DNA from: a virus | Length of the DNA stretch: 64,000 bases | Reading direction: 5' to 3' (one strand) | IMG/VR virus record: IMGVR_UViG_3300009788_000009 | Coordinates: 1 to 64,000 of that record | Part shown: in pieces, positions 1 through 64,000 of the stretch | Layout of the letters: the number at the start of each line of letters is the position of its first letter | Position numbering within the stretch: position 1 is the stretch's first letter | The notes under the pieces: generated by a model | Told to the model about the DNA's origin: nothing | The model's input: the letters and a program-made list of their open reading frames with translations, nothing else | The model's database searches: none | Position numbers and translations under genes: made by a program

Positions 1-129
1 GGTTCTAAAACAACTGAAAAATTATTCGCTACAATTAAAGAACGTAACATGGAAAAATTAAATGAGTTAAAACCTACAGGTGAAGTATCTGTAGCCCTTG
101 GTCGTAATAAACTACGAGGTAAACACTGA
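1..129 (+). CDS. 3' end of upstream gene (possibly MoxR-type AAA+ ATPase), partial
   Basis: Frame 1 is open from the first base and stops at TGA 127-129, giving the last 42 residues of a protein whose start lies outside the window. The tail is Lys/Glu-rich and ends in GRNKLRGKH. It contains no diagnostic motif. The next two genes are a DUF3150-like protein and a VWA/metallopeptidase protein. In known phages and bacteria those two follow a MoxR-like AAA+ ATPase, so that identity is inferred from context only. The stop overlaps the next ATG (TGATG), indicating translational coupling. Confidence 0.6.
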   Translation, partial: GSKTTEKLFATIKERNMEKLNELKPTGEVSVALGRNKLRGKH

Positions 130-950
130 TGCCTAAAAATGCAGTTCTAGCCAATCTAACTATACATAAATATAGTAATGAAATTAATGATCGTTCTATT
201 GCCGCTACTGTAGCAAGAGAAAACCATGCTAAAGTAAGCGAAGATAGATATATCAAAAAACGTATACCTAAGATCCATATGAGAAAGATTACTACAATTA
301 TTAGCCAAGTAATCACTACACATAGAACCTGGACTTCACCTTGGTTTGATGGTGGTATTAGAATCTTACCTGCTAAATTATCTCTGAAATACCTTGCTAA
401 AATGAAAGAACTTAGAAAGGCTCTAGAAGTTGAAGTTGAACGAGTTGCTAATACACTTCGTGCTATTGATGCTGAAAATCAAAGAACTAGAGGCAATCTA
501 TATAATCCAAACGAAATACCTTCTAGAGATGTGTTCTGTAGGGCGTTTAATATTGATACTACCATACTACCATTTTCAACTGCTGATGATTTTAGAGTAG
601 ATATCATTACAGATCAAATGAAGAAACAGTATGAAGATGTTATGACTGTAAAACTCAGTATGAATACTCCACATGTTCTTGATCTATTCAATGATCCTCT
701 TAATCGTCTATCTAGTACAACTAGGTACTACCAATCAACTATGGATAAACTACAATTCGCTGTAGATATAGCCCCTGATATGATACTAGATGATAAAATG
801 CTTGATAAAGTAAAAGACCTTTGTAATACAGTAGAGGATAATGTCCTATGCTTTGCTATAGAAGATATACGTAAAGATCAAAACATAGAAGAGAAATTTC
901 TAGAAGGTATATCAATGTCTCAAAAATGCTTAGGGAGCTTATATGCATGA
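129..950 (+). CDS. DUF3150-like phage protein
   Basis: 273 aa. The N-terminus (MPKNAVLANLTIHKYS), a central WTSPWFDGGIRILP segment and a later DDFRV stretch match my memory of the DUF3150 pattern: KNAVL-NL-I at the start, then TLPW-D-G-RLLP, then DFRV. The middle (about residues 85-125) is a charged helical segment likely to form a coiled coil. The function of the family is unknown; it is usually encoded between a MoxR-like ATPase and a VWA-domain protein, as here. The start overlaps the preceding stop and the stop overlaps the next ATG at 947, so the three genes look like one coupled operon. Family call from memory, not from a search. Confidence 0.75.
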   Translation: MPKNAVLANLTIHKYSNEINDRSIAATVARENHAKVSEDRYIKKRIPKIHMRKITTIISQVITTHRTWTSPWFDGGIRILPAKLSLKYLAKMKELRKALEVEVERVANTLRAIDAENQRTRGNLYNPNEIPSRDVFCRAFNIDTTILPFSTADDFRVDIITDQMKKQYEDVMTVKLSMNTPHVLDLFNDPLNRLSSTTRYYQSTMDKLQFAVDIAPDMILDDKMLDKVKDLCNTVEDNVLCFAIEDIRKDQNIEEKFLEGISMSQKCLGSLYA

Positions 951-2080
951 ATCCAGAACTTAAGATAGAACGTGCTAGACAGGAAATTGTATTAAACCAA
1001 CCATTTTATGGTAGTTTACTACTCTTACTAGAACCGCGTGTAGTTACTCCCGATGAAGTTCCTGGGATAGCTGACTTCGCTACTGATGGTGTAAATCTAT
1101 TATACTATCCCGCTGGTGTAGATAAGTTAACAGAGGACGAAGTAGTAGGTACATTATGTCATGAAACTCTACACTGTGCTCTCGGTCATATGTATAGATT
1201 ACGACTTAAGAATCATAGAATATGGAACTTTGCTTGTGATTACATAGTTAATGAGATCGTATTAGATTCTAAATTAACTATGCCCTCAGATAGTTTGTTT
1301 GATAAACGGTATAAAGATATGTCTGCGGAGCAAGTATATGCTTTATTACAAAAAGAAGGTACAGATGATCCTAAATATGCTAACATATCTACTGACTTAT
1401 TAGCACCACCTGTAGGTATGTCAGAAGAACAGTTACAAGTTCAATCAGAAAATTGGAAAGGTGCTGCATTACAAGCTGCTATATATGCTAAGTCACATGG
1501 TACTTTACCTGGCAGCTTAGAGAACATGCTTAAAGAGCTTGTTAAAGCTCGGTTCCCTTGGGAGCATATCTTAGCAGATTTCCTCATTCAACGCCGCCCC
1601 TCACGCCACGATTGGTCGCGTCCTAGCAGAAGGAGCCAAGGGATAGGGCTTTATCTGCCTAACAGATACTATGAGCCTACAGGCGATATCGTGCTCTGTC
1701 ACGATACCTCTGCCTCGGTCGATGATGATTGGATAACTAAATTCTACAGTGAAACAGCAGGATTAATTCAACAAATCCAACCAGATAAGTGTATAATAAT
1801 CCAGTGCGACACCTACATTCGCCAAGTGGATGAGTACACAGCAGATACCTTTCCAACAGATCCCACAGAAATACTTGTTAAAGGTCGTGGTGGAACAAGT
1901 TTTGAACCACCATTTAAATACCTAGACGAGAACGATATAATACCAAGTGCTCTTGTATACTTTACCGATGGTGAATGTTCATATCCAAAGAAGGAACCAG
2001 ATTTTCCAGTTCTTTGGGCTTTAACTTATGAACAAGAACAACCACCTTTCGGAGAGTACTTATGCCTCAATCCTCAATAA
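947..2080 (+). CDS. VWA-like protein with N-terminal putative metallopeptidase domain (DUF2201-type)
   Basis: 377 aa from ATG 947, which is preceded by AGGGAG at about 932 and overlaps the previous stop (ATGA). An upstream in-frame ATG at 926 lacks a ribosome site. Residues about 71-81 carry HETLHCALGH, an HExxHxxxxH zinc-peptidase signature, followed by NFACDYIVN, typical of the DUF2201 N-terminal domain. The C-terminal half begins with DIVLCHDTSAS (Asp253, Ser255, Ser257), a MIDAS-type metal site of a von Willebrand A fold, and later has a Gly-Gly-Thr-Ser loop. With the neighbouring ATPase and DUF3150 genes this resembles the MoxR-VWA chaperone pairs. Substrate and role in infection are unknown. 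Confidence 0.85.
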   Translation: MNPELKIERARQEIVLNQPFYGSLLLLLEPRVVTPDEVPGIADFATDGVNLLYYPAGVDKLTEDEVVGTLCHETLHCALGHMYRLRLKNHRIWNFACDYIVNEIVLDSKLTMPSDSLFDKRYKDMSAEQVYALLQKEGTDDPKYANISTDLLAPPVGMSEEQLQVQSENWKGAALQAAIYAKSHGTLPGSLENMLKELVKARFPWEHILADFLIQRRPSRHDWSRPSRRSQGIGLYLPNRYYEPTGDIVLCHDTSASVDDDWITKFYSETAGLIQQIQPDKCIIIQCDTYIRQVDEYTADTFPTDPTEILVKGRGGTSFEPPFKYLDENDIIPSALVYFTDGECSYPKKEPDFPVLWALTYEQEQPPFGEYLCLNPQ

Positions 2081-2772
2081 CTAGCTGGTCTTTCTCTACT
2101 TGGAAAGAATTTCAAAAATGTAAACATAGAACATATCATGAGAAAGTACTAAGATCACCTAGACCACCTATAGCAAGTACAGAGGATAGAGAACATCCTT
2201 TACTAAGAGGTACTAGAGTACATGATGCTGCGGAGGCTTATGTAACCGAAGATGTAGAGTTAATAAAAGAACTACTTAAATTCTCCGAAGAACTAGAACA
2301 CCTACGTATGTTATATCAACATGATATGATAGAAGTTGAAGGAGAATGGGCATTTACCGCTTCCTGGGGTGTAACTAACTGGTCTAGTAACGATGCTTGG
2401 ATACGAGCTAAATTAGATGTTTTAGTTACATATAATATAACTCATGCTATAGTAATTGATTATAAAACTGGTAAATTATATGGCAATGAAGTAACACATA
2501 ATCTACAAGGTCAAATATATGCAATCATGGCCTTTTTACGTAATCCTAAATTAGAATATGTAATAGTAGAATTTTGGTATACTGATATAAATGAAATTAC
2601 TTCTAAAACTTATACCAAAGATCAAGCACTTAAATTCTTAGCTACTTGGACTCAACGTGGCAACGCTATAACTAATGAGATTGAGTTCCTAGCTAATCCT
2701 TCTAACATAGCATGTAAATGGTGCCCCTTTGGAAAACACGTTGGAACAAGCATATGCGAATATAAGATATAG
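2062..2772 (+). CDS. Cas4/RecB-like PD-(D/E)XK nuclease with probable Fe-S cluster
   Basis: 236 aa. The N-terminal TSWSFSTWKEFQKCKHRTY is the SxS...F..C...Y motif of Cas4/AddB-type nucleases. A mid-protein LLRGTRVHDAAEAY gives the GxxxH motif. AIVIDYKTGK supplies the D-x-K core (DYKTGK), followed by QGQIYAIMAF (motif QxxxY). The C-terminus has CKWCPFG and a further Cys near the end; with the N-terminal Cys this makes the four ligands of a 4Fe-4S cluster. Known relatives are 5'-3' exonucleases acting in recombination or replication. The gene overlaps the VWA gene by 19 nt and sits just upstream of an SNF2 helicase, so a joint DNA-processing role is plausible. Confidence 0.85.
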   Translation: MPQSSITSWSFSTWKEFQKCKHRTYHEKVLRSPRPPIASTEDREHPLLRGTRVHDAAEAYVTEDVELIKELLKFSEELEHLRMLYQHDMIEVEGEWAFTASWGVTNWSSNDAWIRAKLDVLVTYNITHAIVIDYKTGKLYGNEVTHNLQGQIYAIMAFLRNPKLEYVIVEFWYTDINEITSKTYTKDQALKFLATWTQRGNAITNEIEFLANPSNIACKWCPFGKHVGTSICEYKI

Positions 2773-3298
2773 TATAGCATGTCCTAATGAAAGAGACTGC
2801 AATAATAAAGGTGCATATGCTGAACATATACCAAGAGATGTTATTGATGATGATACAGGAGAATATATATCAAGAGACTATGATATAGATTATAGTCAAT
2901 GTCAATTCTGTTATGAAAATAAATCCAGTATATTTAATGGAGGAACTGTGGGTGAGTTTGACGGTACAGGTATAATAGAGAATTTAAAACAAGGTGACAT
3001 GAGTAGTTTTAAATTACGATTAAATCACGAAGAAGTAGAATCATATAATGATATTAAAAAAATGCATGGTAAACGTATAGCTGTATTTGAACAAACTGAA
3101 ACAATTGGAAAACCAGGAGATAAAACACTAATATATAAATTTCATAGACAAGGAAGATGCATAGGAAAATATATATTTAATATTAAAGGTGAAAGACATA
3201 CTATTAATCTAGATACTTTTATACATATTTATTACCCAGTAGTTATATTAACTACTAATGCTGATTTACAAATAACTTTAAATCTAAGGTTTAGTTAA
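2729..3298 (+). CDS. Cys-rich (zinc-finger-like) hypothetical protein
   Basis: About 185-189 aa. No ATG is available near the 5' end: candidate starts are TTG 2729 and TTG 2741, the latter with GGAA about 7 nt upstream; both overlap the nuclease gene. Residues in the N-terminal third include a Cys pair (CPNERDC) and a later CQFC, spaced like a zinc ribbon. The remainder is a basic, beta-rich domain. It ends with TAATG overlapping the helicase start. I do not recognise the family; position between a nuclease and a helicase suggests a replication or repair accessory protein. Confidence 0.75.
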   Translation: MENTLEQAYANIRYSIACPNERDCNNKGAYAEHIPRDVIDDDTGEYISRDYDIDYSQCQFCYENKSSIFNGGTVGEFDGTGIIENLKQGDMSSFKLRLNHEEVESYNDIKKMHGKRIAVFEQTETIGKPGDKTLIYKFHRQGRCIGKYIFNIKGERHTINLDTFIHIYYPVVILTTNADLQITLNLRFS

Positions 3299-4656
3299 TG
3301 ATAATACCATCAAGATATGATAACCAAGAAGAAAGCATTATATCTTTCCTAGCTATTAATAGAGGTTTAGACTATTCTGACCCTGGCACTGGAAAATCAA
3401 GAGTTCAATTAGATATATTTGAACGAAGGTATAGAGAAGGAGCTATGTTAATAATAGCTCCTAAATCCATACTAGACTTAGTGTGGGAAAATGAAATACG
3501 AAAATTCACACCCACTATGAGAAGCTCAATAGCTTGGGCAAAAAATAGAATACTTGCGTTTAAAATACCCGCCGATATATTTATAACCAATACAGATGCA
3601 GCAGTTTGGTTAGCAAAACAAAAATCCACTTTCTTTGATCGTTTCAGCACACTAGTTGTTGATGAAATATCAATGTTTAAAAACCCTCAAAGTCAACGAT
3701 CTAAAGCACTTGCTAAAATTTCCCCCTTCTTTAAATATTTCTATGGTCTATCTGGAACACCTGACGCTAATCATATATTAGATATATGGCATCAAGTATA
3801 TGTTACTGATTTTGGAAAACGTTTAGGTAAATCATATTATGCATTTAGAGCTACCACTTGTGTTAGTAAACAAGTGGGGCCTGAACCTAGAATGGTTAAA
3901 TACGAAGCTATAGAAGGGATAGAAGAGTCTGTAGCCTCATTAATTTCTGATATAACTGTAAGACATAAATTTGAAGACTGTCAAGATATACCAGCTAACT
4001 TTGTAACTGAATACGATATTGAGTTATCACCTAAGTTACGTAAAGCATATGATCAAATGAAAAAGACAGCTATACTAGAAATACAAAAAGGTGTACAATA
4101 TGTAACCGCCGTAAATGCAGCAGCCTTAATGACTAAACTAATGCAACTAGCTTCTGGAGTTGTATATGATGAAGCACGAAACTCAGTTCATGTAGATAAT
4201 ACACGAATAGATTTACTATGTGATTTAATAGAACAACGTGCTCATTCTATTGTATTCTTTCAATGGAAACATCAGAGAGATGCTATAATACTATCACTTA
4301 AGAAACGTAAAATAACATATGGATTAATAGATGGTTCTATAACACCTAAAACCTTGAAACAAAATGTAGACAAATTTCAAAAGGGTATGTATAGAATAAT
4401 ACTAGCACAACCACAAGCAGCAGCACATGGGTTAACTTTAATCAAAGGTACATCTACTATATGGACTGGACCTACCTGGAACTTAGAACATTACCTACAA
4501 GGTAATAGAAGAATTTATAGAGCTGGTCAAACTAAACGTACAGAAACAGTCATGATCAAAGCAAAAGATACTGTTGACATGGCTGTATATCAAAAACTTA
4601 TGACCAAAGATAAGAAACAAATGAATCTACTTAACATGCTAAAGGATTTACAATAA
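3298..4656 (+). CDS. SNF2-family DEAD-like helicase/ATPase
   Basis: 452 aa, the usual size of compact phage SNF2 helicases. Walker A is DPGTGKSR at residues 28-35, motif II is VVDEIS (Asp122, Glu123), motif III is LSGTP at 151-155, and motif VI is QGNRRIYRAGQ around 401-411. The second RecA lobe also has IVFFQWKHQRD (motif IV). These show an ATP-dependent DNA translocase; phage members are thought to act in replication or in repair of stalled forks. Start overlaps the preceding stop, end overlaps the next gene by one base. Confidence 0.92.
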   Translation: MIIPSRYDNQEESIISFLAINRGLDYSDPGTGKSRVQLDIFERRYREGAMLIIAPKSILDLVWENEIRKFTPTMRSSIAWAKNRILAFKIPADIFITNTDAAVWLAKQKSTFFDRFSTLVVDEISMFKNPQSQRSKALAKISPFFKYFYGLSGTPDANHILDIWHQVYVTDFGKRLGKSYYAFRATTCVSKQVGPEPRMVKYEAIEGIEESVASLISDITVRHKFEDCQDIPANFVTEYDIELSPKLRKAYDQMKKTAILEIQKGVQYVTAVNAAALMTKLMQLASGVVYDEARNSVHVDNTRIDLLCDLIEQRAHSIVFFQWKHQRDAIILSLKKRKITYGLIDGSITPKTLKQNVDKFQKGMYRIILAQPQAAAHGLTLIKGTSTIWTGPTWNLEHYLQGNRRIYRAGQTKRTETVMIKAKDTVDMAVYQKLMTKDKKQMNLLNMLKDLQ

Positions 4657-5042
4657 TGGCACGAGGTGACATAGACATTTTTGATAAGTTCTGTAAAGAC
4701 CTTATAAATAAAGATGCTAAGATAGATTTTCTAGGCGGTACTGTTTATGACGATAAAACTGGTGAATTAATAGCGAGCTTTGATATGGGAAAACCAATTA
4801 AATTAGAACAACCTGATAAATCATATGAAAATGGACCTTGGATAGATCATATAAGACCAAAAACCGGCGCAAATGGCTTTGAGAAATGTTACGTATGTCC
4901 TTGTTGTATGACTATTGGCGATGTATGTTTTAATGGTGATATTTGTAAATTTTGTGGTGATAAAGATAAACGCCGTACCGTAGCTAAATGGGTATGGGAT
5001 ATTTGGTTAATTAAAGGACATTGGGAGCCAACTAATGCATAA
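4656..5042 (+). CDS. small zinc-ribbon hypothetical protein
   Basis: 128 aa, ATG overlapping the helicase stop (TAATG). The C-terminal half contains CYVCPCC followed about 20 residues later by CKFCGD, two CxxC knuckles typical of a zinc ribbon, then a Trp-rich end (KWVWDIWLIKGHW). The N-terminus is acidic and helical. No enzymatic motif is visible. Its place between the helicase and the DNA polymerase suggests a replication accessory role; this is inference. Confidence 0.8.
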   Translation: MARGDIDIFDKFCKDLINKDAKIDFLGGTVYDDKTGELIASFDMGKPIKLEQPDKSYENGPWIDHIRPKTGANGFEKCYVCPCCMTIGDVCFNGDICKFCGDKDKRRTVAKWVWDIWLIKGHWEPTNA

Positions 5043-6879
5043 CCCATTAAAGTTAGACTATCTAGTAACACTAGATTGGGAAACATACCATGACTCTTCT
5101 TATTCACTTAGAAATTTAACTTATATTGAATATATAAGAAGTCCACTTTTTAAAGCTCATGGAGTGAGTATACAAATTAATGATAGTAAACCTATATGGT
5201 ACTCAACTAAGTTAACCATAGAAAAAGCATTATTTGATATACCGTGGAATAAAGCGGGTTTAATAGGTCATAACCTACACTTTGATGGTTCTGTATTAGC
5301 CTTTAGATATGATATAATACCTAAAACATACATAGATACCATATCTATGGCTCGTGGTGCATTACCAACAATTAAAAGCTATGCATTGAAATACTTAGCT
5401 GACTACCTTAATCTAGGTATTAAAGACTCAACTGCATTAGTAGAAATTAAAGGGGTACGTGATCCTACTAAAGAGAACCTTAAAAAGTTAGGCATATATT
5501 GTTGTGATGATGTAACACTAGCTTGGAAATTATATAATACACTTGCTAAATATATACCAATTAATGAATATAAATTAATGGATATAACAACTAAGATGCA
5601 AACTGAACCCAAACTAATGTTAGATAAACCTGCCCTAGTAACACTCGTAGAAAGTAAATTACAAGAAAGAGAAGACGTATTATCAGATGCAGAAGTAACT
5701 ATATCAGAAGTAAGAAGTTCAGCAAAACTTGGAGAAAAGTTTAGGGGATTAGGTATAGAACCCCCAACTAAAACAAGTCCTGCAACAGGTAAACAAACCT
5801 ATGCTTTTGCTAAGACTGACTTAGGTATGCAAAAATTATTGAATGACCCTAATATAAAAGTCGCTAAATTAGCAAAAGCAAGACTAACCTGTATGTCAAG
5901 TTTAGATATTAAACGAGCTGAACGGTTTATATCTATACATGATTGTAATAATGGTGTAGTACCTGTACCACTTAACTATTATGGTGCTCACACAGGTAGA
6001 TGGTCTGGTGGAGATAAAATCAATTTCCAAAACCTATCTAAGAAATCAGGTTTAAGACATTGTATAATAGCACCCCCAGGCTATTTAATATTAGCAGCAG
6101 ATCAATCACAAATTGAAGCTAGAATTACAGCTTGGCTTGCAGATCATATAAGACTACTACGTGACTTTAAACTTAAAGATGAAGGTATTAGCCCATATGA
6201 TGTTTATGAAATTATGTCTTCTCATATATATCCTGGTACACCTATTGATCAAATAGATGAAGACCAAAGATTCATTGGTAAGATGTGTATACTAGGATTA
6301 GGATATGGAATGGGACATGTAACTTTACACACTCAATTAAATCAAATCTTAGGAGCTGGTTCAGTAAAAGAATTTGAAGCTAAACAATGGGTAGATATTT
6401 ACAGAGATCTAAATAAACCAATAGTAGATCTTTGGGATGATATGTCAGAAGTACTACTTAACATGGTACATGGGAGAGATGGTACACTTAAAGTAATAGC
6501 TTATGATCAAAGCTCTGTTCATCTACCTAATGGAATGTTTTTACAATACCCATTTTTAACACAAGTTCCTAATAAATGGGGTGGAATAGGATATGAATAT
6601 ACATACAAAGACAAACCACAAAATATATATGGTGGTAGATTAACTGAAAATATAGTACAAGCATTAGCAAGAATAAAAATAGCAGAAGATATGATAAAGA
6701 TTAGTAACCACTATCAGATATCAACAATGTCACATGATGAAATAATATGTGTAATAAGAAAATCAGAAATAGATGAAGCTAAAGAAATCATAACAGAGGT
6801 TATGAGTACACCCCCAGAATGGGGTTTAGATATACCTCTAGCATTGGAGATAAAGATAGATGATAAATACATCAAATGA
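5035..6879 (+). CDS. family A DNA polymerase with 3'-5' exonuclease domain
   Basis: 614 aa. The N-terminal DEDD exonuclease is intact: LDWET (Asp14, Glu16), GHNLHFD (Asn80, Asp84) and YCCDD (Tyr155, Asp159). The polymerase domain has motif A LAADQSQIEARI (Asp356), motif B RFIGKMCILGLGYGMG (Lys416, Tyr424) and motif C SHDE (Asp568). Motif A reads DQSQIEAR instead of the common DYSQIELR. It lacks the T7 thioredoxin-binding insertion as far as I can tell. It would be the replicative polymerase. GGGAG lies about 9 nt upstream; the start overlaps the previous stop by 8 nt. Confidence 0.96.
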   Translation: MHNPLKLDYLVTLDWETYHDSSYSLRNLTYIEYIRSPLFKAHGVSIQINDSKPIWYSTKLTIEKALFDIPWNKAGLIGHNLHFDGSVLAFRYDIIPKTYIDTISMARGALPTIKSYALKYLADYLNLGIKDSTALVEIKGVRDPTKENLKKLGIYCCDDVTLAWKLYNTLAKYIPINEYKLMDITTKMQTEPKLMLDKPALVTLVESKLQEREDVLSDAEVTISEVRSSAKLGEKFRGLGIEPPTKTSPATGKQTYAFAKTDLGMQKLLNDPNIKVAKLAKARLTCMSSLDIKRAERFISIHDCNNGVVPVPLNYYGAHTGRWSGGDKINFQNLSKKSGLRHCIIAPPGYLILAADQSQIEARITAWLADHIRLLRDFKLKDEGISPYDVYEIMSSHIYPGTPIDQIDEDQRFIGKMCILGLGYGMGHVTLHTQLNQILGAGSVKEFEAKQWVDIYRDLNKPIVDLWDDMSEVLLNMVHGRDGTLKVIAYDQSSVHLPNGMFLQYPFLTQVPNKWGGIGYEYTYKDKPQNIYGGRLTENIVQALARIKIAEDMIKISNHYQISTMSHDEIICVIRKSEIDEAKEIITEVMSTPPEWGLDIPLALEIKIDDKYIK

Positions 6880-7267
6880 AATATCGCTAAGTGAATTACC
6901 ATTAGGTGCAAAGATTGACCTACTACTTGAAACTAGATCAAAAAGATTAGAAAAAGCAAAGGAGGTTCAGAATCTTAAGACAAATGAGACAGAAATAACA
7001 AAAGATATTATGAGTTCTCTACAAGAGTTGGGTATGACAAGTGGCAAAGGTAAAGAAGCCACCTTTTCATACTCAGAACATACAGTACCGAAACTCGTTG
7101 ACTTTAAAGCAATTAAAGAGTATATTATGGAGACAGGAAACCTTCAATTATTCGAAAAAAGAATATCAGCTCCAGCCTATAGGGAGCTTTTTGGATTGGA
7201 AGGTAACATACCTGGCATAGAACCTTATACCTTTGATAAACCAAGTATTACAAGGAGCAAAAAGTAA
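6860..7267 (+). CDS. conserved-looking hypothetical protein, replication module
   Basis: 135 aa. The start overlaps the polymerase end by 20 nt, with GGAG 10 nt upstream. The N-terminal half is a charged amphipathic helix with coiled-coil character (KIDLLLETRSKRLEKAKEVQ and onward). The C-terminal half contains LFEKRISAPAYRELF and PGIEPYT. I do not recognise the family. Its position between the DNA polymerase and the SSB candidate, with stop-start coupling on both sides, suggests a replication accessory factor. Confidence 0.8.
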   Translation: MINTSNEISLSELPLGAKIDLLLETRSKRLEKAKEVQNLKTNETEITKDIMSSLQELGMTSGKGKEATFSYSEHTVPKLVDFKAIKEYIMETGNLQLFEKRISAPAYRELFGLEGNIPGIEPYTFDKPSITRSKK

Positions 7268-7944
7268 TGGCTAAAGATCTAATGAATCCCGCCGAACTTC
7301 TCAAGCAACAACTAGCAGAGACTAACGAGCGTATCAATACGGGTGATTCCATTCGTATTCAATCAGACGGTAAAGAATATACTACACCAGACGGAGCCAA
7401 AGGCCAAGAGTTAGACGTAGTGATTATAGACTTCGCTATGTATAACGCTTACTATGATCGTCCATATGTAGCTAATGATCCTAAACCGGCTGCTTGTGTA
7501 GCAATTGCACAACGTAAGTCAGACCTATTACCTATTGAAGAATCCCCCGTACCACAAAATGACGACTGTAAATCATGTCCTCAGAATCAGTGGAAATCAG
7601 CAGGTGGTGGAAGCAAAGGTAAAGCATGTAAGAATACTCGACTATTAGCAGTAGTACCTGTAGCTGATATAGCTGAAGCTGATATTTGGTTATTCTCTGT
7701 ACCACCTAGTTCTACCAGTAAGTATGATGACTATGTACAAGACTTAGCTACAGAAGAAAGCTTATCACCCCTGTTTGTTCACACTACTATCAAACAGGAC
7801 AAGAAGCTAACTTATTCAGCACCTAGATTCGAATCTCAACAAGCATTAGGTAAAGATGATGTAGCTAAAGCTATTGGCAGGATGCAGGAAGCAAAGAACC
7901 TGATTATGGCTAAACCTGATTTATCAGAATATAAAGCACCATAA
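7267..7944 (+). CDS. putative ssDNA-binding-type replication protein
   Basis: 225 aa, ATG overlapping the previous stop and preceded by AAGGAGCAAAAAGTA. The protein is beta-rich with an internal Cys cluster (DDCKSCPQNQW ... KGKACKN), resembling the zinc-stabilised loops of some phage ssDNA-binding proteins, and a helical C-terminus. No classical OB-fold signature can be proven by eye. Its place directly after the polymerase and the higher codon regularity of the gene suggest an abundant replication protein such as an SSB. The functional call is inference from context. Confidence 0.75.
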   Translation: MAKDLMNPAELLKQQLAETNERINTGDSIRIQSDGKEYTTPDGAKGQELDVVIIDFAMYNAYYDRPYVANDPKPAACVAIAQRKSDLLPIEESPVPQNDDCKSCPQNQWKSAGGGSKGKACKNTRLLAVVPVADIAEADIWLFSVPPSSTSKYDDYVQDLATEESLSPLFVHTTIKQDKKLTYSAPRFESQQALGKDDVAKAIGRMQEAKNLIMAKPDLSEYKAP

Positions 7945-8123
7945 TGGGTAAAGAAAGAGATAAGAGTCACGTATTAACTATACAACCTAGTAACACAAGT
8001 AAAGATAATATTTCAACAGATGTTGCTATTGAAGCATTAGTTGAACAACGATCTAGACTAAGAGTGTTACTAGCTCAAATTGATGGTGACTTAGTATCTC
8101 TAGGATATATAGAAAATGAGTAA
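7944..8123 (+). CDS. small hypothetical protein
   Basis: 59 aa (MGKERDKSHV ... GYIENE). ATG overlaps the preceding stop (TAATG) and the stop overlaps the next start at 8116, so it fills the space between two real genes exactly. The C-terminal part (EALVEQRSRLRVLLAQIDGDL) is a predicted helix/coiled coil. Function unknown. Confidence 0.75.
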   Translation: MGKERDKSHVLTIQPSNTSKDNISTDVAIEALVEQRSRLRVLLAQIDGDLVSLGYIENE

Positions 8124-8523
8124 ACCTGAAACTCAGTTTATAAAGTCTGTTCATTATCATCTACCAGTTCCCACGATATTACACAGGGAAAAGATGCATA
8201 ATATTTATAGATCGGGTACGTTTGATTGTTGGTACTCAGGTAATTTAGATGATTTGTGGGTTGAATATAAATTTAATCCTAACTTTCCTATTCAAGATAG
8301 ATTCATTCTACCTACCTTATCGGATAATCAGAAACGATGGGGTGCGAATCGTTATAAAGAAGGTAGAAATATTATCGTTATAGTTGGATATCCTCAAGGG
8401 GGTGTGATATACTATAATCCAGAAGAATGGGAACATAAAGGAATAGATATATCTGAAATTACTAATCGTCTAATGTCAAGAAAAGAACTAGCTACTTATA
8501 TAACAGGACGAACTTTACAATGA
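8116..8523 (+). CDS. PD-(D/E)XK endonuclease, VRR-NUC / Holliday-junction-resolvase type
   Basis: 135 aa. The core reads SGTFDCWYSG ... LWVEYKF, i.e. Asp ... Glu-x-Lys of a PD-(D/E)XK fold, followed by LSDNQKRWGANR (the Q-x-W helix) and a hydrophobic strand NIIVIVGYPQGG. T7 gp3-like and VRR-NUC phage enzymes have this size and order and resolve branched DNA during replication and packaging. It overlaps neighbours on both sides. Which of the two subfamilies it belongs to is not decided here. Confidence 0.8.
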   Translation: MSKPETQFIKSVHYHLPVPTILHREKMHNIYRSGTFDCWYSGNLDDLWVEYKFNPNFPIQDRFILPTLSDNQKRWGANRYKEGRNIIVIVGYPQGGVIYYNPEEWEHKGIDISEITNRLMSRKELATYITGRTLQ

Positions 8524-8678
8524 CTTTTAGTTCTAATCTTTATAAATATATGCGGTTAGCAACCGCAACACATCAGCTTTTAGTGGCCGGAGCTACATTG
8601 TTTTTCACAGTACGTATGGTCATTGAGTGGGATAAACCTTCCCAAATACGTACCTTTCCAAAGCGTAAAAGGAGCTAA
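8520..8678 (+). CDS. small single-span membrane protein
   Basis: 52 aa, ATGA overlap with the preceding stop. Residues about 13-34 (LATATHQLLVAGATLFFTVR) form a plausible transmembrane or amphipathic segment, followed by a basic C-terminus (FPKRKRS). No family recognised. The stop lies inside the ribosome-binding region (AAGGAGC) of the next gene. Confidence 0.6.
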   Translation: MTFSSNLYKYMRLATATHQLLVAGATLFFTVRMVIEWDKPSQIRTFPKRKRS

Positions 8679-8683
8679 GTAAA

Positions 8684-9076
8684 ATGGCTAAGAACGAAGC
8701 AGCTACACCCGCTACACCAGCAGTACCGGCAAATGCATCAAACCGCCCTGGTACTATGGCACTTAATATCTCAGATGAGGATTACAACGCATTACCCCAA
8801 GAACTTCGGGATCAGATCAGCAAGTCACCAGCCCCCAAAGATTCTATTGGGTATTACTTTGATCGCATGGTAAATGGATTGAAGGACAAAGAGGAAGAAA
8901 CTGACCGACAGTTTAACGTCAAAGATGTTCTCTTGTGGTGCTTTCAGCAATCTGATAATAAGGTGTTCAAGATTCAATCTGTAAGAACTGTCCTTAAGAA
9001 GAGGTTACTAGAAGGACAGATCGTTGAAGCCACTGGAACTAGTGGCAGAGACAAGGTATATCAAGTAGTAGTTTGA
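8684..9076 (+). CDS. hypothetical protein, possible winged-helix fold
   Basis: 130 aa with AAGGAG about 8 nt upstream. The first 30 residues are Ala/Pro/Thr-rich and probably disordered. The C-terminal 60 residues (NVKDVLLWCFQQSD ... RTVLKKRLLEGQIVEATGTSGRDKVYQV) have the helix-helix-beta-hairpin look of a small winged-helix DNA-binding domain; that is inference. Codon use is less AT-rich than in the genes upstream, and it is the last gene before a strong terminator, both consistent with high expression. Confidence 0.8.
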   Translation: MAKNEAATPATPAVPANASNRPGTMALNISDEDYNALPQELRDQISKSPAPKDSIGYYFDRMVNGLKDKEEETDRQFNVKDVLLWCFQQSDNKVFKIQSVRTVLKKRLLEGQIVEATGTSGRDKVYQVVV

Positions 9077-9087
9077 CGGTAGCAGTT

Positions 9088-9127
9088 AACCCCTATAGCC
9101 ACAATTGGCTATAGGGGTTTTTCTTTT
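9088..9127 (+). terminator. Rho-independent terminator closing the replication operon
   Basis: Stem AACCCCTATAGCCA / TGGCTATAGGGGTT, 14 bp and perfect, with loop CAAT and a run TTTTTCTTTT directly after. It lies 11 nt after the stop of the 8684-9076 gene. Confidence 0.93.
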
Positions 9128-9141
9128 GTTCCGACATACTG

Positions 9142-9147
9142 TATAAT
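9142..9147 (+). promoter_or_regulatory. possible -10 element for the lysis operon
   Basis: TATAAT, a perfect consensus hexamer, lies between the terminator and the endolysin start, but only 7 nt before the ATG, and no good -35 hexamer sits 16-18 nt upstream. It would give an almost leaderless transcript, so the call is weak. Confidence 0.3.
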
Positions 9148-9154
9148 ATGGTAC

Positions 9155-9490
9155 ATGAGTCTAGGAACATATCAACGAAGACACCCACCTATGATAGCTA
9201 AGTTAATCGTATGGGCTTATGACCACGGTTACGAACTTACATGGGGAGATGCTTTTAGAGACCCCCGTGTACATGGTGGATTAGGCGAGAAGGTTGCTTA
9301 TGGGCATAAGAATAGTGCTCATAAGAACCGTTTAGCTATAGACTTTAATTTATTTAAAGACGGTGAATATTTAACCAGCACCGAAGACCATAGACCACTA
9401 GGAGAGTTTTGGGAATCTATAGGTGGAACATGGGGGGGCCATTTTGCAGACGGTAATCACTATAGTATGGAATACAATGGTGTTAAATGA
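9155..9490 (+). CDS. M15-family L,D-peptidase endolysin
   Basis: 111 aa. Contains GDAFRDPR, then SAHKNRLAIDFNLF (the SxHxxxxAxD zinc-ligand motif: His and Asp), then GGTWGGHFADGNHYSME (the third ligand His in DxxH). This is the compact VanY/peptidase M15 fold used by T5-like endolysins to cut the L-Ala-D-Glu or D-Ala peptide bond of peptidoglycan. There is no signal peptide, so export needs a holin; the next gene is a candidate. First gene after the 9088 terminator. Confidence 0.93.
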   Translation: MSLGTYQRRHPPMIAKLIVWAYDHGYELTWGDAFRDPRVHGGLGEKVAYGHKNSAHKNRLAIDFNLFKDGEYLTSTEDHRPLGEFWESIGGTWGGHFADGNHYSMEYNGVK

Positions 9491-9735
9491 CTGCCTTTGG
9501 TGTATGGATAGAACGGCTATTTAATGAGCATAAACTTGTACGTAGAACATTAGTAGCCTGGGCTGTATACGAAATACATCGTATAATCAGCCATATGATA
9601 AAGATCATAACTGAAGTAACAACCCCCGTTGCATCAGTAATAGGAGCCATTATAGGAATACTATCAACTGTGTTAGTATTCTACATTAAGTCGCGGGAGT
9701 TAGATAAAAATGGCTCTAACAGCACTAGTTCTTAA
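9487..9735 (+). CDS. holin-like membrane protein
   Basis: 82 aa, ATGA overlap with the endolysin. A short amphipathic N-terminal half is followed by one clear transmembrane segment (VASVIGAIIGILSTVLVFYI, about residues 47-66) and a charged, Ser-rich tail. Size, location and overlap with both endolysin and i-spanin match a holin. Single-span holins are less common than two- or three-span ones, so pinholin- or antiholin-type roles are also possible. Confidence 0.75.
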   Translation: MTAFGVWIERLFNEHKLVRRTLVAWAVYEIHRIISHMIKIITEVTTPVASVIGAIIGILSTVLVFYIKSRELDKNGSNSTSS

Positions 9736-10171
9736 AGCTGGTCTAAAAACAGCAGGTGGTTTCCTATTTGCTAAATGGAAGATGATAGCAATAGGATTGC
9801 TTGTAACTGTTATATTTAGTGGTGTTCTTAAAGTATATGGAGTATTCAAAGATCGTGATGCTCTGTTAGAAGAACGAGAAGGTAAGATTACCAGACTCGT
9901 AAAGGAAAACACCGAGGCAGAAATAGCTAAACAAACTGCTGAAGAAACCATACGTAAAATGGTTGATGATAACATTCGTATAGATAAGATATACGATGAG
10001 ATCGTAGACCTTCAAACTCAAATTGGTATCAAATTCGAAGAACAAACTAAGATCTTCGAAGATCATGATTTCACCAAACTATCTAATGCAAAACCTGGCT
10101 TAATAATCAAACCTATCAATGCTAAAACTAAGGAGCGTCTTAATGAACTTGAAGACTCTTTTAATCAGTAG
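9710..10171 (+). CDS. i-spanin (Rz-like)
   Basis: 153 aa. One N-terminal transmembrane helix (MIAIGLLVTVIFSGVLKVYG, about residues 25-44) is followed by a long charged coiled coil (residues about 48-115), the layout of inner-membrane spanins. The o-spanin start (10143) is embedded out of frame in its 3' end, the classical Rz/Rz1 arrangement. It overlaps the holin by 26 nt. Together the two spanins would fuse inner and outer membranes in the last step of lysis. Confidence 0.85.
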   Translation: MALTALVLKAGLKTAGGFLFAKWKMIAIGLLVTVIFSGVLKVYGVFKDRDALLEEREGKITRLVKENTEAEIAKQTAEETIRKMVDDNIRIDKIYDEIVDLQTQIGIKFEEQTKIFEDHDFTKLSNAKPGLIIKPINAKTKERLNELEDSFNQ

Positions 10172-10478
10172 TTTGTGCGTAGGGTTAGTTGGTTGTGCTT
10201 CTACTAGAGAGCCAGTTCCTTTACCCCCTAAGCCTCTATTGGTAACAAAGTATATATACCCCGACTGTGACACTCCACCTAAACGAACCCATATAAAACT
10301 TAGAAATTTATATTGGGATTGGATGAAAGATGTAGATGGAGATACAGTGTATTTTTTAACCCCTAAAGGTTATGAAGATGCTTCTTATAATACTTCGCTA
10401 ACAATATTGGGAGTTGATGAGTTAAAAGCAGAAATAGCCTACTATCTTAAATGTATAGAGGCTCCTAAAGATGAATGA
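10143..10478 (+). CDS. o-spanin (Rz1-like outer-membrane lipoprotein)
   Basis: 111 aa from ATG 10143, chosen because AAGGAG lies at 10130-10135 and because it gives a clean lipoprotein signal: MNLKTLLISSLCVGLVGC, with a lipobox-like LVGC and Ala-Ser after the Cys. An earlier in-frame ATG at 10119 has no ribosome site. The mature part begins Pro-rich (EPVPLPPKP), as in known o-spanins. It overlaps the i-spanin by 29 nt in another frame. The lipobox implies a Gram-negative host. Confidence 0.88.
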   Translation: MNLKTLLISSLCVGLVGCASTREPVPLPPKPLLVTKYIYPDCDTPPKRTHIKLRNLYWDWMKDVDGDTVYFLTPKGYEDASYNTSLTILGVDELKAEIAYYLKCIEAPKDE

Positions 10479-10869
10479 TAATACAGATCGTAGAGTTGAT
10501 AAACTGGAAGGAGATTTAACAACTTTAACAGACAGAGTAATTAGTTTAAGTGATTTAGCAGTTCAAACTAATACGAATGTTGAAACACTCATTAACCAAA
10601 TGGATGGTGTGTTTAAAAGAACACAACCTAAACCAACTAATTGGAGTGTTGTAATAGCTGGACTCTCTTTAATGGCATTGGTAGGTACTTTAACTTTATC
10701 ACCTGTATATAAAGAAATACAAGAACAAAAAGATTTTAATATAATTACAATGCGTCATTTAGAAAGTGATGCTAAACAAATGGGTAGAACAGAAGCTAAT
10801 TTAGAATGGTTAAAAAGAATGGAAGATCGAAGCTTTAGAACTAACCATATGATTAAGGATAAAGATTAA
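10471..10869 (+). CDS. single-span membrane protein with coiled coils
   Basis: 132 aa. Residues 1-50 form a charged helix with coiled-coil spacing; residues about 57-78 (WSVVIAGLSLMALVGTLTLS) are a transmembrane segment; the rest is charged and helical. It overlaps the o-spanin by 8 nt. In this setting it may be an antiholin or lysis regulator, but no family is recognised. Confidence 0.75.
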   Translation: MNDNTDRRVDKLEGDLTTLTDRVISLSDLAVQTNTNVETLINQMDGVFKRTQPKPTNWSVVIAGLSLMALVGTLTLSPVYKEIQEQKDFNIITMRHLESDAKQMGRTEANLEWLKRMEDRSFRTNHMIKDKD

Positions 10870-11048
10870 TGGCTGTATGTATACCTTGTGCAATTAAAAA
10901 CAATACAACAGGAACTATACCTAGAGATAAACCAAATCATCATATAATAGGTTGGATTGGTAGATGCTATAAATGTAACAAAGAAACAATGGTATATAGC
11001 AACCAAGAAATGGGGGTTAACCCACAACTTAAGAAAAGAAGCACTTAA
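10869..11048 (+). CDS. small zinc-ribbon protein
   Basis: 59 aa, TAATG overlap with the preceding gene. Two CxxC pairs (CIPC at residues 4-7 and CYKC at 33-36) define a small zinc ribbon. The spacing between the knuckles is typical of rubredoxin-like ribbons. Function unknown. Confidence 0.75.
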   Translation: MAVCIPCAIKNNTTGTIPRDKPNHHIIGWIGRCYKCNKETMVYSNQEMGVNPQLKKRST

Positions 11049-11145
11049 ACTATAAAACTTTGCTTTTGTGCTTGAAATAGAGAGGGCTACTGCTCTGCTA
11101 GTATACGTAGATTCAAATTTTACCCTGTCCTGACAAGGTGTTATT
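11049..11145 (+). promoter_or_regulatory. short intergenic region with possible extended -10 promoter
   Basis: The 97-nt gap contains TGCTAGTAT (an extended -10 form, TG-n-TAGTAT) near 11096 and a TTGAAA 21 nt upstream of it, which is too far for a standard -35. It may restart transcription for 11146-12171. Weak evidence only. Confidence 0.25.
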
Positions 11146-11487
11146 ATGAAAAATTACTGGAAGGAACTACCGATCTACGGCAAGTGGTTAGCTGGTGTTG
11201 TAGCTGGTCTAGGAGCCGCAGGAACCATTATTACAGGGGTCGTGATAGGCATTGGCTGGTTCCATACTCAAGCAGAGGCAGACGAACTAGAGCAGCGGGT
11301 GTATCAGTTCATGGCAGATGAAAAGAAAGCCGACCGTATGCAGCGTAACCGTAAAGATTTAGCTAAGTTACAACGTGATCTGATAGGACAAAGATATACT
11401 ACCCAGGGAGAAAAGTCTTTTATAGAAGGTGAGATAAGACGTTTACAAGCTGTTTTACTTTGTGACGAAGCGGGGATATGTCCTTGA
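11146..11487 (+). CDS. small membrane protein
   Basis: 113 aa. Residues about 13-38 (WLAGVVAGLGAAGTIITGVV and following) form a Gly/Ala-rich transmembrane segment; the remainder (residues 42-105) is a charged coiled coil ending with a Cys pair (LLCDEAGIC). The layout is like a second spanin- or holin-type component, but the family is not recognised. Confidence 0.78.
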   Translation: MKNYWKELPIYGKWLAGVVAGLGAAGTIITGVVIGIGWFHTQAEADELEQRVYQFMADEKKADRMQRNRKDLAKLQRDLIGQRYTTQGEKSFIEGEIRRLQAVLLCDEAGICP

Positions 11488-11618
11488 TACATAAATCAAC
11501 GAATAGTGTTAAGAAGATTATAAAGAACGTAAGAGAGTGCAAAGGTTGTAACAAACGTAGAGTCGCACTTAAAAGATTGCTACGTAAACAATCACCTAGA
11601 GGAATAGGTGTTAACTAG
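11478..11618 (+). CDS. very small basic Cys-pair protein
   Basis: 46 aa, ATG 11478 overlapping the previous gene and preceded by GCGGGG. It is strongly basic (VKKIIKNVRECKGCNKRRVALKRLL, here quoted in part only as CKGCNKRR) with one CxxC. Could be a small nucleic-acid-binding protein. Function unknown. Confidence 0.55.
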   Translation: MSLIHKSTNSVKKIIKNVRECKGCNKRRVALKRLLRKQSPRGIGVN

Positions 11619-11652
11619 CTCAAAATATTAGAGCATAACTTAGGAGAAATAC

Positions 11653-12171
11653 ATGAGTACTCAAACCATTTTAGATAGTTTATATGCAAAAATGGGTAGA
11701 TTTGCACCAGGGCAAAGAACCGCTATGCGACAACTAGTTACAGATCTATATGCTACAAAGACTATTGTAGATGCGGATACTGTAACACTTGCTGCTATTG
11801 CTGGCGATGCAGCACCGGACGCAGTTGTACCGACTGTAGGTGGTGGTACTACTGGTCTAATCCCCGCTAATGCACAATTTATTGATGTAACTTCTGCTGA
11901 CGCAACACATCAAATTAGTCTACCTGCTGCTACTATAGGTAAGACAATTAGGGGGTTCGTTGGTACTAACGGTTGTGAGGTTATTTCAGTTGTAGCTGCT
12001 GATAAGATCAATAATGTCGTTGTTGGAGCAACAAATGAAGCCGCACTTCCAGCATCTACATTCTTTGTATTTACATATACTATTGCCAATAACTGGATTT
12101 TAACTACTTATAGTCTGTTAGGCGAAGTTAATGTTGATGGTACTACACCAGTAGTTCCTGATATACTATAA
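11653..12171 (+). CDS. putative virion/decoration-type beta protein
   Basis: 172 aa with AGGAG 9 nt upstream. After a helical N-terminus it contains a Gly/Thr-rich stretch (VVPTVGGGTTGL) and a beta-rich domain with the pattern FIDVTSADATHQISLPAA ... GTNGCEVISVVAADKINN, which is common in phage decoration and fibre proteins. It is the last gene of the rightward lysis operon, followed by a terminator. Structural role is an inference from composition. Confidence 0.75.
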   Translation: MSTQTILDSLYAKMGRFAPGQRTAMRQLVTDLYATKTIVDADTVTLAAIAGDAAPDAVVPTVGGGTTGLIPANAQFIDVTSADATHQISLPAATIGKTIRGFVGTNGCEVISVVAADKINNVVVGATNEAALPASTFFVFTYTIANNWILTTYSLLGEVNVDGTTPVVPDIL

Positions 12172-12181
12172 TATAGACCTT

Positions 12182-12207
12182 AGCCCCCTTAATTGGGGGC
12201 TTTTTTT
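12182..12207 (+). terminator. Rho-independent terminator at the convergence point
   Basis: Stem AGCCCCC / GGGGGCT with a 6-nt loop followed by TTTTTTT. It ends the rightward operon. The leftward virion operon ends inside it; on that strand no U-run follows, so it is a terminator for the plus strand only. Confidence 0.92.
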
Positions 12208-12413
12208 ATAAGTCTACATTTCAAACTTTCATTTACCCATCTTTCAGCATAGTCCTCAGTACCCTTTTTTGGAGTACCTAGTAAAGTATACCCTGTAAAA
12301 CTAATGCCACAAAGGGGATACCCATAAGGATATGCTTTAGCATCATCTTTAAGATATTCATTCAATACGGCAGCTTCCGTAGAGTTCCTTACTATAATGG
12401 CATGTTGATACAT
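12189..12413 (-). CDS. small hypothetical protein, end of virion operon
   Basis: 74 aa. Reads MYQHAIIVRNSTEAAVLNEYL..., an alpha/beta pattern with a C-terminal basic tail. Its start shares the stop of the upstream gene and its stop codon lies in the stem of the rightward terminator. No family recognised. Confidence 0.7.
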   Translation of the reverse strand: MYQHAIIVRNSTEAAVLNEYLKDDAKAYPYGYPLCGISFTGYTLLGTPKKGTEDYAERWVNESLKCRLIKKAPN

Positions 12414-13132
12414 TATCTTCTCGGACCTACACTTGGTGCTTTACCACCACGTTCAGCGTTCTTCTTTGCCCACTTTGCACTATGCTTCATTCTACGTATA
12501 ATCTTAGGTGCGAGTTCTTGAGCAAACTCTTCTAGCCAATCTGGATCAGTAGGCCGACCAAAGTGACCGCGTGATAACGTCCTATGATTAGGGACAACAT
12601 CGCCGTTTACTTCTGGATTACGTACCCACAAAGACCCACCATCTTCACCTTTTAAGAAGTGCATATCGTTAGTCTTTGTCCAGCTTAATTCACCAGTTTC
12701 CTTATTCATATAAGGTTCGTTCATATCACGAAACTGTGAAATCATGACACCACCACCACTAACAATTGCCGTAGCAAAATCACGACCCATGTTAGCCCAC
12801 AATTGGCGTAACACCCCTGGACCATATTCACGACCAGGAATAATGAAGCAGTAATGTTGAGCAGTATTCAATGCTACTCGTTGTTCATACTCATTACCGG
12901 CTTCCATTTTACGTCTATGTGCTTCCACATCTTCGATCATTACACCACCTTTATCATTGTGGTCGCTAAACCCATTATCGTCATACTCAATAGCAGGTGG
13001 ATCATTTACTGCATCGCCAAGCATGTCACTGACTACTGTTGTACCTACTAATACTGTACCGGAGACAATCTCCAAAGCAATTAGTTCATCTAGTGCATCA
13101 ATAAGCTGATCTTTTGTAAAGTTTTCAAACAT
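12413..13132 (-). CDS. hypothetical protein of the virion operon
   Basis: 239 aa, with AGGAG just upstream on the minus strand. N-terminal helical region with a hydrophobic stretch (LIALEIVSGTVLVGTTVVSDML), a charged middle, and a basic C-terminus (KHSAKWAKKNAERGG). A segment with ISQFRDMNEPYMNKETGELSW looks globular. I do not recognise it; its position after the giant internal protein suggests a late or virion role. Confidence 0.8.
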   Translation of the reverse strand: MFENFTKDQLIDALDELIALEIVSGTVLVGTTVVSDMLGDAVNDPPAIEYDDNGFSDHNDKGGVMIEDVEAHRRKMEAGNEYEQRVALNTAQHYCFIIPGREYGPGVLRQLWANMGRDFATAIVSGGGVMISQFRDMNEPYMNKETGELSWTKTNDMHFLKGEDGGSLWVRNPEVNGDVVPNHRTLSRGHFGRPTDPDWLEEFAQELAPKIIRRMKHSAKWAKKNAERGGKAPSVGPRR

Positions 13133-13157
13133 ATCTTTCTCCTGTTGTTAAAACAAA

Positions 13158-13265
13158 TTATACTTCCTTTGTATCTTTCCTAAATATATTCAGCCACACC
13201 CATCGTTTTTCTATGAGGTAACTTATACATACTAAAAAAACTAATATTTCTGTAAAAATGCTCAT
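13158..13265 (-). CDS. 35-aa single-span membrane microprotein
   Basis: Minus-strand ATG at 13265 with AAGGAG 6 nt upstream. MSIFTEILVFLVCISYLIEK is a hydrophobic segment followed by a basic tail (KRWVWLNIFRKDTKEV). It fills the gap between the 2233-aa gene and the next gene in the same direction. The good ribosome site and the clear membrane helix support it being expressed. Confidence 0.55.
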   Translation of the reverse strand: MSIFTEILVFLVCISYLIEKRWVWLNIFRKDTKEV

Positions 13266-13275
13266 ATATAGCTCC

Positions 13276-16200
13276 TTAATCTATCCAAGTTTTAGTTAAC
13301 GCAAATCCAGGGGTTAGTCTAAACAAACCTTTACTTAACCCCGAATCAATAAAGGTGTCTGCCGAATCAAATGTAGGGCCTAATAACGAAGTTCCAGGGT
13401 ACTCATCAAACCTAGTATCCTGTAGTATGTCAAATCCAAAAGTTCCTATACCAAACATTGAGCTTCTTTGTACAGCTCTTAATACAGTCTGACTAAACGA
13501 TAATTGTTCATAGAAAGCACTAGGGGCAATTATATTTTTAGCGAAGTCAGAAGCTAACATAACAGGTATCATACCTATAAAAGGTATAAGGGTTGCATTT
13601 CTAAAGCCATTTTCTGCAACGCTTTTAGCAACTCTTTTATAGAATACATTATGGAAGGTAAAAGTAAATTGTTTTAAATGCCACATTAGCAAGAATCGTG
13701 GGTCTGAACCCCAGGCCGGTCTATGTGCAGAAGAAGGACGTAGTACAGTTGAATCTACAAACTTAAATATAGCTTCCTGTACTTTCCTATTATTCTCAAT
13801 ATCAAGTAGTCCATCTGGAGTAAAGCTTAAGTCACTCTTTTTAAGACCAATATCATTAAGCTTTTTAGCATTGTCGCTATGATCCGTTAAGTACGATATA
13901 GCCGATCGCATAGCACTTACTCGCATACCTTTAGTCCACCCCTCTAGTCCATTGAGTAAGAAGAACTTTTGGTTAATCTTTCGGAGGAAGGGGCTATCAA
14001 TTAGCTCATTATAAGTATCTCCAATACGATCATACAACATTTGGCCGTCATTAATACCTAATATTTCGGCCATATTAAAATCAGGATCATTGGAAGGATT
14101 AGTTATTCCTATAATACCTGTTTTAAATGCCCTCCATGCATCTGACATTTTACCTGTACGTAAAGGTATACCCATAACATCAACAACAGAAGCAAAGAGA
14201 GCAAGGGGCAGAATGGCTAGGTTTTGCACAGTAAGGATACCACCTTGTATCTTGCGTAGTTGAGGACTCATATTATATGATAACGTACCTAGCAAAGCTG
14301 GTATAGTACGTGATCTTATAAACTCAACTTGTTCCCTACTAAGCCCTTTAACTTTAGCAATTTCTAGAGCTTGATCTATCTTAATACCGTTATGACCAAG
14401 GTGTCTAGTCATTTCAGCTCTATGAGTTGCTTGTCTTATAAAAGCATAAAAAACCTGCAATGGATCAGAGTTCTCATACTGACTTAATTCAGAGCGATTA
14501 GCCGGTGTAATTGTATCGAGTAATCCACTATATAGTTCTTCACCTTTAGGGGGTCTACCTAGATCAAATTTAGTATCGCTGAAATCTATAGAACCATCAT
14601 TCCAAAGTACAGCCGCTAATACCTCTTCAGCTTGTTCATCAGATAACCCTACTTTTCTGAGCTTATTTACAAAGCCTGTTCTATCCTTAGTTACAACACC
14701 TACGTTAAATACAAGGGGAGGTCTACGATTACGTTTAGTAATAGATACCGTTTCTCGTTTACCATTTAGAACCTGCACTTTAGCTTCTTCTAGATAGTTA
14801 TAAATCTTAGTGTTTAAATCACGTATAGCTCTACCAGCTTTAGTAGTAACTTTACCATCCCTTAATTCTTGAAACCCTGCTTCTAGTTCATTATTAGTAT
14901 ACTTATCTGCAATCTGAGATAGTGCTGTATTAAACTGGCCTTGCATCATTCTTCTAGAAGGCAGAAAACCTATAGTGCTTTTTCTATCATTAGTCTCTTG
15001 GACTTGTATAGCATCTGCCAGAGCTTGCAATTCAGGTACTCTAGTTTCCCTAAGTACGTCAGTGGAACCTTTAATAACTTTCTTGCCTAAAGTAGTAAGC
15101 TCATTACTAACAGCTCTTAGAGCGTTATCAAATGTACGGGTTTCTATTCTGTATACAGTACGTACATCGCTAATGGTCTTAAGATCACCAGTTTGGAAGG
15201 CAGTCATTATATGCTCACCAAATTGATGTGAGAGAGTAATACCTATTATATTAAGAAAGCTAGTTACAATCTTCCTAAACCAGTTTAAAGCTGTATCAGA
15301 GACTTGTAGATCACCGTTAGCCCTCATTTGATAAGCAACAGCTATAGCATAATCTGGATCAGTTTCTAATAAGGTTTGTTGCTCTTTCGTGAGCTTATAC
15401 TTATCAGTTGTCATAAGCTCTCTCATCTTAACGAGAACACGACGATTACCGTGTATAGTTCTATGTAAGTCACGCCTTGCTCTCTGTGACTCATCACTAA
15501 AATCGAGGTTCTTTATATAAGCGAAAAATGTATCTCTAGCTTCTAAAGAACCAAAATCACTAAGACCTGTTATAGCAGCTTCTAATTCTTGTTGGTTTCT
15601 AGCTAATACTTCTTTAAGGTCTTTTAATATATTCTTAATTTCTTCTTTACTAGGTGCATCAGCTAGTTTGTCATTAGCTTCTTTTACTACATCATTACCA
15701 CCCCAAGTTCTAGCGCGTTGCGCAGCTTGCTGACCATCTAACGAATCACCTGGGTTCTCTATTAGGTCTTCTATTCTACCTTGTTCATCGTTATAGTCTG
15801 CTACAGCCCTTTCATACTGACCCTGCTTACGAGCTAAGAGGCGAACATTAGTAGGGGAGAACATACGAGGGTCAGACTTCCATCTAGCATATCCCTGTGT
15901 GTCCATAAACTCCGCAAACTCCGCAAGAGGTATTTTAGAGTCGGAAGATAAGTATATATCAGCACTATTTTTAAGTAGGTTGTTAAAATAACTTGTTCTG
16001 TTTACACTACCACCTGTAATATTAGCTATATCACCTATCATCAAATAAGCTATATCACTAGCTTCTATGTCTTTCAGAAGCACACCAACAGATAATAGAG
16101 GTGAGGCTTTACCACGCTTCTGGAATTTACCTTTAGCGTCTTTAGGAGGTACTTTATTACTATCAGTTAAAAAGACCCTGAAATTCTTACGTACATTCTG

Positions 16201-19200
16201 CTCTGAAAGATTACCTTTACCAAGAGGGAACTTAGCATCAAGAAGTTGCTTAAGTTTTGTAATACCTGGAGGTATACGTTTTTCACTGAGGGGTCTAACC
16301 TTATCTCTAATAGTATCTTGCTTGGTAGGTTTAGCAGGTTTAGTAATCCTGTCTATAGTCTTCTGTTCTTTCTTACCAGGTTCACGATCTCTACCCTGGG
16401 TATCTACCCTAGCAGGATCAAAAGTAGTTTCTTGCTCTATAGGTTGTTCTTGTTGTTCTTTTGCAGAGAACTTAAACCCACCTTCGGGGGAGTCATCTAA
16501 AGCAGTCTCTAATTTCTCATCAGCAGCAGCTTTCGCATCAACAAGTTTATCCCTTATACCCTGTAGAGCCTTTTTCTTACGGAATAGTTTAGAAGAGAAT
16601 GACCTAGCTTCTCCTACTGTATCAAACTTAGTTCTGTCAGACGTATGAAATTCAAATACTTCCTTCTTAAGACTTGTTTTATTAAATTTGCCAGCAACTC
16701 TATTCTTAATAGTTGTTGTATCGGCATTATACCCTCTTATTCTACGATCTAAACCTTCTATAGTTTCATCTAGTTGATCCAGAAATTCTATAGCACTTGT
16801 AACAGAACCTTTAGGAGCTGATTTATCAGATAATTCTTTAGCAGATTTACTATTAAGTACATCTAACTCTGATTGCAACTTAGTAACTTGCTTACGCGCT
16901 TTGTCTCTACCAGCTAAACCTTGTCTATCTGTTTCTGCATCTAGTTTACGCTGCTTCTTTGTGGCGGCTTTCTTTTTAGTAGGTTTAAATTTAAACTCTT
17001 CAGACTGTTTAATAACTTTAAGTCTATCGCGTAAAGATTGGCGTTCTTCTCTAATCTCTTCTGGAGTAGTTCGTGTATCAGAACTCCTACGAACTACCGC
17101 AAGTATATTATCAACAGCTCTTACATTACCTTTACCTTGTAAACCTTTTTTAATACCCCCAGGTATATTATCAGTCAGTCTCTCAAAAGCTTCTAATACA
17201 AATTGAGATACTTTACTTAGGTTATCACCTTGTAACCTACCTGTCTTATCAAAACTTTTAAACTCTTCTAAAGCTTGAACCTTAGCATCTTCATTGAATT
17301 GAGCAGGTAATATATCCTCTGGCTTCTTTTTGCCAACTTCCTTACGAAAATTAAGCTCCCTTGTTACAGCAGGGTCAGCAGCTTTCTGGAAGGCTGCATT
17401 AATAGGAACATCTGGAATACCAAGTTTAGGATCGCCAACTTCCTTACCTGAACTATCTCTATTCCTAACTTCAAAAGGGATTATTGGACCAACTACTTGC
17501 CCTTTTTTATTAATACTTTTAGGGTCGAGAAAGCCAACAACACCTGTACTACTGAATAGAGCACTAATACCCTCTTGAAGTAACCTTCTACTATTAAGAT
17601 CATCCCGCGTACTACTAGATACAAAAGCGTTAGTACCACTACGAGCTTTTGCCCCTATAGTTTGGACTATAGATTGAGCTACAAATCCATCTACTTGTTT
17701 TTTACCTTCTCTACCCGTATTAATAGCAGCAGGATGGATTTCAAATTCACCAGCTTCATTTTTAATAAGGGGGAATAGCCTTCCCGCCTCTGTAGCTTCA
17801 CGAGTTTTTTGGCCAGATTGACGACGATTAAGCCTACTAAAATCTCTTAAGTCAGTTTCAGTAAGATTTAGATCTTCACTAGGTGATATAGATTTAACAG
17901 CCCCTTTAGAATAGTTATTCTTCAAGTGAGAAAGCACAGCTCTTGGGCCACCTTCATTTTCAGCTACGTCTAGAACATCGTCTAGTTGTTCAATGCGAGT
18001 AGCAAGGGAAGCACGTACTTCTTCTTGCGTAAAAGGAGTACCCTCTGTAGAGTCTATACCCTTCTCAGCTAATACTGCTTTGGGGTCTTGCCTATTTACA
18101 TCAAATCTATCTTGCAAGTCTTCCCTTAACAGTTTAGCGTATTCTATAGGATCGAAGTTATTACGAGATATAAAATCTGTTATAGGTTCAATATCAGCCT
18201 GTGGGTTCTTGTCTAGTTCAGCTTGTAAAGTATCTACTTCCCAAGGAGCATTATTAAACGCTGGTCTAAAAATAGTAGAAGTTTCACTCTTAGAAGTGCG
18301 GGGAGCTTGATCTTCAATAGCAAATATATCAGTTACATCTTGAGCCTTAAGACCAACCTTAAGATTAGATGGATCACCTTGTTGACCAGGTTGTATAGTG
18401 TCTACGTCACTATTACCACCATCTATAACTAGATCACCCTCACGGAACTCTATATTGGACTCGCTTGTTTCGGGGGAATCAACTATATCTACAGAGCTAC
18501 TATCTTGAGCATTAGCATCTACAAATACATCAAACATACTATCAATCGCTTCTAGAGCATCGTTTTGTTCGAAACCAGGGAATAGAACTCTAGCAGCAAA
18601 TTCTCTATTAGTACTAAATTGTTCGTCTGTAATATTGGGATTGTCAATAGTTATAGCAAGTATGGCAGCGGCTTGTATTCTATTACGAAGTTCAACATCT
18701 TGTATTTTAGCAAGTTGCCTACCTTCCAAAGCTTGCGCTACATTAGTAATATTATTATCTTTAAGTCCTTGAGTAACATCAGGTAAGAAGGTCGAGAACA
18801 CATCTACGTCATCACCACTAGTACCAAAGATAAATTCATTAGTTGCTATACGCTGGTTTTGTATATTTCTAGAACTTAAGCTCCCTCTCTCTTTATTCTT
18901 AGATCCAGAGAAAGCGTTGTCGATAATACCTTTGGCTCCACCTCTCTGTGAAACGATAGTACCCAATCCCTCCAGTGTTCTTCCTGCAACGTGTCCTTGT
19001 ATGCCACCGGCAATACCTGCGAACAGTGCGTCAAGATAGTCGCTAGTGTCGGCTGAGTTTGTTCTGTTTGGATTTTGTAAGTCAAATAATATCTCCTCAA
19101 GAGCTAGTTGGGTTGTTTCCGTTATACCCTCACCGCCTATATTTCTAACGGCAGCTCCTCTGTTAACTTTAAGTAAATCATCAGGAGTAATACTTCTGTT

Positions 19201-19977
19201 AAGACTCCCACCAAGTTTTCTGCCAACCCCTGCACCTATAGCGGTTGGGATAATACTTTCAACAGCAAGAGAAATAGCAGTAGTTAAATTAGCTGATCTC
19301 TGACGTTGTTCTACTGGTTGTGCTGCAATAACAGGATCGGCTTGTTGTTGAGCAACAATACCGCCACGAACATCACCTTCTAATGCGGCAGCAGTTGTAA
19401 CACCAGCACCTACAGCCTCAGCCCTACGTTGTAAAGTAGGGAGTTTACCTAGTAGGGGTTTTACTAATCTACCACCTACACCACCTAATGTACCAGCAGC
19501 TATAGATAGAAGTACAGATGGAGTAGCCTGTCCAAAATATGAAGCTATCAAGTTACCTGCATCACTTAAAGAACCATCTACATCTTTAAGAGAACTAATT
19601 GGAGGAGCAGCTTCCGCAGCTCTGCCAAACAATATATTAGCTTGACTTTCTAAGAAAGCTTGAGCCTGTAGATCACCACGTAATTCTGCCTTACGAGCAC
19701 GAACCATGAAATCATTAGCATCACTATTTAGCCTTGTTGATTGTATAGAACGAGTAAAAGATTCAACGAGACTTAAAGACTCACGTTTAGGACGGGGTAA
19801 AGGTTGACCATCTGTTACAGGTCTTTCAGTAGGTGGTTCTACTATAGCAAGGTTATTACTAGGCTTAGGCGTAGCTGTACGTTCAAGATTAGGAGCATCC
19901 GTTTCTTGACGTATCTCTAATATATTAGGAGCCGTTGCTGGAAGCGGCGAATCCTCTGATCGTTCTAACTGAGCCAT
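13276..19977 (-). CDS. giant (2233 aa) putative internal virion / ejection protein
   Basis: N-terminal 70 residues are Pro-rich and low complexity; residues about 140-180 and 230-340 are Gly/Ala-rich and partly hydrophobic (PSVLLSIAAGTLGGVGGR); a long Lys/Glu/Gln-rich middle (about 950-1250) is disordered or coiled. The C-terminal 400 residues alternate helical, hydrophobic segments (LAILPLALFASVVDVMGIPL near residue 1920; FIGMIPVMLASDF near 2140). This mix, and its place at the end of the virion operon beside the 790-aa protein, fits the polyvalent/internal proteins that podoviruses eject into the host. No RNA-polymerase, transglycosylase or protease motif could be found by eye. The name is based on size, position and composition. 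Confidence 0.85.
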   Translation of the reverse strand: MAQLERSEDSPLPATAPNILEIRQETDAPNLERTATPKPSNNLAIVEPPTERPVTDGQPLPRPKRESLSLVESFTRSIQSTRLNSDANDFMVRARKAELRGDLQAQAFLESQANILFGRAAEAAPPISSLKDVDGSLSDAGNLIASYFGQATPSVLLSIAAGTLGGVGGRLVKPLLGKLPTLQRRAEAVGAGVTTAAALEGDVRGGIVAQQQADPVIAAQPVEQRQRSANLTTAISLAVESIIPTAIGAGVGRKLGGSLNRSITPDDLLKVNRGAAVRNIGGEGITETTQLALEEILFDLQNPNRTNSADTSDYLDALFAGIAGGIQGHVAGRTLEGLGTIVSQRGGAKGIIDNAFSGSKNKERGSLSSRNIQNQRIATNEFIFGTSGDDVDVFSTFLPDVTQGLKDNNITNVAQALEGRQLAKIQDVELRNRIQAAAILAITIDNPNITDEQFSTNREFAARVLFPGFEQNDALEAIDSMFDVFVDANAQDSSSVDIVDSPETSESNIEFREGDLVIDGGNSDVDTIQPGQQGDPSNLKVGLKAQDVTDIFAIEDQAPRTSKSETSTIFRPAFNNAPWEVDTLQAELDKNPQADIEPITDFISRNNFDPIEYAKLLREDLQDRFDVNRQDPKAVLAEKGIDSTEGTPFTQEEVRASLATRIEQLDDVLDVAENEGGPRAVLSHLKNNYSKGAVKSISPSEDLNLTETDLRDFSRLNRRQSGQKTREATEAGRLFPLIKNEAGEFEIHPAAINTGREGKKQVDGFVAQSIVQTIGAKARSGTNAFVSSSTRDDLNSRRLLQEGISALFSSTGVVGFLDPKSINKKGQVVGPIIPFEVRNRDSSGKEVGDPKLGIPDVPINAAFQKAADPAVTRELNFRKEVGKKKPEDILPAQFNEDAKVQALEEFKSFDKTGRLQGDNLSKVSQFVLEAFERLTDNIPGGIKKGLQGKGNVRAVDNILAVVRRSSDTRTTPEEIREERQSLRDRLKVIKQSEEFKFKPTKKKAATKKQRKLDAETDRQGLAGRDKARKQVTKLQSELDVLNSKSAKELSDKSAPKGSVTSAIEFLDQLDETIEGLDRRIRGYNADTTTIKNRVAGKFNKTSLKKEVFEFHTSDRTKFDTVGEARSFSSKLFRKKKALQGIRDKLVDAKAAADEKLETALDDSPEGGFKFSAKEQQEQPIEQETTFDPARVDTQGRDREPGKKEQKTIDRITKPAKPTKQDTIRDKVRPLSEKRIPPGITKLKQLLDAKFPLGKGNLSEQNVRKNFRVFLTDSNKVPPKDAKGKFQKRGKASPLLSVGVLLKDIEASDIAYLMIGDIANITGGSVNRTSYFNNLLKNSADIYLSSDSKIPLAEFAEFMDTQGYARWKSDPRMFSPTNVRLLARKQGQYERAVADYNDEQGRIEDLIENPGDSLDGQQAAQRARTWGGNDVVKEANDKLADAPSKEEIKNILKDLKEVLARNQQELEAAITGLSDFGSLEARDTFFAYIKNLDFSDESQRARRDLHRTIHGNRRVLVKMRELMTTDKYKLTKEQQTLLETDPDYAIAVAYQMRANGDLQVSDTALNWFRKIVTSFLNIIGITLSHQFGEHIMTAFQTGDLKTISDVRTVYRIETRTFDNALRAVSNELTTLGKKVIKGSTDVLRETRVPELQALADAIQVQETNDRKSTIGFLPSRRMMQGQFNTALSQIADKYTNNELEAGFQELRDGKVTTKAGRAIRDLNTKIYNYLEEAKVQVLNGKRETVSITKRNRRPPLVFNVGVVTKDRTGFVNKLRKVGLSDEQAEEVLAAVLWNDGSIDFSDTKFDLGRPPKGEELYSGLLDTITPANRSELSQYENSDPLQVFYAFIRQATHRAEMTRHLGHNGIKIDQALEIAKVKGLSREQVEFIRSRTIPALLGTLSYNMSPQLRKIQGGILTVQNLAILPLALFASVVDVMGIPLRTGKMSDAWRAFKTGIIGITNPSNDPDFNMAEILGINDGQMLYDRIGDTYNELIDSPFLRKINQKFFLLNGLEGWTKGMRVSAMRSAISYLTDHSDNAKKLNDIGLKKSDLSFTPDGLLDIENNRKVQEAIFKFVDSTVLRPSSAHRPAWGSDPRFLLMWHLKQFTFTFHNVFYKRVAKSVAENGFRNATLIPFIGMIPVMLASDFAKNIIAPSAFYEQLSFSQTVLRAVQRSSMFGIGTFGFDILQDTRFDEYPGTSLLGPTFDSADTFIDSGLSKGLFRLTPGFALTKTWID

Positions 19978-19980
19978 AAA

Positions 19981-22353
19981 TTACTGCGTAGCTTGTCTAG
20001 TTAAATCAACAACACTTGATTCACTAAAACCTTGCCCCTGACCAAAGCCCATAAACTCACCTAACGTAAGAGTTCTACCACCCGTAATCTTTATGAAGTT
20101 AGTTCTTAACTCATTTCTAGAAAACTCACTACGAGCAGCTTCACCTAAGTTTGTAATAGTATCAACAAAACTTCTATTTCCAGTTACAGTTATACCAGGG
20201 ACATTATTAGTAAGTACTTGTTGAGCCATTTGTTCAAAAGGTTGAGTGAATAGATTTGGGTCTACAGATAATTCAGCGTCTATAATCTCTTGTCTGAAAT
20301 CTGCTACAAAGGCAGACCGCCGTCTAACTTGATTTTGAGCTTGCTTATTTAGTTGAGGAAAATTAAGAGGCCTTAGTTCATTAAAAGTATTAAAGAACTG
20401 TGACCTACTTGGATTAGGATTCCCTTCTGCATCATCAGGGAAACTTTCATCTAAAAATTGTATGGTATCTTGTCTAGCATCACCTGATAAATCACGTAGG
20501 AACTCTCTTTCATCTTGGTTTGCACCTATAACTGCGGTAGCAGCATCAAGTCGATTCCTTTCAGCAAAGGTTTCAGTACGAGCTAAGTTAGCATCTACAG
20601 CAGCAGCGGATATATCATTACGATCAGCTTCTAAGACCGGACCAGTGGTATCAAAATCTTCTGCTTTAAATGCATCTCTACCTTGCTGCAATATATTAGC
20701 AGCGGCAATAGTGTTTCGATTAAGCGCAGCACTAGCAGCACCCTGCTCATTTTTATTACCTCTTTTAAGTAAGTTTCTTAGATGCGGATTAGCTCTCTCT
20801 ATACTAGCACGGGCGCGAGTAAGCAATCCTTTTTGATTACTTCTCGCATGTCTTTGTTGTCTCCTAAAGTCAGTTCTACGTGACCTAAGTTCCTTGCATA
20901 TACTTTTAGTAAAAGAACTAGTACCAGGAAATTGACCTATATTGTCCTGAGAAGCCGAGGCTACAAAACCACCTTTAAGATTAGGAACAGCACTACCAGT
21001 ACCAAGATCAACCTTCTCAAAACCTAAACCGCCTTCTTGGTTAAACTCTACTGTACCATCCGCCCCCACTTTTTTAAATATAGGAGTCGGACCCCTTTCA
21101 AGTTCAGGAGTGCCTACACCAGGTAATTCTATACCACCAGCACCGTCTGGTCTACCCTCTGATCTAGCAGTTTCATTTATACCCTGTGGGGTAGGTAATC
21201 CAGAAATACTCCTAGTACCATTAGGTAATAAAGCACCATTAGCATTACTTGAGCTAGTAGCATCAGGTATAGCATTACGTTTATCAAGTAAAGCCTGTTG
21301 TTCAGCACTAGGTAAAACATTATCAACATTTAGGTTATTTTCAGCAGCGAATTTATTAGCAGCACCAGAATTAAAGTTTGCTTTAAGAAATTCAAATCTT
21401 TCTAATAGAGCAGCTTGATCAACACCATCACCAACTTCAGCAACAGCGGCTTCACGTAAATTTGTTTCAGCAGGTATAGCAGATGGTGGTTTAACACCAA
21501 AGTCTAAAGCAAGGTTTTTATCTGCTTCTGTAAGTTGGTTAAAGTCGAATTGTTCGTTGCTAATTAATTCAGTTAGACGAGCTGCATCATCACGTACTTG
21601 TGTACGAGCAAGTCTTAAACTACGTTCAGAAGCATTAGGACCAGCTAACCTAGCAGTAGCCTTTTCAATACCGGCTTGCCTAGCAAGTGTAGCGTCTTCA
21701 AGAGATTGTGGTGCACCAAACGAAAAGTCATTAATCTCAAGACCACGTTTATCATCACCACTAAAGAAGTTCTGAAAAGCCGCTGCACCAGAACGTAGAT
21801 TTTCATTTATGTTAAGTTCGGGTACAAACGGTAGAGATTCAAGACTTCTACTAAGCACATCAGGATCAGCACCTACTACACGAGGCGCAAGACCAGCAAA
21901 CTCTTGGAAATTGAAATCTTGGTCTTGTGATTCAGTTTTATTAGTAAAGGCATCAATAGCACCAAATACACCCACTGCTGCACCACCCTTTTTAATCTTC
22001 CTTCCTTTAGGTTTATCAGTCTTTGTATCTGGGACACCAGTTGTAGTTTTACCACCCCCACCGCTACCACTAACATTAGTAGGTTTTGAAGGAGTACCTT
22101 TAGGAGCTGAACCAGAAGGAGTACTAGGTGCTGGTTTACCTGTAGTCCTTCCTTCGGCAGCTAACCTAGCATCTCTACTGGCTCTAAAACGTTCCCTAAA
22201 ATTTTGAGGGGAACTAGCTGTATTAGCAGGTTTATTAGCCCTCTCTAAAGTAGCACGTTCATTAGCAAAGGTTTTTTTCTGTCTTTCAAGACTATCCTTA
22301 ACCTGTTTATCAAACTTCTGCTTTTCATTAAGTACTTTCTTTTTTCTAGCCAT
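19981..22353 (-). CDS. 790-aa putative internal virion protein
   Basis: N-terminal 60 residues are a strongly charged helix (MARKKKVLNEKQKFDKQVKD...), then about 80 residues of Ser/Gly/Pro/Thr-rich linker including four consecutive Gly residues, then mostly helical, Ala- and Asn-rich sequence (for example ALNRNTIAAANILQQGRDAF). No catalytic motif. It lies 3 nt upstream of the 2233-aa gene, the usual arrangement of paired podovirus internal proteins. Function inferred. Confidence 0.82.
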   Translation of the reverse strand: MARKKKVLNEKQKFDKQVKDSLERQKKTFANERATLERANKPANTASSPQNFRERFRASRDARLAAEGRTTGKPAPSTPSGSAPKGTPSKPTNVSGSGGGGKTTTGVPDTKTDKPKGRKIKKGGAAVGVFGAIDAFTNKTESQDQDFNFQEFAGLAPRVVGADPDVLSRSLESLPFVPELNINENLRSGAAAFQNFFSGDDKRGLEINDFSFGAPQSLEDATLARQAGIEKATARLAGPNASERSLRLARTQVRDDAARLTELISNEQFDFNQLTEADKNLALDFGVKPPSAIPAETNLREAAVAEVGDGVDQAALLERFEFLKANFNSGAANKFAAENNLNVDNVLPSAEQQALLDKRNAIPDATSSSNANGALLPNGTRSISGLPTPQGINETARSEGRPDGAGGIELPGVGTPELERGPTPIFKKVGADGTVEFNQEGGLGFEKVDLGTGSAVPNLKGGFVASASQDNIGQFPGTSSFTKSICKELRSRRTDFRRQQRHARSNQKGLLTRARASIERANPHLRNLLKRGNKNEQGAASAALNRNTIAAANILQQGRDAFKAEDFDTTGPVLEADRNDISAAAVDANLARTETFAERNRLDAATAVIGANQDEREFLRDLSGDARQDTIQFLDESFPDDAEGNPNPSRSQFFNTFNELRPLNFPQLNKQAQNQVRRRSAFVADFRQEIIDAELSVDPNLFTQPFEQMAQQVLTNNVPGITVTGNRSFVDTITNLGEAARSEFSRNELRTNFIKITGGRTLTLGEFMGFGQGQGFSESSVVDLTRQATQ

Positions 22354-22363
22354 GATTCACCTA

Positions 22364-24400
22364 TTAAGTTGGGCAACCTACTACAATCTCTGAGTCAGAA
22401 GTCCAGCTACCACTTGAAGAGTTAGAAGTGCTACAGGCTGTAGAATCTGATTGACCTACAGATTCCGAGAATCCAATTGACTCACTACCATTAGCACTAA
22501 CATTAGCACCACCATTAACCGTAGCACCAAGATGCATAGCTGCAAGAGAGCCTGCGGTTATAGTTGAAGCTATATCACCGGAAGCAGATAAAGCTCCTAG
22601 TGCTACTCTAGCCTGTTGAGTTAGAGCTTCTATCTGTGTTCTAAACTTAGAAACTTGTGCTTCAAAGAAAGCAATATTGGTTCGATTAGCTGCATCCCAA
22701 GCTGCAACCACAACTCTATTCTCGCTCTCTATGATACCACCATCAGCTATAAATTTCTGAGTATCGGCTGAGAACCCCGTAACATCAGCTTGAATACGTT
22801 TTAATTGAATATCTGCTCCAGCTATATTACCTTGCAACTCAGCAAGATAGGTTTGAATAACAGCTTCAATTTTACTTACTTCGCCGCGTAAAGCAGCTAC
22901 TTCGGCAGTAACGCCAGAACTAAGACCTTCGATCTCTGCTGCATAGGCTCTTGCTTCACTCTCAATGATCGTTGCTTTAGCCGCTTCGCCTCTGACTTGT
23001 GCTTCAAAAGCGTCGAACTTAAGTTTCTCTGCTCCAATTTCTGCTGCATATGCTTCTACCTTTGATCTAAAGGCTTGTATCTCTACCGCATATATTTCTG
23101 CCCGTATACCTGTAGCACGAACTTGTGCTTCAAATATATCGACAAAGACTTTACGCGCTTCAATTTGAGCTACAAAAGCATCTATAAGAACTTTATTAGT
23201 TTCTGCCTTTACTCGTTCAGCATCTATTAGAGCTTTAAAAATATCAACTTCTGCTAAAGCTGCTCTTACCTGAGTTTCGAACACTGTTGCTCGTATTTCA
23301 ACTTCACGCATACGAGCATTAAATACTGTTACTTGTAAGTTATATAGTTCTATTTGAGAGGTTAAATCAAGACGTTTAACTTCAAATAAACGTTCTACGG
23401 CAGCTAAATGAAGTCTAACAAATACTTCTTCCGCTGCTATACCTTGCTGAACAGCTAACCTCATATTAGCTAACTCTTCATCAAAGATCTTTATCATAAC
23501 TTCACGACTAAGACCAAGCTTCTTTAAAAGACCCTCTTCCCTTATGTTATCAATTCGCTCCACCAAAACTCCAGGGGGAGAAGAGTAACCACGGGAGGCC
23601 ATTTCTTCAACAGCTTGAGAGACAGCTTGTTTAATTAGTTTATCTTCTCTATCTCTTGATCTATCTACAATACCTTGTTCAACTGCGATATCAATTGCTA
23701 AACCACCTGCTAACATATCTCTTATTTTAGCAATTGATTCATTAATAATTACCTCAGTATAAACAGGTTCTTGCCAATCTATTAAAGTACCTATAATAGG
23801 ATCATTAACAGTTGGAAACTGAGGATCAAATGTTGGTATAGTCACCCCTGCAAACTCTGGAGTAGTAATTTCAGCCAGTTGTGGTTCTAGTGGAAAAGTA
23901 ATAGGTTCTAGAACGGGGAACACAAGCACAGGTGCGGCAGGGGGTAAACCTGGCGATGTTATCTCGTTCCTAATTGGAGCAGAAGGAATAGATAGTCCAT
24001 CTATACTAGCTTGAAACGTAGGTATGTTAGGAGCTACAACAGTAGGTAAGTCACCAACCGTAGGAGGTGGAGGCACTACGAAGTCTTCAATAGTACCAAA
24101 GTCAGTCCTAATGAAAATTGGTCTACTAGGATCAAAGGGTATAGCTGGATCAATAACTGGTAGTATATCTATATTAGGTATCTCAAAAGTAATATCTTTG
24201 AGACTATCTATAGTACCAATAGCAAGATTATATGGATTACCCGCTACAGCGGGGTCTACCAAGTTACGATTTTTAAGGATTTGTTGGGTAACAAATCCGC
24301 TATCTGGATTAGCAAGGCTGTTAACTATAGCTGACGCAGTTGTGAAGGGATTACCACTAAACTGTCCAGGGTCAGTAACCGTAGAAAACTCTCTCGGCAT
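22364..24400 (-). CDS. 678-aa structural protein: Pro-rich head, long heptad helix, Ser-rich tail
   Basis: Three parts are visible. Residues about 70-210 are very Pro-rich (VVPPPPTVGDLPTVV). Residues about 340-610 form an uninterrupted helix with a strict 7-residue period: consecutive heptads such as FEAQVRA, YAVEIQA, FRSKVEA, YAAEIGA, EKLKFDA, FEAQVRG, YAAEIEG. The last 40 residues are Ser-rich with two Cys (SDSTACSTSNSSSGSW). The central part predicts a rod-like coiled coil about 40 nm long, suited to a tail or collar fibre. No known family. It sits between the internal proteins and the repeat-bearing fibre gene. Confidence 0.85.
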   Translation of the reverse strand: MPREFSTVTDPGQFSGNPFTTASAIVNSLANPDSGFVTQQILKNRNLVDPAVAGNPYNLAIGTIDSLKDITFEIPNIDILPVIDPAIPFDPSRPIFIRTDFGTIEDFVVPPPPTVGDLPTVVAPNIPTFQASIDGLSIPSAPIRNEITSPGLPPAAPVLVFPVLEPITFPLEPQLAEITTPEFAGVTIPTFDPQFPTVNDPIIGTLIDWQEPVYTEVIINESIAKIRDMLAGGLAIDIAVEQGIVDRSRDREDKLIKQAVSQAVEEMASRGYSSPPGVLVERIDNIREEGLLKKLGLSREVMIKIFDEELANMRLAVQQGIAAEEVFVRLHLAAVERLFEVKRLDLTSQIELYNLQVTVFNARMREVEIRATVFETQVRAALAEVDIFKALIDAERVKAETNKVLIDAFVAQIEARKVFVDIFEAQVRATGIRAEIYAVEIQAFRSKVEAYAAEIGAEKLKFDAFEAQVRGEAAKATIIESEARAYAAEIEGLSSGVTAEVAALRGEVSKIEAVIQTYLAELQGNIAGADIQLKRIQADVTGFSADTQKFIADGGIIESENRVVVAAWDAANRTNIAFFEAQVSKFRTQIEALTQQARVALGALSASGDIASTITAGSLAAMHLGATVNGGANVSANGSESIGFSESVGQSDSTACSTSNSSSGSWTSDSEIVVGCPT

Positions 24401-24402
24401 GA

Positions 24403-25809
24403 TTACAGTCTCCTTTTACTAGTTATAGTATTCAAACCTATTTCGAATACCTTAAAAGCGGCTCCTTCTAAGTTACGAACTTCCGTCCTCCAGTACCTAG
24501 ATACAAGACCTCTACCAACCTTCATCCTATTGTTACGGGGGGCAGTTGAGTCCCTTTCCTGTATAGGGTAATTATACACTGTTTTGGGTCCATCGTAAGT
24601 CTCAATTGCACTTTCGAGCATCCCACCTGTATGCGAGAGGTATAGATCAGATGCCCTTTTTCTAAGTGGGCTTCCAAAATCTTCAAAACCACCTTTAGCA
24701 AATGCGTTTATTTGCCTTCCATTATCTGTGTCTCCTATTAACTCGTATATACCAGCAGAAGATACAGCGAAAACTCTGCCATTATGTTCTGCAAGACTGT
24801 TAAAATCAAAATTAGTATACGGAGCTATAGAATCTGTTTCAGGGTTCATAACCCAAGCAATAGCTCCAAAATCAGGAGACCATAGTATACTACCCATCTC
24901 TATAGTTGAGACTAATACAAGATTATAAACTGAACCTTTAAAAGAAAGAACTTCATTAAACTGCATAGTAGAAGCTAGTTCTTCCTTGACCGTAGCTGAC
25001 AATACCTGTACATCAGTCAGTGTAAGCGAGTCTGTAAGTAACTCTATTTGAGTACGTAGGTCTATTGTCGAAGATGAGAATAAACCTGTGCTGACAAGTA
25101 ACTCGGCCAATCCTAATGCTTGACTATCTCTCATGTTAAAACTACTAACCAATTCTGCATTACTATCAAGCGAACCAGTGAGTATATCATTTATATTAAA
25201 GTTAGATACTAAATTAGCTATGGTAGCAAGCTCTTGTGTATCTGACATATTAAACGCATCTACTAAAAGAGCAATTATAACTACACTCTGAGTATCGGTT
25301 ATACTAAGAGTAGTTTTTAAATTGGTCGTTTGGTCAATAGAACCAAAACTATCTACTAGGTTAATTATAGAAGTAAGAAAAGCCGTAGTTGAAAGCTCCT
25401 GTGTATCACTCATATTAAACGAATCAGAAAGAGGAACCGGAGTCCATATTACTGATAGGAAGTCAGTTATAGAGAATGAGTTATCAATTAAACTTAGTTC
25501 TGTACCAAGAGTAATAGGAGTGTTAATCTGCATAGTGGTTTGTAACTCAGTAGTTTGACCAATAGACCCAAAGGTATCAACCATATTAAAAGAAGTCTCT
25601 ACTATTTGATCATATTTAACAGCAGCAAAACTGGTAGCTATTAAAACAATTTCTACAGTAGATCCTACTATTCTACGTCCGTTAACTCCAGCAGCATTTT
25701 CAGTTATAAGAATCGACTCTGTAGTACAAACAACTTCTCTAGTTCTATTAATAACAGCATTGTTTTCTGTTAGTGTGGTAACTTCTGTTGTACCCGTAAC
25801 TGTAACCAT
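24403..25809 (-). CDS. 468-aa virion protein with two repeat types and a C-terminal globular domain
   Basis: Residues 1-67 are three copies of the 22-residue TTEVxTLTEN repeat that dominates the 1009-aa gene. Residues about 70-290 carry a different, looser repeat of about 20-45 residues with the signature SFNMSDTQEL / SFGSIDQTT. The C-terminal 170 residues (from about FGAIAWVMNPETD) are a compact domain without repeats. Likely a fibre or neck protein. It overlaps none of its neighbours and lies in an unbroken leftward series. Confidence 0.82.
   Translation of the reverse strand: MVTVTGTTEVTTLTENNAVINRTREVVCTTESILITENAAGVNGRRIVGSTVEIVLIATSFAAVKYDQIVETSFNMVDTFGSIGQTTELQTTMQINTPITLGTELSLIDNSFSITDFLSVIWTPVPLSDSFNMSDTQELSTTAFLTSIINLVDSFGSIDQTTNLKTTLSITDTQSVVIIALLVDAFNMSDTQELATIANLVSNFNINDILTGSLDSNAELVSSFNMRDSQALGLAELLVSTGLFSSSTIDLRTQIELLTDSLTLTDVQVLSATVKEELASTMQFNEVLSFKGSVYNLVLVSTIEMGSILWSPDFGAIAWVMNPETDSIAPYTNFDFNSLAEHNGRVFAVSSAGIYELIGDTDNGRQINAFAKGGFEDFGSPLRKRASDLYLSHTGGMLESAIETYDGPKTVYNYPIQERDSTAPRNNRMKVGRGLVSRYWRTEVRNLEGAAFKVFEIGLNTITSKRRL
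25609..25809 (-). repeat. three copies of the 22-aa TTEV(I/V)TLTEN repeat
   Basis: Copies begin at about residues 2, 24 and 46 of the 468-aa protein. Each has an Arg or Val start, TTEV or TxEI, a hydrophobic strand, TEN and a terminal INRT-like stretch. Sequence and period match the larger array at 33336-35621, so the two genes exchanged or duplicated this module. Confidence 0.85.
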
Positions 25810-25813
25810 AATA

Positions 25814-28800
25814 TTACTCCGAATTAACCCCTACAAAAGTTGTTAGTTTAAGACGTTCATCATCACCACCTGTATCAGCTACTATAGGATGAACACCCTG
25901 AGATATAATATCAAAGAATCCTACGCCTTTAATATTAAAAGCATCTAGATTAGAATATAATATAGCAGGTTTACCTATCACTGCATGTTGTATAAAAATA
26001 CCATGTACTGTCATATGATTACGCCAAAGCTCTATATCACTATCATCTAATAAATCTAATGTATCATTTGTAGACCAATTATAATTAACTAAATTAGGAG
26101 GTACTATAAACGAAGCATCGTCTGTACCTTCTATGTCCCTCTCTTCAAAGTTAATTTTGGGAAACGTATCACAAAGAAAGAAAGACCTAATTTTAATAAA
26201 TGGGTTCCAATCATTATAATGATTAGTCTCTAAAACGTTCCAATGAGCTGCGTCTATTTCCACATCTTCACTAACTGTAACAGAAGGTTGACCAAAGATA
26301 GACCTACTAGGAGTAGGTAAAGTAATAGGTAAAGGAGTATCAGATAAAAAGTTAACCTTTTGACAATTTATAAATTCAATACTAGATACAGATGCACCTA
26401 TATCATGCCATAACAACCCTGGACCACCAAAGCCTACACCAATACCAGGATGCGGAGAACTTTTAGATACTTGTGAAAACCCATCAGTCCATATATTAGA
26501 TTCATTCCAACTACTAAATAACTTAGTACCATTAACATGTGTAAAGTGGTTAACTCTATCATGCCAATTTTCACATTGTCCTATGTCACCAGTAAATACA
26601 TCATGGGGGTGATTATACTGAGGGTCAATATTATTAGACCACGTTAATATACTTGTAGGACGACCCCCTGGAGATTGTTCTTGAGTTCTTATAAAAAGTT
26701 GAGGCCATTCCATTGGTAGATGCCCCCAATAACTATTTTGTGGATCAATAACACCATCTATATCATCAGGAGGGAACATAAAAAAGTTAGAGGGGTTACT
26801 ATGCTTTAATGCACGATAAGGCATAGGACTTGGATCATATACAAAACCAGGGAAGATTAAATGAGCACTTTCATTTAGAGCTATTTCTTCACGAACTGCA
26901 TTAGCTTTATCACCAGATATCCAAAAACTAGTTTTCCATGTACCCCAACCTGTATCAATTTTATTATTAGAATAATAAGATACAAGACCGTCTTTAGTAG
27001 GTGATCTTATACCACCATTACCAGAAGCACTAGCAATAGGTCCGAATCGTCTAGGCATGTATTCCTCTTCAAAATACATATATGCTGATCTATTATGGGG
27101 AGGTATAGTAAACCTAGTATTAAGTTCTGGAAAATCTACACACCAAAAAGATGATACTTGAAATTCAATGTAAAATAATTGATACAAAGAAAATACATGA
27201 TTACCAGCAACAGGATTAGGAGCGTGAGTATATGGAACATCAATAAGAAGTTGAGAAGCACCAAAACCAGCTATACCACTACCATTACTAAAAGTAGTAT
27301 TGGGTGCACTAATTTCAAGGCTATTTATAGAGTTCCACCTAAGCTCTTTAAAAGTCCTAGTAAATCTATTTCTATCATAGTCGGTTTGAGAAGTAGCTCT
27401 AACATGTGCGTAATGAATTATAGGTAATTCATTTGGATTCCAATGTCGTTTACCAATACTAGTTGATCCAGTTTTAGGTATTTGTATGCCTATATTAAAA
27501 CTAGCATATTGAGGATCAAAATCTGCTCTAGGTTGAGAGTTAGTATAATACGTATCTTCTAAATCATTAAATTTCTTAGTATAAAACTTTATCTCTTCCC
27601 AAGCACCGTTGATATAACCTACCCACACGACACACTCAGTTTCATCGGGAACATCATCTACGATTTCAAGCCATTTAGCAATAGTAGTTGATATACCCAA
27701 AGAAGTAAAACTATCGGTCTCCTGTTGATAGATATTCAGAAGTAAGTCTAAAGCAACTCCACGACCGAAGAAACCTGAACCTGGAGATATATAACTTAAT
27801 ACAGGAGGTGCTAAGTTTAATTGAGGTTGGTCTATTTCTTGCTTAAACCCACTAACAACTAAAGTAGGACCTTGTAATAAGTTAATAGAAGCAGAACCAA
27901 CAGTGTTAACTATATTAATTGTTAACTGAAAATAACCTATGTCTTTAAAATTAACATCGTCGTTATGAAATTTGAAAGCTGTAAGTCTACCTTCTGTACC
28001 ATCTTCATTCATAGCCCAACAGTAAGTTTCACCTAGTTCTAACCAGTCATCTGTGAGGGCTATACCATATGCTTGCGGAGTCATTAATTCAATAATAGTA
28101 CCATCAATTATACCATCGAGAATTCCTTGCCTAGAAGAAGGGAAGGATTCTCCACTAGGTAATCCACCTAGTTCTCTAATAACTTCTGATACAGGCCAAT
28201 CTTTTTCAGGAGAAGATTCAAATTGAGCTTCGTTTAGATAACGTAATGGCATAGCTACAACGCCATTAATTAAACTAGTTTCTACTAACCATAGTTTATC
28301 ATTACTTGCTTTAGTTATATGATGTGAACGAGTAAATCTATTGTCATATAAAACTTGAAAACCATTAACTTCAACCGATGTAAGGTAGGCTCCATCACGT
28401 AGATCTTTAACAAAACTTCCATATTGAATATTAGAAGTGAGATTAAAGTTACCATATCCTAATATAGTTGAAACTGCTTTAGCCATTAATCCAGTATAAG
28501 CACAAGGTCTAACTGAGTTATATTGAGACACCTTTGCATTAACAGGGGGGAACCCAAGATGATTAGCATACCAATCTAATCTTTGAGGGGGAGTTTCAAC
28601 GGATTTTTCAATTACTAATCTTGATACATTCTGATAGTCTAGATCAGGATCAAAGTCATTAGGATTAGTTTTCCTACACCATACAGTTGGGTTAAACTCA
28701 AATAGATGTGGAAATGTGGGATTGCCTTCTCCATCTAGTATTTCAGGTATCCACCCTTCATATACAAATCCACTATATATAGAACGGGATATACTAACTT

Positions 28801-29068
28801 TAGCTTCTTCTTTAATTACTTCCTTACGTGTAACTTTAGTAGGGACATGAGGGGAAGCAAAGATATTAACTATCTCTATACCTCCCCTCACAAGCTTAAT
28901 AATTATATAACTATCTTCGTCCATTTTAATGATACGTTGATAATCATCAACGCCCATACGTTTAGCAAGAACTTTAGTTCTGTCTAATTCCGCATGGGCG
29001 CGTCTAAGCATACCCTCGGCACGTTCCTTATCACCTTCCAAGCGTATATAAGGACGACCCTTTCTCAT
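25814..29068 (-). CDS. 1084-aa putative tail/receptor-binding structural protein
   Basis: N-terminal 90 residues are helical and basic (ERAEGMLRRAHAELDRTKV); the rest is Asn/Trp/Tyr/Pro-rich and beta-strand-like throughout, with stretches such as GNHVFSLYQLFYIEFQVSSFW and a C-terminal beta region. There are no internal repeats and no hydrolase motif that I can identify. Size and composition suggest a large receptor-binding or tail-hub protein. It shares one base with the upstream gene. Confidence 0.8.
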   Translation of the reverse strand: MRKGRPYIRLEGDKERAEGMLRRAHAELDRTKVLAKRMGVDDYQRIIKMDEDSYIIIKLVRGGIEIVNIFASPHVPTKVTRKEVIKEEAKVSISRSIYSGFVYEGWIPEILDGEGNPTFPHLFEFNPTVWCRKTNPNDFDPDLDYQNVSRLVIEKSVETPPQRLDWYANHLGFPPVNAKVSQYNSVRPCAYTGLMAKAVSTILGYGNFNLTSNIQYGSFVKDLRDGAYLTSVEVNGFQVLYDNRFTRSHHITKASNDKLWLVETSLINGVVAMPLRYLNEAQFESSPEKDWPVSEVIRELGGLPSGESFPSSRQGILDGIIDGTIIELMTPQAYGIALTDDWLELGETYCWAMNEDGTEGRLTAFKFHNDDVNFKDIGYFQLTINIVNTVGSASINLLQGPTLVVSGFKQEIDQPQLNLAPPVLSYISPGSGFFGRGVALDLLLNIYQQETDSFTSLGISTTIAKWLEIVDDVPDETECVVWVGYINGAWEEIKFYTKKFNDLEDTYYTNSQPRADFDPQYASFNIGIQIPKTGSTSIGKRHWNPNELPIIHYAHVRATSQTDYDRNRFTRTFKELRWNSINSLEISAPNTTFSNGSGIAGFGASQLLIDVPYTHAPNPVAGNHVFSLYQLFYIEFQVSSFWCVDFPELNTRFTIPPHNRSAYMYFEEEYMPRRFGPIASASGNGGIRSPTKDGLVSYYSNNKIDTGWGTWKTSFWISGDKANAVREEIALNESAHLIFPGFVYDPSPMPYRALKHSNPSNFFMFPPDDIDGVIDPQNSYWGHLPMEWPQLFIRTQEQSPGGRPTSILTWSNNIDPQYNHPHDVFTGDIGQCENWHDRVNHFTHVNGTKLFSSWNESNIWTDGFSQVSKSSPHPGIGVGFGGPGLLWHDIGASVSSIEFINCQKVNFLSDTPLPITLPTPSRSIFGQPSVTVSEDVEIDAAHWNVLETNHYNDWNPFIKIRSFFLCDTFPKINFEERDIEGTDDASFIVPPNLVNYNWSTNDTLDLLDDSDIELWRNHMTVHGIFIQHAVIGKPAILYSNLDAFNIKGVGFFDIISQGVHPIVADTGGDDERLKLTTFVGVNSE

Positions 29069-29670
29069 TACACTGCATCAACATCAATCTTATACTTAAC
29101 ATTAAATGTGTCCGTATCAGAGAGATTTCTTTGAGCAGGGAACCGACCCGCCGATAAAAGAGAGCCTGTAACAGCACCCTTAGTATTAACAGAGAGTAAA
29201 GCAGCTCCATTAACAGCAAGAGAAGAAGCTGTTACAATTGTAAACGCAGCAGGAACCGCGCCATTGATAATCTCGGTGTTAACCGTATCAATAGCATCAG
29301 GAGTCCATGTAACGCGAGTAGCTTCTGAATACCCTTCCGAACCACTAGTAATTTCACCAGCAGTAGCAGTAAAAAGAGCAGCAGTAACAGAAGCAGTTGG
29401 AGTATAAGCATTAGCATACAAAGCCATAAACCAAGCTGCAATTTGCGTTCCATTAGCAGCTACAACATCGAGAACATGATTCAACCCTTCATCAGGGATG
29501 ATATTATGACTCTCTACCCACTCATCATCATTGAGTGAGGTAGCGTATATACCTTGCATATGGGCGTTCATTGAAGGGAAGAGAATACCAGACTCGGTAC
29601 GCTCATATTTATGATTAGCAACATTCCGGCGAAATTCGCGGGAGTGCTTAATCAGATCTTTATTAAACAT
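29068..29670 (-). CDS. 200-aa putative minor virion protein
   Basis: N-terminus is basic and helical (MFNKDLIKHSREFRRNVANHKYERTESGILFP), followed by IIPDEGLNHVLDVV and a Thr/Ala-rich beta region (AYTPTASVTAALFTATAGEITSG). This order occurs in short phage virion proteins that contain an N-terminal clamp and a beta-sandwich. Function not known. Codon use is less AT-rich than average, as in other abundant virion genes here. Confidence 0.8.
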   Translation of the reverse strand: MFNKDLIKHSREFRRNVANHKYERTESGILFPSMNAHMQGIYATSLNDDEWVESHNIIPDEGLNHVLDVVAANGTQIAAWFMALYANAYTPTASVTAALFTATAGEITSGSEGYSEATRVTWTPDAIDTVNTEIINGAVPAAFTIVTASSLAVNGAALLSVNTKGAVTGSLLSAGRFPAQRNLSDTDTFNVKYKIDVDAV

Positions 29671-29681
29671 AACTAAGTCTC

Positions 29682-30923
29682 CTACATAATAGACGAATCA
29701 ATGGCAATGTTTGTACCACTAGATTCGTTGGATTGTACCGGAGTTACTAACTGTCTTTTACCTTCGTAAGTAAAAGCAGTTGAACACCCCTGCACGTAAT
29801 TAGGTAATTTCACTTGATCTTTGTGCAGTGAAACTACCTCACCTGTTGGTAAGCCAACTTGATAACCTAAACGACTTAACCAAACGACTACACGATCATA
29901 TATATTAAAATCCTCACTCATAAAGTGCCCTGGTATGACCGCGCTTGTTCCAAAGATAGCACGTTCTGGCGAAGAGTCTACTATAACAAATTCAGCAGGT
30001 TCTTTGCCTTGATAAAAACGTACTCCTGTATTATCTGATACATATATACCTGCTTCAATAGATTCCATCATATATGGATAACCAATAATAGGTATAAAGT
30101 GAGTTGCGGGATTATAAAGATGTGGTCTAAACGCACTTGAGTAACTAATATGATTTTTATCGGCTACATATAGTCTTGCGCCATGACTACGAATAGTTAA
30201 TCCATAAGGCAGAGGTTTAAGATGTAGGGTTTCTGCCTGTCTTTCTTGTCGATGATCATCTATAATATAAGTAGCTACATTAGCAGTAAATTCATCAGCC
30301 TGATATAACTCTTCTCCATCAGCAGTAGTCATATAAATGCGCCATTTGTGATCAGATACTATAGCAAACATACTACCAATTATACCACCACCATTAGGAA
30401 GCTCTACTGTCTGTATAGGTCCAGTACCAGACTCTTCCCCAAATTCATCAACAATAGTATAAGTTATACCATAAGTACCTGGGTGTAGAGTACCATTACT
30501 TGAAGCCGCAAAGGACGGACTTATAGAAGGTAAAGAAAGGCCAATATCTCTTACAACGGCTTCATTAGTTCTAAACATACCAGATGATCCACGGTTAACA
30601 AAGTATAAATTATCATTATACTCTGTAAAAGATGTTAAAGAACTATCATTCATAGATACTATTGGTGTTAGAGAAAAAGTTTCAGGGTCCAGTATATTTA
30701 TAACATTTTTCTGGCAAATAAGCAACCATCCACGCTTTGAACTATAGGAACTATGGTATCCTGAACCTGGTACACGTAGAGTATAACCTGGCCTCCTCTC
30801 AAAGTTACCATCTCTATCAATAAGGATATTCTGTGCATCTCTAACAGTACCTTCTATTAAAGAGGTTTCATCAGATAACTGATCTATACCTTTAATAGGC
30901 TTTTGAAATTGTATAACTGTCAT
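29682..30923 (-). CDS. tail stabilisation / hub-type beta-propeller protein (P22 gp10-like)
   Basis: 413 aa. The start IQFQKPIKGIDQLSDETSL followed by GTVRDAQNILIDRDGNFERRPGY is the characteristic opening of podovirus head-tail stabilisation proteins. The rest consists of repeated beta-blade-like units (WLLICQKNVINIL..., LYFVNRG..., WRIYMTTADGEEL, RLYVADKNHISYS). In P22-type phages this protein closes the portal and holds the tail machine. AGGAG lies upstream on the minus strand. Named from pattern, not from a search. Confidence 0.78.
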   Translation of the reverse strand: MTVIQFQKPIKGIDQLSDETSLIEGTVRDAQNILIDRDGNFERRPGYTLRVPGSGYHSSYSSKRGWLLICQKNVINILDPETFSLTPIVSMNDSSLTSFTEYNDNLYFVNRGSSGMFRTNEAVVRDIGLSLPSISPSFAASSNGTLHPGTYGITYTIVDEFGEESGTGPIQTVELPNGGGIIGSMFAIVSDHKWRIYMTTADGEELYQADEFTANVATYIIDDHRQERQAETLHLKPLPYGLTIRSHGARLYVADKNHISYSSAFRPHLYNPATHFIPIIGYPYMMESIEAGIYVSDNTGVRFYQGKEPAEFVIVDSSPERAIFGTSAVIPGHFMSEDFNIYDRVVVWLSRLGYQVGLPTGEVVSLHKDQVKLPNYVQGCSTAFTYEGKRQLVTPVQSNESSGTNIAIDSSIM

Positions 30924-30944
30924 ATCATTCTCCTAAATAAGTGC

Positions 30945-31005
30945 CGAGACTGCCTGGAAGGAGCCACCAACAGGCAGCCTCGACGTGCCGGGAATTAGCC
31001 CCTTC
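30945..31005 (-). promoter_or_regulatory. two intercistronic GC-rich hairpins
   Basis: Between the collagen-fibre gene and the stabilisation gene. Read on the plus strand, CGGGAA/TTCCCG (about 30980-30998) and the longer stem CTGCCTG/CAGGCAG (30950-30956 with 30971-30977), extended by GCCGAG and CTCGAC outside. No U-run follows on the minus strand, so RNA processing, 3'-end protection or partial attenuation is more likely than full termination. Confidence 0.6.
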
Positions 31006-31020
31006 CCGACCTGGGGTATC

Positions 31021-33267
31021 TTAACTATGTTGATCGCCAGATATAAACCTTCTCCAATAAGTAATTTTAACACCTACTAGACCTGCATCTGCGGGATACG
31101 TATCAGCACCATCTGTTGCTTGTCTATTAAATTGCATTATTCCTAAACCATCAATTGTATCATATCCTGAGAATCCACTACCTGAAGTTTTAGCTGTTAA
31201 GTGTAGTTTATCAGTAGCCGCTAGTGCTGCATCGGTAATATCAAAATTAGCAGATACAGAAGACATAATATCACCATCTTCTACTCCCCTATCTCTAGAA
31301 GACCAGACTACATTCCCCGAACTTGCATCAGCAGCTATCCAATAGAACTGTAGTTCTAAGAAATCATAGAACCAAAAATCATAATTTAGGGGCATATTAG
31401 TTACCCAATATATTTTTTCTTCTGTATCTTTATCAAACCATGATACGGGTAAAACTACTTTTTCACTACCCCCACCAAATTCTACAATAGATATTGCAGA
31501 TGAAGGACTTGTAACAGGGAGATACATATCTGTTACAGGTACAAAAAGAGAGTGTTCTCCAGACCCGTTATATGGATCACCATCCATAGGGAACCAGTTA
31601 GTCCATACATCATAATCATCAAGAGGATCATTACCAGTAGTAGCAAAGTGATCTTGTACACAAACAAATAAACCACTATACTTTCGTCCTAGCCTTCCAG
31701 AAGATTCTTGTTCGAAGGTAAATGAAACAACATCACCTACTACGTATTTGTCTTGATCACCTGTACCAGCAGAAGTCCATGCCCCACGCCATTGTAAATT
31801 ACCAGAAAAAGGTACAAAGTCTGAATCCCAATTAGTACCTGTACGTGGATAGTTAGTACCAGTATTGTGTAGGTTATTAGATGGAGCAAATGCTCTATAT
31901 AAACCTCCATCACTACCTGTTATAAACTGATCTACTTCAATATCTACTGTAGTAGGTGAAGTAGGTACTGCTACCCATCCCCCACCACCACCAGCTTCAT
32001 CTTGCCAACTAACATCAAAGTCAGTTGCACTAAGTTTCTTTAAAACTTGATCTAAAGTACCACCAGCGGGGACACCAGCAGCACCTTGTATACCCTGTAT
32101 ACCCTGTATACCTTGAATACCCTGTATACCTTGTTCAGCTAATACATCCCAAAAACTAGTCCATGCAACACCTATTTTAGGTTCGTCATTTACAGTAGAG
32201 GTATGTGCTAATCTTACTATAAAAGAATCACCATTATGTTCTAAGGCATCATTAAGTGCATATACCGTAGCTACTTGCCAAGGTGCTGATATCCAATTTA
32301 TATCTAATCCATCTGCACCAGTGTTACCAATAGGCCCTTGTATACCTTGAATACCCTGATCACCCTGTATACCTTGAATACCCTGATCACCATCTAAACC
32401 TGTAGCACCTGGGACACCTTGAATACCTTGTATTCCCTGATCTCCTGTTAACCCTATTACTCCTTGTATACCTTGTATACCTTGAAGACCAATATCCCCT
32501 TGTATACCTTGAGCACCATCAAGACCATCAGTACCAGTGAGACCAGTTAAACCTATCGGACCTTGTATACCTTGTGCGCCAGTGTCACCAGTTAGACCAG
32601 TATCACCTTGAATACCCTGGATACCCTGAATACCTTGATCACCAGTTAGACCAGTATCGCCAGTTAGACCTATGTTACCTTGTATACCTTGAAGACCTGT
32701 ATCTCCTTGCAATCCCTGTGGACCTGGTATTCCCTGAATACCTTGATCACCTTGGATACCTGTTGCTCCATCAGCACCAGCAGGGCCAGTTAATCCTGTA
32801 TTCCCGGTATCACCTTTAAGACCTTGTATACCATCAGCCCCCGCTACACCTTGAACACCTTGAATACCTTGGATACCTTGATCACCTGTAAGTCCAATAG
32901 GTCCAATAGTTCCTTGTATACCTTGTATACCTTGATCACCTTGTATACCAGTTAATCCAATACTACCTTGTATACCTTGTATACCTTGATCACCTTTGGG
33001 ACCAACGGCAGTAGGAGCAACAGCATCAGTAAGCACAACAATACGATCTTCAACAGAACGTACTAGCCCCCATCCCCTAAGACCCATAGTTCCAACTACT
33101 GAAACATCGAGAGCTACAAGCCCCTGTGTCTCTGAAATATAGATACCTTGTATTTCATCATTCTTAATAACTATAAATTCATTGCCTTTTACAGACAATA
33201 CCTGTTCCTCCCTTTGTTTAACAAGGGTGCTGAACTCAGCTTTATCTTTTACTATTCGTCCCGCCAT
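31021..33267 (-). CDS. collagen-like tail fibre protein with carbohydrate-binding-type module
   Basis: 748 aa. Residues about 89-323 are Gly-x-y triplets dominated by GIQGIQG, GDQ and GLTG; a second short block (GIQGIQGIQG) occurs near residue 390. Between them lies WQVATVYALNDALEHNGDSF ... TSFWDV, a compact Trp-rich module like the CBM5/12 chitin-binding-type folds found in phage fibres. The C-terminal 330 residues are globular and beta-rich, a likely receptor-binding tip. The collagen block would form a trimeric triple helix. Its start overlaps the end of the repeat-fibre gene by 16 nt. Confidence 0.88.
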   Translation of the reverse strand: MAGRIVKDKAEFSTLVKQREEQVLSVKGNEFIVIKNDEIQGIYISETQGLVALDVSVVGTMGLRGWGLVRSVEDRIVVLTDAVAPTAVGPKGDQGIQGIQGSIGLTGIQGDQGIQGIQGTIGPIGLTGDQGIQGIQGVQGVAGADGIQGLKGDTGNTGLTGPAGADGATGIQGDQGIQGIPGPQGLQGDTGLQGIQGNIGLTGDTGLTGDQGIQGIQGIQGDTGLTGDTGAQGIQGPIGLTGLTGTDGLDGAQGIQGDIGLQGIQGIQGVIGLTGDQGIQGIQGVPGATGLDGDQGIQGIQGDQGIQGIQGPIGNTGADGLDINWISAPWQVATVYALNDALEHNGDSFIVRLAHTSTVNDEPKIGVAWTSFWDVLAEQGIQGIQGIQGIQGIQGAAGVPAGGTLDQVLKKLSATDFDVSWQDEAGGGGGWVAVPTSPTTVDIEVDQFITGSDGGLYRAFAPSNNLHNTGTNYPRTGTNWDSDFVPFSGNLQWRGAWTSAGTGDQDKYVVGDVVSFTFEQESSGRLGRKYSGLFVCVQDHFATTGNDPLDDYDVWTNWFPMDGDPYNGSGEHSLFVPVTDMYLPVTSPSSAISIVEFGGGSEKVVLPVSWFDKDTEEKIYWVTNMPLNYDFWFYDFLELQFYWIAADASSGNVVWSSRDRGVEDGDIMSSVSANFDITDAALAATDKLHLTAKTSGSGFSGYDTIDGLGIMQFNRQATDGADTYPADAGLVGVKITYWRRFISGDQHS

Positions 33268-36200
33268 AATATTATATATTCATCGTTAGGTCTTAAATAA
33301 GTTAAAGAGAAACCTAGTACTGGTTTACCAACAATACCAAACTTTACAGAAGCATTTTGCGTAGTTAAAACTATCTCTTTAAATGGAGCTATCATTGTTC
33401 TATTTGCCTTAATAGAAGCAGTAACTTCTATTAAAGAGATAACTTCTGTTATACTCGCAACTACTCTATCTATCTTAATAGTAGCAGCATTTTCAGTAAT
33501 AGTTATTACTTCTGTTATACCTGTTACATTTAGTCCTTGGTTAAGAGTAACATTTGCTACATTTTCAGTTAGTACTATTACTTCAGTTGTACATTGGATA
33601 CTTCTGGTTCTATTAATGTTTGCGACTGTTTCGACGACTGTGACAACTTCGGTTGTACCTGACACCCCACGGCTAGTAAGAACTGATCCATTTGTTTCTG
33701 CGAGATTGATAATCTCTGTACTGGTAAGTATATTTCTCGATCTGTTGATTGAGGCATTGTTTTCTCCAATAGTTATAACTTCTGTAGTACTAACTACATT
33801 TCTCGGTATACCAACTGAAGCTACATTCTCAGTAAGAGTTATTATTTCAGTAGTACCTGTTACTACTCTATTAAAATTAACGTCTGCTATATTTTCTGTA
33901 AGAGTAATTACTTCGGTAGAAGCTTGGACATTCCTAGTCCTATTAATAGCAGATGCATTTTCAATTATGGCAGTAATTTCTACTGTAGAAGTTACGATAC
34001 GAGTTTCATTTACACCCGCTGGTATCTCAGTTAAAACAATAGATTCTGTTAAAGCTTGTACACTTAGAGTACGGTTTAAAGAAGCATTATTTTCAACAAG
34101 TATTATTACTTCAGTTAAACAGTTAACTCCACGTTGGCGATTAACAGTAGAATTAGTTTCAGTTAAAGTAATAACTTCCGTAGTACAAATAACTTCTCTA
34201 GTTCTATTAACTATAGAAGCATTTTCTATAAGAGTTACTACTTCTGTAGTTCCTGTTACTATTAAATTAGTACCTAATTCAACAACTGCTACATTCTCAG
34301 TTAAAGTAATTACCTCAGTAGCACAGTTAACTCCACGTTGTTTATTAATAACGGATGCAGTTTCAGTAACCGCAATTATCTCGGTATCTGTTGAAACACT
34401 TAGTGCTGCATTAACTGTCGCTGCATTTTCAGCTAAAGTTATTACTTCAGTAGTACATATAACTCCACGAGTACGATTTAAAGCAGCATTATTTTCAGTT
34501 AATACTACTACTTCTGTAGAACCTATTACTACTTTGCCAAATTGAACTATGGAAGTATTTTCAGTAAGAGTAATTACTTCAGTAGTGCAATTAACATTCC
34601 TAGTACGATTTAAAGAGGCTACATTTTCTACAATGGCTGTAATTTCTACAGTAGAAGTAACAATACGTGTTTCATTAATACCAGCAGGAATAGTGCTAAT
34701 AGTAATTACTTCTGTAATACCTGTTACAAGGCGATCTCTTATAACAGTAGAAAGATTTTCAGTAATAGTTACTACTTCGGTAGATCCAGTTACTATCCTG
34801 GGGAATACTATAGTAGCAAGAGTTTCAGTAAGAGTTACTACTTCCGTAGTACAGGATACTTTCCTGGTACTATTAACCGTGGCAGTAGATTCAATGAGAG
34901 TTATTATTTCTGTAACGGCGATTACTGAGCGCGTTCTATTGATAGAAGCATTGGATTCAGTAACCGTAAGAGCTTCTGTAGCACTTAAAGCAATACGTTC
35001 AGTATTAGTTATAGCAGGTGTTTCAGCTAAAGTAATTACTTCAGTATTACCAAGTACATTACGAGTACGATTAACAACACTAGGTACTTCGGCAACCGTA
35101 ACTACCTCAGTTGTACAAGTAACTCCACGAGTGCGCTTAACCGTAGCTGAATTTGTCGTAATTGTTATTGCTTCTATAGTACCTGTAACATTACGATTAA
35201 TTTCAGCATGAGTATGCCAACCATCCCAACTATGATTTGTATCATCATCCCAAGTAAAGTTTTCACTATCCCATGACCACATAGTTCCAGTCATAGGAGC
35301 CTGGTTTTCTGTAATCTCTATTACTTCAATAGAACAAGTAAAGCTACGATTACGAGTTATAGTAGCCTGATTTTCTGTAAGGGTTACAACCTCTGTTGAA
35401 CCATCAACATGTCTGGCAGGTTGTTTATCAACCGTAGAAGTTGTTTCAGTAAGTGTTATTACTTCTGTAGTACAATTAACACCACGTTGGCGGTTAATTA
35501 CTGAATCAGTAGTTTCAGTAATTAATATAGATTCAGGAGAACCAGTAGAAACTCTATCCCTAGTAACTGTACCTATAGGTTCATTAATAGTAACTGCTTC
35601 GGTAGTACCTGTTACATCTCTTGGAATTGGGACTTCTTTAATCTCTAAAATGAAGCCCGAAGCACCATCATTAGCACTAACCGATATAACAGGTGCACCT
35701 AATGAACCTACTGTAGCTTTACCTTGTGTACCAAAAACACCAGATACATCATTAATACCAGTACCACTTGTATCTTCGCCTGCTTCTGACCAAGATCCAC
35801 CAGGAGCACCAAATGGAGCACCGTCACCACCATCAAAGGCTAATCCATAAAGGGCTAAAGAGTTAGATAATGTAGTAGCTACATTAGGTAATGTATGTGA
35901 ATTACCATTACCGCTATCATAAGTAAAATCAGAAGCACCGAAAGGATTATCTGTATTAGCTCCACTGATACGTACATACCAACCGAGCATTTCATCTAAA
36001 CTGGCAGCATCAATCTGTATATTACCTTCACCGCCAACTGCCTTCTTCCAAAATACACCTATATGGGCATCTGAATTACCACCACCAACTTCGTCGTGTT
36101 TTGCCCATCCAGAAGCAGCAGTAGAGAACTCAGCACCAGTAGCGTTATCATCACTACATACAATAATTAAAAGGAGATCATCGGCTACTATACCAGTAGG

Positions 36201-36281
36201 AGCCGTAAGTGTAAGATTACTTACAGCATTACCACTACTATTAGTGGGAACCCATCCAGTTTCTAGTACAGGAATAGCCAT
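33252..36281 (-). CDS. 1009-aa repeat fibre/adhesin with N-terminal beta-sandwich domain
   Basis: Residues 1-220 are a Gly/Asn-rich beta-sandwich-like domain (VFWKKAVGGEGNIQIDA; GFILEIKEV). Residues 221-982 are 33 copies of a 22-residue repeat, interrupted once after copy 5 by a Trp-rich insert (WSWDSENFTWDDD). The last 27 residues are unrelated. Repeat cores read R-x-V-x-x-T-T-E-V-I-T-L-T-E-N-x-A-x-I-N-R-T, alternating hydrophobic and polar positions as in stacked beta strands, so a beta-solenoid or chain of small beta modules is likely. Family not recognised; probably a fibre or surface-decorating protein. Confidence 0.85.
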   Translation of the reverse strand: MAIPVLETGWVPTNSSGNAVSNLTLTAPTGIVADDLLLIIVCSDDNATGAEFSTAASGWAKHDEVGGGNSDAHIGVFWKKAVGGEGNIQIDAASLDEMLGWYVRISGANTDNPFGASDFTYDSGNGNSHTLPNVATTLSNSLALYGLAFDGGDGAPFGAPGGSWSEAGEDTSGTGINDVSGVFGTQGKATVGSLGAPVISVSANDGASGFILEIKEVPIPRDVTGTTEAVTINEPIGTVTRDRVSTGSPESILITETTDSVINRQRGVNCTTEVITLTETTSTVDKQPARHVDGSTEVVTLTENQATITRNRSFTCSIEVIEITENQAPMTGTMWSWDSENFTWDDDTNHSWDGWHTHAEINRNVTGTIEAITITTNSATVKRTRGVTCTTEVVTVAEVPSVVNRTRNVLGNTEVITLAETPAITNTERIALSATEALTVTESNASINRTRSVIAVTEIITLIESTATVNSTRKVSCTTEVVTLTETLATIVFPRIVTGSTEVVTITENLSTVIRDRLVTGITEVITISTIPAGINETRIVTSTVEITAIVENVASLNRTRNVNCTTEVITLTENTSIVQFGKVVIGSTEVVVLTENNAALNRTRGVICTTEVITLAENAATVNAALSVSTDTEIIAVTETASVINKQRGVNCATEVITLTENVAVVELGTNLIVTGTTEVVTLIENASIVNRTREVICTTEVITLTETNSTVNRQRGVNCLTEVIILVENNASLNRTLSVQALTESIVLTEIPAGVNETRIVTSTVEITAIIENASAINRTRNVQASTEVITLTENIADVNFNRVVTGTTEIITLTENVASVGIPRNVVSTTEVITIGENNASINRSRNILTSTEIINLAETNGSVLTSRGVSGTTEVVTVVETVANINRTRSIQCTTEVIVLTENVANVTLNQGLNVTGITEVITITENAATIKIDRVVASITEVISLIEVTASIKANRTMIAPFKEIVLTTQNASVKFGIVGKPVLGFSLTYLRPNDEYIILWRDE
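33336..35621 (-). repeat. 33-copy 22-aa (66-bp) tandem coding repeat
   Basis: Counted directly in the translation: 33 units of mostly exactly 22 residues with conserved TEV/TEI, TLTEN and INRT positions. Some unit pairs are nearly identical (for example the two RIVTSTVEITAI units and several RGVNCTTEVITL units), which shows duplication of units after the array formed. The reverse strand has no stop over long distances because of the periodicity. Confidence 0.93.
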
Positions 36282-36290
36282 AAATTACGG

Positions 36291-36656
36291 CTAGTTCATA
36301 TCAGTTTCAGCAAGATCTTGTGCTGCTATAACTGATATATTTAGAGCTGGTATTAATGACTCTCTTTCATTACGTCCTGCAACCTCACGTATCATAGTAC
36401 GTAAGAACTTATCAATAGTTCCAACGATCAATGCAGCTTTTTCTTCATTAGTTGGATCACGCGCAAGATTATAAGGAAATGGCCCTGGATCAGTAGGGTT
36501 TTCAGGGGGTGGTTCAGTTATTACATCAAACCATCCACTTAAATCATAAGGGTCTTGTTCGACGATAGCATCAGCAATAGAGATTAATTGCGGATTGGTT
36601 AACGTGCGCCCTATGATTGTTTCGATGATAAGTGTTGCGTCTGTAATTGCTGTCAT
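36291..36656 (-). CDS. 121-aa hypothetical virion-operon protein
   Basis: Helical N- and C-termini (TDATLIIETIIGRTLTNPQLISIADAIVE; KFLRTMIREVAGRNERESL) around a Pro-rich centre (TEPPPENPTDPGPFPYN). No recognised domain. Compactly placed between the repeat fibre and a beta-rich protein. Confidence 0.75.
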   Translation of the reverse strand: MTAITDATLIIETIIGRTLTNPQLISIADAIVEQDPYDLSGWFDVITEPPPENPTDPGPFPYNLARDPTNEEKAALIVGTIDKFLRTMIREVAGRNERESLIPALNISVIAAQDLAETDMN

Positions 36657-36660
36657 GTTT

Positions 36661-37230
36661 TTAACCTCTGTTTGTTACTAATCCTCTACGCTTTCTGTAT
36701 ATAAGTCTGAATGAAAACCAACTACCAAAGTCTGAATCTGTATCTGGATAATTGCTTGGCCAGGACACATCTGGTGATTCATTTAATCCAGTTGTTTCAA
36801 ATCTACCTCTCGCCGTTTGGAAATCACCAGCATTTCCACTATCAGTTTCAGTCCGATAATCTGCACCTCCTGCGTCGTCTGCTTTGGTACACACCCAAAT
36901 TGGCGTGTTATCAGCTATCAAAACGGGTGGTCCTGAAACAAATACATCAACCCACGCAAAAGCTCCTGTTGGATGTATTATTTTCCCAAAATCATAAAGT
37001 AATGTGGCACCCGCACCATCAGCAGGACCAAGACTCAACGATCCTCCCTGATACACCGCTACCCTACTTTCTACTGGCGGTGAACCCCCATCATCGAAGC
37101 AATAAATTGAAGCACCATGTAAATAATGGCCCCCACCCTCAGCAAATAGACCACCCATCGCAACATTACCCAGATGAAGGGGAGTATCAGCAATTGCCGA
37201 TGAACCCCATTCTTGAGTCGCAGCAACCAT
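36661..37230 (-). CDS. 189-aa beta-sandwich-like virion protein
   Basis: Gly-rich beta protein (MVAATQEWGSSAIADTP ... FAWVDVFVSGPPVLIADNTPIWVCTKADD ... WFSFRLIYRKRRG). The pattern resembles jelly-roll domains found at fibre tips. It shares one base with the upstream fibre gene. Function unknown beyond a likely structural role. Confidence 0.75.
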   Translation of the reverse strand: MVAATQEWGSSAIADTPLHLGNVAMGGLFAEGGGHYLHGASIYCFDDGGSPPVESRVAVYQGGSLSLGPADGAGATLLYDFGKIIHPTGAFAWVDVFVSGPPVLIADNTPIWVCTKADDAGGADYRTETDSGNAGDFQTARGRFETTGLNESPDVSWPSNYPDTDSDFGSWFSFRLIYRKRRGLVTNRG

Positions 37231-38342
37231 CAGTCGTAAGTCCCTATTGGTGATATATGAAGTTCCTCAACATTTCCAGACACAGCAGTAATTTCTACCC
37301 ATATAAACGAATCAGCAGGAATCGTTGCGTCACTAATAGCGGTTATATCAGAACCACTTGAAACACTTGTAATTGTGTTCGTATCAATAATATTTCCAGC
37401 GCCATTTCTAACAGTAGAATGACGGATGGTACAAGTAACAGATGGACTTGTATCCCCCACCAGAACAAAGCGAATCTCTGACAGAGTAATTGCTGCGTTA
37501 ACGAAGGCAATAGTTATATCGTCTGTATTGGTTGGAAACTCCACTGATAAAGAAGCAGTGAACTTAGTAGCGGGGCTAACATCAGCACCGTCAGCAACAT
37601 TAAGCATAGTTAAAACTTGTGCTTTAGTTAGTGCTTCAGGAGTACCAGCACCACTAACCCTACCAATAATCCTTTCATCGGTCAGACTTGCCATTTTTGC
37701 AAGAGTGATTGCCGCATTACCGATATTGTTAGTAACTAAAGACCCGAAAGCAAGGTTGCCAGAACCAGATCGTCTTAGTACTCCATCAACACCACAAACA
37801 AGCGAACCATAATCACCTGCTCCAGAACCGACTTTTGCAATGATATCAAAACCAACGCCATTCAATAACTCTGTGAAAGTAATAGTGTCCGGACGAATAG
37901 AACCAAACACGACCATATTCCACCGAAGATCATCAGCTCTTGGTGTAATAATAGCGAGTGTTCCCGGCGGGATAGGAACAGCAACACCAGCACCTTGATT
38001 GGCATCCGTAATGTAGATTTCATCCGTTCCGTCTGGATCAATATTAACATCTTGACCGGGATCGGTATTCCAGACCCAAATATCACTGAGAGTAGTTGCT
38101 GATTTTGTAAATGTTGCAGGCAGGGTATGAGTAATACCAGCGTGAATTTGGGATAGGATACGATCACCCAAAACAAGCGTCTTACCAGTGTTGTTAAACT
38201 CCCAGTGCCGACCCTGCAATTGCTCAATAGCAGCCTTGATATTATCAAGGCTGGTTTGTAGCTTTACACCACCAGCACGACCTTTATCACCAAGACCATC
38301 ACCAGCACTGCTAAGATTGATATCATCAATCGTAACGGTCAT
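37230..38342 (-). CDS. 370-aa tail-fibre-like protein
   Basis: The central segment GNAAITLAKMASLTDERIIGRVSGAGTPEALTKAQVLTMLNVADGA (quoted here only by its parts ITLAKMA and GRVSGAGTPEALT) is a signature frequently seen in phage tail-fibre proteins. The N-terminus (DDINLSSAGDGLGDKGRAG) and a beta-rich C-terminus support this. Likely part of the fibre assembly encoded by 31021-38342. Confidence 0.75.
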   Translation of the reverse strand: MTVTIDDINLSSAGDGLGDKGRAGGVKLQTSLDNIKAAIEQLQGRHWEFNNTGKTLVLGDRILSQIHAGITHTLPATFTKSATTLSDIWVWNTDPGQDVNIDPDGTDEIYITDANQGAGVAVPIPPGTLAIITPRADDLRWNMVVFGSIRPDTITFTELLNGVGFDIIAKVGSGAGDYGSLVCGVDGVLRRSGSGNLAFGSLVTNNIGNAAITLAKMASLTDERIIGRVSGAGTPEALTKAQVLTMLNVADGADVSPATKFTASLSVEFPTNTDDITIAFVNAAITLSEIRFVLVGDTSPSVTCTIRHSTVRNGAGNIIDTNTITSVSSGSDITAISDATIPADSFIWVEITAVSGNVEELHISPIGTYD

Positions 38343-38354
38343 TGTTAACTAACC

Positions 38355-38819
38355 TTACGCTTGGTTAACTGTAGCGAACGGTGTACCCCAAGTAATCGTA
38401 AGATCACCAGTTGTCGCATCAAACACGCCGCCGAGGTCAACATAACCTATAGCATCCTTATTAGTGGCTGTATCATCATAGATGATACCCCAAAAACAAG
38501 TAGTAGGATTACCTGCATTCTGTGACCATGTTGCTGGATCACCGAAATCAAGATCTAACGTACCAGCGTTAAGAACAGCACTTGGAGTAGCCAATGTCTG
38601 CCCACCAGCAGGGAAGTTGCCACCAGTCTGTTCATTAGCAGCTAGATTCGTTGTACCACCAGCACCCCAAGTTGGATCAGCCGTTGTAGTGGCTGGAACA
38701 ATTGTATTATCTACAATCGCACATTTGAGTACGTTAGGAGTAGCACCGAAATCAAAGATACCACTGTCAAATACTTTCTCTAGGAAAGCGTCAAATACTA
38801 CTACATCACCTTGTGCCAT
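38355..38819 (-). CDS. 154-aa putative virion protein
   Basis: Starts MAQGDVVVFDAFLEKVFDSGIFD, then Thr/Gly/Asn-rich sequence (TADPTWGAGGTTNLAANEQTGGNF) and ends with a strand-rich GYVDLGGVFDATTGDLTITWG. This arrangement is common in small phage virion proteins annotated as hypothetical structural. Less AT-biased codons suggest good expression. Confidence 0.78.
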   Translation of the reverse strand: MAQGDVVVFDAFLEKVFDSGIFDFGATPNVLKCAIVDNTIVPATTTADPTWGAGGTTNLAANEQTGGNFPAGGQTLATPSAVLNAGTLDLDFGDPATWSQNAGNPTTCFWGIIYDDTATNKDAIGYVDLGGVFDATTGDLTITWGTPFATVNQA

Positions 38820-38836
38820 ATCGTAATTCTCCTGTA

Positions 38837-39436
38837 TTAACGAGTTACTTCTTTATGAAGCCGTATACTTCCTTCTGCTATACGTGTTTTATCGCCATTA
38901 CCAAGAACATCTATCAGCTCTAAATCATAGACAGCATTATCGAAGTTAAAAGCTGCTGTATCAACAGCAGAAATATGAAGTTTAACACCCCCATCAGTGG
39001 GGGAAAAAGTTATATCACCACCAATACTAGTTAAAGTATGTATAATAGCAGCGTTAGTACGAGTAGATCTAATCTGCATTTCAGCAGTATAACCAGTTAG
39101 ATCAGTTGGAGCATAATGAGTAACTGAACCTGTGTTCACTACCCATATTTGGTTATTCGTTGAGATATTTACACTGAAGTTATTAGCGTCAATCCAGGTT
39201 GCTATAAAAGACTTTTTACCTGAATTAAGTTCTGTAGCTCCCTTAACACCATGTATAAAGACTGGAGTAGTGGATATACTGGGTAATTGATGCCCCGTTA
39301 CTTGTATAAGTGTAGGACAACCTATAACAACGGCTTCAATAGCCTGGCACAATAATCCACTGCCATACCAATTTATAGTACGTCTAAAAGTAGCACCTTG
39401 GATAATAGGTAAGTCTATTCGAGGTACATCAGACAT
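38837..39436 (-). CDS. 199-aa virion protein with FCCH-like beta module
   Basis: The segment PVFIHGVKGATELNSGKKSFI ... DANNFSVN (about residues 58-95) follows the pattern known in phage proteins as the E1 FCCH-like domain (V-x-I-x-GV-x-GxTELNG ... D-x-NTFSL). The C-terminal half has a beta-rich domain (YTAEMQIRST, DLELIDVLGNGDKTRIAEGSI) like those of distal-tail or adaptor proteins. Position next to the head adaptor suggests a connector or tail completion role. Confidence 0.75.
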   Translation of the reverse strand: MSDVPRIDLPIIQGATFRRTINWYGSGLLCQAIEAVVIGCPTLIQVTGHQLPSISTTPVFIHGVKGATELNSGKKSFIATWIDANNFSVNISTNNQIWVVNTGSVTHYAPTDLTGYTAEMQIRSTRTNAAIIHTLTSIGGDITFSPTDGGVKLHISAVDTAAFNFDNAVYDLELIDVLGNGDKTRIAEGSIRLHKEVTR

Positions 39437-40134
39437 TAAATGCCTCCATATCCACTAGCACTTGAAGACCTATGCTTCTTCTTTAAATCCCTAGAATCAA
39501 CTTCCTTCATTTCAGCGAGGAAAGCTGCTCTGGATATTGCAGACTTATCTGGATCAAATGTTTCAGCATCTTGGTGAGCATAAGCTCTATACATAACCCA
39601 ATCCAATAAAGTAAGTCTATCTGGTTTAGGTACACCCTCTATATCCGTATTACCTTCGTTGACTTCTTTTAAAGGATATCTGTCAATTATAAGTAGTAAA
39701 CTACCATCAATAACAGGTATATTAATCAAGCGAAGCCTATCTTCTTCCATGCCTGTTATAGCACTAAATACAGTACCAGTAGCGTTAGGATATCGAGAGA
39801 TAGATAAGAAAGTGTTATAGTCTGCACTTTCTTGTTGAGAACTTGAGTTTTCGAATGTATCCCAATCAAGTAGACGTAGTTTACTCTTAGTTGTATTGTC
39901 ATACACCGATAGTATTTTTAATACCTTTTCATCTAATATAACCCAGGGGTCATTAGCAGTATACTCAAGTAGAGTTAACTCAGAGGTATGATCCCTAATT
40001 GCTTTACCCTTCTCACAGTACTTATTAATAGCATCATTAAGATATACATAGAAAATATCATCTGTCCAAAAGTATGACTTGGCTACATCATCAGCCATAG
40101 TCCTAAAGACTTCTAATAGGTCACATGCGTTCAT
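39436..40134 (-). CDS. head-tail adaptor-like protein (DUF6682-type)
   Basis: 232 aa, mostly helical: ACDLLEVFRTMADDVAKSYFWTDDIFYVYLNDAI at the start, PDRLTLLDWVMYRAYAHQDAETFDPDKSA near the end, then KHRSSSASGYGG. Phage adaptors that bind the portal have this start (YLNDA) and end (A..QD.E..D...A). The gene order capsid, small proteins, adaptor, fibres agrees. Start and stop overlap the neighbours by one base. Confidence 0.75.
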   Translation of the reverse strand: MNACDLLEVFRTMADDVAKSYFWTDDIFYVYLNDAINKYCEKGKAIRDHTSELTLLEYTANDPWVILDEKVLKILSVYDNTTKSKLRLLDWDTFENSSSQQESADYNTFLSISRYPNATGTVFSAITGMEEDRLRLINIPVIDGSLLLIIDRYPLKEVNEGNTDIEGVPKPDRLTLLDWVMYRAYAHQDAETFDPDKSAISRAAFLAEMKEVDSRDLKKKHRSSSASGYGGI

Positions 40135-40553
40135 TAGTCACCTGTAACAACTTCGGGAACATTCTCTTGTTTAGCTAAACCAAATGCTTCAACAACCTCA
40201 GTCTTTTGTACCTTATAACCAAGTAACTCTGTAACTCGTTGTATGTTAGGAGTACCAGTACCAGTCCATTCACTACGTTCATTACGTGCTATCATTTCCT
40301 TAACTACAACCGTTATTTCTTCCAGGCGTTCATCAGGATCAGCAGGACCGCGATTAGGTACTACAGGTGAAGGCTCAGATAAATCAGGTGTTTTACCTTC
40401 TGACATTGTAGCACCCATACCAATAGCAGATTTAACAAGTTGTGGGGGTACACCTATTGGCACTCCAGGTTCAAACGCAATTGACTGACCACTTATATGA
40501 CGTAATGTAGCCCTTCTGTCCAAAACCATTTTACTACTCATACGATTTCTCAT
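40134..40553 (-). CDS. 139-aa hypothetical virion-operon protein
   Basis: Basic N-terminus (MRNRMSSKMVLDRRATLRHISGQSIAFEPG), a Pro/Gly-rich linker and a helical C-terminus (ERLEEITVVVKEMIARNE; VTELLGYKVQKTEVVEAFG). No recognised domain. Lies between the capsid-linked 137-aa gene and the adaptor gene. Confidence 0.75.
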   Translation of the reverse strand: MRNRMSSKMVLDRRATLRHISGQSIAFEPGVPIGVPPQLVKSAIGMGATMSEGKTPDLSEPSPVVPNRGPADPDERLEEITVVVKEMIARNERSEWTGTGTPNIQRVTELLGYKVQKTEVVEAFGLAKQENVPEVVTGD

Positions 40554-40577
40554 TTCTTGGCTCCTTTAAATTAGGTC

Positions 40578-40595
40578 GAGGGACCGAAGTCCCTC
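40578..40595 (-). promoter_or_regulatory. UUCG-capped intercistronic hairpin
   Basis: GAGGGAC / GTCCCTC, 7 bp and perfect. On the transcribed (minus) strand the loop is C(UUCG)G, a very stable tetraloop. It lies 7 nt after the stop of the 40602-41015 gene. No strong U-run follows, so mRNA 3'-end protection or partial termination fits best; such elements often keep capsid mRNA abundant. Confidence 0.65.
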
Positions 40596-40601
40596 TAAGT
40601 T

Positions 40602-41015
40602 TTAGTACGGTTGGTTTTCATTAGCGCGGCCAAACATAATGTAGGCAACACCAAGACGAAGCTTACCTAAAGAGTTATCGTCAGTACCATAAGTAGGTGT
40701 AACAATTACCGAAACACCATCACCTGTATCAGTGAATAGTCCAGCGGCAAACTCAATAGCAGGATTAGTAACCGAAGCTAAAGCCTGAGCTGTTTCAAAC
40801 AATGCTGCTGTACCGACAATACCGATATTAGCAACAGCGGAAGTGCTATCATTAAAAGCCTCAGTTACATCAGAGAAGCCCCCAACGATTATTGCACTGG
40901 CAGGAAGATCAAGAACCTCAGTAGCTATACCATCTGGAAGGTCTGAGAACAGAACTTCCTGGTAAGCCCATAAAGTATATTGACGACCGTGGTCTTTTAA
41001 AGTATCAATAGGCAT
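40602..41015 (-). CDS. 137-aa capsid-associated putative decoration protein
   Basis: Sequence is Ala/Gly/Thr-rich and beta-type (ASAIIVGGFSDVTEAFNDSTSAVANIGIVGT ... GVSVIVTPTYGTDDNSLGKLRLGVAYIMFG). It directly follows the major capsid gene (11-nt gap) with less AT-rich codons, as expected for an abundant head protein. Decoration or vertex protein is the best guess; family not proven. Confidence 0.78.
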   Translation of the reverse strand: MPIDTLKDHGRQYTLWAYQEVLFSDLPDGIATEVLDLPASAIIVGGFSDVTEAFNDSTSAVANIGIVGTAALFETAQALASVTNPAIEFAAGLFTDTGDGVSVIVTPTYGTDDNSLGKLRLGVAYIMFGRANENQPY

Positions 41016-41026
41016 AGTGTATCTCC

Positions 41027-42142
41027 TTATTCCTGTGAAACGTAGGTTGAGAGAACACCAAAATCTTCTACCACACCTGTATAGATGCTGTGGAACTTAG
41101 GCTTAAGCAGCCCAAAGATTTTGCCCACTGAGATGCCCTGCTGGTTCTCATAATCGAATCCTTCTTCAACCCAATATGGATTGCCGATATCAGCGATACC
41201 AAGAGCCTGTGCACCACAGAACAAGACCTGACAACCTTCTACAGTATTACCTGCACCCCACTGGTCTACACCAGAGGTCGCACCACGGCTATTAAATACA
41301 TGCCGGTGCTCATGAATGTACATGTTGTCTACCTTAACTGTGTTGCCAGCAAACAAAGGATTACTTGTATTGCTACGGACACCTGCTTCACGAACGTTCT
41401 GCATGTAGGTTGGATCAAGCTTCAACCTAGCAGCAGCGGTAGGCGTAAAGAACACATGGTAAGTTTCTTCTCCACCTTCTCTTACACCGCGCATGTAAGT
41501 TTCCTTAGCAAATGCCTTCAATTGAATCAGCATTTCCCAAGAAGGTCTATCAGTTGCGGTTACTGCACCCGTAGTACCACCTGGGGTTAGTACATCAGTC
41601 GTACCATTCCATTGTAGTACACGATTAGCAGAAGGAACTGCTACGTCAGCCCCAAACTCCAAGAAGGGCAAATCGGAACCCACACGAGCCGTACCATTGT
41701 TATTCATCGTAAAGGACACCCCTGACATAGCCAAGAATGACATTTGATCAATACGATCACCTAACCAGTATGATAAAACATCGCGGGAGTTGTTGCGGAA
41801 AGTAACAACAGATTTCTGGTCAGCCATACGACCTTCATGTCTGTTAGCGTGTCTAAGCTGATCAATGCGGATCACTTGGTCATATGACTTCATCGCCTCT
41901 TCGTTACCCTCTAGGGTACGATCTCCTGCGATACCATCACCTTCCAAATCTGCTACGAGAGTGAGAACAGCCCTAGCACCCTTATCTGTCTTAGTCAATT
42001 CATCTACGTGGTGAATTATGCTATTTGCATCCTTCCCCATGAACCGACTTACAAAGGCTTGATTTCGAGCTGCTTTCCATAGATCCCTTGACCAGATAGT
42101 TAACTCTTCGTCTGTAAGACGAGCAAAGTTTGTTTGAGCCAT
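41027..42142 (-). CDS. major capsid protein, N4-gp56 family
   Basis: 371 aa. N-terminal WSRDLWKAARNQAFVSRFMG, then ELTKTDKGARAVLTLVADLEGDGIAGDRTLEGNEEAM (family hallmark LVADLEGDG and GDRTLEGNEE), then RIDQLRHANRHEGRMADQKSVV and VLSYWLGDRIDQMSFLA. These blocks identify the N4-gp56 HK97-fold capsid family with confidence. Codons are visibly less AT-biased than in most genes of the window, a sign of strong expression. Scaffold gene upstream and decoration-like gene downstream. Confidence 0.97.
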   Translation of the reverse strand: MAQTNFARLTDEELTIWSRDLWKAARNQAFVSRFMGKDANSIIHHVDELTKTDKGARAVLTLVADLEGDGIAGDRTLEGNEEAMKSYDQVIRIDQLRHANRHEGRMADQKSVVTFRNNSRDVLSYWLGDRIDQMSFLAMSGVSFTMNNNGTARVGSDLPFLEFGADVAVPSANRVLQWNGTTDVLTPGGTTGAVTATDRPSWEMLIQLKAFAKETYMRGVREGGEETYHVFFTPTAAARLKLDPTYMQNVREAGVRSNTSNPLFAGNTVKVDNMYIHEHRHVFNSRGATSGVDQWGAGNTVEGCQVLFCGAQALGIADIGNPYWVEEGFDYENQQGISVGKIFGLLKPKFHSIYTGVVEDFGVLSTYVSQE

Positions 42143-42223
42143 AACTACCTCAATTAGTCAATTTAAACGTGTCTATCTCCTTTACCGTTTAACGCTTGGA
42201 TCAGCGGGAACACCTGTTTTTAG

Positions 42224-42303
42224 AGGGGGTGGCCTCTGCGGGGTTGACGCACCCCGCAACGATGGGTCCAATTCTACAGGAATCCAAGGGGGTTGTCACC
42301 CCC
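42224..42303 (-). promoter_or_regulatory. hairpin cluster between scaffold and capsid genes
   Basis: Gap of 160 nt. Contains GGGGGT/ACCCCC (42288-42303, abutting the scaffold stop), GCGGGGT/ACCCCGC (42238-42257, 7 bp perfect) and AGAGG/CCTCT (about 42223-42236). No U-run follows any of them on the minus strand. Likely a processing or attenuation site that sets a separate capsid mRNA; a promoter for the capsid gene could also lie at 42150-42220 but no clear -35/-10 pair is visible. Confidence 0.6.
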
Positions 42304-43229
42304 TAACGGACTCCTAAATGATGTTCTTCTACAACATCACCACGCAACTGCTGTTTAATCTTGTCGTCTAACTTATCAAATTGTTCAGTGGTTAACCTAT
42401 TTATATCAATACCAAATTTGTTGTTATTGATTGCATCAGCGGCAGCACCAACATCTGAAACATCGGCGGGTTGTCTGGATAAAGCATCAGTTAAACTCTT
42501 CTTTGAATCGTCCTTACGTTTAGTCGTTGTTTCCTTTACCTTCTTAGTATCAGGTTTTAATATATACTTAGCAGCAGTATTAAGAGCATCTGTTTGAGAG
42601 TAACCTGCAACAATATAAGCTTCCCTCATATTAAACACTTCGGTAACTACTTCTTGATCAAAATCATCGGAGGTCTTATCAAGGGCAGGATAATCCTTCT
42701 GTAACGTAGCTAATAGAGTATCATATTTTATATCATCAGCAGACATAGCTCTAGTAGAAGATTCAGACTCAGCTTGTCTTGTATCATCAATAGTAACTTC
42801 TAATGTGTTCATTTCAGCTAGTAATGACTGAGCTTTGTCTTTATCATTATCAAAGATAGCTGCTTGCCACTCACCACGCTTGATATTTAGTTCATCACGT
42901 AGTTCCTGTACAGTTGGTAATTTATCATCGGCTGGTGCAGTAACTTGCTGGCGTAGTTTATTACGCTCATCAATAACCGTATTAAGACGAGATATAGGAA
43001 CCATCTGCTCCTTATCATCTTTCTTATCGTCTTTCTTATCATCAGCTTTCTTATCATCTTTCTTGTCGTCTTCTTTAGCATCTTTCTTGATGATATCTTT
43101 AACCAAAGCTTCTAGACCTTCGTCAGTGTACTTTCCATCCTCCCCTGTCTCTCCAGGTTTGGCATCACTCTTATCATCGACTTTTTTATCGTCGTCTTTA
43201 ACGTCATCTTTCTTGTCATCTTTAGGCAT
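42303..43229 (-). CDS. scaffolding protein (acidic, Lys/Asp repeats)
   Basis: 308 aa. The first 75 residues are repeats of DDKKDDK type, extremely charged and disordered; then coiled coil (RLNTVIDERNKLRQQV) and helical sequence to a C-terminus of KQQLRGDVVEEHHLGVR. Acidic disordered-plus-coiled-coil proteins encoded directly before the capsid are typical scaffolds. No protease motif is visible, so a separate or absent maturation protease is implied. Confidence 0.85.
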   Translation of the reverse strand: MPKDDKKDDVKDDDKKVDDKSDAKPGETGEDGKYTDEGLEALVKDIIKKDAKEDDKKDDKKADDKKDDKKDDKEQMVPISRLNTVIDERNKLRQQVTAPADDKLPTVQELRDELNIKRGEWQAAIFDNDKDKAQSLLAEMNTLEVTIDDTRQAESESSTRAMSADDIKYDTLLATLQKDYPALDKTSDDFDQEVVTEVFNMREAYIVAGYSQTDALNTAAKYILKPDTKKVKETTTKRKDDSKKSLTDALSRQPADVSDVGAAADAINNNKFGIDINRLTTEQFDKLDDKIKQQLRGDVVEEHHLGVR

Positions 43230-43232
43230 TAC

Positions 43233-43481
43233 TTAGGCTCCTATCTTATTTTCATCAAGTTTATGATCACCACACCAATCGTTATCAAAGATAGCTGGAT
43301 ACCCATTCATAGTAGGTGCGCGTCTACGACAGCGACCAAGACTAGGTTTAGGTGCTGGTCTATCTTCATTAGCTTTTAGTGTATTTTCATGTATAGGTTT
43401 AAGATCAGGTACTTTAAGCACTGACCACATACATGTAGAACAAGTCATTCCTTTACTTCTATGTTTCCACGGATCAGTCAT
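43233..43481 (-). CDS. 82-aa zinc-binding hypothetical protein
   Basis: Cys pairs CSTC near residue 14 and further Cys in GRCRRRAPTMNG and WCGDHK make a probable four-ligand zinc site with a Pro-rich centre. Similar short proteins are encoded in head operons of other phages in my memory, without known role. ATGA overlap with the preceding Acb2-like gene. Confidence 0.75.
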   Translation of the reverse strand: MTDPWKHRSKGMTCSTCMWSVLKVPDLKPIHENTLKANEDRPAPKPSLGRCRRRAPTMNGYPAIFDNDWCGDHKLDENKIGA

Positions 43482-43693
43482 TCCTTTGGCTCCTTAGTTA
43501 CACTTTTAACAGCCCACATAGCGGCTGATTCTAACTCAGTACAGGCAATAGCTGTACAACGCGGGTCTTTACCCTCGTCCAGTACATAGTCTATAAGTAG
43601 AGCTGCAAGCTCCTTTATATGATCTACTTGGGTATGACCCCCAGGGTTAAACGATATTCCTACTCTATATTGACCTTCAGTTAATTTAGGCAT
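43478..43693 (-). CDS. Acb2/Tad1-like small protein (putative anti-CBASS cyclic-oligonucleotide sponge)
   Basis: 71 aa. Layout matches the Acb2/Tad1 family: an N-terminal QYRVGISFNPGG segment with Tyr9 and Phe15, a helix QVDHIKELAALLIDYVL carrying Lys27, and the family's C-terminal helix CTELESAAMWAVKSVTK (pattern T-x-L-E-x-A-x-M-W-A). In known Acb2 a Tyr and a Lys from these regions bind cyclic di- and trinucleotides and thereby block CBASS signalling. The gene sits between portal and scaffold, overlapping the portal end by 8 nt, as in other phages where this family hides in the head operon. Assignment from pattern memory; binding is inferred. Confidence 0.72.
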   Translation of the reverse strand: MPKLTEGQYRVGISFNPGGHTQVDHIKELAALLIDYVLDEGKDPRCTAIACTELESAAMWAVKSVTKEPKE

Positions 43694-45764
43694 TAGCGGC
43701 GGCTCCTTGGGTGGGTGTTGGTTTAAGCGATGCAGTTAAGCGTATTTCACGCATCTTTTGTACATGGGTTAATATCTGTGCTCTACGGTCGTTCTCAGCT
43801 TCAATAGCCATTTTATAACCTTCGAGCTTCATTTCCATCATTGTTTCAGGACTAATGTCTGACTTATCCTCGATAGCTGCTTGCTGTGCCTCGATACTCT
43901 CCTTTCCAGCGCGGATAGATTTAAGGTTAGCTTCTGCATCTTTGTCCTTTGCTTCTGCTTCCTTAAGAAGGAGGTCTGCAACAGAGGTTCGTCTACCAAG
44001 TTCTTCCTCGAATTGGATTTGTTCATCAGACTTATTACCATTCATAACGGCAAGTATTTCATTCTTATTACGTAGTTTGCTAGTCTCAATAATAACGCTA
44101 TCTGGAAGCTCTACTCCTACCTCTGTTCTCAAGCGTACTGCTTGATCGAATTGAGTATCTTCAAAGTTATCACGTTCTGGCTCACTAGTAACAACAACGG
44201 AATATTCGCCTATAGTTAAATCACGCACAATACTGCCTGTTGGCGAGACTTCATTGACCACTACTTGCTCATCCTGAGCACCTAGTCCAGCACCAGTTAT
44301 GTTGATTAGGCGTGGCTCCGTATAATAACGCTGCACAATATCCAGCGTTCTTTCAGCGAGCATAGTATCCGATCTATTCAAGTTATCTAAAACAGGAGCT
44401 AGATTAGTACTACCTCTCGCCTGGTTAAACTTTACAGCTTTAGCGGCAACATCTTCACGGGCGAACCCTGTCTGGTAATCAGACACACCGGATATGTTTT
44501 TTATATCTTCCTCAGCTTTAAAACTTATCCTATCAAGTCCAGTAGGGATTTGGTTAGGTGTAATCTTCTCCAAACCCTCCATTCTTTCAACAACAGCTAC
44601 AAACCCTGTTTCAGCACCTTGTGTTCTAAGGTCTTCATCATCCATGTTTTTCATGTTACCTTGTTCAACCTTCCAACCACTGTTAGCAGTTGTATTAAGT
44701 ACATGAAGTTCTTGAGAACGAGATTTGTTAAGTAATTCTTGGGGACCAATCAGGTTTTCTACAATACCTATTGTTTTGCCCCTTCTAAAATGAGGGAAGT
44801 ATGGTACTACAGTGAAGTGCTTATATGGAGATACTTTGTCATGCATAGTTACATCACCAGCAGTAACAGACCATTGCACTCTAAACCCCTTCTTCTTAAT
44901 AGTACCTAATGCAGGGTTTTCTTCTAGAAACCTAACAATCCTTTCTCTTTTCCATGTTGGAGGTATTTCTCTCATATCACCTTTAGTAATATCTACAAAG
45001 TACTCAAGTACAGCTAATTCCTTAAACTGCCTATCAAAGATACGTACTTTACGCATCTCGTTACCCATAAAGTCTCTATTATATCCAGGGCGACCTAACT
45101 TCATAGGATCAGTACTGTTACCAAACCTATCAGTTTGCCAATCTCCACCATCCATAAAGTCATATGGGCTATAATCGTCTGGTTTACCCTCTAACTCCTT
45201 TCTTACCTTAACACCATATAGCAACTCTATATTATCAAGAGTTAACCACCTTGATATCATAACATCTGACCAATCCTTCATATCATACTGAGAAGCATCA
45301 GGATCAAGTAATACGGAGGTAGGAGGCAAGCAGGTTATACGTGCTTCACCCATAAGTGAATCATCAAAATCGAGTCTTACGTTATAGAATCCCCGACCTG
45401 TTATAATACCATCTAAGTAGACATTTGTCCTAGTCCAGGGTAGACGGTTATTATGACTAATCTGCATAAACACTTTAGTAAGTGCATCAGCAATCTCAGC
45501 AGTACCTTCTTTAGCAGGTCTATATGCTACCGCACTACGATTGAACAACTGTTCGCCAATTACGTTAGATATGGTATTGAGGATTTTATTAACAGTTATT
45601 GCAGGTCTTCTAGATGCAGCCAACTTAGCTAGGTCTGCTTTGTCCCATTGTATACCGGCAAAGAAGTCTTCACACTTACGAGCCTTATCTATGAAGTCTG
45701 TATGACCCTCATCGCGCATATACGTATAGCGATATGCTGCTTCTCTTGCTACATCAGTTGTCAT
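43686..45764 (-). CDS. portal protein (P22-like)
   Basis: 692 aa, the size of P22-type portals. N-terminal DFIDKARKCEDFFAGIQWDK and RPAITVNKILNTISNVIGEQ are typical of this family, as are YNVRLDFDD ... DPDAS and LNKSRSQELHVLNTTANSGWKVEQG in the middle. The C-terminal 120 residues are a coiled-coil stem and barrel-like helix (AEAKDKDAEANLKSIRAGKES). The portal forms the dodecameric DNA channel and contacts terminase and adaptor. Confidence 0.95.
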   Translation of the reverse strand: MTTDVAREAAYRYTYMRDEGHTDFIDKARKCEDFFAGIQWDKADLAKLAASRRPAITVNKILNTISNVIGEQLFNRSAVAYRPAKEGTAEIADALTKVFMQISHNNRLPWTRTNVYLDGIITGRGFYNVRLDFDDSLMGEARITCLPPTSVLLDPDASQYDMKDWSDVMISRWLTLDNIELLYGVKVRKELEGKPDDYSPYDFMDGGDWQTDRFGNSTDPMKLGRPGYNRDFMGNEMRKVRIFDRQFKELAVLEYFVDITKGDMREIPPTWKRERIVRFLEENPALGTIKKKGFRVQWSVTAGDVTMHDKVSPYKHFTVVPYFPHFRRGKTIGIVENLIGPQELLNKSRSQELHVLNTTANSGWKVEQGNMKNMDDEDLRTQGAETGFVAVVERMEGLEKITPNQIPTGLDRISFKAEEDIKNISGVSDYQTGFAREDVAAKAVKFNQARGSTNLAPVLDNLNRSDTMLAERTLDIVQRYYTEPRLINITGAGLGAQDEQVVVNEVSPTGSIVRDLTIGEYSVVVTSEPERDNFEDTQFDQAVRLRTEVGVELPDSVIIETSKLRNKNEILAVMNGNKSDEQIQFEEELGRRTSVADLLLKEAEAKDKDAEANLKSIRAGKESIEAQQAAIEDKSDISPETMMEMKLEGYKMAIEAENDRRAQILTHVQKMREIRLTASLKPTPTQGAAANA

Positions 45765-45832
45765 ACAGGAGTATCTCCAATGTTATTCAGCTCCTATCGG
45801 GGGTTGCAACCACGTATCTATAATAGCAGATT

Positions 45833-47458
45833 TTATGCGCTCATGAAAGAGCCACGACCATCTGAAACGGCAATGTGGTCTTTTAACCTATCTTTAATAA
45901 GCTTATGCTTTCTATCTGCTCTGCGTATAGGTACTACTTGTTTATGTTTTGCAACCATAGGAGCTTTAGTTAATCCTACTCTTACATTCCATGCTAAGGC
46001 ATCTACAAAATCATCATGAGCACCGGCTGGAAACTGTAGTAACTCTTTACGTGCTGCATTGAACCAAGTAGCACCTTGAGGGAAATATATCAACCCCTTC
46101 TCCATGCGCCCTTGTAATGGCCTAGCACGTACAGCTTTGTCACTAAGTGGTTTAAGCTCTGTAACTCTCTTACTTAAATCCCTCTCATTACACTCTAGTT
46201 CATAACTATCTTGCAGAGCTTTCCATATCTGACCATCCTCAACACCTACAGTATATGATCCAGCTAAATGAGACCATCTTTCTGCCGTATCACACATGTT
46301 ACGTACTATCTCAAACGTCTTACCTCTAAACCTCTTAACCTCACATATGTACTGTCTACGACTCTCATCCATCATAGTTGTTACACCAACAGTCCAGTCA
46401 TTGTGCTGTTTAATACCTATAGCAAAGTCCCAGGTTGTTATAATAGTTCTACCAACGGGATCAGGTAATGTATTTGCAATGAGTATCTGATCTTCTGTAA
46501 AGTAGCTTCCAGTATCAGGTACAGGACTTTGCTGATACAAAGCATTCCATATACGTTCTGGCTGTACTGAGCGTATACGTTCTAATTCAGTTATTGAGTA
46601 TCTCTCAGGGTGTAGTGCTTCACCCGGCTTACGGAGTAGTTCTAATCCAAGATCTATTGCATCCTCTATCTCATCCGATTCCCTTATTATCTCCCTTGTA
46701 TCTACATCTCTGTATTCAAACTCCTCAGCTATAGCAGGATAACGTATTACCTCGTAAGTATCTCCTTTGAGATCCTCCATATGCTGAAGTAACCTACCAG
46801 CTAAATCATCAAAGTGCCACCATGTCTGAATGATCAATACACCGCCACCAGGAGCGAGTCTGGAATACGCAGTAGAAAAGAACCACTGTTCCAGCTTCTC
46901 CCTTATGGTGAAACTATCTGCTTCTTCCATATTCTTAATAGGATCATCTACGATCAAGATATGGGCACCCTTACCAACTATAGGACCACCTACACCAGCT
47001 ACGGTTAATCCACCTCGTTGTGTAGTCTTCCAAGATTCAGCAGCAGAGTTCTTCTTGTTAAGTCGTGAATCAGGGAATACCTGCTGGTATAACTTATCAT
47101 TTAACTGATCCCTTACTTGACGACTAAACTCTAACGGCAAATCGAGGTTATAGCCAATGTTCATTACTTCTAAGTGGGGATACTGACCTAATGCCCATGC
47201 AGGGAACCTCACCGAAGATATCTCACTCTTACCACCACGCGGAGGAACCAATAGCATGAGCCTTGGTGACTCTCCAGCGATAACAGCAACTAAGAACCTT
47301 TCGAGCCTCTCACAGATATCTGCATGTACCCATCCAGGTAAGTAGTGGGGATGAGATGACTTGATATAGTGCAGTAGATCACGCTTCATCGCCTCACGAT
47401 GCGCGAGTTCTCGTACAATGCGTTTTTTGACTACATTATCAATGTGAAGGGAGGTCAC
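45833..47458 (-). CDS. terL: terminase large subunit
   Basis: 541 aa. ATPase Walker A LLVPPRGGKSE (about residues 69-79), Walker B HILIVDDP (166-173), coupling motif around QTWWHFDD (211-218), and RNase H-like nuclease beginning with TTWDFAIG (Asp344) and ending with AHDDFVDALAW near residue 505, which supplies the last catalytic Asp. It cuts and packages concatemeric DNA. Overlaps the small subunit by 20 nt. Confidence 0.97.
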   Translation of the reverse strand: MTSLHIDNVVKKRIVRELAHREAMKRDLLHYIKSSHPHYLPGWVHADICERLERFLVAVIAGESPRLMLLVPPRGGKSEISSVRFPAWALGQYPHLEVMNIGYNLDLPLEFSRQVRDQLNDKLYQQVFPDSRLNKKNSAAESWKTTQRGGLTVAGVGGPIVGKGAHILIVDDPIKNMEEADSFTIREKLEQWFFSTAYSRLAPGGGVLIIQTWWHFDDLAGRLLQHMEDLKGDTYEVIRYPAIAEEFEYRDVDTREIIRESDEIEDAIDLGLELLRKPGEALHPERYSITELERIRSVQPERIWNALYQQSPVPDTGSYFTEDQILIANTLPDPVGRTIITTWDFAIGIKQHNDWTVGVTTMMDESRRQYICEVKRFRGKTFEIVRNMCDTAERWSHLAGSYTVGVEDGQIWKALQDSYELECNERDLSKRVTELKPLSDKAVRARPLQGRMEKGLIYFPQGATWFNAARKELLQFPAGAHDDFVDALAWNVRVGLTKAPMVAKHKQVVPIRRADRKHKLIKDRLKDHIAVSDGRGSFMSA

Positions 47459-47948
47459 TTAACTCGCCTTCAATAATGTCGTTAGAAACTAGCTTAAGTA
47501 GGTCTTCGGTAGAAGCATCTTCAAGAGCTTCGGGAGTAGTGATTGAAATCTTGACTTCTTTCTTCTCAGTATAAGCTCCTATTAACTTGCCTATCTCACG
47601 CCAACCAGCAATCATCCCTAGTGCATTGTCAGTAGCCCTCGATACGTCGATTGCATCTAACATACCCTGTTGAACATCGGCTATGGTGAGGTCCAGAGCT
47701 TTGCTGTACTCCTGTTGCATTATAGTTATGGCACTAACTACGTTGGGATTACGCATAAGTATAGTAGCGTGATTACCTGTTGAATAACCTGCTTGTACGG
47801 CAGCGGCAGACATAGACAGCCCTGTAACCATGACCCCCAATACAAAAGCCCTCTGTCGTGTCGTAAGGAGGGTTAAAGCATTGTGTACGGCGGGAGCCTG
47901 GAACTGATCTGAAATGGCGTTCTGTTTGACTGTAGCCAGCTTATTCAT
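47439..47948 (-). CDS. terS: terminase small subunit
   Basis: 169 aa. Contains LTTRQRAFVLGVMVTGLSMSAAAVQAGYS, i.e. the ALTxRQRAF...A...AGYS helix-turn-helix of phage small terminases, then a helical middle (QQEYSKALDLTIADVQQGML) and the common segment GMIAGWREIGKLIGAYTEKKE. First gene of the leftward virion operon. GGAG lies 5 nt before the ATG. Confidence 0.9.
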   Translation of the reverse strand: MNKLATVKQNAISDQFQAPAVHNALTLLTTRQRAFVLGVMVTGLSMSAAAVQAGYSTGNHATILMRNPNVVSAITIMQQEYSKALDLTIADVQQGMLDAIDVSRATDNALGMIAGWREIGKLIGAYTEKKEVKISITTPEALEDASTEDLLKLVSNDIIEGELSDLPSH

Positions 47949-48150
47949 GACTCCATTATATACCCCCTATATATAAGGAGTAAAGAAATCTAGCTGAAAA
48001 GGGCTAAATAGTCGGTTAAGTTATAAAAAAAATTTCGTGAGATATGTATAAAGAACGTGCGCTCCTCTCCCCCCTCCCTTCGGGATGGTAAGGGGGTGGG
48101 TTCGGATTCGGATTCCCTGTATTGAATAGGGGGTCAACAAGGAGTAACAC
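47949..48150. promoter_or_regulatory. divergent intergenic region between virion and accessory operons
   Basis: 202 nt with start codons pointing away on both sides, so it should hold promoters both ways. Seen: an AT-rich block (TATATATAAGGAG and TTATAAAAAAAATTTC), TATAAT on the minus strand only 7 nt before the terS ATG, a hairpin at 48069-48096 (CCCCC...GGGGG around TCCC-TTC-GGGA), and a doubled TTCGGATTCGGATTC at about 48101-48116. No complete -35/-10 pair is convincing. Confidence 0.5.
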
Positions 48151-48495
48151 ATGAGACTACTACTTATTGTAGTTATGTTGTGTTTAGTAGCTCCAGTAGT
48201 ACAAGCTGAAGTAATAAACGGCTTGGTAGTAAGAGTTGTAGACAGCGACACCTATTATGTTAAGACAACTGATGGTCGTCGGCTTAAGGTAAGACTAGCA
48301 CTAGTACAGTGTGCCGAAGCAGGCACAATCAAAGGTGATAGTCTCACTCAACTCATGACTACACTACTCCTTAACCAACATGTCACCTTAGACATACATG
48401 GTCTAGGATACTACAAGAGACACATAGCACACGTATACTACCTCGATACTGACGTTAACCAATTCCTTCTAGATAACCACTGTCCACCATACTAG
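48151..48495 (+). CDS. exported staphylococcal-nuclease (TNase)-like protein
   Basis: 114 aa, AAGGAG 6 nt upstream. Residues 1-19 (MRLLLIVVMLCLVAPVVQA) are a textbook signal peptide with Ala-x-Ala-type end. The mature part follows the SNase fold: VVDSDT (Asp33 = nuc Asp21), VRL (Arg48 = Arg35), Glu56 (= Glu43), Arg90 (= Arg87), and HVYYLDTDVNQFLL at the end. The calcium ligand Asp40 of nuc is replaced by Gln53, so activity may be altered. It would act in the periplasm, on incoming or host DNA; role uncertain. Confidence 0.8.
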   Translation: MRLLLIVVMLCLVAPVVQAEVINGLVVRVVDSDTYYVKTTDGRRLKVRLALVQCAEAGTIKGDSLTQLMTTLLLNQHVTLDIHGLGYYKRHIAHVYYLDTDVNQFLLDNHCPPY

Positions 48496-48505
48496 TAAGG
48501 TTATA

Positions 48506-48629
48506 CATATGATACCCCACTATCAAGGGGTACATATTACCACTCTCCATCACCTAAGAGGATATGCGAAGATAGACATGTGATACCCCACTATCAAGGG
48601 GTACACATTACCACTCTACATCACCTAAG
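48506..48629 (+). repeat. two 53-bp direct repeats, each with a hairpin
   Basis: Copies at 48506-48558 and 48577-48629 differ at three positions. Each contains TACCCC-ACTATCAA-GGGGTA, a 6-bp stem with an 8-nt loop, and ends with ATCACCTAAG. Centre-to-centre distance is 71 bp. They lie between the nuclease gene and the next leader. They could be operators, RNA regulatory elements or recombination remnants. Confidence 0.9.
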
Positions 48630-48642
48630 GAGTACACGCTTA

Positions 48643-48702
48643 TAGCCTAGTCAGAGTAGGCTATTGGGGTAATACTACTGTTACCTGTAACTGGAGGCTA
48701 TT
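48643..48702 (+). promoter_or_regulatory. structured leader: hairpin, TTGGGGTAAT, second hairpin, RBS
   Basis: TAGCCTA/TAGGCTA stem (48643-48649 with 48657-48663), then TTGGGGTAAT at 48664-48673, then GTTAC-CT-GTAAC (48680-48691) and the ribosome site CTGGAGG before ATG 48703. The same order recurs before the 49131 and 50382 genes. Confidence 0.7.
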
Positions 48703-49062
48703 ATGTTAAGTATAGTTAAGTTAGTACGTGATCGTTTCTTTGTTGATGGTGTTGCACTTGTTGGACGGTGCGATGACATCACTAAGGAGAGTCATAGGGT
48801 TCATGAGTTGGAAGTGGAGGCAAAGAACGCTCGCCACCACCTGACTACTGATGCTACCAATGTGTTGCATGATATGGTTGTCAACATGCTTGATATAACT
48901 AAGGCTGATAATACACACACAGTCAATAGGATACCAGCTATCAAGTTGTATCGTATCATTACCAACTGTGGTCTCAAAGAAGCCAAGGATATGATTGAAG
49001 AACAGTTCATTGAACTTGGTCTGTACTGGTATCGTCCTCATGATGATGATATCCCGTTCTAG
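48703..49062 (+). CDS. 119-aa protein with L7/L12-like C-terminal motif
   Basis: Residues 77-101 read IPAIKLYRIITNCGLKEAKDMIEE, matching the K-x-x-R-x-x-T-x-x-G-L-K-E-A-K-x-x-V/I-E signature of the ribosomal protein L7/L12 C-terminal domain, the part that contacts translation factors. The N-terminal 70 residues are helical (VHELEVEAKNARHHLTTDATN) and not L12-like. It may interact with translation factors or borrow the fold for another role. ribosome site GGAGG at 48693. Confidence 0.75.
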   Translation: MLSIVKLVRDRFFVDGVALVGRCDDITKESHRVHELEVEAKNARHHLTTDATNVLHDMVVNMLDITKADNTHTVNRIPAIKLYRIITNCGLKEAKDMIEEQFIELGLYWYRPHDDDIPF

Positions 49063-49076
49063 GGTTTAATACCCTC

Positions 49077-49124
49077 CTAACCTAGCTTGCTAGGTTAGTG
49101 GGGCAATTGCGCTCGCAAAGGAGT
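49077..49124 (+). promoter_or_regulatory. structured leader with perfect palindrome, TGGGGCAAT and second hairpin
   Basis: CTAACCTAGC-TT-GCTAGGTTAG (49077-49098) is a perfect 10-bp inverted repeat. TGGGGCAAT follows at 49099-49107, then TTGCG-CT-CGCAA (49107-49118), then AAAGGAG and ATG 49131. Second hairpins here and at 48680 both have 5-bp stems with a CT loop. Confidence 0.75.
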
Positions 49125-49130
49125 TCTATC

Positions 49131-49304
49131 ATGGAACTAGCAACACATGTAGACCGAGAGGGCTACAAGCATATCGAAACAACAGTTGATCAGTACTCTA
49201 GTATTGATGAGCTGTACGAGGATCATAGTATTAGTATGATCATTGACTTCGATCAGCGTGTAGACGAAGGTGGATTTGAGTTCTTCCACATCAAAGCGTT
49301 ATGA
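49131..49304 (+). CDS. 57-aa hypothetical protein
   Basis: ATG 49131 chosen because AAAGGAG is 7 nt upstream; the upstream GTG at 49098 lies inside the leader hairpin. Acidic alpha/beta sequence (MELATHVDREGYKHIETTVD ... GGFEFFHIKAL). Function unknown. Stop overlaps the next ATG. Confidence 0.7.
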   Translation: MELATHVDREGYKHIETTVDQYSSIDELYEDHSISMIIDFDQRVDEGGFEFFHIKAL

Positions 49305-49528
49305 AGTATATAACGTTGGCATTGGGTATCTTAATGATACTCATAGGTTGGAGGGCGTGTACCTACACGCCTATCCACCTTACATCACACACCATTAGCA
49401 ACGGTGAACAGTTCACATGCATCTATGAAACAAAGGATGACTTTGAACAGGCCCAAATGGATGGCATATTCAGGGGGGATATGTTCTATGTTAACGAAGA
49501 CGGTACTAAGGAGGTACTAAGTAAATGA
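49301..49528 (+). CDS. 75-aa protein with N-terminal membrane anchor or signal
   Basis: MKYITLALGILMILIGWRACTY is a hydrophobic N-terminus that could be a signal anchor; the rest is a small soluble domain (EQFTCIYETKDDFEQAQ). Likely inner-membrane anchored, facing the periplasm. No family known. Confidence 0.7.
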   Translation: MKYITLALGILMILIGWRACTYTPIHLTSHTISNGEQFTCIYETKDDFEQAQMDGIFRGDMFYVNEDGTKEVLSK

Positions 49529-49755
49529 GTAAACTTAAAGCGAAAGAAACCAAGGTATGTAGAGAGTATGTTAACACTTACTACCCCGATAGACGAGGGT
49601 ATCTAGGTACATGCTACTACCTGGTATGGGCACTAACCTCTAAAGGTTGGTTCTATCTTAACACCAAGTTCCTCAATCCTGCTCATGCAGCAAAGATGGA
49701 GGCTAAGATACTTGGTAGTAAGATCAACACTACTAACTGGAGTACATTTATATGA
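49525..49755 (+). CDS. 76-aa hypothetical protein
   Basis: Basic, aromatic-rich (CREYVNTYYPDRRGYLGTCYYLVWALTSKGWFYL in two parts: YYPDRRGYLG and YYLVWALTSKGWFYL). ATG overlaps the preceding stop. Function unknown. Confidence 0.7.
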   Translation: MSKLKAKETKVCREYVNTYYPDRRGYLGTCYYLVWALTSKGWFYLNTKFLNPAHAAKMEAKILGSKINTTNWSTFI

Positions 49756-49931
49756 TGGAAGTATTCAGGTTAGAGATGGATCAAAACACCGATGAAGTTA
49801 AACTCATACGAGAGTATACGTATGATCAAGAGTGGATTGATAAACAGGATGAGCATAATGATTACGTTATGCTTGATATTATTAGCCCTATAAGTCATAA
49901 GGATATTGATTATGAAAGACGAAGCAGGTAA
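49752..49931 (+). CDS. 59-aa acidic hypothetical protein
   Basis: MMEVFRLEMDQNTDEVKLIR... ending DYERRSR. ATGA overlap with the preceding stop, and 20-nt overlap with the next gene. Asp/Glu-rich. Such acidic small proteins can be DNA mimics, but nothing specific supports that here. Confidence 0.6.
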   Translation: MMEVFRLEMDQNTDEVKLIREYTYDQEWIDKQDEHNDYVMLDIISPISHKDIDYERRSR

Positions 49932-50304
49932 TTGCAACCTCTGTGACAATGGTCTACGTGAGTGTAGCTGTTGTCGGGAGTGTGGCGAAGGATACAGCAT
50001 GGAACACACTACTAGAGATAACGATGGTAAGTGTTTCAGTTGTTCATTCTGGCATCAACGTTGGTGTAGGCATAAAGCCAACCCTGATACCTCGTTTATT
50101 GTTAAGGGTACTGCATACATGGTGTGTGCAGAACCCGAAGAAGGTAAGCGGCCCATCTTCCAAGGATTTGGTGGATCTAAGTTCGATATCTACCCTCATT
50201 CTGGAGGACACATTGTATCTCACAATGTATGGTGTCAAGGAGATGTTCCTGATAGGTTCAAGGATCGTCTTCCTAATAACGCTGCTTTTATCAAACCTGA
50301 CTAG
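49912..50304 (+). CDS. 130-aa Cys-rich (multi-zinc) hypothetical protein
   Basis: ATG 49912 with AAGGA 8 nt upstream. The first 60 residues have nine Cys in pairs (CNLC, CSCC, CRECG, CFSC, RWC), suggesting two zinc sites of J-domain or FYVE-like spacing. The remainder is globular (FQGFGGSKFDIYPHSGGHIVSHNVW). No family known. Followed by the leader at 50319. Confidence 0.75.
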   Translation: MKDEAGNCNLCDNGLRECSCCRECGEGYSMEHTTRDNDGKCFSCSFWHQRWCRHKANPDTSFIVKGTAYMVCAEPEEGKRPIFQGFGGSKFDIYPHSGGHIVSHNVWCQGDVPDRFKDRLPNNAAFIKPD

Positions 50305-50318
50305 CGATTAGGACACGC

Positions 50319-50381
50319 TACTAGTCACTTCAACAGAGGTGGCTAGTGGGGTAATCCTGCCCGAATAACTTAGAGGTTATT
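50319..50381 (+). promoter_or_regulatory. structured leader with TGGGGTAAT
   Basis: Stem ACTAGTCAC / GTGGCTAGT (50320-50328 with 50339-50347, one G-U pair), TGGGGTAAT at 50347-50355, then AATAAC-TTAGAG-GTTATT (50364-50381), whose loop holds the AGAGG ribosome site directly before ATG 50382. The second hairpin could hide the ribosome site. Confidence 0.72.
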
Positions 50382-50555
50382 ATGAAAGTTACAATAGATG
50401 TAGATAAGATCGTCGCTAAGGGTTCTGAACTTAGTGTACGTGGATTCCGTGGTGTGAAAGCTGTTGCACCATCGGTTAAAACCAAGGCTGTCTCATTCAA
50501 AGATCGAATGAAGGCTGCTGTTAATGCAGGCGTTAAGGCTGCAAAGGAGGCTTGA
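50382..50555 (+). CDS. 57-aa basic hypothetical protein
   Basis: MKVTIDVDKIVAKGSELSVR ... KAAVNAGVKAAKEA. Lys/Ala-rich with helical C-terminus, pI clearly basic. Similar Ala/Lys tails occur in the 52044 gene (MKITIEIGPNRIT ... VAKAA), so the two may be distant paralogs. Coupled to the next gene (TGATG). Confidence 0.68.
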   Translation: MKVTIDVDKIVAKGSELSVRGFRGVKAVAPSVKTKAVSFKDRMKAAVNAGVKAAKEA

Positions 50556-50728
50556 TGGAAGTAGTAAGTAAAATAGTATTCACACTGATACTTGGTGTGT
50601 GCTATGTTGTTGGAGCTGTCATTATATATTCATTGACAGTGTATCTCATGCTCAAGTATAGGAGATCATACGTTGAGTGTAAACACGCTGCTAACATGTG
50701 GGCGTTCATCAAGGCTACAGGAGGTTAG
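50555..50728 (+). CDS. 57-aa single-span membrane protein
   Basis: MEVVSKIVFTLILGVCYVVGAVIIYSLTVYLML is one long hydrophobic segment (about residues 7-33) followed by a basic, cytoplasm-facing tail (KYRRSYVECKH). ATG overlaps the previous stop. Function unknown. Confidence 0.7.
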   Translation: MEVVSKIVFTLILGVCYVVGAVIIYSLTVYLMLKYRRSYVECKHAANMWAFIKATGG

Positions 50729-50732
50729 CCAA

Positions 50733-51029
50733 ATGGTAATTGAATCTGGAGTCATAATATTCATTGGACTCCTCTTTATATTCGTTAAGTTTCCCAGGCA
50801 TTGGGTACTTATCGGATTAGGTTATGCTCTCTGGATAGATCTCGGAGCTGCACTCGCAGCATACGTTCTACACTGGGGCACATTCACAGGTACTATGGCA
50901 GCAGCAGTAGCAGGTCTCATGACCTCTGCAATGACTACTATAGGTCGCAGGTGGATGGGGTTCACGTTCTATAACCCTGACGCTGGAGAATGGCAGTATA
51001 AAAGAGGTTTAAGGAACCTATATAAGTAA
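50733..51029 (+). CDS. 98-aa multi-span membrane protein
   Basis: ATG 50733 with GGAGG 8 nt upstream is preferred over the in-frame 50673. Three hydrophobic segments are visible (VIIFIGLLFIFVKF, LIGLGYALWIDLGAALAAYVL, TMAAAVAGLMTSAMTTI). A holin-like or superinfection-exclusion role is possible. Last gene before a terminator. Confidence 0.75.
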   Translation: MVIESGVIIFIGLLFIFVKFPRHWVLIGLGYALWIDLGAALAAYVLHWGTFTGTMAAAVAGLMTSAMTTIGRRWMGFTFYNPDAGEWQYKRGLRNLYK

Positions 51030-51043
51030 TACTGTCACTTGTG

Positions 51044-51070
51044 GGGCCTCGAAAGAGGCCCTACTTTTTT
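51044..51070 (+). terminator. Rho-independent terminator with GAAA loop
   Basis: GGGCCTC-GAAA-GAGGCCC (51044-51061) followed by TACTTTTTT. It ends the 48151-51029 operon. Confidence 0.92.
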
Positions 51071-51100
51071 GGCTACGTAATGGTCACTAAAGTAACCACA

Positions 51101-51180
51101 CTCGCGCTACGCGCTTCGTTCTCCTCGCTTCGCTCGTCGTAAGTGGAAAACCTCGCGCTACGCGACTTCGGTTCTCCACA
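51101..51180. repeat. GC-rich palindromic repeat pair
   Basis: CTCGCGCTACGCG is present twice (51101 and 51152), each followed by CTTCG or ACTTCGG and TTCTCC. The second copy is inside a long hairpin: GTGGAAAACC (51143-51152) pairs with GGTTCTCCAC (51170-51179), and TCGCG-CTA-CGCGA inside. Composition is far more GC-rich than the surroundings and resembles the REP/BIME-like palindromes of bacterial chromosomes. Also nearby: imperfect palindrome TGGTCACT-AA-AGTAACCA at 51081-51098. Confidence 0.75.
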
Positions 51181-51251
51181 TTGTCTCCGACGGGGGCTAG
51201 GTATTAGGTGCATATGTTGTATATGTAATGTAACTTAACTGGAGATAGATA

Positions 51252-51920
51252 ATGACTGATTTAAATAGCGAACTACATGATTGGGGAACACGTATCGAGG
51301 AAGAGTGGGCTACTGACCTAGATCCTGAACGTCTAGCATTTCTTAGAAATAAGATACTGTACAAGGGTCTAGAGACAGCAGCAAAATCGTTCCTCTATTA
51401 CCTTGATGCACCAGCATACAGGGACACAACGTTGGCACAGTCTATAGAATATAGGCAGTTTAGTAACTACTTCATGGACGATAGGACAGACTTCGAGAAG
51501 ATAGCTACTAGTATATGCAACTGGATACTACCCCCAGAGGATGAAACACAGATGCCTAAGAAACCTGAATGGTATACCGATGAAGAGTGGGAAGCAGGGC
51601 AACAAGCCGCAAGCCATGATGAAGCAGGTAATCTGATCAGGCCGAAGGTTGAGGGGTTCATAACAGGTGCGTTCTATGAAAAGCCTTGTGTTTATCCCTC
51701 AGAGTATGATGGTGACAACGCACGTAGAATAGTAAGAGCATGTATGCAGAGTGTACTTACTAAGACAACGTTTGACAACAACAAATGTCTACGAGGTCTT
51801 GCAAGAGCTAACACAGCAAGATCAGTAGGTTGGTGGACAAACCAAGGATACAGTGCAAAGCAAGCGCATGAAGCAACAGTGAAGTTCGTAGACCATCATC
51901 AGCTTCATTGGGACAAATAA
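51252..51920 (+). CDS. 222-aa hypothetical protein
   Basis: GGAGATAG ribosome region directly upstream. Soluble, Trp- and Asp-rich helical sequence (LNSELHDWGTRIEEEWATDLDPERLAFLRNKI, YTDEEWEAGQQAA, WWTNQGYSAKQAHEATVKFV). No domain recognised. It is a single-gene transcription unit between two terminators, which suggests its own promoter in 51184-51251 and perhaps an early role in host takeover. Confidence 0.8.
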   Translation: MTDLNSELHDWGTRIEEEWATDLDPERLAFLRNKILYKGLETAAKSFLYYLDAPAYRDTTLAQSIEYRQFSNYFMDDRTDFEKIATSICNWILPPEDETQMPKKPEWYTDEEWEAGQQAASHDEAGNLIRPKVEGFITGAFYEKPCVYPSEYDGDNARRIVRACMQSVLTKTTFDNNKCLRGLARANTARSVGWWTNQGYSAKQAHEATVKFVDHHQLHWDK

Positions 51921-51947
51921 CCTCTAAGTAAGTAGTAAGTAAGGGTA

Positions 51948-51978
51948 GGGCAGTAGCGATACTGTCCCGCCTTTTTTA
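51948..51978 (+). terminator. Rho-independent terminator
   Basis: GGGCAGTA-GCGA-TACTGTCCC (one bulged T) followed by GCCTTTTTTAAT. It lies 28 nt after the 51252-51920 stop. Confidence 0.85.
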
Positions 51979-52043
51979 ATAGCTACGTAATATAAGAAGT
52001 ATATATAGTATGTATTAAGTAAACAAAAGAAGAGGTAAAGTAG

Positions 52044-52196
52044 ATGAAGATAACGATTGAAATTGGTCCTAACAGAATTACCAGGTTCTTTAGTCGTGTT
52101 CGCAACAGTATGATTGGAGCAGGACACGGCTTGAAGAAAGGGTGGAAAGAGTACAAACCACCATCGAAGCCTAGTAGGGTAGCAAAAGCTGCCTGA
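52044..52196 (+). CDS. 50-aa basic hypothetical protein
   Basis: MKITIEIGPNRITRFFSRVR ... KPSRVAKAA, strongly basic, with AGAGG upstream. Possible nucleic-acid- or membrane-surface-binding peptide. Possible distant paralog of the 50382 gene. Confidence 0.6.
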   Translation: MKITIEIGPNRITRFFSRVRNSMIGAGHGLKKGWKEYKPPSKPSRVAKAA

Positions 52197-52228
52197 TAGG
52201 TATTACCTAAGCAAAGAGGAAAATGAAG

Positions 52229-52750
52229 ATGAATGAGCAAATCAACAAGAGAGCAATTGAAACAGCGCAGAAGAGATTACGTGGATCATTTGGATTCAGA
52301 GCAGCAGAAAGCGTAGTTAATGGATTCAATGCGACTGAGAACCTCACGGTATACAAAGCACACGAAGGTACGAAGGACGAACTACCCCGTTTGCTTGACT
52401 TGGCTATCGAACGTACCAAGCCCCAAGTAACGGCAGAAGACTACGCCAAACGCATGGGTGGTGATGTTGGTGAGGCAAAGGCAATCCTTGATGAACAGGT
52501 AGAGGAACACAAGACGTTAGTTAGTGAACGTCCCAAGCTTCTCAAACGTCTGGAAACACAGTTCAAGGATGCTCCCTCAAAGTATACAGAGTTGTCACAG
52601 TACGCTAATGACAACTACCAGAGGGTACTAAAAGCCTTGGCTCACGATGCACGTAGACAGTACATTCGTACAGGTCGGGAAGACTGGGCGAAGGCAGTAG
52701 AAGCAGCAGTAAATCCGCTGTTAATGGCAGTTGTAAAACTGGCTGCATAG
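52229..52750 (+). CDS. 173-aa helical hypothetical protein
   Basis: ATG 52229 has GAGGA 8 nt upstream; ATG 52223 is too close to it. All-helical, charged sequence (NKRAIETAQKRLRGSFGFRA, DYAKRMGGDVGEAKAILDEQVEEHK, NDNYQRVLKALAHDARRQYI). Codon use is less AT-rich than in the neighbouring small genes. No family recognised; likely a soluble, well expressed early protein. Confidence 0.8.
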   Translation: MNEQINKRAIETAQKRLRGSFGFRAAESVVNGFNATENLTVYKAHEGTKDELPRLLDLAIERTKPQVTAEDYAKRMGGDVGEAKAILDEQVEEHKTLVSERPKLLKRLETQFKDAPSKYTELSQYANDNYQRVLKALAHDARRQYIRTGREDWAKAVEAAVNPLLMAVVKLAA

Positions 52751-52770
52751 CAGTAAGATAAGCAGTAACA

Positions 52771-52800
52771 AGGGATGGAGGTCACTAGGTCTCCATCCCT
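52771..52800 (+). terminator. strong hairpin after the 173-aa gene (terminator-like)
   Basis: AGGGATGGAG / CTCCATCCCT, 10 bp and perfect, loop of 10 nt. No U-run follows, so it may be a processed 3' end or a leader element of the next gene instead of a true terminator. Confidence 0.5.
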
Positions 52801-52826
52801 ACCAGCTCCAAACCAGGGACAATGAA

Positions 52827-53159
52827 GTGTACAAGTGGCTACTAAAAAAGGTTAATACTCTTAGGTCTACACGACTCATAAGGGACACACCAGGGGAGGG
52901 TATAAACCCTATGGATCTCCACACCATCGCTCAACTCGTAGTAGTCTATAATATACAAGATGGTAGTAATGAAGAACGACTAGTATGTAGTGCAAGAAGT
53001 AAAACAATATTCACTGATAATGTAAATGACTTAACTAAAACCCTTCTAAATACTGCATCACAAATGCTAGTTGATAATCATAATTTAGCATATGTCTACA
53101 CCTCGATCTTAAGTAACATGTTACATGTACCTACCGAACTACGAGAAAAGCCCAATTGA
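52827..53159 (+). CDS. 110-aa hypothetical protein
   Basis: Start is uncertain: GTG 52827 gives 110 aa; ATG 52911 (82 aa) has GGGGAGG about 13 nt upstream. Central part AQLVVVYNIQDGSNEERLVCSARSKTI is beta-rich, the end helical (TLLNTASQMLVDNHNLAYVY). No family known. Confidence 0.65.
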   Translation: MYKWLLKKVNTLRSTRLIRDTPGEGINPMDLHTIAQLVVVYNIQDGSNEERLVCSARSKTIFTDNVNDLTKTLLNTASQMLVDNHNLAYVYTSILSNMLHVPTELREKPN

Positions 53160-53522
53160 GAGTTCGTGACAACAATCGTAATGTAACCATAAAAGGCTAC
53201 CGTTTTGACCCCTGACTCAAAAAAAGTGAGACAAACGAGTCTTTTGAGTCATTTGTCTCAGCAAAGTAAGACAGAATTTGTTATACTAAACAAGTACTTA
53301 AACCCATTGTCTTAAAAAACTTACTTTTAACCCTACTCCCTATAGAATCATACTATTTTGTTACATATAGCCACTATCATAGATAAATATCTTAGTTCAA
53401 ATATAATAAGTGAGTCTTTTAAGACAAAAGGCTTAAGCTCTTGATTTCATGGGGGTATTCTGTCTCAGTAAGGTGAGACAAACGACTCAGTTGTCTCGAA
53501 ACTCTTAACGTAGGAGATAAGT
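53160..53522. promoter_or_regulatory. iteron-like TGAGACAAA cluster in a non-coding gap (candidate origin or operator array)
   Basis: 363 nt without a gene. Half-sites: GTGAGACAAA 53226 and 53473, TTTGTCTCA 53252-53260, TAAGACAGA 53267, TTGTCTTA 53307-53314, TTAAGACAAAA 53419, TGTCTCA 53461, TTGTCTCG 53491. Two perfect inverted pairs: TGAGACAAA/TTTGTCTCA (53227 and 53252) and TGTCTCA/TGAGACA (53461 and 53474). Six GANTC sites lie in the same stretch. The middle (53281-53410) is very AT-rich. Consistent with a replication origin or a multi-site repressor operator. Confidence 0.7.
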
Positions 53523-53669
53523 GTGCTGAAAAAGAGTCATAAAGAAGGTCAGAAATATCTCCGAAGAGATTGGAAGATAGATAAGAAACATAAGAACAAT
53601 CCAAACAAAGGTTATATACCTAGTCATAAACGTGAGGGATTCGATGAGTCCAAGGTAATCAAACTATGA
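53523..53669 (+). CDS. 48-aa basic hypothetical protein
   Basis: GTG start with AGGAG 6 nt upstream. MLKKSHKEGQKYLRRDWKID ... SHKREGFDESKVIKL: about one third Lys/Arg/His, a likely nucleic-acid-binding peptide. It lies immediately after the iteron-like cluster, so it could be its regulator; that is speculation. The stop overlaps the next ATG. Confidence 0.6.
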   Translation: MLKKSHKEGQKYLRRDWKIDKKHKNNPNKGYIPSHKREGFDESKVIKL

Positions 53670-53881
53670 ATAGTAAAATAACAGTCATAAATGATTTAGT
53701 AAAACGATTAAGACAACTTGCAGGACCACACTCTACAGAACATGAAGCCGCAGAAAAAATTAATGAACTAGTAGCAGTTATTACCGGAATGACACACTGG
53801 CTTGAAGCAAACCAACCTAACGTGTTCAGCCGTGGAATTTGGGATGCAATTAATGACGCTAAAACAGCACTAAAGGAATAA
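53666..53881 (+). CDS. 71-aa helical hypothetical protein
   Basis: MNSKITVINDLVKRLRQLAG ... helical throughout, with a pattern like small phage proteins that track helical bundles (EHEAAEKINELVAVITGMTHWLEAN). Function unknown. Confidence 0.7.
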   Translation: MNSKITVINDLVKRLRQLAGPHSTEHEAAEKINELVAVITGMTHWLEANQPNVFSRGIWDAINDAKTALKE

Positions 53882-53883
53882 CT

Positions 53884-54087
53884 ATGAATAACCATATAAC
53901 AGAAATAATGCCTACTGATATGCCTCAATGGATGTGGGATGCAATTGACGAAGGTTTATTAGCTCGTCGATGTATGGAACGAGTTGAAAAACTAGAAGAA
54001 GAATCAATAAAACTTAGTACCTATAGATTTGCTATAATATTTGCCTATATACTAGGTATAATTACTGGAGTGGTAATATGGGTTTAA
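53884..54087 (+). CDS. 67-aa membrane-anchored protein
   Basis: Soluble helical N-terminus (MPQWMWDAIDEGLLARRCME, then a coiled segment) and one C-terminal transmembrane helix (FAIIFAYILGIITGVVIWV). Tail-anchored layout. Function unknown. Confidence 0.7.
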   Translation: MNNHITEIMPTDMPQWMWDAIDEGLLARRCMERVEKLEEESIKLSTYRFAIIFAYILGIITGVVIWV

Positions 54088-54698
54088 ACAAAGATCAACA
54101 TACATTCATAGCCTATACACGAAAACATTTTGAACGTCTTGGTGATAAATATGGTATAGAAGCACCCTGGAGAGAGGTTAAGATATTTCACTATGGAGCC
54201 TACCCTAATTGTGCAGTATATGTAGAAGGTGACAAAGAACAACCCACAATTATACCTATCTTCCACCTATTTAAAGCACCATATAACATCAAAGATAATG
54301 ATATAACTCCCTCATTACTTAAAGCGTTCTTCGCTGAGGATCAACCAATAGAGGTAAAGAAAATGGCTGTAAAGAGTATAGGTCAATTGGCCTTTGAAGT
54401 ATTCCACGATAGCTTAGGTGTACCATGTGATTGGGAAACATTACCCACACCTAACCAAATAGCTTGGAATGAAACAGCAACAGTTGTACGTTATGCACAT
54501 CATTTAATTGACCGTCCTATAACTGTTGAAACTGTAATCAAGATACCATGTGAACATGATTACCAAAGGATATCAAGTGATCCTATGGATGGTAGTGTAC
54601 GTTGTACAAAATGTCACGATGAAATGCTTGGTGGCAGAGTAGTTGAAGAAACAGTAGATGGTGGAGGTATCAAAGTAACTGGTGCAGGAACAGGGTAA
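54078..54698 (+). CDS. 206-aa protein with C-terminal zinc ribbon
   Basis: An N-terminal alpha/beta region (AYTRKHFERLGDKYGIEAPWREVKIFHY) and a C-terminal CEHDYQ ... VRCTKCHDEM, i.e. CxH ... CxxC zinc ribbon, then a Gly-rich tail. It overlaps the tail-anchored gene by 10 nt. Family not recognised. Confidence 0.78.
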   Translation: MGLNKDQHTFIAYTRKHFERLGDKYGIEAPWREVKIFHYGAYPNCAVYVEGDKEQPTIIPIFHLFKAPYNIKDNDITPSLLKAFFAEDQPIEVKKMAVKSIGQLAFEVFHDSLGVPCDWETLPTPNQIAWNETATVVRYAHHLIDRPITVETVIKIPCEHDYQRISSDPMDGSVRCTKCHDEMLGGRVVEETVDGGGIKVTGAGTG

Positions 54699-54856
54699 TG
54701 ATACAAATTAGTAAATATGCCTTCTGGCGTTATTTTAATATGTATAAAAAACTTAAAGAAATAGGCTATATAACTCATCCAAGTTGGGGCTGTAGTAAAG
54801 AGTTCTCGGATGGATGGAAAGCTTGTCGTGAACAAATAGACGAGATATTAAACTAA
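54698..54856 (+). CDS. 52-aa hypothetical protein
   Basis: MIQISKYAFWRYFNMYKKLK ... ACREQIDEILN. Aromatic-rich helical protein; ATG overlaps the preceding stop (TAATG). Function unknown. Confidence 0.6.
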   Translation: MIQISKYAFWRYFNMYKKLKEIGYITHPSWGCSKEFSDGWKACREQIDEILN

Positions 54857-54973
54857 CCAAGCCTTTAAACTATGTGGAGGATTAAGCCGATGATTTATTA
54901 ATTTAATATTATAAACTTAATTAACTATATGAGATAGGGGCTTAACAAGCCTACAAAGACAATCAAAGAAACA

Positions 54974-54997
54974 GGAGGGGGTAGTACTGCCCCCTCC
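54974..54997 (+). promoter_or_regulatory. GC hairpin in short intergenic gap
   Basis: GGAGGGGG / CCCCCTCC, 8 bp perfect, loop TAGTACTG. The gap 54857-55015 otherwise has an AT-rich palindromic stretch (about 54896-54922). No U-run after the hairpin; probably a leader structure for the 55016 gene. Confidence 0.55.
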
Positions 54998-55015
54998 GCC
55001 TCCGAGGATATAAGT

Positions 55016-55270
55016 ATGGGCGACATGGGTGAACTGTTCAATGCATGGGGTAAACTTAAAAAGGAAAAGAAAGCTAACAATCGAGCTAGTTCACCTAATA
55101 TACTTAAAGAGAATGGTATATCGTTCACCTCACATAACTTAGGGGCGCACCTCATAGTCAAACATAACAACTTTGTTGTAGACTTCTGGCCTGGTACTGG
55201 TAAGTATAATGTACGTGGAAGTCCTAAATATAAACGAGGGGTATATAACTTACTAAGGGATATAAAATGA
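55016..55270 (+). CDS. 84-aa hypothetical protein, common phage type
   Basis: Charged N-terminus (FNAWGKLKKEKKANNRASS) then beta-rich HNLGAHLIVKHNNFVVDFWPGTGKYNVRGSPKYKRGV. The WPGTGKY-x-x-RGS-x-KYKRGV block is familiar from short proteins of many podoviruses, with no known function; possibly nucleic-acid-binding. ATG 55025 is an alternative start. Confidence 0.75.
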   Translation: MGDMGELFNAWGKLKKEKKANNRASSPNILKENGISFTSHNLGAHLIVKHNNFVVDFWPGTGKYNVRGSPKYKRGVYNLLRDIK

Positions 55271-55521
55271 GCTATACCAACCTTTCAACCACTATAAGAA
55301 CATCACAAAAAAGACGACAATGCGTATGGTGTGGTGAGTCTATACAAAAAGGATCTAAATATACCACCCATGTTTATATGTATGATAGTGATTTTATGTA
55401 TGACTCTATGCATAATGAATGTAACAAAGCATCTATTAAAGTTGGTGAAATAGAAGGAGAGTTCTCCTTTAACCTGGGTGACTATTCTAGAGGATCAACT
55501 AAACCAAGATGGGAAGAATAA
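55267..55521 (+). CDS. 84-aa treble-clef/zinc-finger-like protein
   Basis: RRQCVWCGESIQKGSKYTT followed by MHNEC: C-x2-C ... H-x2-C ligands in the order of LIM- or HNH-like small fingers. Overlaps the preceding gene by 4 nt. Function unknown. Confidence 0.72.
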   Translation: MSYTNLSTTIRTSQKRRQCVWCGESIQKGSKYTTHVYMYDSDFMYDSMHNECNKASIKVGEIEGEFSFNLGDYSRGSTKPRWEE

Positions 55522-55523
55522 GT

Positions 55524-55649
55524 ATGGAACTAGCAACTAAACTCATGGCTATTACACAACTAGTATGCCTATGGGTCATATATAAAACTGCAATGCAGAT
55601 AAAGGATGCAAAAGATGAATACAAAGACATTTATAAAGATATGGGTTAG
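55524..55649 (+). CDS. 41-aa membrane microprotein
   Basis: MELATKLMAITQLVCLWVIYKTAMQ gives a short hydrophobic segment, then a charged helix (IKDAKDEYKDIYKDMG). Directly follows the 55267 gene and overlaps the next gene. Moderate support because it is so short. Confidence 0.5.
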   Translation: MELATKLMAITQLVCLWVIYKTAMQIKDAKDEYKDIYKDMG

Positions 55650-55908
55650 TATCATACTTTTTATGGTACTATGGGGTATCTCTATACTCATTCGTTATCC
55701 TTTAGATATGGTAATTGACCACCTTAATCCAGTGGCTATGGTAGCAGGATTATTCATGGGCATTGTTGTTAGCGCACTGTTCGCACTAATAAAAATTGGG
55801 ACAGATGTGCTAGTGAGGGTTAAAGCTATGCACAACGAGATACAATGTCGAGAGTTTTGGGTAAAAGGATTCAATCAATATATAAAGGATACCACTAATG
55901 AGCGATAG
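55615..55908 (+). CDS. 97-aa two-span membrane protein
   Basis: ATG 55615 is preferred to 55606 because AAAGG lies about 9 nt upstream. Two hydrophobic segments (WVSIILFMVLWGISILI and PVAMVAGLFMGIVVSALFALI) and a soluble, charged end. Could be a holin-like or exclusion protein. No family recognised. Confidence 0.7.
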   Translation: MNTKTFIKIWVSIILFMVLWGISILIRYPLDMVIDHLNPVAMVAGLFMGIVVSALFALIKIGTDVLVRVKAMHNEIQCREFWVKGFNQYIKDTTNER

Positions 55909-56092
55909 TGACCGCATTGCTAAATTAGAGAAGGAACTAATACAAACTCGAAGAGGATTGCAACAAGTATGTAAGCATCATATTGTTCCCGATGCTGACA
56001 ATGTTAAAGGTAATAAATGCTATGGTGTTTGTAGATATTGTGGTTATATAAATTACCTTGTTTCTTATAACGTGTACGACAAAAAGGAGTAA
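55898..56092 (+). CDS. 64-aa zinc-binding hypothetical protein
   Basis: N-terminal coiled coil (DRIAKLEKELIQTRRGLQQVCKH) then KCYGVCRYCGY, a Cys-rich knuckle. Similar coiled-coil plus CxxC proteins recur through this region. Function unknown. Confidence 0.7.
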   Translation: MSDSDRIAKLEKELIQTRRGLQQVCKHHIVPDADNVKGNKCYGVCRYCGYINYLVSYNVYDKKE

Positions 56093-56095
56093 CCA

Positions 56096-56266
56096 ATGAA
56101 CTACATGTACTATCAATCTAACGAGGATAACCTTTGGTACTGGAGGTTAGTAGCTAGAAACGGAGAGACTATAGCTAGTGGTCAAGGCTATAGATCAAAA
56201 CAAGGTGTACTTAAAGGCATCAAAGCTGTTAAGCGTGGTGTGTTTGCTAAAGTTATACCTGTTTAG
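56096..56266 (+). CDS. DUF1508 (YegP-like) small protein
   Basis: 56 aa with AAAAAGGAG 6 nt upstream. WYWRLVARNGETIASGQGYRSKQGVLKGIKAVK follows the DUF1508 pattern W-x-W-R-L-x-A-x-N-G-x-x-I-A-x-S/G-x-x-Y-x-x-K-x-x-x-x-x-G-I-x-x-V (segments quoted: WYWRLVARNGETIASG, GIKAVK). The family forms a small beta-alpha-beta fold of unknown cellular role. A second, diverged member is probably 61157-61393. Confidence 0.82.
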   Translation: MNYMYYQSNEDNLWYWRLVARNGETIASGQGYRSKQGVLKGIKAVKRGVFAKVIPV

Positions 56267-56655
56267 TGTTAAATCTAATACCTAAAGAAATAAAAGGGGA
56301 AGCATATTATTATAGATATGAAGATCATTCTTCTAGCTATAATTTAAGAACATCGTTATATAGATTTAGAGTAGTTAAAACTACACTACGTGGAGTATGG
56401 ATAAAACTCTCTTATGGTGAGAAAGATAGGTTTATACTTAATAACGCTCGTAAACGTTATGCATATCCCACTAAAGAATTAGCCTGGGAGTCATTCAAAA
56501 TACGTAAAGCCTGGCGCGTTATGCATCTTGAATCACAATTAAATTATGCAAGACAAATTGGATCAGCAGTAGTAAACATAAAGGAGCCACCAAATGACCA
56601 CAAAGATTACGGACTATACATTAGACTTAGAGACGATGGGGACGACATCTACTAG
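56266..56655 (+). CDS. 129-aa hypothetical protein
   Basis: GTG start overlapping the previous TAG. Aromatic and basic, beta-rich (YYYRYEDHSSSYNLRTSLYRFRVVKT quoted in parts YYYRYEDHSSSY and LYRFRVVKTTLRG), then helical (KELAWESFKIRKAWRVMHLE). Overlaps the exonuclease gene by 62 nt in another frame. Function unknown. Confidence 0.68.
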   Translation: MLNLIPKEIKGEAYYYRYEDHSSSYNLRTSLYRFRVVKTTLRGVWIKLSYGEKDRFILNNARKRYAYPTKELAWESFKIRKAWRVMHLESQLNYARQIGSAVVNIKEPPNDHKDYGLYIRLRDDGDDIY

Positions 56656-57151
56656 TGTTATAGCCTCCATAGGTGCAGTAGCGTTCGATAGAAACTGGGA
56701 ATCATTTGATAAAGACTCATGTGCAGCGTTCTATGTAAATGTAGATATACAAGACTGTTTAAATCGTGGTCTTACTGTTGATGGTAACACACTTCAATGG
56801 TGGATGTGCCAATCTGAAGAAGCACGTTTAGCACTATTTACACCTAAACCTGTAACGTTACATACTGGGTTAGATAAACTTGCTAAATGGGTTAAAGACA
56901 TAGGTGGACGTAATATACCTTGTTGGACACATGCTACCTTCGACGCACCTATCTTAGGATATGCAGCAACTAAATGTGGTAAGAACCTACATAATATAAC
57001 ATCATTCAAATGCCAAAGAGATATACGTACATTAAATGAATTAAAAAGATTCTATAAAGTTGAAAGAAAAGGAGTACATCATAACGCTCTAGGTGATGCG
57101 CTCTTTCAGGCTGAATACATCTGGGGCTTACTAAACAACAAAGGAAACTAA
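56594..57151 (+). CDS. DEDDh 3'-5' exonuclease (Rv2179c/RNase T-like)
   Basis: 185 aa. Exo I TLDLETMG (Asp11, Glu13), Exo II HATFDAP (Asp117), Exo III VHHNALGDA (His163, Asp168). WWMCQSEEARLALF and QWW are typical of phage Rv2179c-like exonucleases, which act on DNA or RNA 3' ends. AAGGAG lies before ATG 56594, inside the preceding gene. Likely an accessory nuclease in replication, RNA turnover or counter-defence. Confidence 0.88.
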   Translation: MTTKITDYTLDLETMGTTSTSVIASIGAVAFDRNWESFDKDSCAAFYVNVDIQDCLNRGLTVDGNTLQWWMCQSEEARLALFTPKPVTLHTGLDKLAKWVKDIGGRNIPCWTHATFDAPILGYAATKCGKNLHNITSFKCQRDIRTLNELKRFYKVERKGVHHNALGDALFQAEYIWGLLNNKGN

Positions 57152-57155
57152 GTCA

Positions 57156-57335
57156 ATGAAGCTGTTTGAAATTGCAATTGTCCAGAAAGCTGAGGATGGT
57201 GAACATATCCTCAAACTTGATCACACTCAATTCCTGGCAAAAAGTGAGGTTGAGGCACGTACTGAGGCAGCACGTTTGATTCCTACTGGTATCTCATCAA
57301 ATGATGTTAAGATTTATGTCCGACCTTTTGTCTAG
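57156..57335 (+). CDS. 59-aa hypothetical protein
   Basis: MKLFEIAIVQKAEDGEHILK ... EVEARTEAARLIPTG ... VKIYVRPFV: beta-alpha-beta pattern like small dimeric phage proteins. AAAGGA upstream. Codons are less AT-rich than the neighbours, suggesting good expression. Function unknown. Confidence 0.7.
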   Translation: MKLFEIAIVQKAEDGEHILKLDHTQFLAKSEVEARTEAARLIPTGISSNDVKIYVRPFV

Positions 57336-57370
57336 GGGTTGCTGATTGGGGTAGTATATTAGCAGCCCAT
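57336..57370 (+). promoter_or_regulatory. leader hairpin with TGGGGTAGT in the loop
   Basis: GGGTTGCTGAT (57336-57346) pairs with ATTAGCAGCCC (57358-57368) through 11 bp with two G-U pairs; loop TGGGGTAGTAT. The TGGGG(T/C)A(A/G)T sequence also occurs in the leaders at 48643, 49077 and 50319. ATG 57371 follows two bases after the stem, so the start codon is at the foot of the hairpin and no Shine-Dalgarno is visible outside it. Confidence 0.65.
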
Positions 57371-57742
57371 ATGAGAAATTTTGAAGGTTCTTCATGGACT
57401 GATCAATTAGACGCATGTTCCTATGCTGTAACCATCGAACAAGTTAGAAAAGAAATGCATGAAAAAGGTGGTATGCTATACAATAATGAAAACGAGTGGA
57501 GTAATTCAGATAAAAAGATCTTAAAATCAAGGCAAATTAAAAGTACTTTAACAGGTAGGTTCCATACCAAAGCAGGACAATTCTGGACAAAAGATGATGA
57601 AAAATGTCTAAAAGTAATGTTTCAAAATGGTAAGTCACGACATAACATTGCTAAACGTCTACAACGTACCCTTGGTGCAATTGAAGCAAGACTAATGAAA
57701 CTTGAACTTATAGACAATCCACATAAACAAAAAAGGTATTAA
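57371..57742 (+). CDS. SANT/Myb-like DNA-binding protein A
   Basis: 123 aa. The C-terminal 50 residues read FWTKDDEKCLKVMFQNGKSRHNIAKRLQRTLGAIEARLMKL: a Myb/SANT-type tri-helix with the W-T-x-x-D/E-E opening and the I-A-x-x-L-x-R-T-x-x-A-I-x-x-R-L-x-x-L recognition helix. The N-terminal 70 residues are charged and not recognised. A second protein with the same C-terminal fold is encoded on the other side of the structured RNA (58305-58769). The pair may bind DNA or the RNA between them. Confidence 0.82.
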   Translation: MRNFEGSSWTDQLDACSYAVTIEQVRKEMHEKGGMLYNNENEWSNSDKKILKSRQIKSTLTGRFHTKAGQFWTKDDEKCLKVMFQNGKSRHNIAKRLQRTLGAIEARLMKLELIDNPHKQKRY

Positions 57743-57749
57743 AGAAGGA

Positions 57750-58214
57750 AGTCGCTTTGCCAAGTTACAGACTGACTGAGATAACAAGCTAACTTGGGAG
57801 TAAAGTACTGCTCAAAAAAGACTTAGGAAAGCTTGGAAGTAAGCTATTCAACTTAGACATTCAAAGAACAGTTGACAATTGAGCCTGCCCTTTATGGCAA
57901 ACAGATTAGGTCTGTTGGCTCACAAGTAGAGTCGAGAAGTCAACCGGCGTATGGAGTCCGTTCTACTGCTCCTTAAGTAGTTATGGTGTTCTGCTTAACC
58001 TTTTTACGACACGATTCTAATAAAGTGGATAGTAACTTTAAAGGCAACTAAAAACACCTAAATCAATAGGCGTAGCAGTTATGGGACTCCTGCAAGTACA
58101 AGTGAATGTGTCAGGCCGGTAAGAACGGTGAGGCTTCTGGAGTGGAGTATCTCCACACAAACAGATGTAACTCTCAAAATTATTTAGATAGTGTAGCGAA
58201 CTATTCGCCTTTTA
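57750..58214 (+). ncRNA. candidate large structured RNA (about 465 nt), unclassified
   Basis: No reading frame longer than a few codons; many perfect helices. Seen: CCAAGTT/AACTTGG (57760, 57791); AGCTT/AAGCT (57830, 57841); a gap-free three-way junction with TGAGCC/GGCTCA (57880-57885, 57917-57922), TGCC/GGCA (57886, 57896) and AACAGA/TCTGTT (57900, 57911); AGTAGA/TCTACT (57925, 57962); TTAAGTAG/CTGCTTAA (57973, 57991); TAAAGT/ACTTTA (58021, 58035); CCTA/TAGG (58057, 58067); GTGGAG-TAT-CTCCAC (58142-58156); and GCGAA-CTA-TTCGC followed by CTTTTAATT (58196-58214), which looks like a weak terminator. Composition is less AT-rich than the flanking genes. It does not match tmRNA, tRNA or a group I intron that I can recognise; large phage RNAs such as GOLLD or ROOL are possible relatives. 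Ends are approximate. Confidence 0.7.
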
Positions 58215-58217
58215 ATT

Positions 58218-58286
58218 GAGTAGGTGGACCTCCTGAAAAGTCCCCCTCCCTACCCACCTGCTCTATCATGATAATGGGGAGGGGGG
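58218..58286 (+). promoter_or_regulatory. H-type pseudoknot upstream of SANT protein B
   Basis: Stem A: GAGTAGGTGG (58218-58227) with CCACCTGCTC (58254-58263), 10 bp with one G-U. Stem B: CCCCCTCCC (58242-58250, in the loop of stem A) with GGGAGGGGG (58277-58285), 9 bp, all Watson-Crick. The right arm of B is 7 nt before the AAAGGA ribosome site. It may be the 3' domain of the RNA at 57750-58214 or a separate translational regulator. Confidence 0.65.
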
Positions 58287-58304
58287 CACTTAAAGGAAAT
58301 GGAA

Positions 58305-58769
58305 ATGGAAATTGATACTACTCTTAAACCTATAGCTATGATAGATGGAGCCAATCCTACAGAAGTTATGTACTTTGGCACTGTCATGGAAGCTCAAGAC
58401 TTCGTTGAAAAAGCTTCTAGTGATAGCGACACCATAACCAGAGCACATATCTATAGTTTATACTCTGTAGGTGAACCTGTACGATCCTTTGGATGGAAAT
58501 TACAGACTGATACAGCTACTAATTTACGAGAAACAGGTAAAGTTAAACCTGCTCGTAAAGGTGGATGGACAGTAAGAGAAGAAGATTTACTAAGAGCAGC
58601 CGTTAAAGATGGACTTGGTAATTCTGCTATTGCTAAACAACTTCATAGAAGTGTGGGTTCTGTATACCAAAAATCTGTTAAACTTGGTATTAAAGGTGGT
58701 GAAAAAAAACCTAGAACAGCTAGACAACAAATTGAAGACTTAAAGAACAAACCTAAAAATATATGGTGA
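58305..58769 (+). CDS. SANT/Myb-like DNA-binding protein B
   Basis: 154 aa from ATG 58305, chosen over 58299 because AAAGGA (58292-58297) is then 7 nt away. The segment GGWTVREEDLLRAAVKDGLGNSAIAKQLHRSVGSVYQKSVKLG has the W-T-x-x-E-x-x-L-L-x-x-x-V opening and I-A-x-x-L-x-R-S-x-x-S-V recognition helix of SANT/Myb-like domains, as in the 57371 gene. The N-terminal 85 residues are acidic and unrelated. The C-terminus is basic (KKPRTARQQIEDLKNKPKN). Confidence 0.83.
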   Translation: MEIDTTLKPIAMIDGANPTEVMYFGTVMEAQDFVEKASSDSDTITRAHIYSLYSVGEPVRSFGWKLQTDTATNLRETGKVKPARKGGWTVREEDLLRAAVKDGLGNSAIAKQLHRSVGSVYQKSVKLGIKGGEKKPRTARQQIEDLKNKPKNIW

Positions 58770-58780
58770 GGCATACAAGT

Positions 58781-59167
58781 ATGGAAAATGAAGTTGGTTT
58801 TGAATCTACTTTAGTTGGTAAAGTAATAACCAATATAATAGGTAAAGAAGGTGATCATGAAATGACCTTCACAACAAATCGAGGGGATAGATATCAACTA
58901 TATCACATAGTCAATTGTTGTAATAGTGTTGTCCTAGAAGATATATGTGGTGATCTAGATGATCTACTAAATTCTCCTATTGTAGAAGCACAAGAAGTAA
59001 CTAACCAAGATGATGACCCAATGGAAGAACCAGAATCATATGATTCACATACCTGGACCTTCTATAAATTAGCCACTATAAAGGGTTGGGTAACTCTAAG
59101 ATGGTTAGGAACCTCTAATGGTTACTACTCAGAAAATGTTGGCTTCCAAAAATTACCAACTGGCTGA
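58781..59167 (+). CDS. DUF7448-like phage protein
   Basis: 128 aa from ATG 58781 (GTGAGG 10 nt upstream); ATG 58763 is an alternative. Pattern VNCCNSVVLEDICGDLDDLLNSPIVEAQEVTN ... YTWTFYKLATIKGWVTLRWLGTSNGYYSE (seen here as SHTWTFYKLATIKGWV and TSNGYYSENVGF) matches the DUF7448 family of phage and bacterial proteins, function unknown. Overlaps or follows the SANT gene directly, so the two are likely co-expressed. Confidence 0.78.
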   Translation: MENEVGFESTLVGKVITNIIGKEGDHEMTFTTNRGDRYQLYHIVNCCNSVVLEDICGDLDDLLNSPIVEAQEVTNQDDDPMEEPESYDSHTWTFYKLATIKGWVTLRWLGTSNGYYSENVGFQKLPTG

Positions 59168-59363
59168 GGAATCCTAGACACAGGAATCTTAGACTCAGAC
59201 TTAGTAGAAGCCTCAGTTTTCATGCAAGGGCATTCCCCAACAAACGCTTTAGGACGTTCTAAAGGAACCCTTCGATTACACATTATGCAAAATACGGTTT
59301 TCATAGGTGTAGTATACTACTATATATCGCCACCCGCAACAGAAACTAACTAAGGTATCTAAA
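59168..59363. other. non-coding gap with direct repeat and palindrome
   Basis: 196 nt without a gene. AGGAATCCTAGAC and AGGAATCTTAGAC (59167 and 59182) form an imperfect direct repeat; GTAGTATACTAC (59309-59320) is a perfect 12-bp palindrome in front of the next gene and contains TATACT. It could be a promoter or operator, but no matching -35 is visible. Confidence 0.45.
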
Positions 59364-59642
59364 ATGCAATATTGTGTTATTTCTATAAATGCCAAAATGC
59401 AAGTGATTGCTTTTGGCCCCTTCGGTAAGCTAGTCACTGCTAAAACCTTCAAACGAAAACTAGCTGTTAAATTCCCTCATCCAACTCATATAGTACTCAA
59501 CTTTCAAGACCCTTCTGAAATACGTAAGATTAGACTTGATGAAGAAGAATGTAAACACTTAGGAGCAATACTTACAAGGGATAGAGTTTCAGGACAAAAT
59601 AAACCTTATTGTAATACTTGTGAAAGATTCGTTGAAAAATAA
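59364..59642 (+). CDS. 92-aa hypothetical protein with zinc-ribbon-like end
   Basis: N-terminal alpha/beta segment (YCVISINAKMQVIAFGPFGKLVT) and C-terminal CKHLGAIL ... PYCNTCERF, giving C-x-H ... C-x2-C ligands. Family not recognised. AAGG upstream. Confidence 0.7.
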   Translation: MQYCVISINAKMQVIAFGPFGKLVTAKTFKRKLAVKFPHPTHIVLNFQDPSEIRKIRLDEEECKHLGAILTRDRVSGQNKPYCNTCERFVEK

Positions 59643-59820
59643 TGGACATAAAATATATGGTTTATATCGTAATGATGTAGGACTATGGTTTGCTGGATTT
59701 GATAAAACAACTCTAGATCCATTATTTAGTAGTTCTAAAATAGTTACCTTTAACTCTTTAATAAAAGCAGAAGCTCAATCTTATTTATTATGGCTGAAAG
59801 AGAAGCATACAAAATTATGA
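59620..59820 (+). CDS. 66-aa hypothetical protein
   Basis: Non-ATG start: GTG 59620 or TTG 59632, both inside the preceding gene. Reads KIYGLYRNDVGLWFAGFDKTTLDP then helical SLIKAEAQSYLLWLKEKHTKL. The pattern G-L-Y-R-N-D-x-G-L-W recalls short repeated-type proteins in this region. Start uncertain. Confidence 0.55.
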   Translation: MKDSLKNNGHKIYGLYRNDVGLWFAGFDKTTLDPLFSSSKIVTFNSLIKAEAQSYLLWLKEKHTKL

Positions 59821-59957
59821 TTAAACTATTCGAAAACGATGATATAAGTTTTTGGAAAGTTAAACACATAGCAAATGCCCTAAAAAAAGAGGGCTTCCCC
59901 GCTACAGCAAAGTTCATTAGTGAAGTAGCAACCCTTATGGAGGATAAATATGTCTGA
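59817..59957 (+). CDS. 46-aa helical hypothetical protein
   Basis: ATG 59817 overlaps the previous stop (ATGA) with AGAGAAG about 10 nt upstream; ATG 59790 in the same frame would give 55 aa but has no ribosome site. MIKLFENDDISFWKVKHIAN ... KEGFPATAKFISEVATLME. The stop overlaps the next gene, whose GGAGG ribosome site lies inside this one. Confidence 0.6.
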   Translation: MIKLFENDDISFWKVKHIANALKKEGFPATAKFISEVATLMEDKYV

Positions 59958-60204
59958 TGATGATTTTAAAGTAGCTAAAGATTATAAAATACTGGTGTTA
60001 ACACATACTTTCCCTGGATACTATGGTAGAGCTGATACAATCAGAGAAGCTAAAAAGAATTGTCTAAGTGAAGTAGGTGATAAATCTAAGTATAAAGATC
60101 TTTGTATTGCCTTCCTTGCTCACAAAGACGTTGAAGTAACAGGTATGGGAGCTTGGCGTAGACCAGCTAATATACCCGATCCAGTTAGACTAGGTAAAGT
60201 ATAA
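59950..60204 (+). CDS. 84-aa hypothetical protein
   Basis: GGAGG 6 nt upstream. MSDDDFKVAKDYKILVLTHT then FPGYYGRADTIREAKKNCLSE and a Pro-rich end. Small alpha/beta protein with a strand-turn-helix pattern similar to DUF1508-type folds. Function unknown. Confidence 0.72.
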   Translation: MSDDDFKVAKDYKILVLTHTFPGYYGRADTIREAKKNCLSEVGDKSKYKDLCIAFLAHKDVEVTGMGAWRRPANIPDPVRLGKV

Positions 60205-60437
60205 TGAATGAAGCAAACGAACATCGTAAATTCAAAGAACTATTTAATACTAATATAACTTTCAGAGATAACCTATTATCAGGTATCACTAAAAGTTATA
60301 GAATAGATATAATAGCTTTAGATGAATGGTTAATACATACACATGGTTATTGTATAGAAGAACATGGCTCTACTAAAGATTTTATTACTGATTACTTCAG
60401 TAAGGAAGCGGCAGAATTTGTCAAACAAAGACTATGA
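60204..60437 (+). CDS. 77-aa hypothetical protein
   Basis: TAATG overlap with the preceding stop. MNEANEHRKFKELFNTNITF ... HTHGYCIEEHGSTKDFITDYF. Helical with an aromatic-rich end. Function unknown. Confidence 0.7.
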   Translation: MNEANEHRKFKELFNTNITFRDNLLSGITKSYRIDIIALDEWLIHTHGYCIEEHGSTKDFITDYFSKEAAEFVKQRL

Positions 60438-60625
60438 GACATATACTCATTGTAAAAAAGAATGAAACAACTGATAAATGGATGTGGAAATTCATACGTC
60501 TATCTAAACCAAACTTAGTTCTATGCCAAAGTCTTGTAAAATATCATACAGCAGAAAACGCACACGGACACTTCTTTGAAATCGCACAAGAAATCAGTGA
60601 CTTCATTAACCAAAAAGAAAGGTAG
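60434..60625 (+). CDS. 63-aa hypothetical protein
   Basis: MRHILIVKKNETTDKWMWKF ... beta strand, then helix (AENAHGHFFEIAQEISDFINQ). Strand-turn-strand-helix layout again like the small DUF1508-type folds. Overlaps both neighbours. Confidence 0.65.
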   Translation: MRHILIVKKNETTDKWMWKFIRLSKPNLVLCQSLVKYHTAENAHGHFFEIAQEISDFINQKER

Positions 60626-60983
60626 GGCCATACGTGGTCATAAAGCTTCTCTTATTATAATAAATGATCCTTATATGCCTATAAAGAAAGCCACTCAAAG
60701 TCAACAAGCACAAAAAACAGCCCTTAAACTATTTGCTCAAGGTTATAGACCACTTAAAAATACTGCTTTCCCTCGAATTGGTATGTTTAACTATGGTAAA
60801 ATACGTAAGAGATTTTCTATTATTACCCCTCTTGTACTTAATCAATGTGCTGGAGTACATGCTTACACTATAGATCGTAAAGATGTACCAAATGATGTGT
60901 ATTATTCATTAATTAGATTAAGTAATAATGCCACTATTAAAACTTATAAAATATTATGTGATCAAATAAATGAAATATCGTAG
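60597..60983 (+). CDS. 128-aa hypothetical protein with family-like helix
   Basis: Start uncertain: GTG 60597 (128 aa) or TTG 60576 (135 aa); no ATG before residue about 35. Basic N-terminus, then the helix QAQKTALKLFAQGYRPL, which resembles IKLAARLYKEGYR of the 61534 gene, and a C-terminal domain (YGKIRKRFSIITPLVLNQCAGVH). Possibly the long member of that small family. Confidence 0.6.
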   Translation: MTSLTKKKGRAIRGHKASLIIINDPYMPIKKATQSQQAQKTALKLFAQGYRPLKNTAFPRIGMFNYGKIRKRFSIITPLVLNQCAGVHAYTIDRKDVPNDVYYSLIRLSNNATIKTYKILCDQINEIS

Positions 60984-61176
60984 AGGGCAAGTACGCAAAG
61001 AAAATAGAGGTTATGCAGTTAAAATATACACCTGTATACTAACTCAAGATAATGAAAAAGTAGCTAAACTATATGCTGATACTCCAGAAAAATGTAGTAA
61101 ATTAGCTCATGGAATAATGGCATATCTAAAACTATTAGAAAAACAGGAAAAAAGACGTGAATCATCAAGTATATAG
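60970..61176 (+). CDS. 68-aa hypothetical protein
   Basis: MKYRRGQVRKENRGYAVKIYTC then strand and helix (KCSKLAHGIMAYLKLLEKQEKRRES). Basic. ATG overlaps the previous stop region. Function unknown. Confidence 0.65.
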   Translation: MKYRRGQVRKENRGYAVKIYTCILTQDNEKVAKLYADTPEKCSKLAHGIMAYLKLLEKQEKRRESSSI

Positions 61177-61393
61177 ATATCTTATATTTCCAAGTGGTCA
61201 AAAATGGACTTGGGAATTATATGCCCCCAATGGTATCGTAGTATGTCGCTCATGTAGAACATTTAAATTCGCTTGTGAAGCTAAAAAGAGTGTTCGAAAC
61301 ATGATTGAAATGATACGAACTAAAGCGGTACAAATAATTGAAGAATCAAAGCCGAAAACAACATGTGATTCAAACGGCTATAAGACTGTATAA
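61157..61393 (+). CDS. 78-aa DUF1508-like hypothetical protein
   Basis: GTG start at 61157. WTWELYAPNGIVVCRSCRTFKFACEAKKSVRNMIE has the W-x-W-x-L-x-x-x-N-G-x-V-V-x-x-S ... S-V-R-x-x-I order of DUF1508 domains (parts: WTWELYAPNGIVV and KKSVRNMIEMI), though Cys residues replace some usual positions. Probably a diverged relative of 56096-56266. Confidence 0.6.
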   Translation: MNHQVYRYLIFPSGQKWTWELYAPNGIVVCRSCRTFKFACEAKKSVRNMIEMIRTKAVQIIEESKPKTTCDSNGYKTV

Positions 61394-61565
61394 ATTAGGT
61401 TGGAGAGCAAATGATAAACCTAATGAACTAATCTTAAAAAGATCAAATTTTACAGATGAACAATCTATACATTATAAAAGTTATACTGAAATAAAGTTTG
61501 CTACTAAAAAACTATACAAACTCATGGTAAACTATGAAAGAACATCCAATAAAACTAGCAGCTAG
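61365..61565 (+). CDS. 66-aa member of a tandem small-gene family (copy 1)
   Basis: Start uncertain: GTG 61365 (66 aa) or TTG 61338 (75 aa). From GTG it reads MIQTAIRLYKLGWRANDKPN, matching the IKLAARLYKEG start of the next two genes, and ends in TSNKTSS, as the next gene ends in KSNKTSC. Confidence 0.55.
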   Translation: MIQTAIRLYKLGWRANDKPNELILKRSNFTDEQSIHYKSYTEIKFATKKLYKLMVNYERTSNKTSS

Positions 61566-61743
61566 ATTATATAAAGAGGGGTATAGAATAGGTGATGTTG
61601 GGTTTGTAGTACATGAAACCCATGCTAAAAAGTTTATTCTTGTTAAACCTTCTGGAACTACAACTACAATAAACTATCAAACCTATGCTCTTCTACGAAC
61701 CATGACAAATAATGATGGAAAATCCAATAAAACTAGCTGCTAG
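61534..61743 (+). CDS. 69-aa member of a tandem small-gene family (copy 2)
   Basis: MKEHPIKLAARLYKEGYRIG then beta-rich KKFILVKPSGTTTTINYQTYALL. Its 5' end overlaps copy 1 by 32 nt; the DNA of that overlap (CCAATAAAACTAGCAGCTAG, at 61545-61564) is repeated almost exactly in the overlap with copy 3. Confidence 0.65.
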   Translation: MKEHPIKLAARLYKEGYRIGDVGFVVHETHAKKFILVKPSGTTTTINYQTYALLRTMTNNDGKSNKTSC

Positions 61744-61918
61744 ATTATATAAAGAAAGTTGTTATGTAAAAACTATTCATTTAGACGATCCACCACATAA
61801 AATTAGTCATGTAGCTATGAATGTAAGTGATAGAGATGGTTATAAATTCATATCTAAAGAAGTTTTTGACTTAGTATTAAGGATGCAAACAAATGAGAAA
61901 GAAGATACTGGAAGATGA
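61712..61918 (+). CDS. 68-aa member of a tandem small-gene family (copy 3)
   Basis: MMENPIKLAARLYKESCYVK then a diverged C-terminal half (HVAMNVSDRDGYKFISKEVF). The N-terminal 12 residues match copy 2 nearly exactly at DNA and protein level. Overlaps the next gene by 26 nt. Confidence 0.65.
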   Translation: MMENPIKLAARLYKESCYVKTIHLDDPPHKISHVAMNVSDRDGYKFISKEVFDLVLRMQTNEKEDTGR

Positions 61919-62171
61919 AATAGGTTTATATATAAATCTTTACGGAGCTTTCACTATACGTCCTATGATAAAATCTAATCTATTTGAGAATGAAAAAGTA
62001 GTAATAAAAATAGATGAAAAAACTGATCCATTTATCTACGTGTACAAACTAAAAGGAAATATAAAGGAATGGTGGGTACACTGTGGCTTCAATAATACCG
62101 CTGATAAGGCTATTCAATATGAATTAGTTAAAACTCTGTATATAAAACAGTTCTTGCAACTAAGAACTTAA
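61893..62171 (+). CDS. 92-aa hypothetical protein
   Basis: MRKKILEDEIGLYINLYGAF then IKSNLFENEKVVIKIDEKTD and WWVHCGFNNTADKAIQYELVKTLY. The opening EIGLYINLYGAFTI is weakly like the IKLAARLYKEG start of the three preceding genes. Last small gene before the primase-helicase. Confidence 0.68.
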   Translation: MRKKILEDEIGLYINLYGAFTIRPMIKSNLFENEKVVIKIDEKTDPFIYVYKLKGNIKEWWVHCGFNNTADKAIQYELVKTLYIKQFLQLRT

Positions 62172-62221
62172 TATGATATTCTAGTTGTCTCGTTATATCC
62201 AACTCTTTAAGGACGCAACCG

Positions 62222-64000
62222 ATGGAGTTAACTTTCCTAGAGGCTAAAGAACCTCTAACAAAGTATATATCAAGCACCGATGTTAAACCATACCCACATG
62301 CCAAATTCCTGACTTCATATGAAGAAAGCGTAACTACACCCTTTCAGTTATTCGATGCTATAAAAGATCATGCCAGTCTTGATCATGCTCTACTAAAAGG
62401 TTCCCTCGTTCGAAATATTCGTAACGAAAGCCGAGCAGGGTTAACAAATACTCAAGAAGCTACTAAATGGCTATGCCTTGATATAGATGGACTAGAGGGG
62501 TTTTCTGTAAAACAGTTAGTCCACCAATTAGGTTTTGAAGACATATCACATACTATACAATACTCTGCTACTAGTGGTTTATTCAAAAATACCTCCTTAA
62601 AAGTACATCTATTCTTCTTACTCGAAGACGAGATATCCCCTGACTTCATGCATGACTGGTTAACCTGGCTAAATTTCCAATTCTTTAAATCTCATATTAA
62701 ACTTAATCCTGCCGGTACTACTCTACATTATCCTGTTGATCCTACATTATGTCAAAATTCTAGGCTCATATTCATTGCTCCACCTAATTTTGAAAACGAT
62801 AATCTTGATCCATATTCAGGATCACGCATATCATTACAAAAGTGTGAAGAGGATTATTTAGCTATACCAGATGTAACTATATTACCTACTCGTACTAAAC
62901 TACAAAATGAAGCTAAAACTTTAATTAAAAAACTACGTAAAGCAGAGGGTTTACCAGAAACAAAAACCCCTAAATTCGTAACATCATCATTAGGACTAGA
63001 AATTTGCTCTAATCCAGAATCAGCCCGCGTAACAGGTGTTAAAGAAAATGGAGGGTTTGTATATCTTAATATAAACGGGGGCGATAGTTGGGGCTACTAT
63101 CATAAGGACAATAATTATAAATATATATATAACTTCAAAGGAGAGCCTGTATATCCTACAGAGAAATTCCTACCTGATTACTGGCGTACTGAGGCTATAC
63201 CTAAACAATCAGTTAAAACTCCTGCACCAGATGGTTTATATTACTTTGGCTTTCAAGATGAAGCTACTAGTAAACTATGGTATGGTAGTTGGAACCCCAC
63301 TTCATTAGCTATGAAGTTAACTAACGCAGGTGCTAATGAAACCTCAGTACGAAGATTCCTTAAACATAATAATAAAGAGATTGATATGTTACCAGTATGG
63401 AATCTTGTCTATGATCCTACACCTTCTGCAACCATAGGTATAGATACTAAAATCGGATATGTAAATTCTTACCAACCTGCTTCTATACCTGCAATGAGAA
63501 GTACACATAAAAAGAGAGGACTACCTAAATCAATAACTATATTCTTAGATCATGTTGTTAACTATGATAAAGAAGTTGCAAACCACTTTTTAAATTGGGT
63601 TGCATACGTTGTTCAGTTTCGAACAAGAGCTAATACTTCTTGGTTAATGTTTGGAACACAAGGAACCGGGAAAGGTGTTCTGTTCTCTAACATTTTGCGT
63701 CCCTTAGTTGGGGAGCAGAACGCTTCTCTCGTCACTATACAAAACGTAGCAGAGAAATTTACAGATACAACAGATGATAAAATTCTTGTTATGGTAGACG
63801 AAGTAAGTCGTAACGAGTTTAACCATAACAAAGGGCTAATGAATCGTATCAAAGCAATGGTAACAGATGATAAAACTATATCACGTAAGTTTTCATGCCC
63901 ACCTATACCAGTGAATAATCACTGTAATTTTATATTTACTTCTAATGAAATTATACCAATGGATATACCAGTCAATGATAGAAGGTTCAATGTAGCACCA
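62222..64000 (+). CDS. primase-helicase: AEP-type primase plus SF3/D5-like helicase (3' end outside window)
   Basis: 593 residues are visible and the frame is open to the window end. AAGGA lies 7 nt before ATG 62222. N-terminal primase-like part: KWLCLDIDGL (Asp87, Asp89) and, after an ATSG stretch, KVHLFF (His129), the DxD ... H pattern of archaeo-eukaryotic primases. Residues 478-485 are GTQGTGKG (Walker A), 522-529 ILVMVDEV (Walker B, Asp526-Glu527), and NFIFTSNE carries Asn575 (SF3 motif C). It would unwind the fork and prime synthesis for the family A polymerase at 5035. The gene continues beyond the window, presumably into the rest of the replication module. Confidence 0.92.
   Translation, partial: MELTFLEAKEPLTKYISSTDVKPYPHAKFLTSYEESVTTPFQLFDAIKDHASLDHALLKGSLVRNIRNESRAGLTNTQEATKWLCLDIDGLEGFSVKQLVHQLGFEDISHTIQYSATSGLFKNTSLKVHLFFLLEDEISPDFMHDWLTWLNFQFFKSHIKLNPAGTTLHYPVDPTLCQNSRLIFIAPPNFENDNLDPYSGSRISLQKCEEDYLAIPDVTILPTRTKLQNEAKTLIKKLRKAEGLPETKTPKFVTSSLGLEICSNPESARVTGVKENGGFVYLNINGGDSWGYYHKDNNYKYIYNFKGEPVYPTEKFLPDYWRTEAIPKQSVKTPAPDGLYYFGFQDEATSKLWYGSWNPTSLAMKLTNAGANETSVRRFLKHNNKEIDMLPVWNLVYDPTPSATIGIDTKIGYVNSYQPASIPAMRSTHKKRGLPKSITIFLDHVVNYDKEVANHFLNWVAYVVQFRTRANTSWLMFGTQGTGKGVLFSNILRPLVGEQNASLVTIQNVAEKFTDTTDDKILVMVDEVSRNEFNHNKGLMNRIKAMVTDDKTISRKFSCPPIPVNNHCNFIFTSNEIIPMDIPVNDRRFNVAP

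Follow-up and report, generated by a model that had tools for sequence, protein, structure and literature searches.

Comparative sequence evidence for a compact, uncatalogued phage RNA with two interlocked pseudoknots

The window analysed here, a DNA stretch of 64,000 nucleotides, comprises positions 1–64000 of a 67,933-bp virus record, whose terminase and major capsid protein share 39% and 58% identity, respectively, with their counterparts in Pseudomonas phage KPP25. Between two genes for HTH/SANT-like proteins it carries a gap of 556 nt, reported as gene-free in a first-pass annotation and indeed devoid, on both strands, of any ORF longer than 45 amino acids (Table 1). From 48 kb to the window end this gap is the longest run without a plus-strand ORF of at least 45 amino acids, the second-longest measuring 363 nt, and its GC content is 0.43 compared to 0.33–0.38 in the adjoining genes. 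Comparison of all six frames with PHROGs yielded nothing that resembles a degraded protein. The flanking proteins have one HTH segment in common (28% identity over 53 amino acids), and both match PHROG 323 (D5-like regulators) weakly; tblastn of either protein against named phages found no relative. For the downstream gene the start at 58305 is better placed, with AAGGA 7 nt upstream. Elsewhere in the window, GTCTCA/TGAGAC-type repeats together with inverted repeats were observed at 53223–53498, in 363 nt without ORFs that may represent an operator region or an origin, and two 57-nt direct repeats of 93% identity at 48502–48629.

The gap had been read as a large structured RNA on account of at least nine helices. 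These weigh little alone, since the single-sequence folding of the gap is ordinary for this genome: the fold z of the whole gap, about −2.2 to −2.7, compares with a mean of −1.66 (sd 1.79) for 471-nt windows over 48.0–63.5 kb, and several other stretches of that region fold with far lower z. Within the gap, 200-nt windows range from +0.94 to −1.71, and the core RNA described below reaches −1.14 by itself. The reported 3′ stem-loop with a U-tract is at chance level, because two terminator-like hairpins were observed in the gap versus 1.4 in shuffled sequences; a further hairpin near the 3′ end lacks a U-tract. Fold prediction also suggests a helix closing the core, analogous to stems seen at the homologous loci L073 and L089, and an extension domain. 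Two motifs noticed by eye, one close to an 11-nt tetraloop receptor and one resembling the L12 loop of RNase P, were dropped as lying outside the conserved core. Local folding in the part of the window that was scanned is strongest at 63601–63800 (z −5.17), and many 200-nt windows in 48200–51200, mostly small-ORF sequence, have a fold z below −2.4.

Judged from the sequences, the evidence for a structured RNA is comparative covariation, and it applies to approximately 57871–57972 rather than to the full 560 nt. The first homologue was a 41-nt blastn match (E = 0.1, in a search to E = 10) located in an unannotated 506-nt gap of Rhodobacter phage RcRudolph; common helices with compensatory changes prompted two pattern scans of viral contigs. 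The first viral pattern, CGGTAAGAACGGTGAGGC, matched nothing. After removal of chance matches (L256, L261, L262, L264, L267 and L268, which fitted the model only partially), 21 distinct copies were obtained from about 19 phage lineages and at least 20 otherwise different phages. As the search required the seed GUCGAGAAG, the invariance of this seed is no evidence, whereas pairings outside it are. Among the matches listed, those of a pattern scan of genome contigs had the appearance of coding DNA and were rejected. The records reached via the flanking proteins, the exonuclease, DUF7448 or the terminase held no copy of the RNA, and the gaps of KPP25 and phiA008 are unlike that of the window. The family is not circular, because model R2, built with the window and RcRudolph left out, still recovers both (window, 57894–57985, 63.4 bits, E = 7.4e-15; RcRudolph, E = 2.7e-17), the next-best match having E = 0.43.

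In alignment A2, 95.5% of the cells of helices A, B, C and D are paired as opposed to 71% in shuffles, and the covariation score of 0.646 (0.169 in shuffles) was reached by none of 500 shuffles; the four helices thus covary strongly. Slid controls did not exceed 0.103, and the covariation was unchanged with the window, RcRudolph and L266 left out. Helix A forms five of five pairs in every copy, with exchanges among U-A, A-U and C-G and among A-U, G-U and G-C; pseudoknot B does so as well, with a sequence that differs in most copies. Helix C is built from CGCC/GGCG in place of CGGC/GCCG in L259 and L263, while pseudoknot D, 4–6 bp of differing sequence, is present throughout, its placement being weakest in L266. 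The pairing order A B A′ C D C′ B′ D′ implies two pseudoknots. A 6-mer matching A′ lies upstream in most homologues, at −24 to −29 or −36 to −46; pairing of this strand (A0) with A′ closes the three-way junction, which was correctly noted at 57880–57922 and belongs to the conserved RNA. By eye, L073, L089 and L110 adopt the same junction layout, there with GNRA loops. Since the XXGRC strand is complementary to both the upstream strand and A′, it can take A′ instead and two states are possible. That 57871–57972 is a conserved structured RNA appears virtually certain. The description of the gap RNA as structured thus holds; as to its large size, conservation is demonstrated for about 100 nt only, and the surrounding ~450 nt, for which no homologous sequence was found, may include an extension domain but are without comparative support.

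Table 1. Features of the gap, its flanking genes and the RNA core (window coordinates except for the last row)
Feature	Position	Strand	Basis
Upstream HTH/SANT-like gene	57371–57742	+	ORF and PHROGs comparison
ORF-free gap, flanked by the HTH/SANT-like genes	57743–58298	+	ORF list; protein remnant absent
Downstream HTH/SANT-like gene	58299–58769	+	ORF and PHROGs comparison
Possible closing helix, AGAACA 57865–57870 / UGUUCU 57987–57992	57865–57992	+	Fold prediction only
Conserved core RNA, A0 to D′	57871–57972	+	R2 match and covariation, 21 distinct phage copies
A0, GUUGAC, outer helix with 57939–57944	57871–57876	+	Upstream 6-mer in homologues
Three-way junction	57881–57921	+	Sequence pairing; similar layout elsewhere
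Junction helix GAGCC/GGCUC	57881–57885/57917–57921	+	
Junction helix UGCC/GGCA	57886–57889/57896–57899	+	
Junction helix AACAGA/UCUGUU	57900–57905/57911–57916	+	
GGUCUG, invariant in 21/21 copies	57909–57914	+	Alignment
Helix A 5′ strand (XXGRC), can pair alternatively with 57939–57943	57915–57919	+	Alignment pairing
Pseudoknot B 5′ strand GUAGA, with UCUAC 57962–57966	57926–57930	+	Alignment pairing
Unpaired GUCGAGAA, search seed	57931–57938	+	Invariance partly by selection
A′ strand GUCAAC	57939–57944	+	Pairing with A or A0
Helix C, CGG 57945–57947 with CCG 57958–57960	57945–57960	+	Covariation
Pseudoknot D 5′ strand GGAGU, in loop of C, with GCUCC 57968–57972	57953–57957	+	Covariation
Pseudoknot B 3′ strand UCUAC	57962–57966	+	Covariation
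Pseudoknot D 3′ strand GCUCC	57968–57972	+	Pairing in 21 copies
Possible extension domain	57993–58213	+	Fold prediction only
13-bp G/C-run hairpin near gap 3′ end, without U-tract	58240–58287	+	Pairing probability 0.98
Exchangeable arm in near-identical RNA locus	L079 296–376; counterpart in L090		

Rfam, searched at the gathering threshold and up to E = 10, gave nothing credible in the window, and for 11 homologue loci the Rfam listing has no family at the position of the element. In agreement with the original label of an unclassified RNA, the family is thus uncatalogued. Its compact core contains two interlocked pseudoknots and is joined by an upstream arm.

Each of 21 records, 3–350 kb in size, contains exactly one match. 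KPP25, phiA008, RcSimone-Hastad and other relatives searched hold no copy, the motif is missing from 754 alpha- and gammaproteobacterial genomes scanned, and a plasmid scan matched nothing. Because RcRudolph is the only match, and hence the only named carrier, found by blastn with six cores against 50,697 phage records, the biology of the element is known from metagenomes. With the cores masked, the loci have DNA in common only between L073 and L089, in the arm of L073 and L079, and in short matches among the tRNA loci. At six loci (L077, L082, L101, L129, L134 and L263) a same-strand tRNA gene starts 59–65 nt after the core GRC, the element end and the next tRNA being 3–8 nt apart; in L082, L101 and L129 a second tRNA ends just upstream and the core occupies the tRNA–tRNA spacer. 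The window copy is not near tRNA genes. A tRNA-Pro gene directly follows the element in L082, L101 and L134, three of the six cases, and L101 carries a group I intron (77–317; RF00028, 56.5 bits) in its tRNA array, away from the element. In RcRudolph the copy is situated directly 3′ of the permuted tmRNA coding piece; since the same tmRNA stands without the element in RcSimone-Hastad, about 293 nt in RcRudolph represent a clean insertion. The annotated hypothetical protein RCRUDOLPH_61 (L069 3584–3919) overlies this permuted tmRNA with the tag ANDNVRMDAQALAA, and its translation ends in the tag. Other copies lie, by eye, upstream of ORFs or of terminator-like sequence.

An element acting at the DNA level, as origin, packaging site or transposon end, would suit the clean insertion in RcRudolph; however, pair 25–47 of helix A takes G-U besides A-U and G-C, which argues for RNA rather than DNA, and the core is co-directional with the tRNA gene in all six tRNA-adjacent records, so that we regard this reading as scarcely credible. 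Very improbable, too, is the ribonucleoprotein or RNA-regulated system of the RNA and its two flanking HTH/SANT-like proteins put forward in the first-pass annotation: these genes adjoin the RNA in the window, but at the homologue loci, where most neighbours were judged by eye, no SANT-type neighbour was identified among the tRNAs, tmRNA, terminase-like and other genes present.

Long forms with variable arms are found in L073, L089, L079 and L090. Identity between the loci L079 and L090 amounts to 99% across the core and 97% in the downstream part, but only to 27% in the arm bounded by GUGUUGGUG and CACCAACA, which measures 81 versus 111 nt. L073 and L089 have framework blocks in common and differ in two arms, and the L079-type arm is also present in L073. 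This shows that arms of the long forms are swapped between near-identical phages, which fits the expectation for something under changing selection. The long forms and the proximity of a phage RNA to tRNA genes might be reconciled with the core being one domain of a large GOLLD/ROOL-like cage or scaffold RNA. Such an assignment appears improbable, as the two tRNAs bordering the element of L082 leave it no more than 95 nt and neither GOLLD nor ROOL is matched in Rfam.

We favour, as on balance probable, an uncatalogued small structured phage RNA that is stable and acts in trans. The trans-acting mechanism itself is proposed more tentatively; it is suggested by the single copy per genome and the varied neighbours, features that would be compatible with a cis element too. 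The stable RNA would be produced by plus-strand operon transcription, its ends being generated by RNase P and tRNA 3′-end processing where it lies between tRNAs and set by a terminator elsewhere. The structured RNA would constitute the working form, in which the invariant unpaired GGUCUG, CUCACA, GUCGAGAA and CGU might build up a tertiary core or a putative site for binding a conserved component of the host, most likely one from its translation or RNA-processing machinery.

Alternatively, the element may represent a new class of small self-cleaving ribozymes that cut phage transcripts in cis between tRNAs, in leaders or before terminators. Its size of ca. 85–100 nt, the double pseudoknot with nearly invariant unpaired residues, the dual complementarity of strand XX and the lack of an identified protein partner among varying neighbours are compatible with this possibility, and ribozymes associated with phage tRNAs have precedent (PMC10879173). 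However, no conserved cleavage junction is evident at the edges of the element, a single copy is present even beside 33 tRNAs in one locus, and the Rfam ribozyme models are unmatched; we therefore consider self-cleavage unlikely. Marginally less likely still is the notion that a new class of catalytic, self-cleaving RNA, in which a strand-exchange arm adjoins a double-pseudoknot core, has spread among phages, some members carrying exchangeable arms. A cis-acting transcription element is also conceivable. The put RNAs of HK022 modify RNA polymerase and thereby give terminator read-through, and the position of the element, within untranslated stretches and 5′ of tRNA genes, would be appropriate for such a role; its prospects appear slim in view of the terminator-like sequence directly 3′ of the element in L076 and L266 (by eye), the antisense ORF overlapping downstream in L257 and the presence of one copy per record.

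The HDV fold is a nested double pseudoknot with its own pairing order, from which that of the element differs, and HDV-type Rfam models matched neither the window nor the 11 homologue loci. The HDV-like theta ribozymes, which belong to the phage tRNA-associated ribozymes (PMC10879173), are likewise compact, pseudoknotted and located beside phage tRNA genes. Their cleavage site lies at the 3′ end of a tRNA (PMC10879173), whereas the element borders the following tRNA on its 5′ side and occurs once per record. The group I intron model RF00028 has no match in the window up to E = 10. The element is without tmRNA features, although it adjoins the permuted tmRNA in RcRudolph, and ARAGORN and Rfam detected no tmRNA in the window. 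The tRNA cluster of T4 encodes the small stable RNAs species 1 and 2, of unknown function, which are likewise small phage RNAs with a tRNA cluster; at the sequence level, the six-core blastn search gave no T4-type match. GOLLD and ROOL are structured RNAs carried by phages, have no known function and are frequently situated close to tRNA islands (PMC12286853), a location resembling that of the element in the six tRNA-adjacent records and differing from that in the window. GOLLD, in a further resemblance, consists of one conserved and one less conserved part. The covariance models of GOLLD and ROOL match neither the window nor the 11 homologue loci. Unlike these RNAs of more than 600–800 nt, the new family shares only a short pseudoknotted core of about 100 nt. 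Phage biology gains an uncatalogued family of RNAs whose pseudoknot fold is supported by covariation, and with it a compact system for testing the as yet unexplained association of structured phage RNAs with tRNA clusters.
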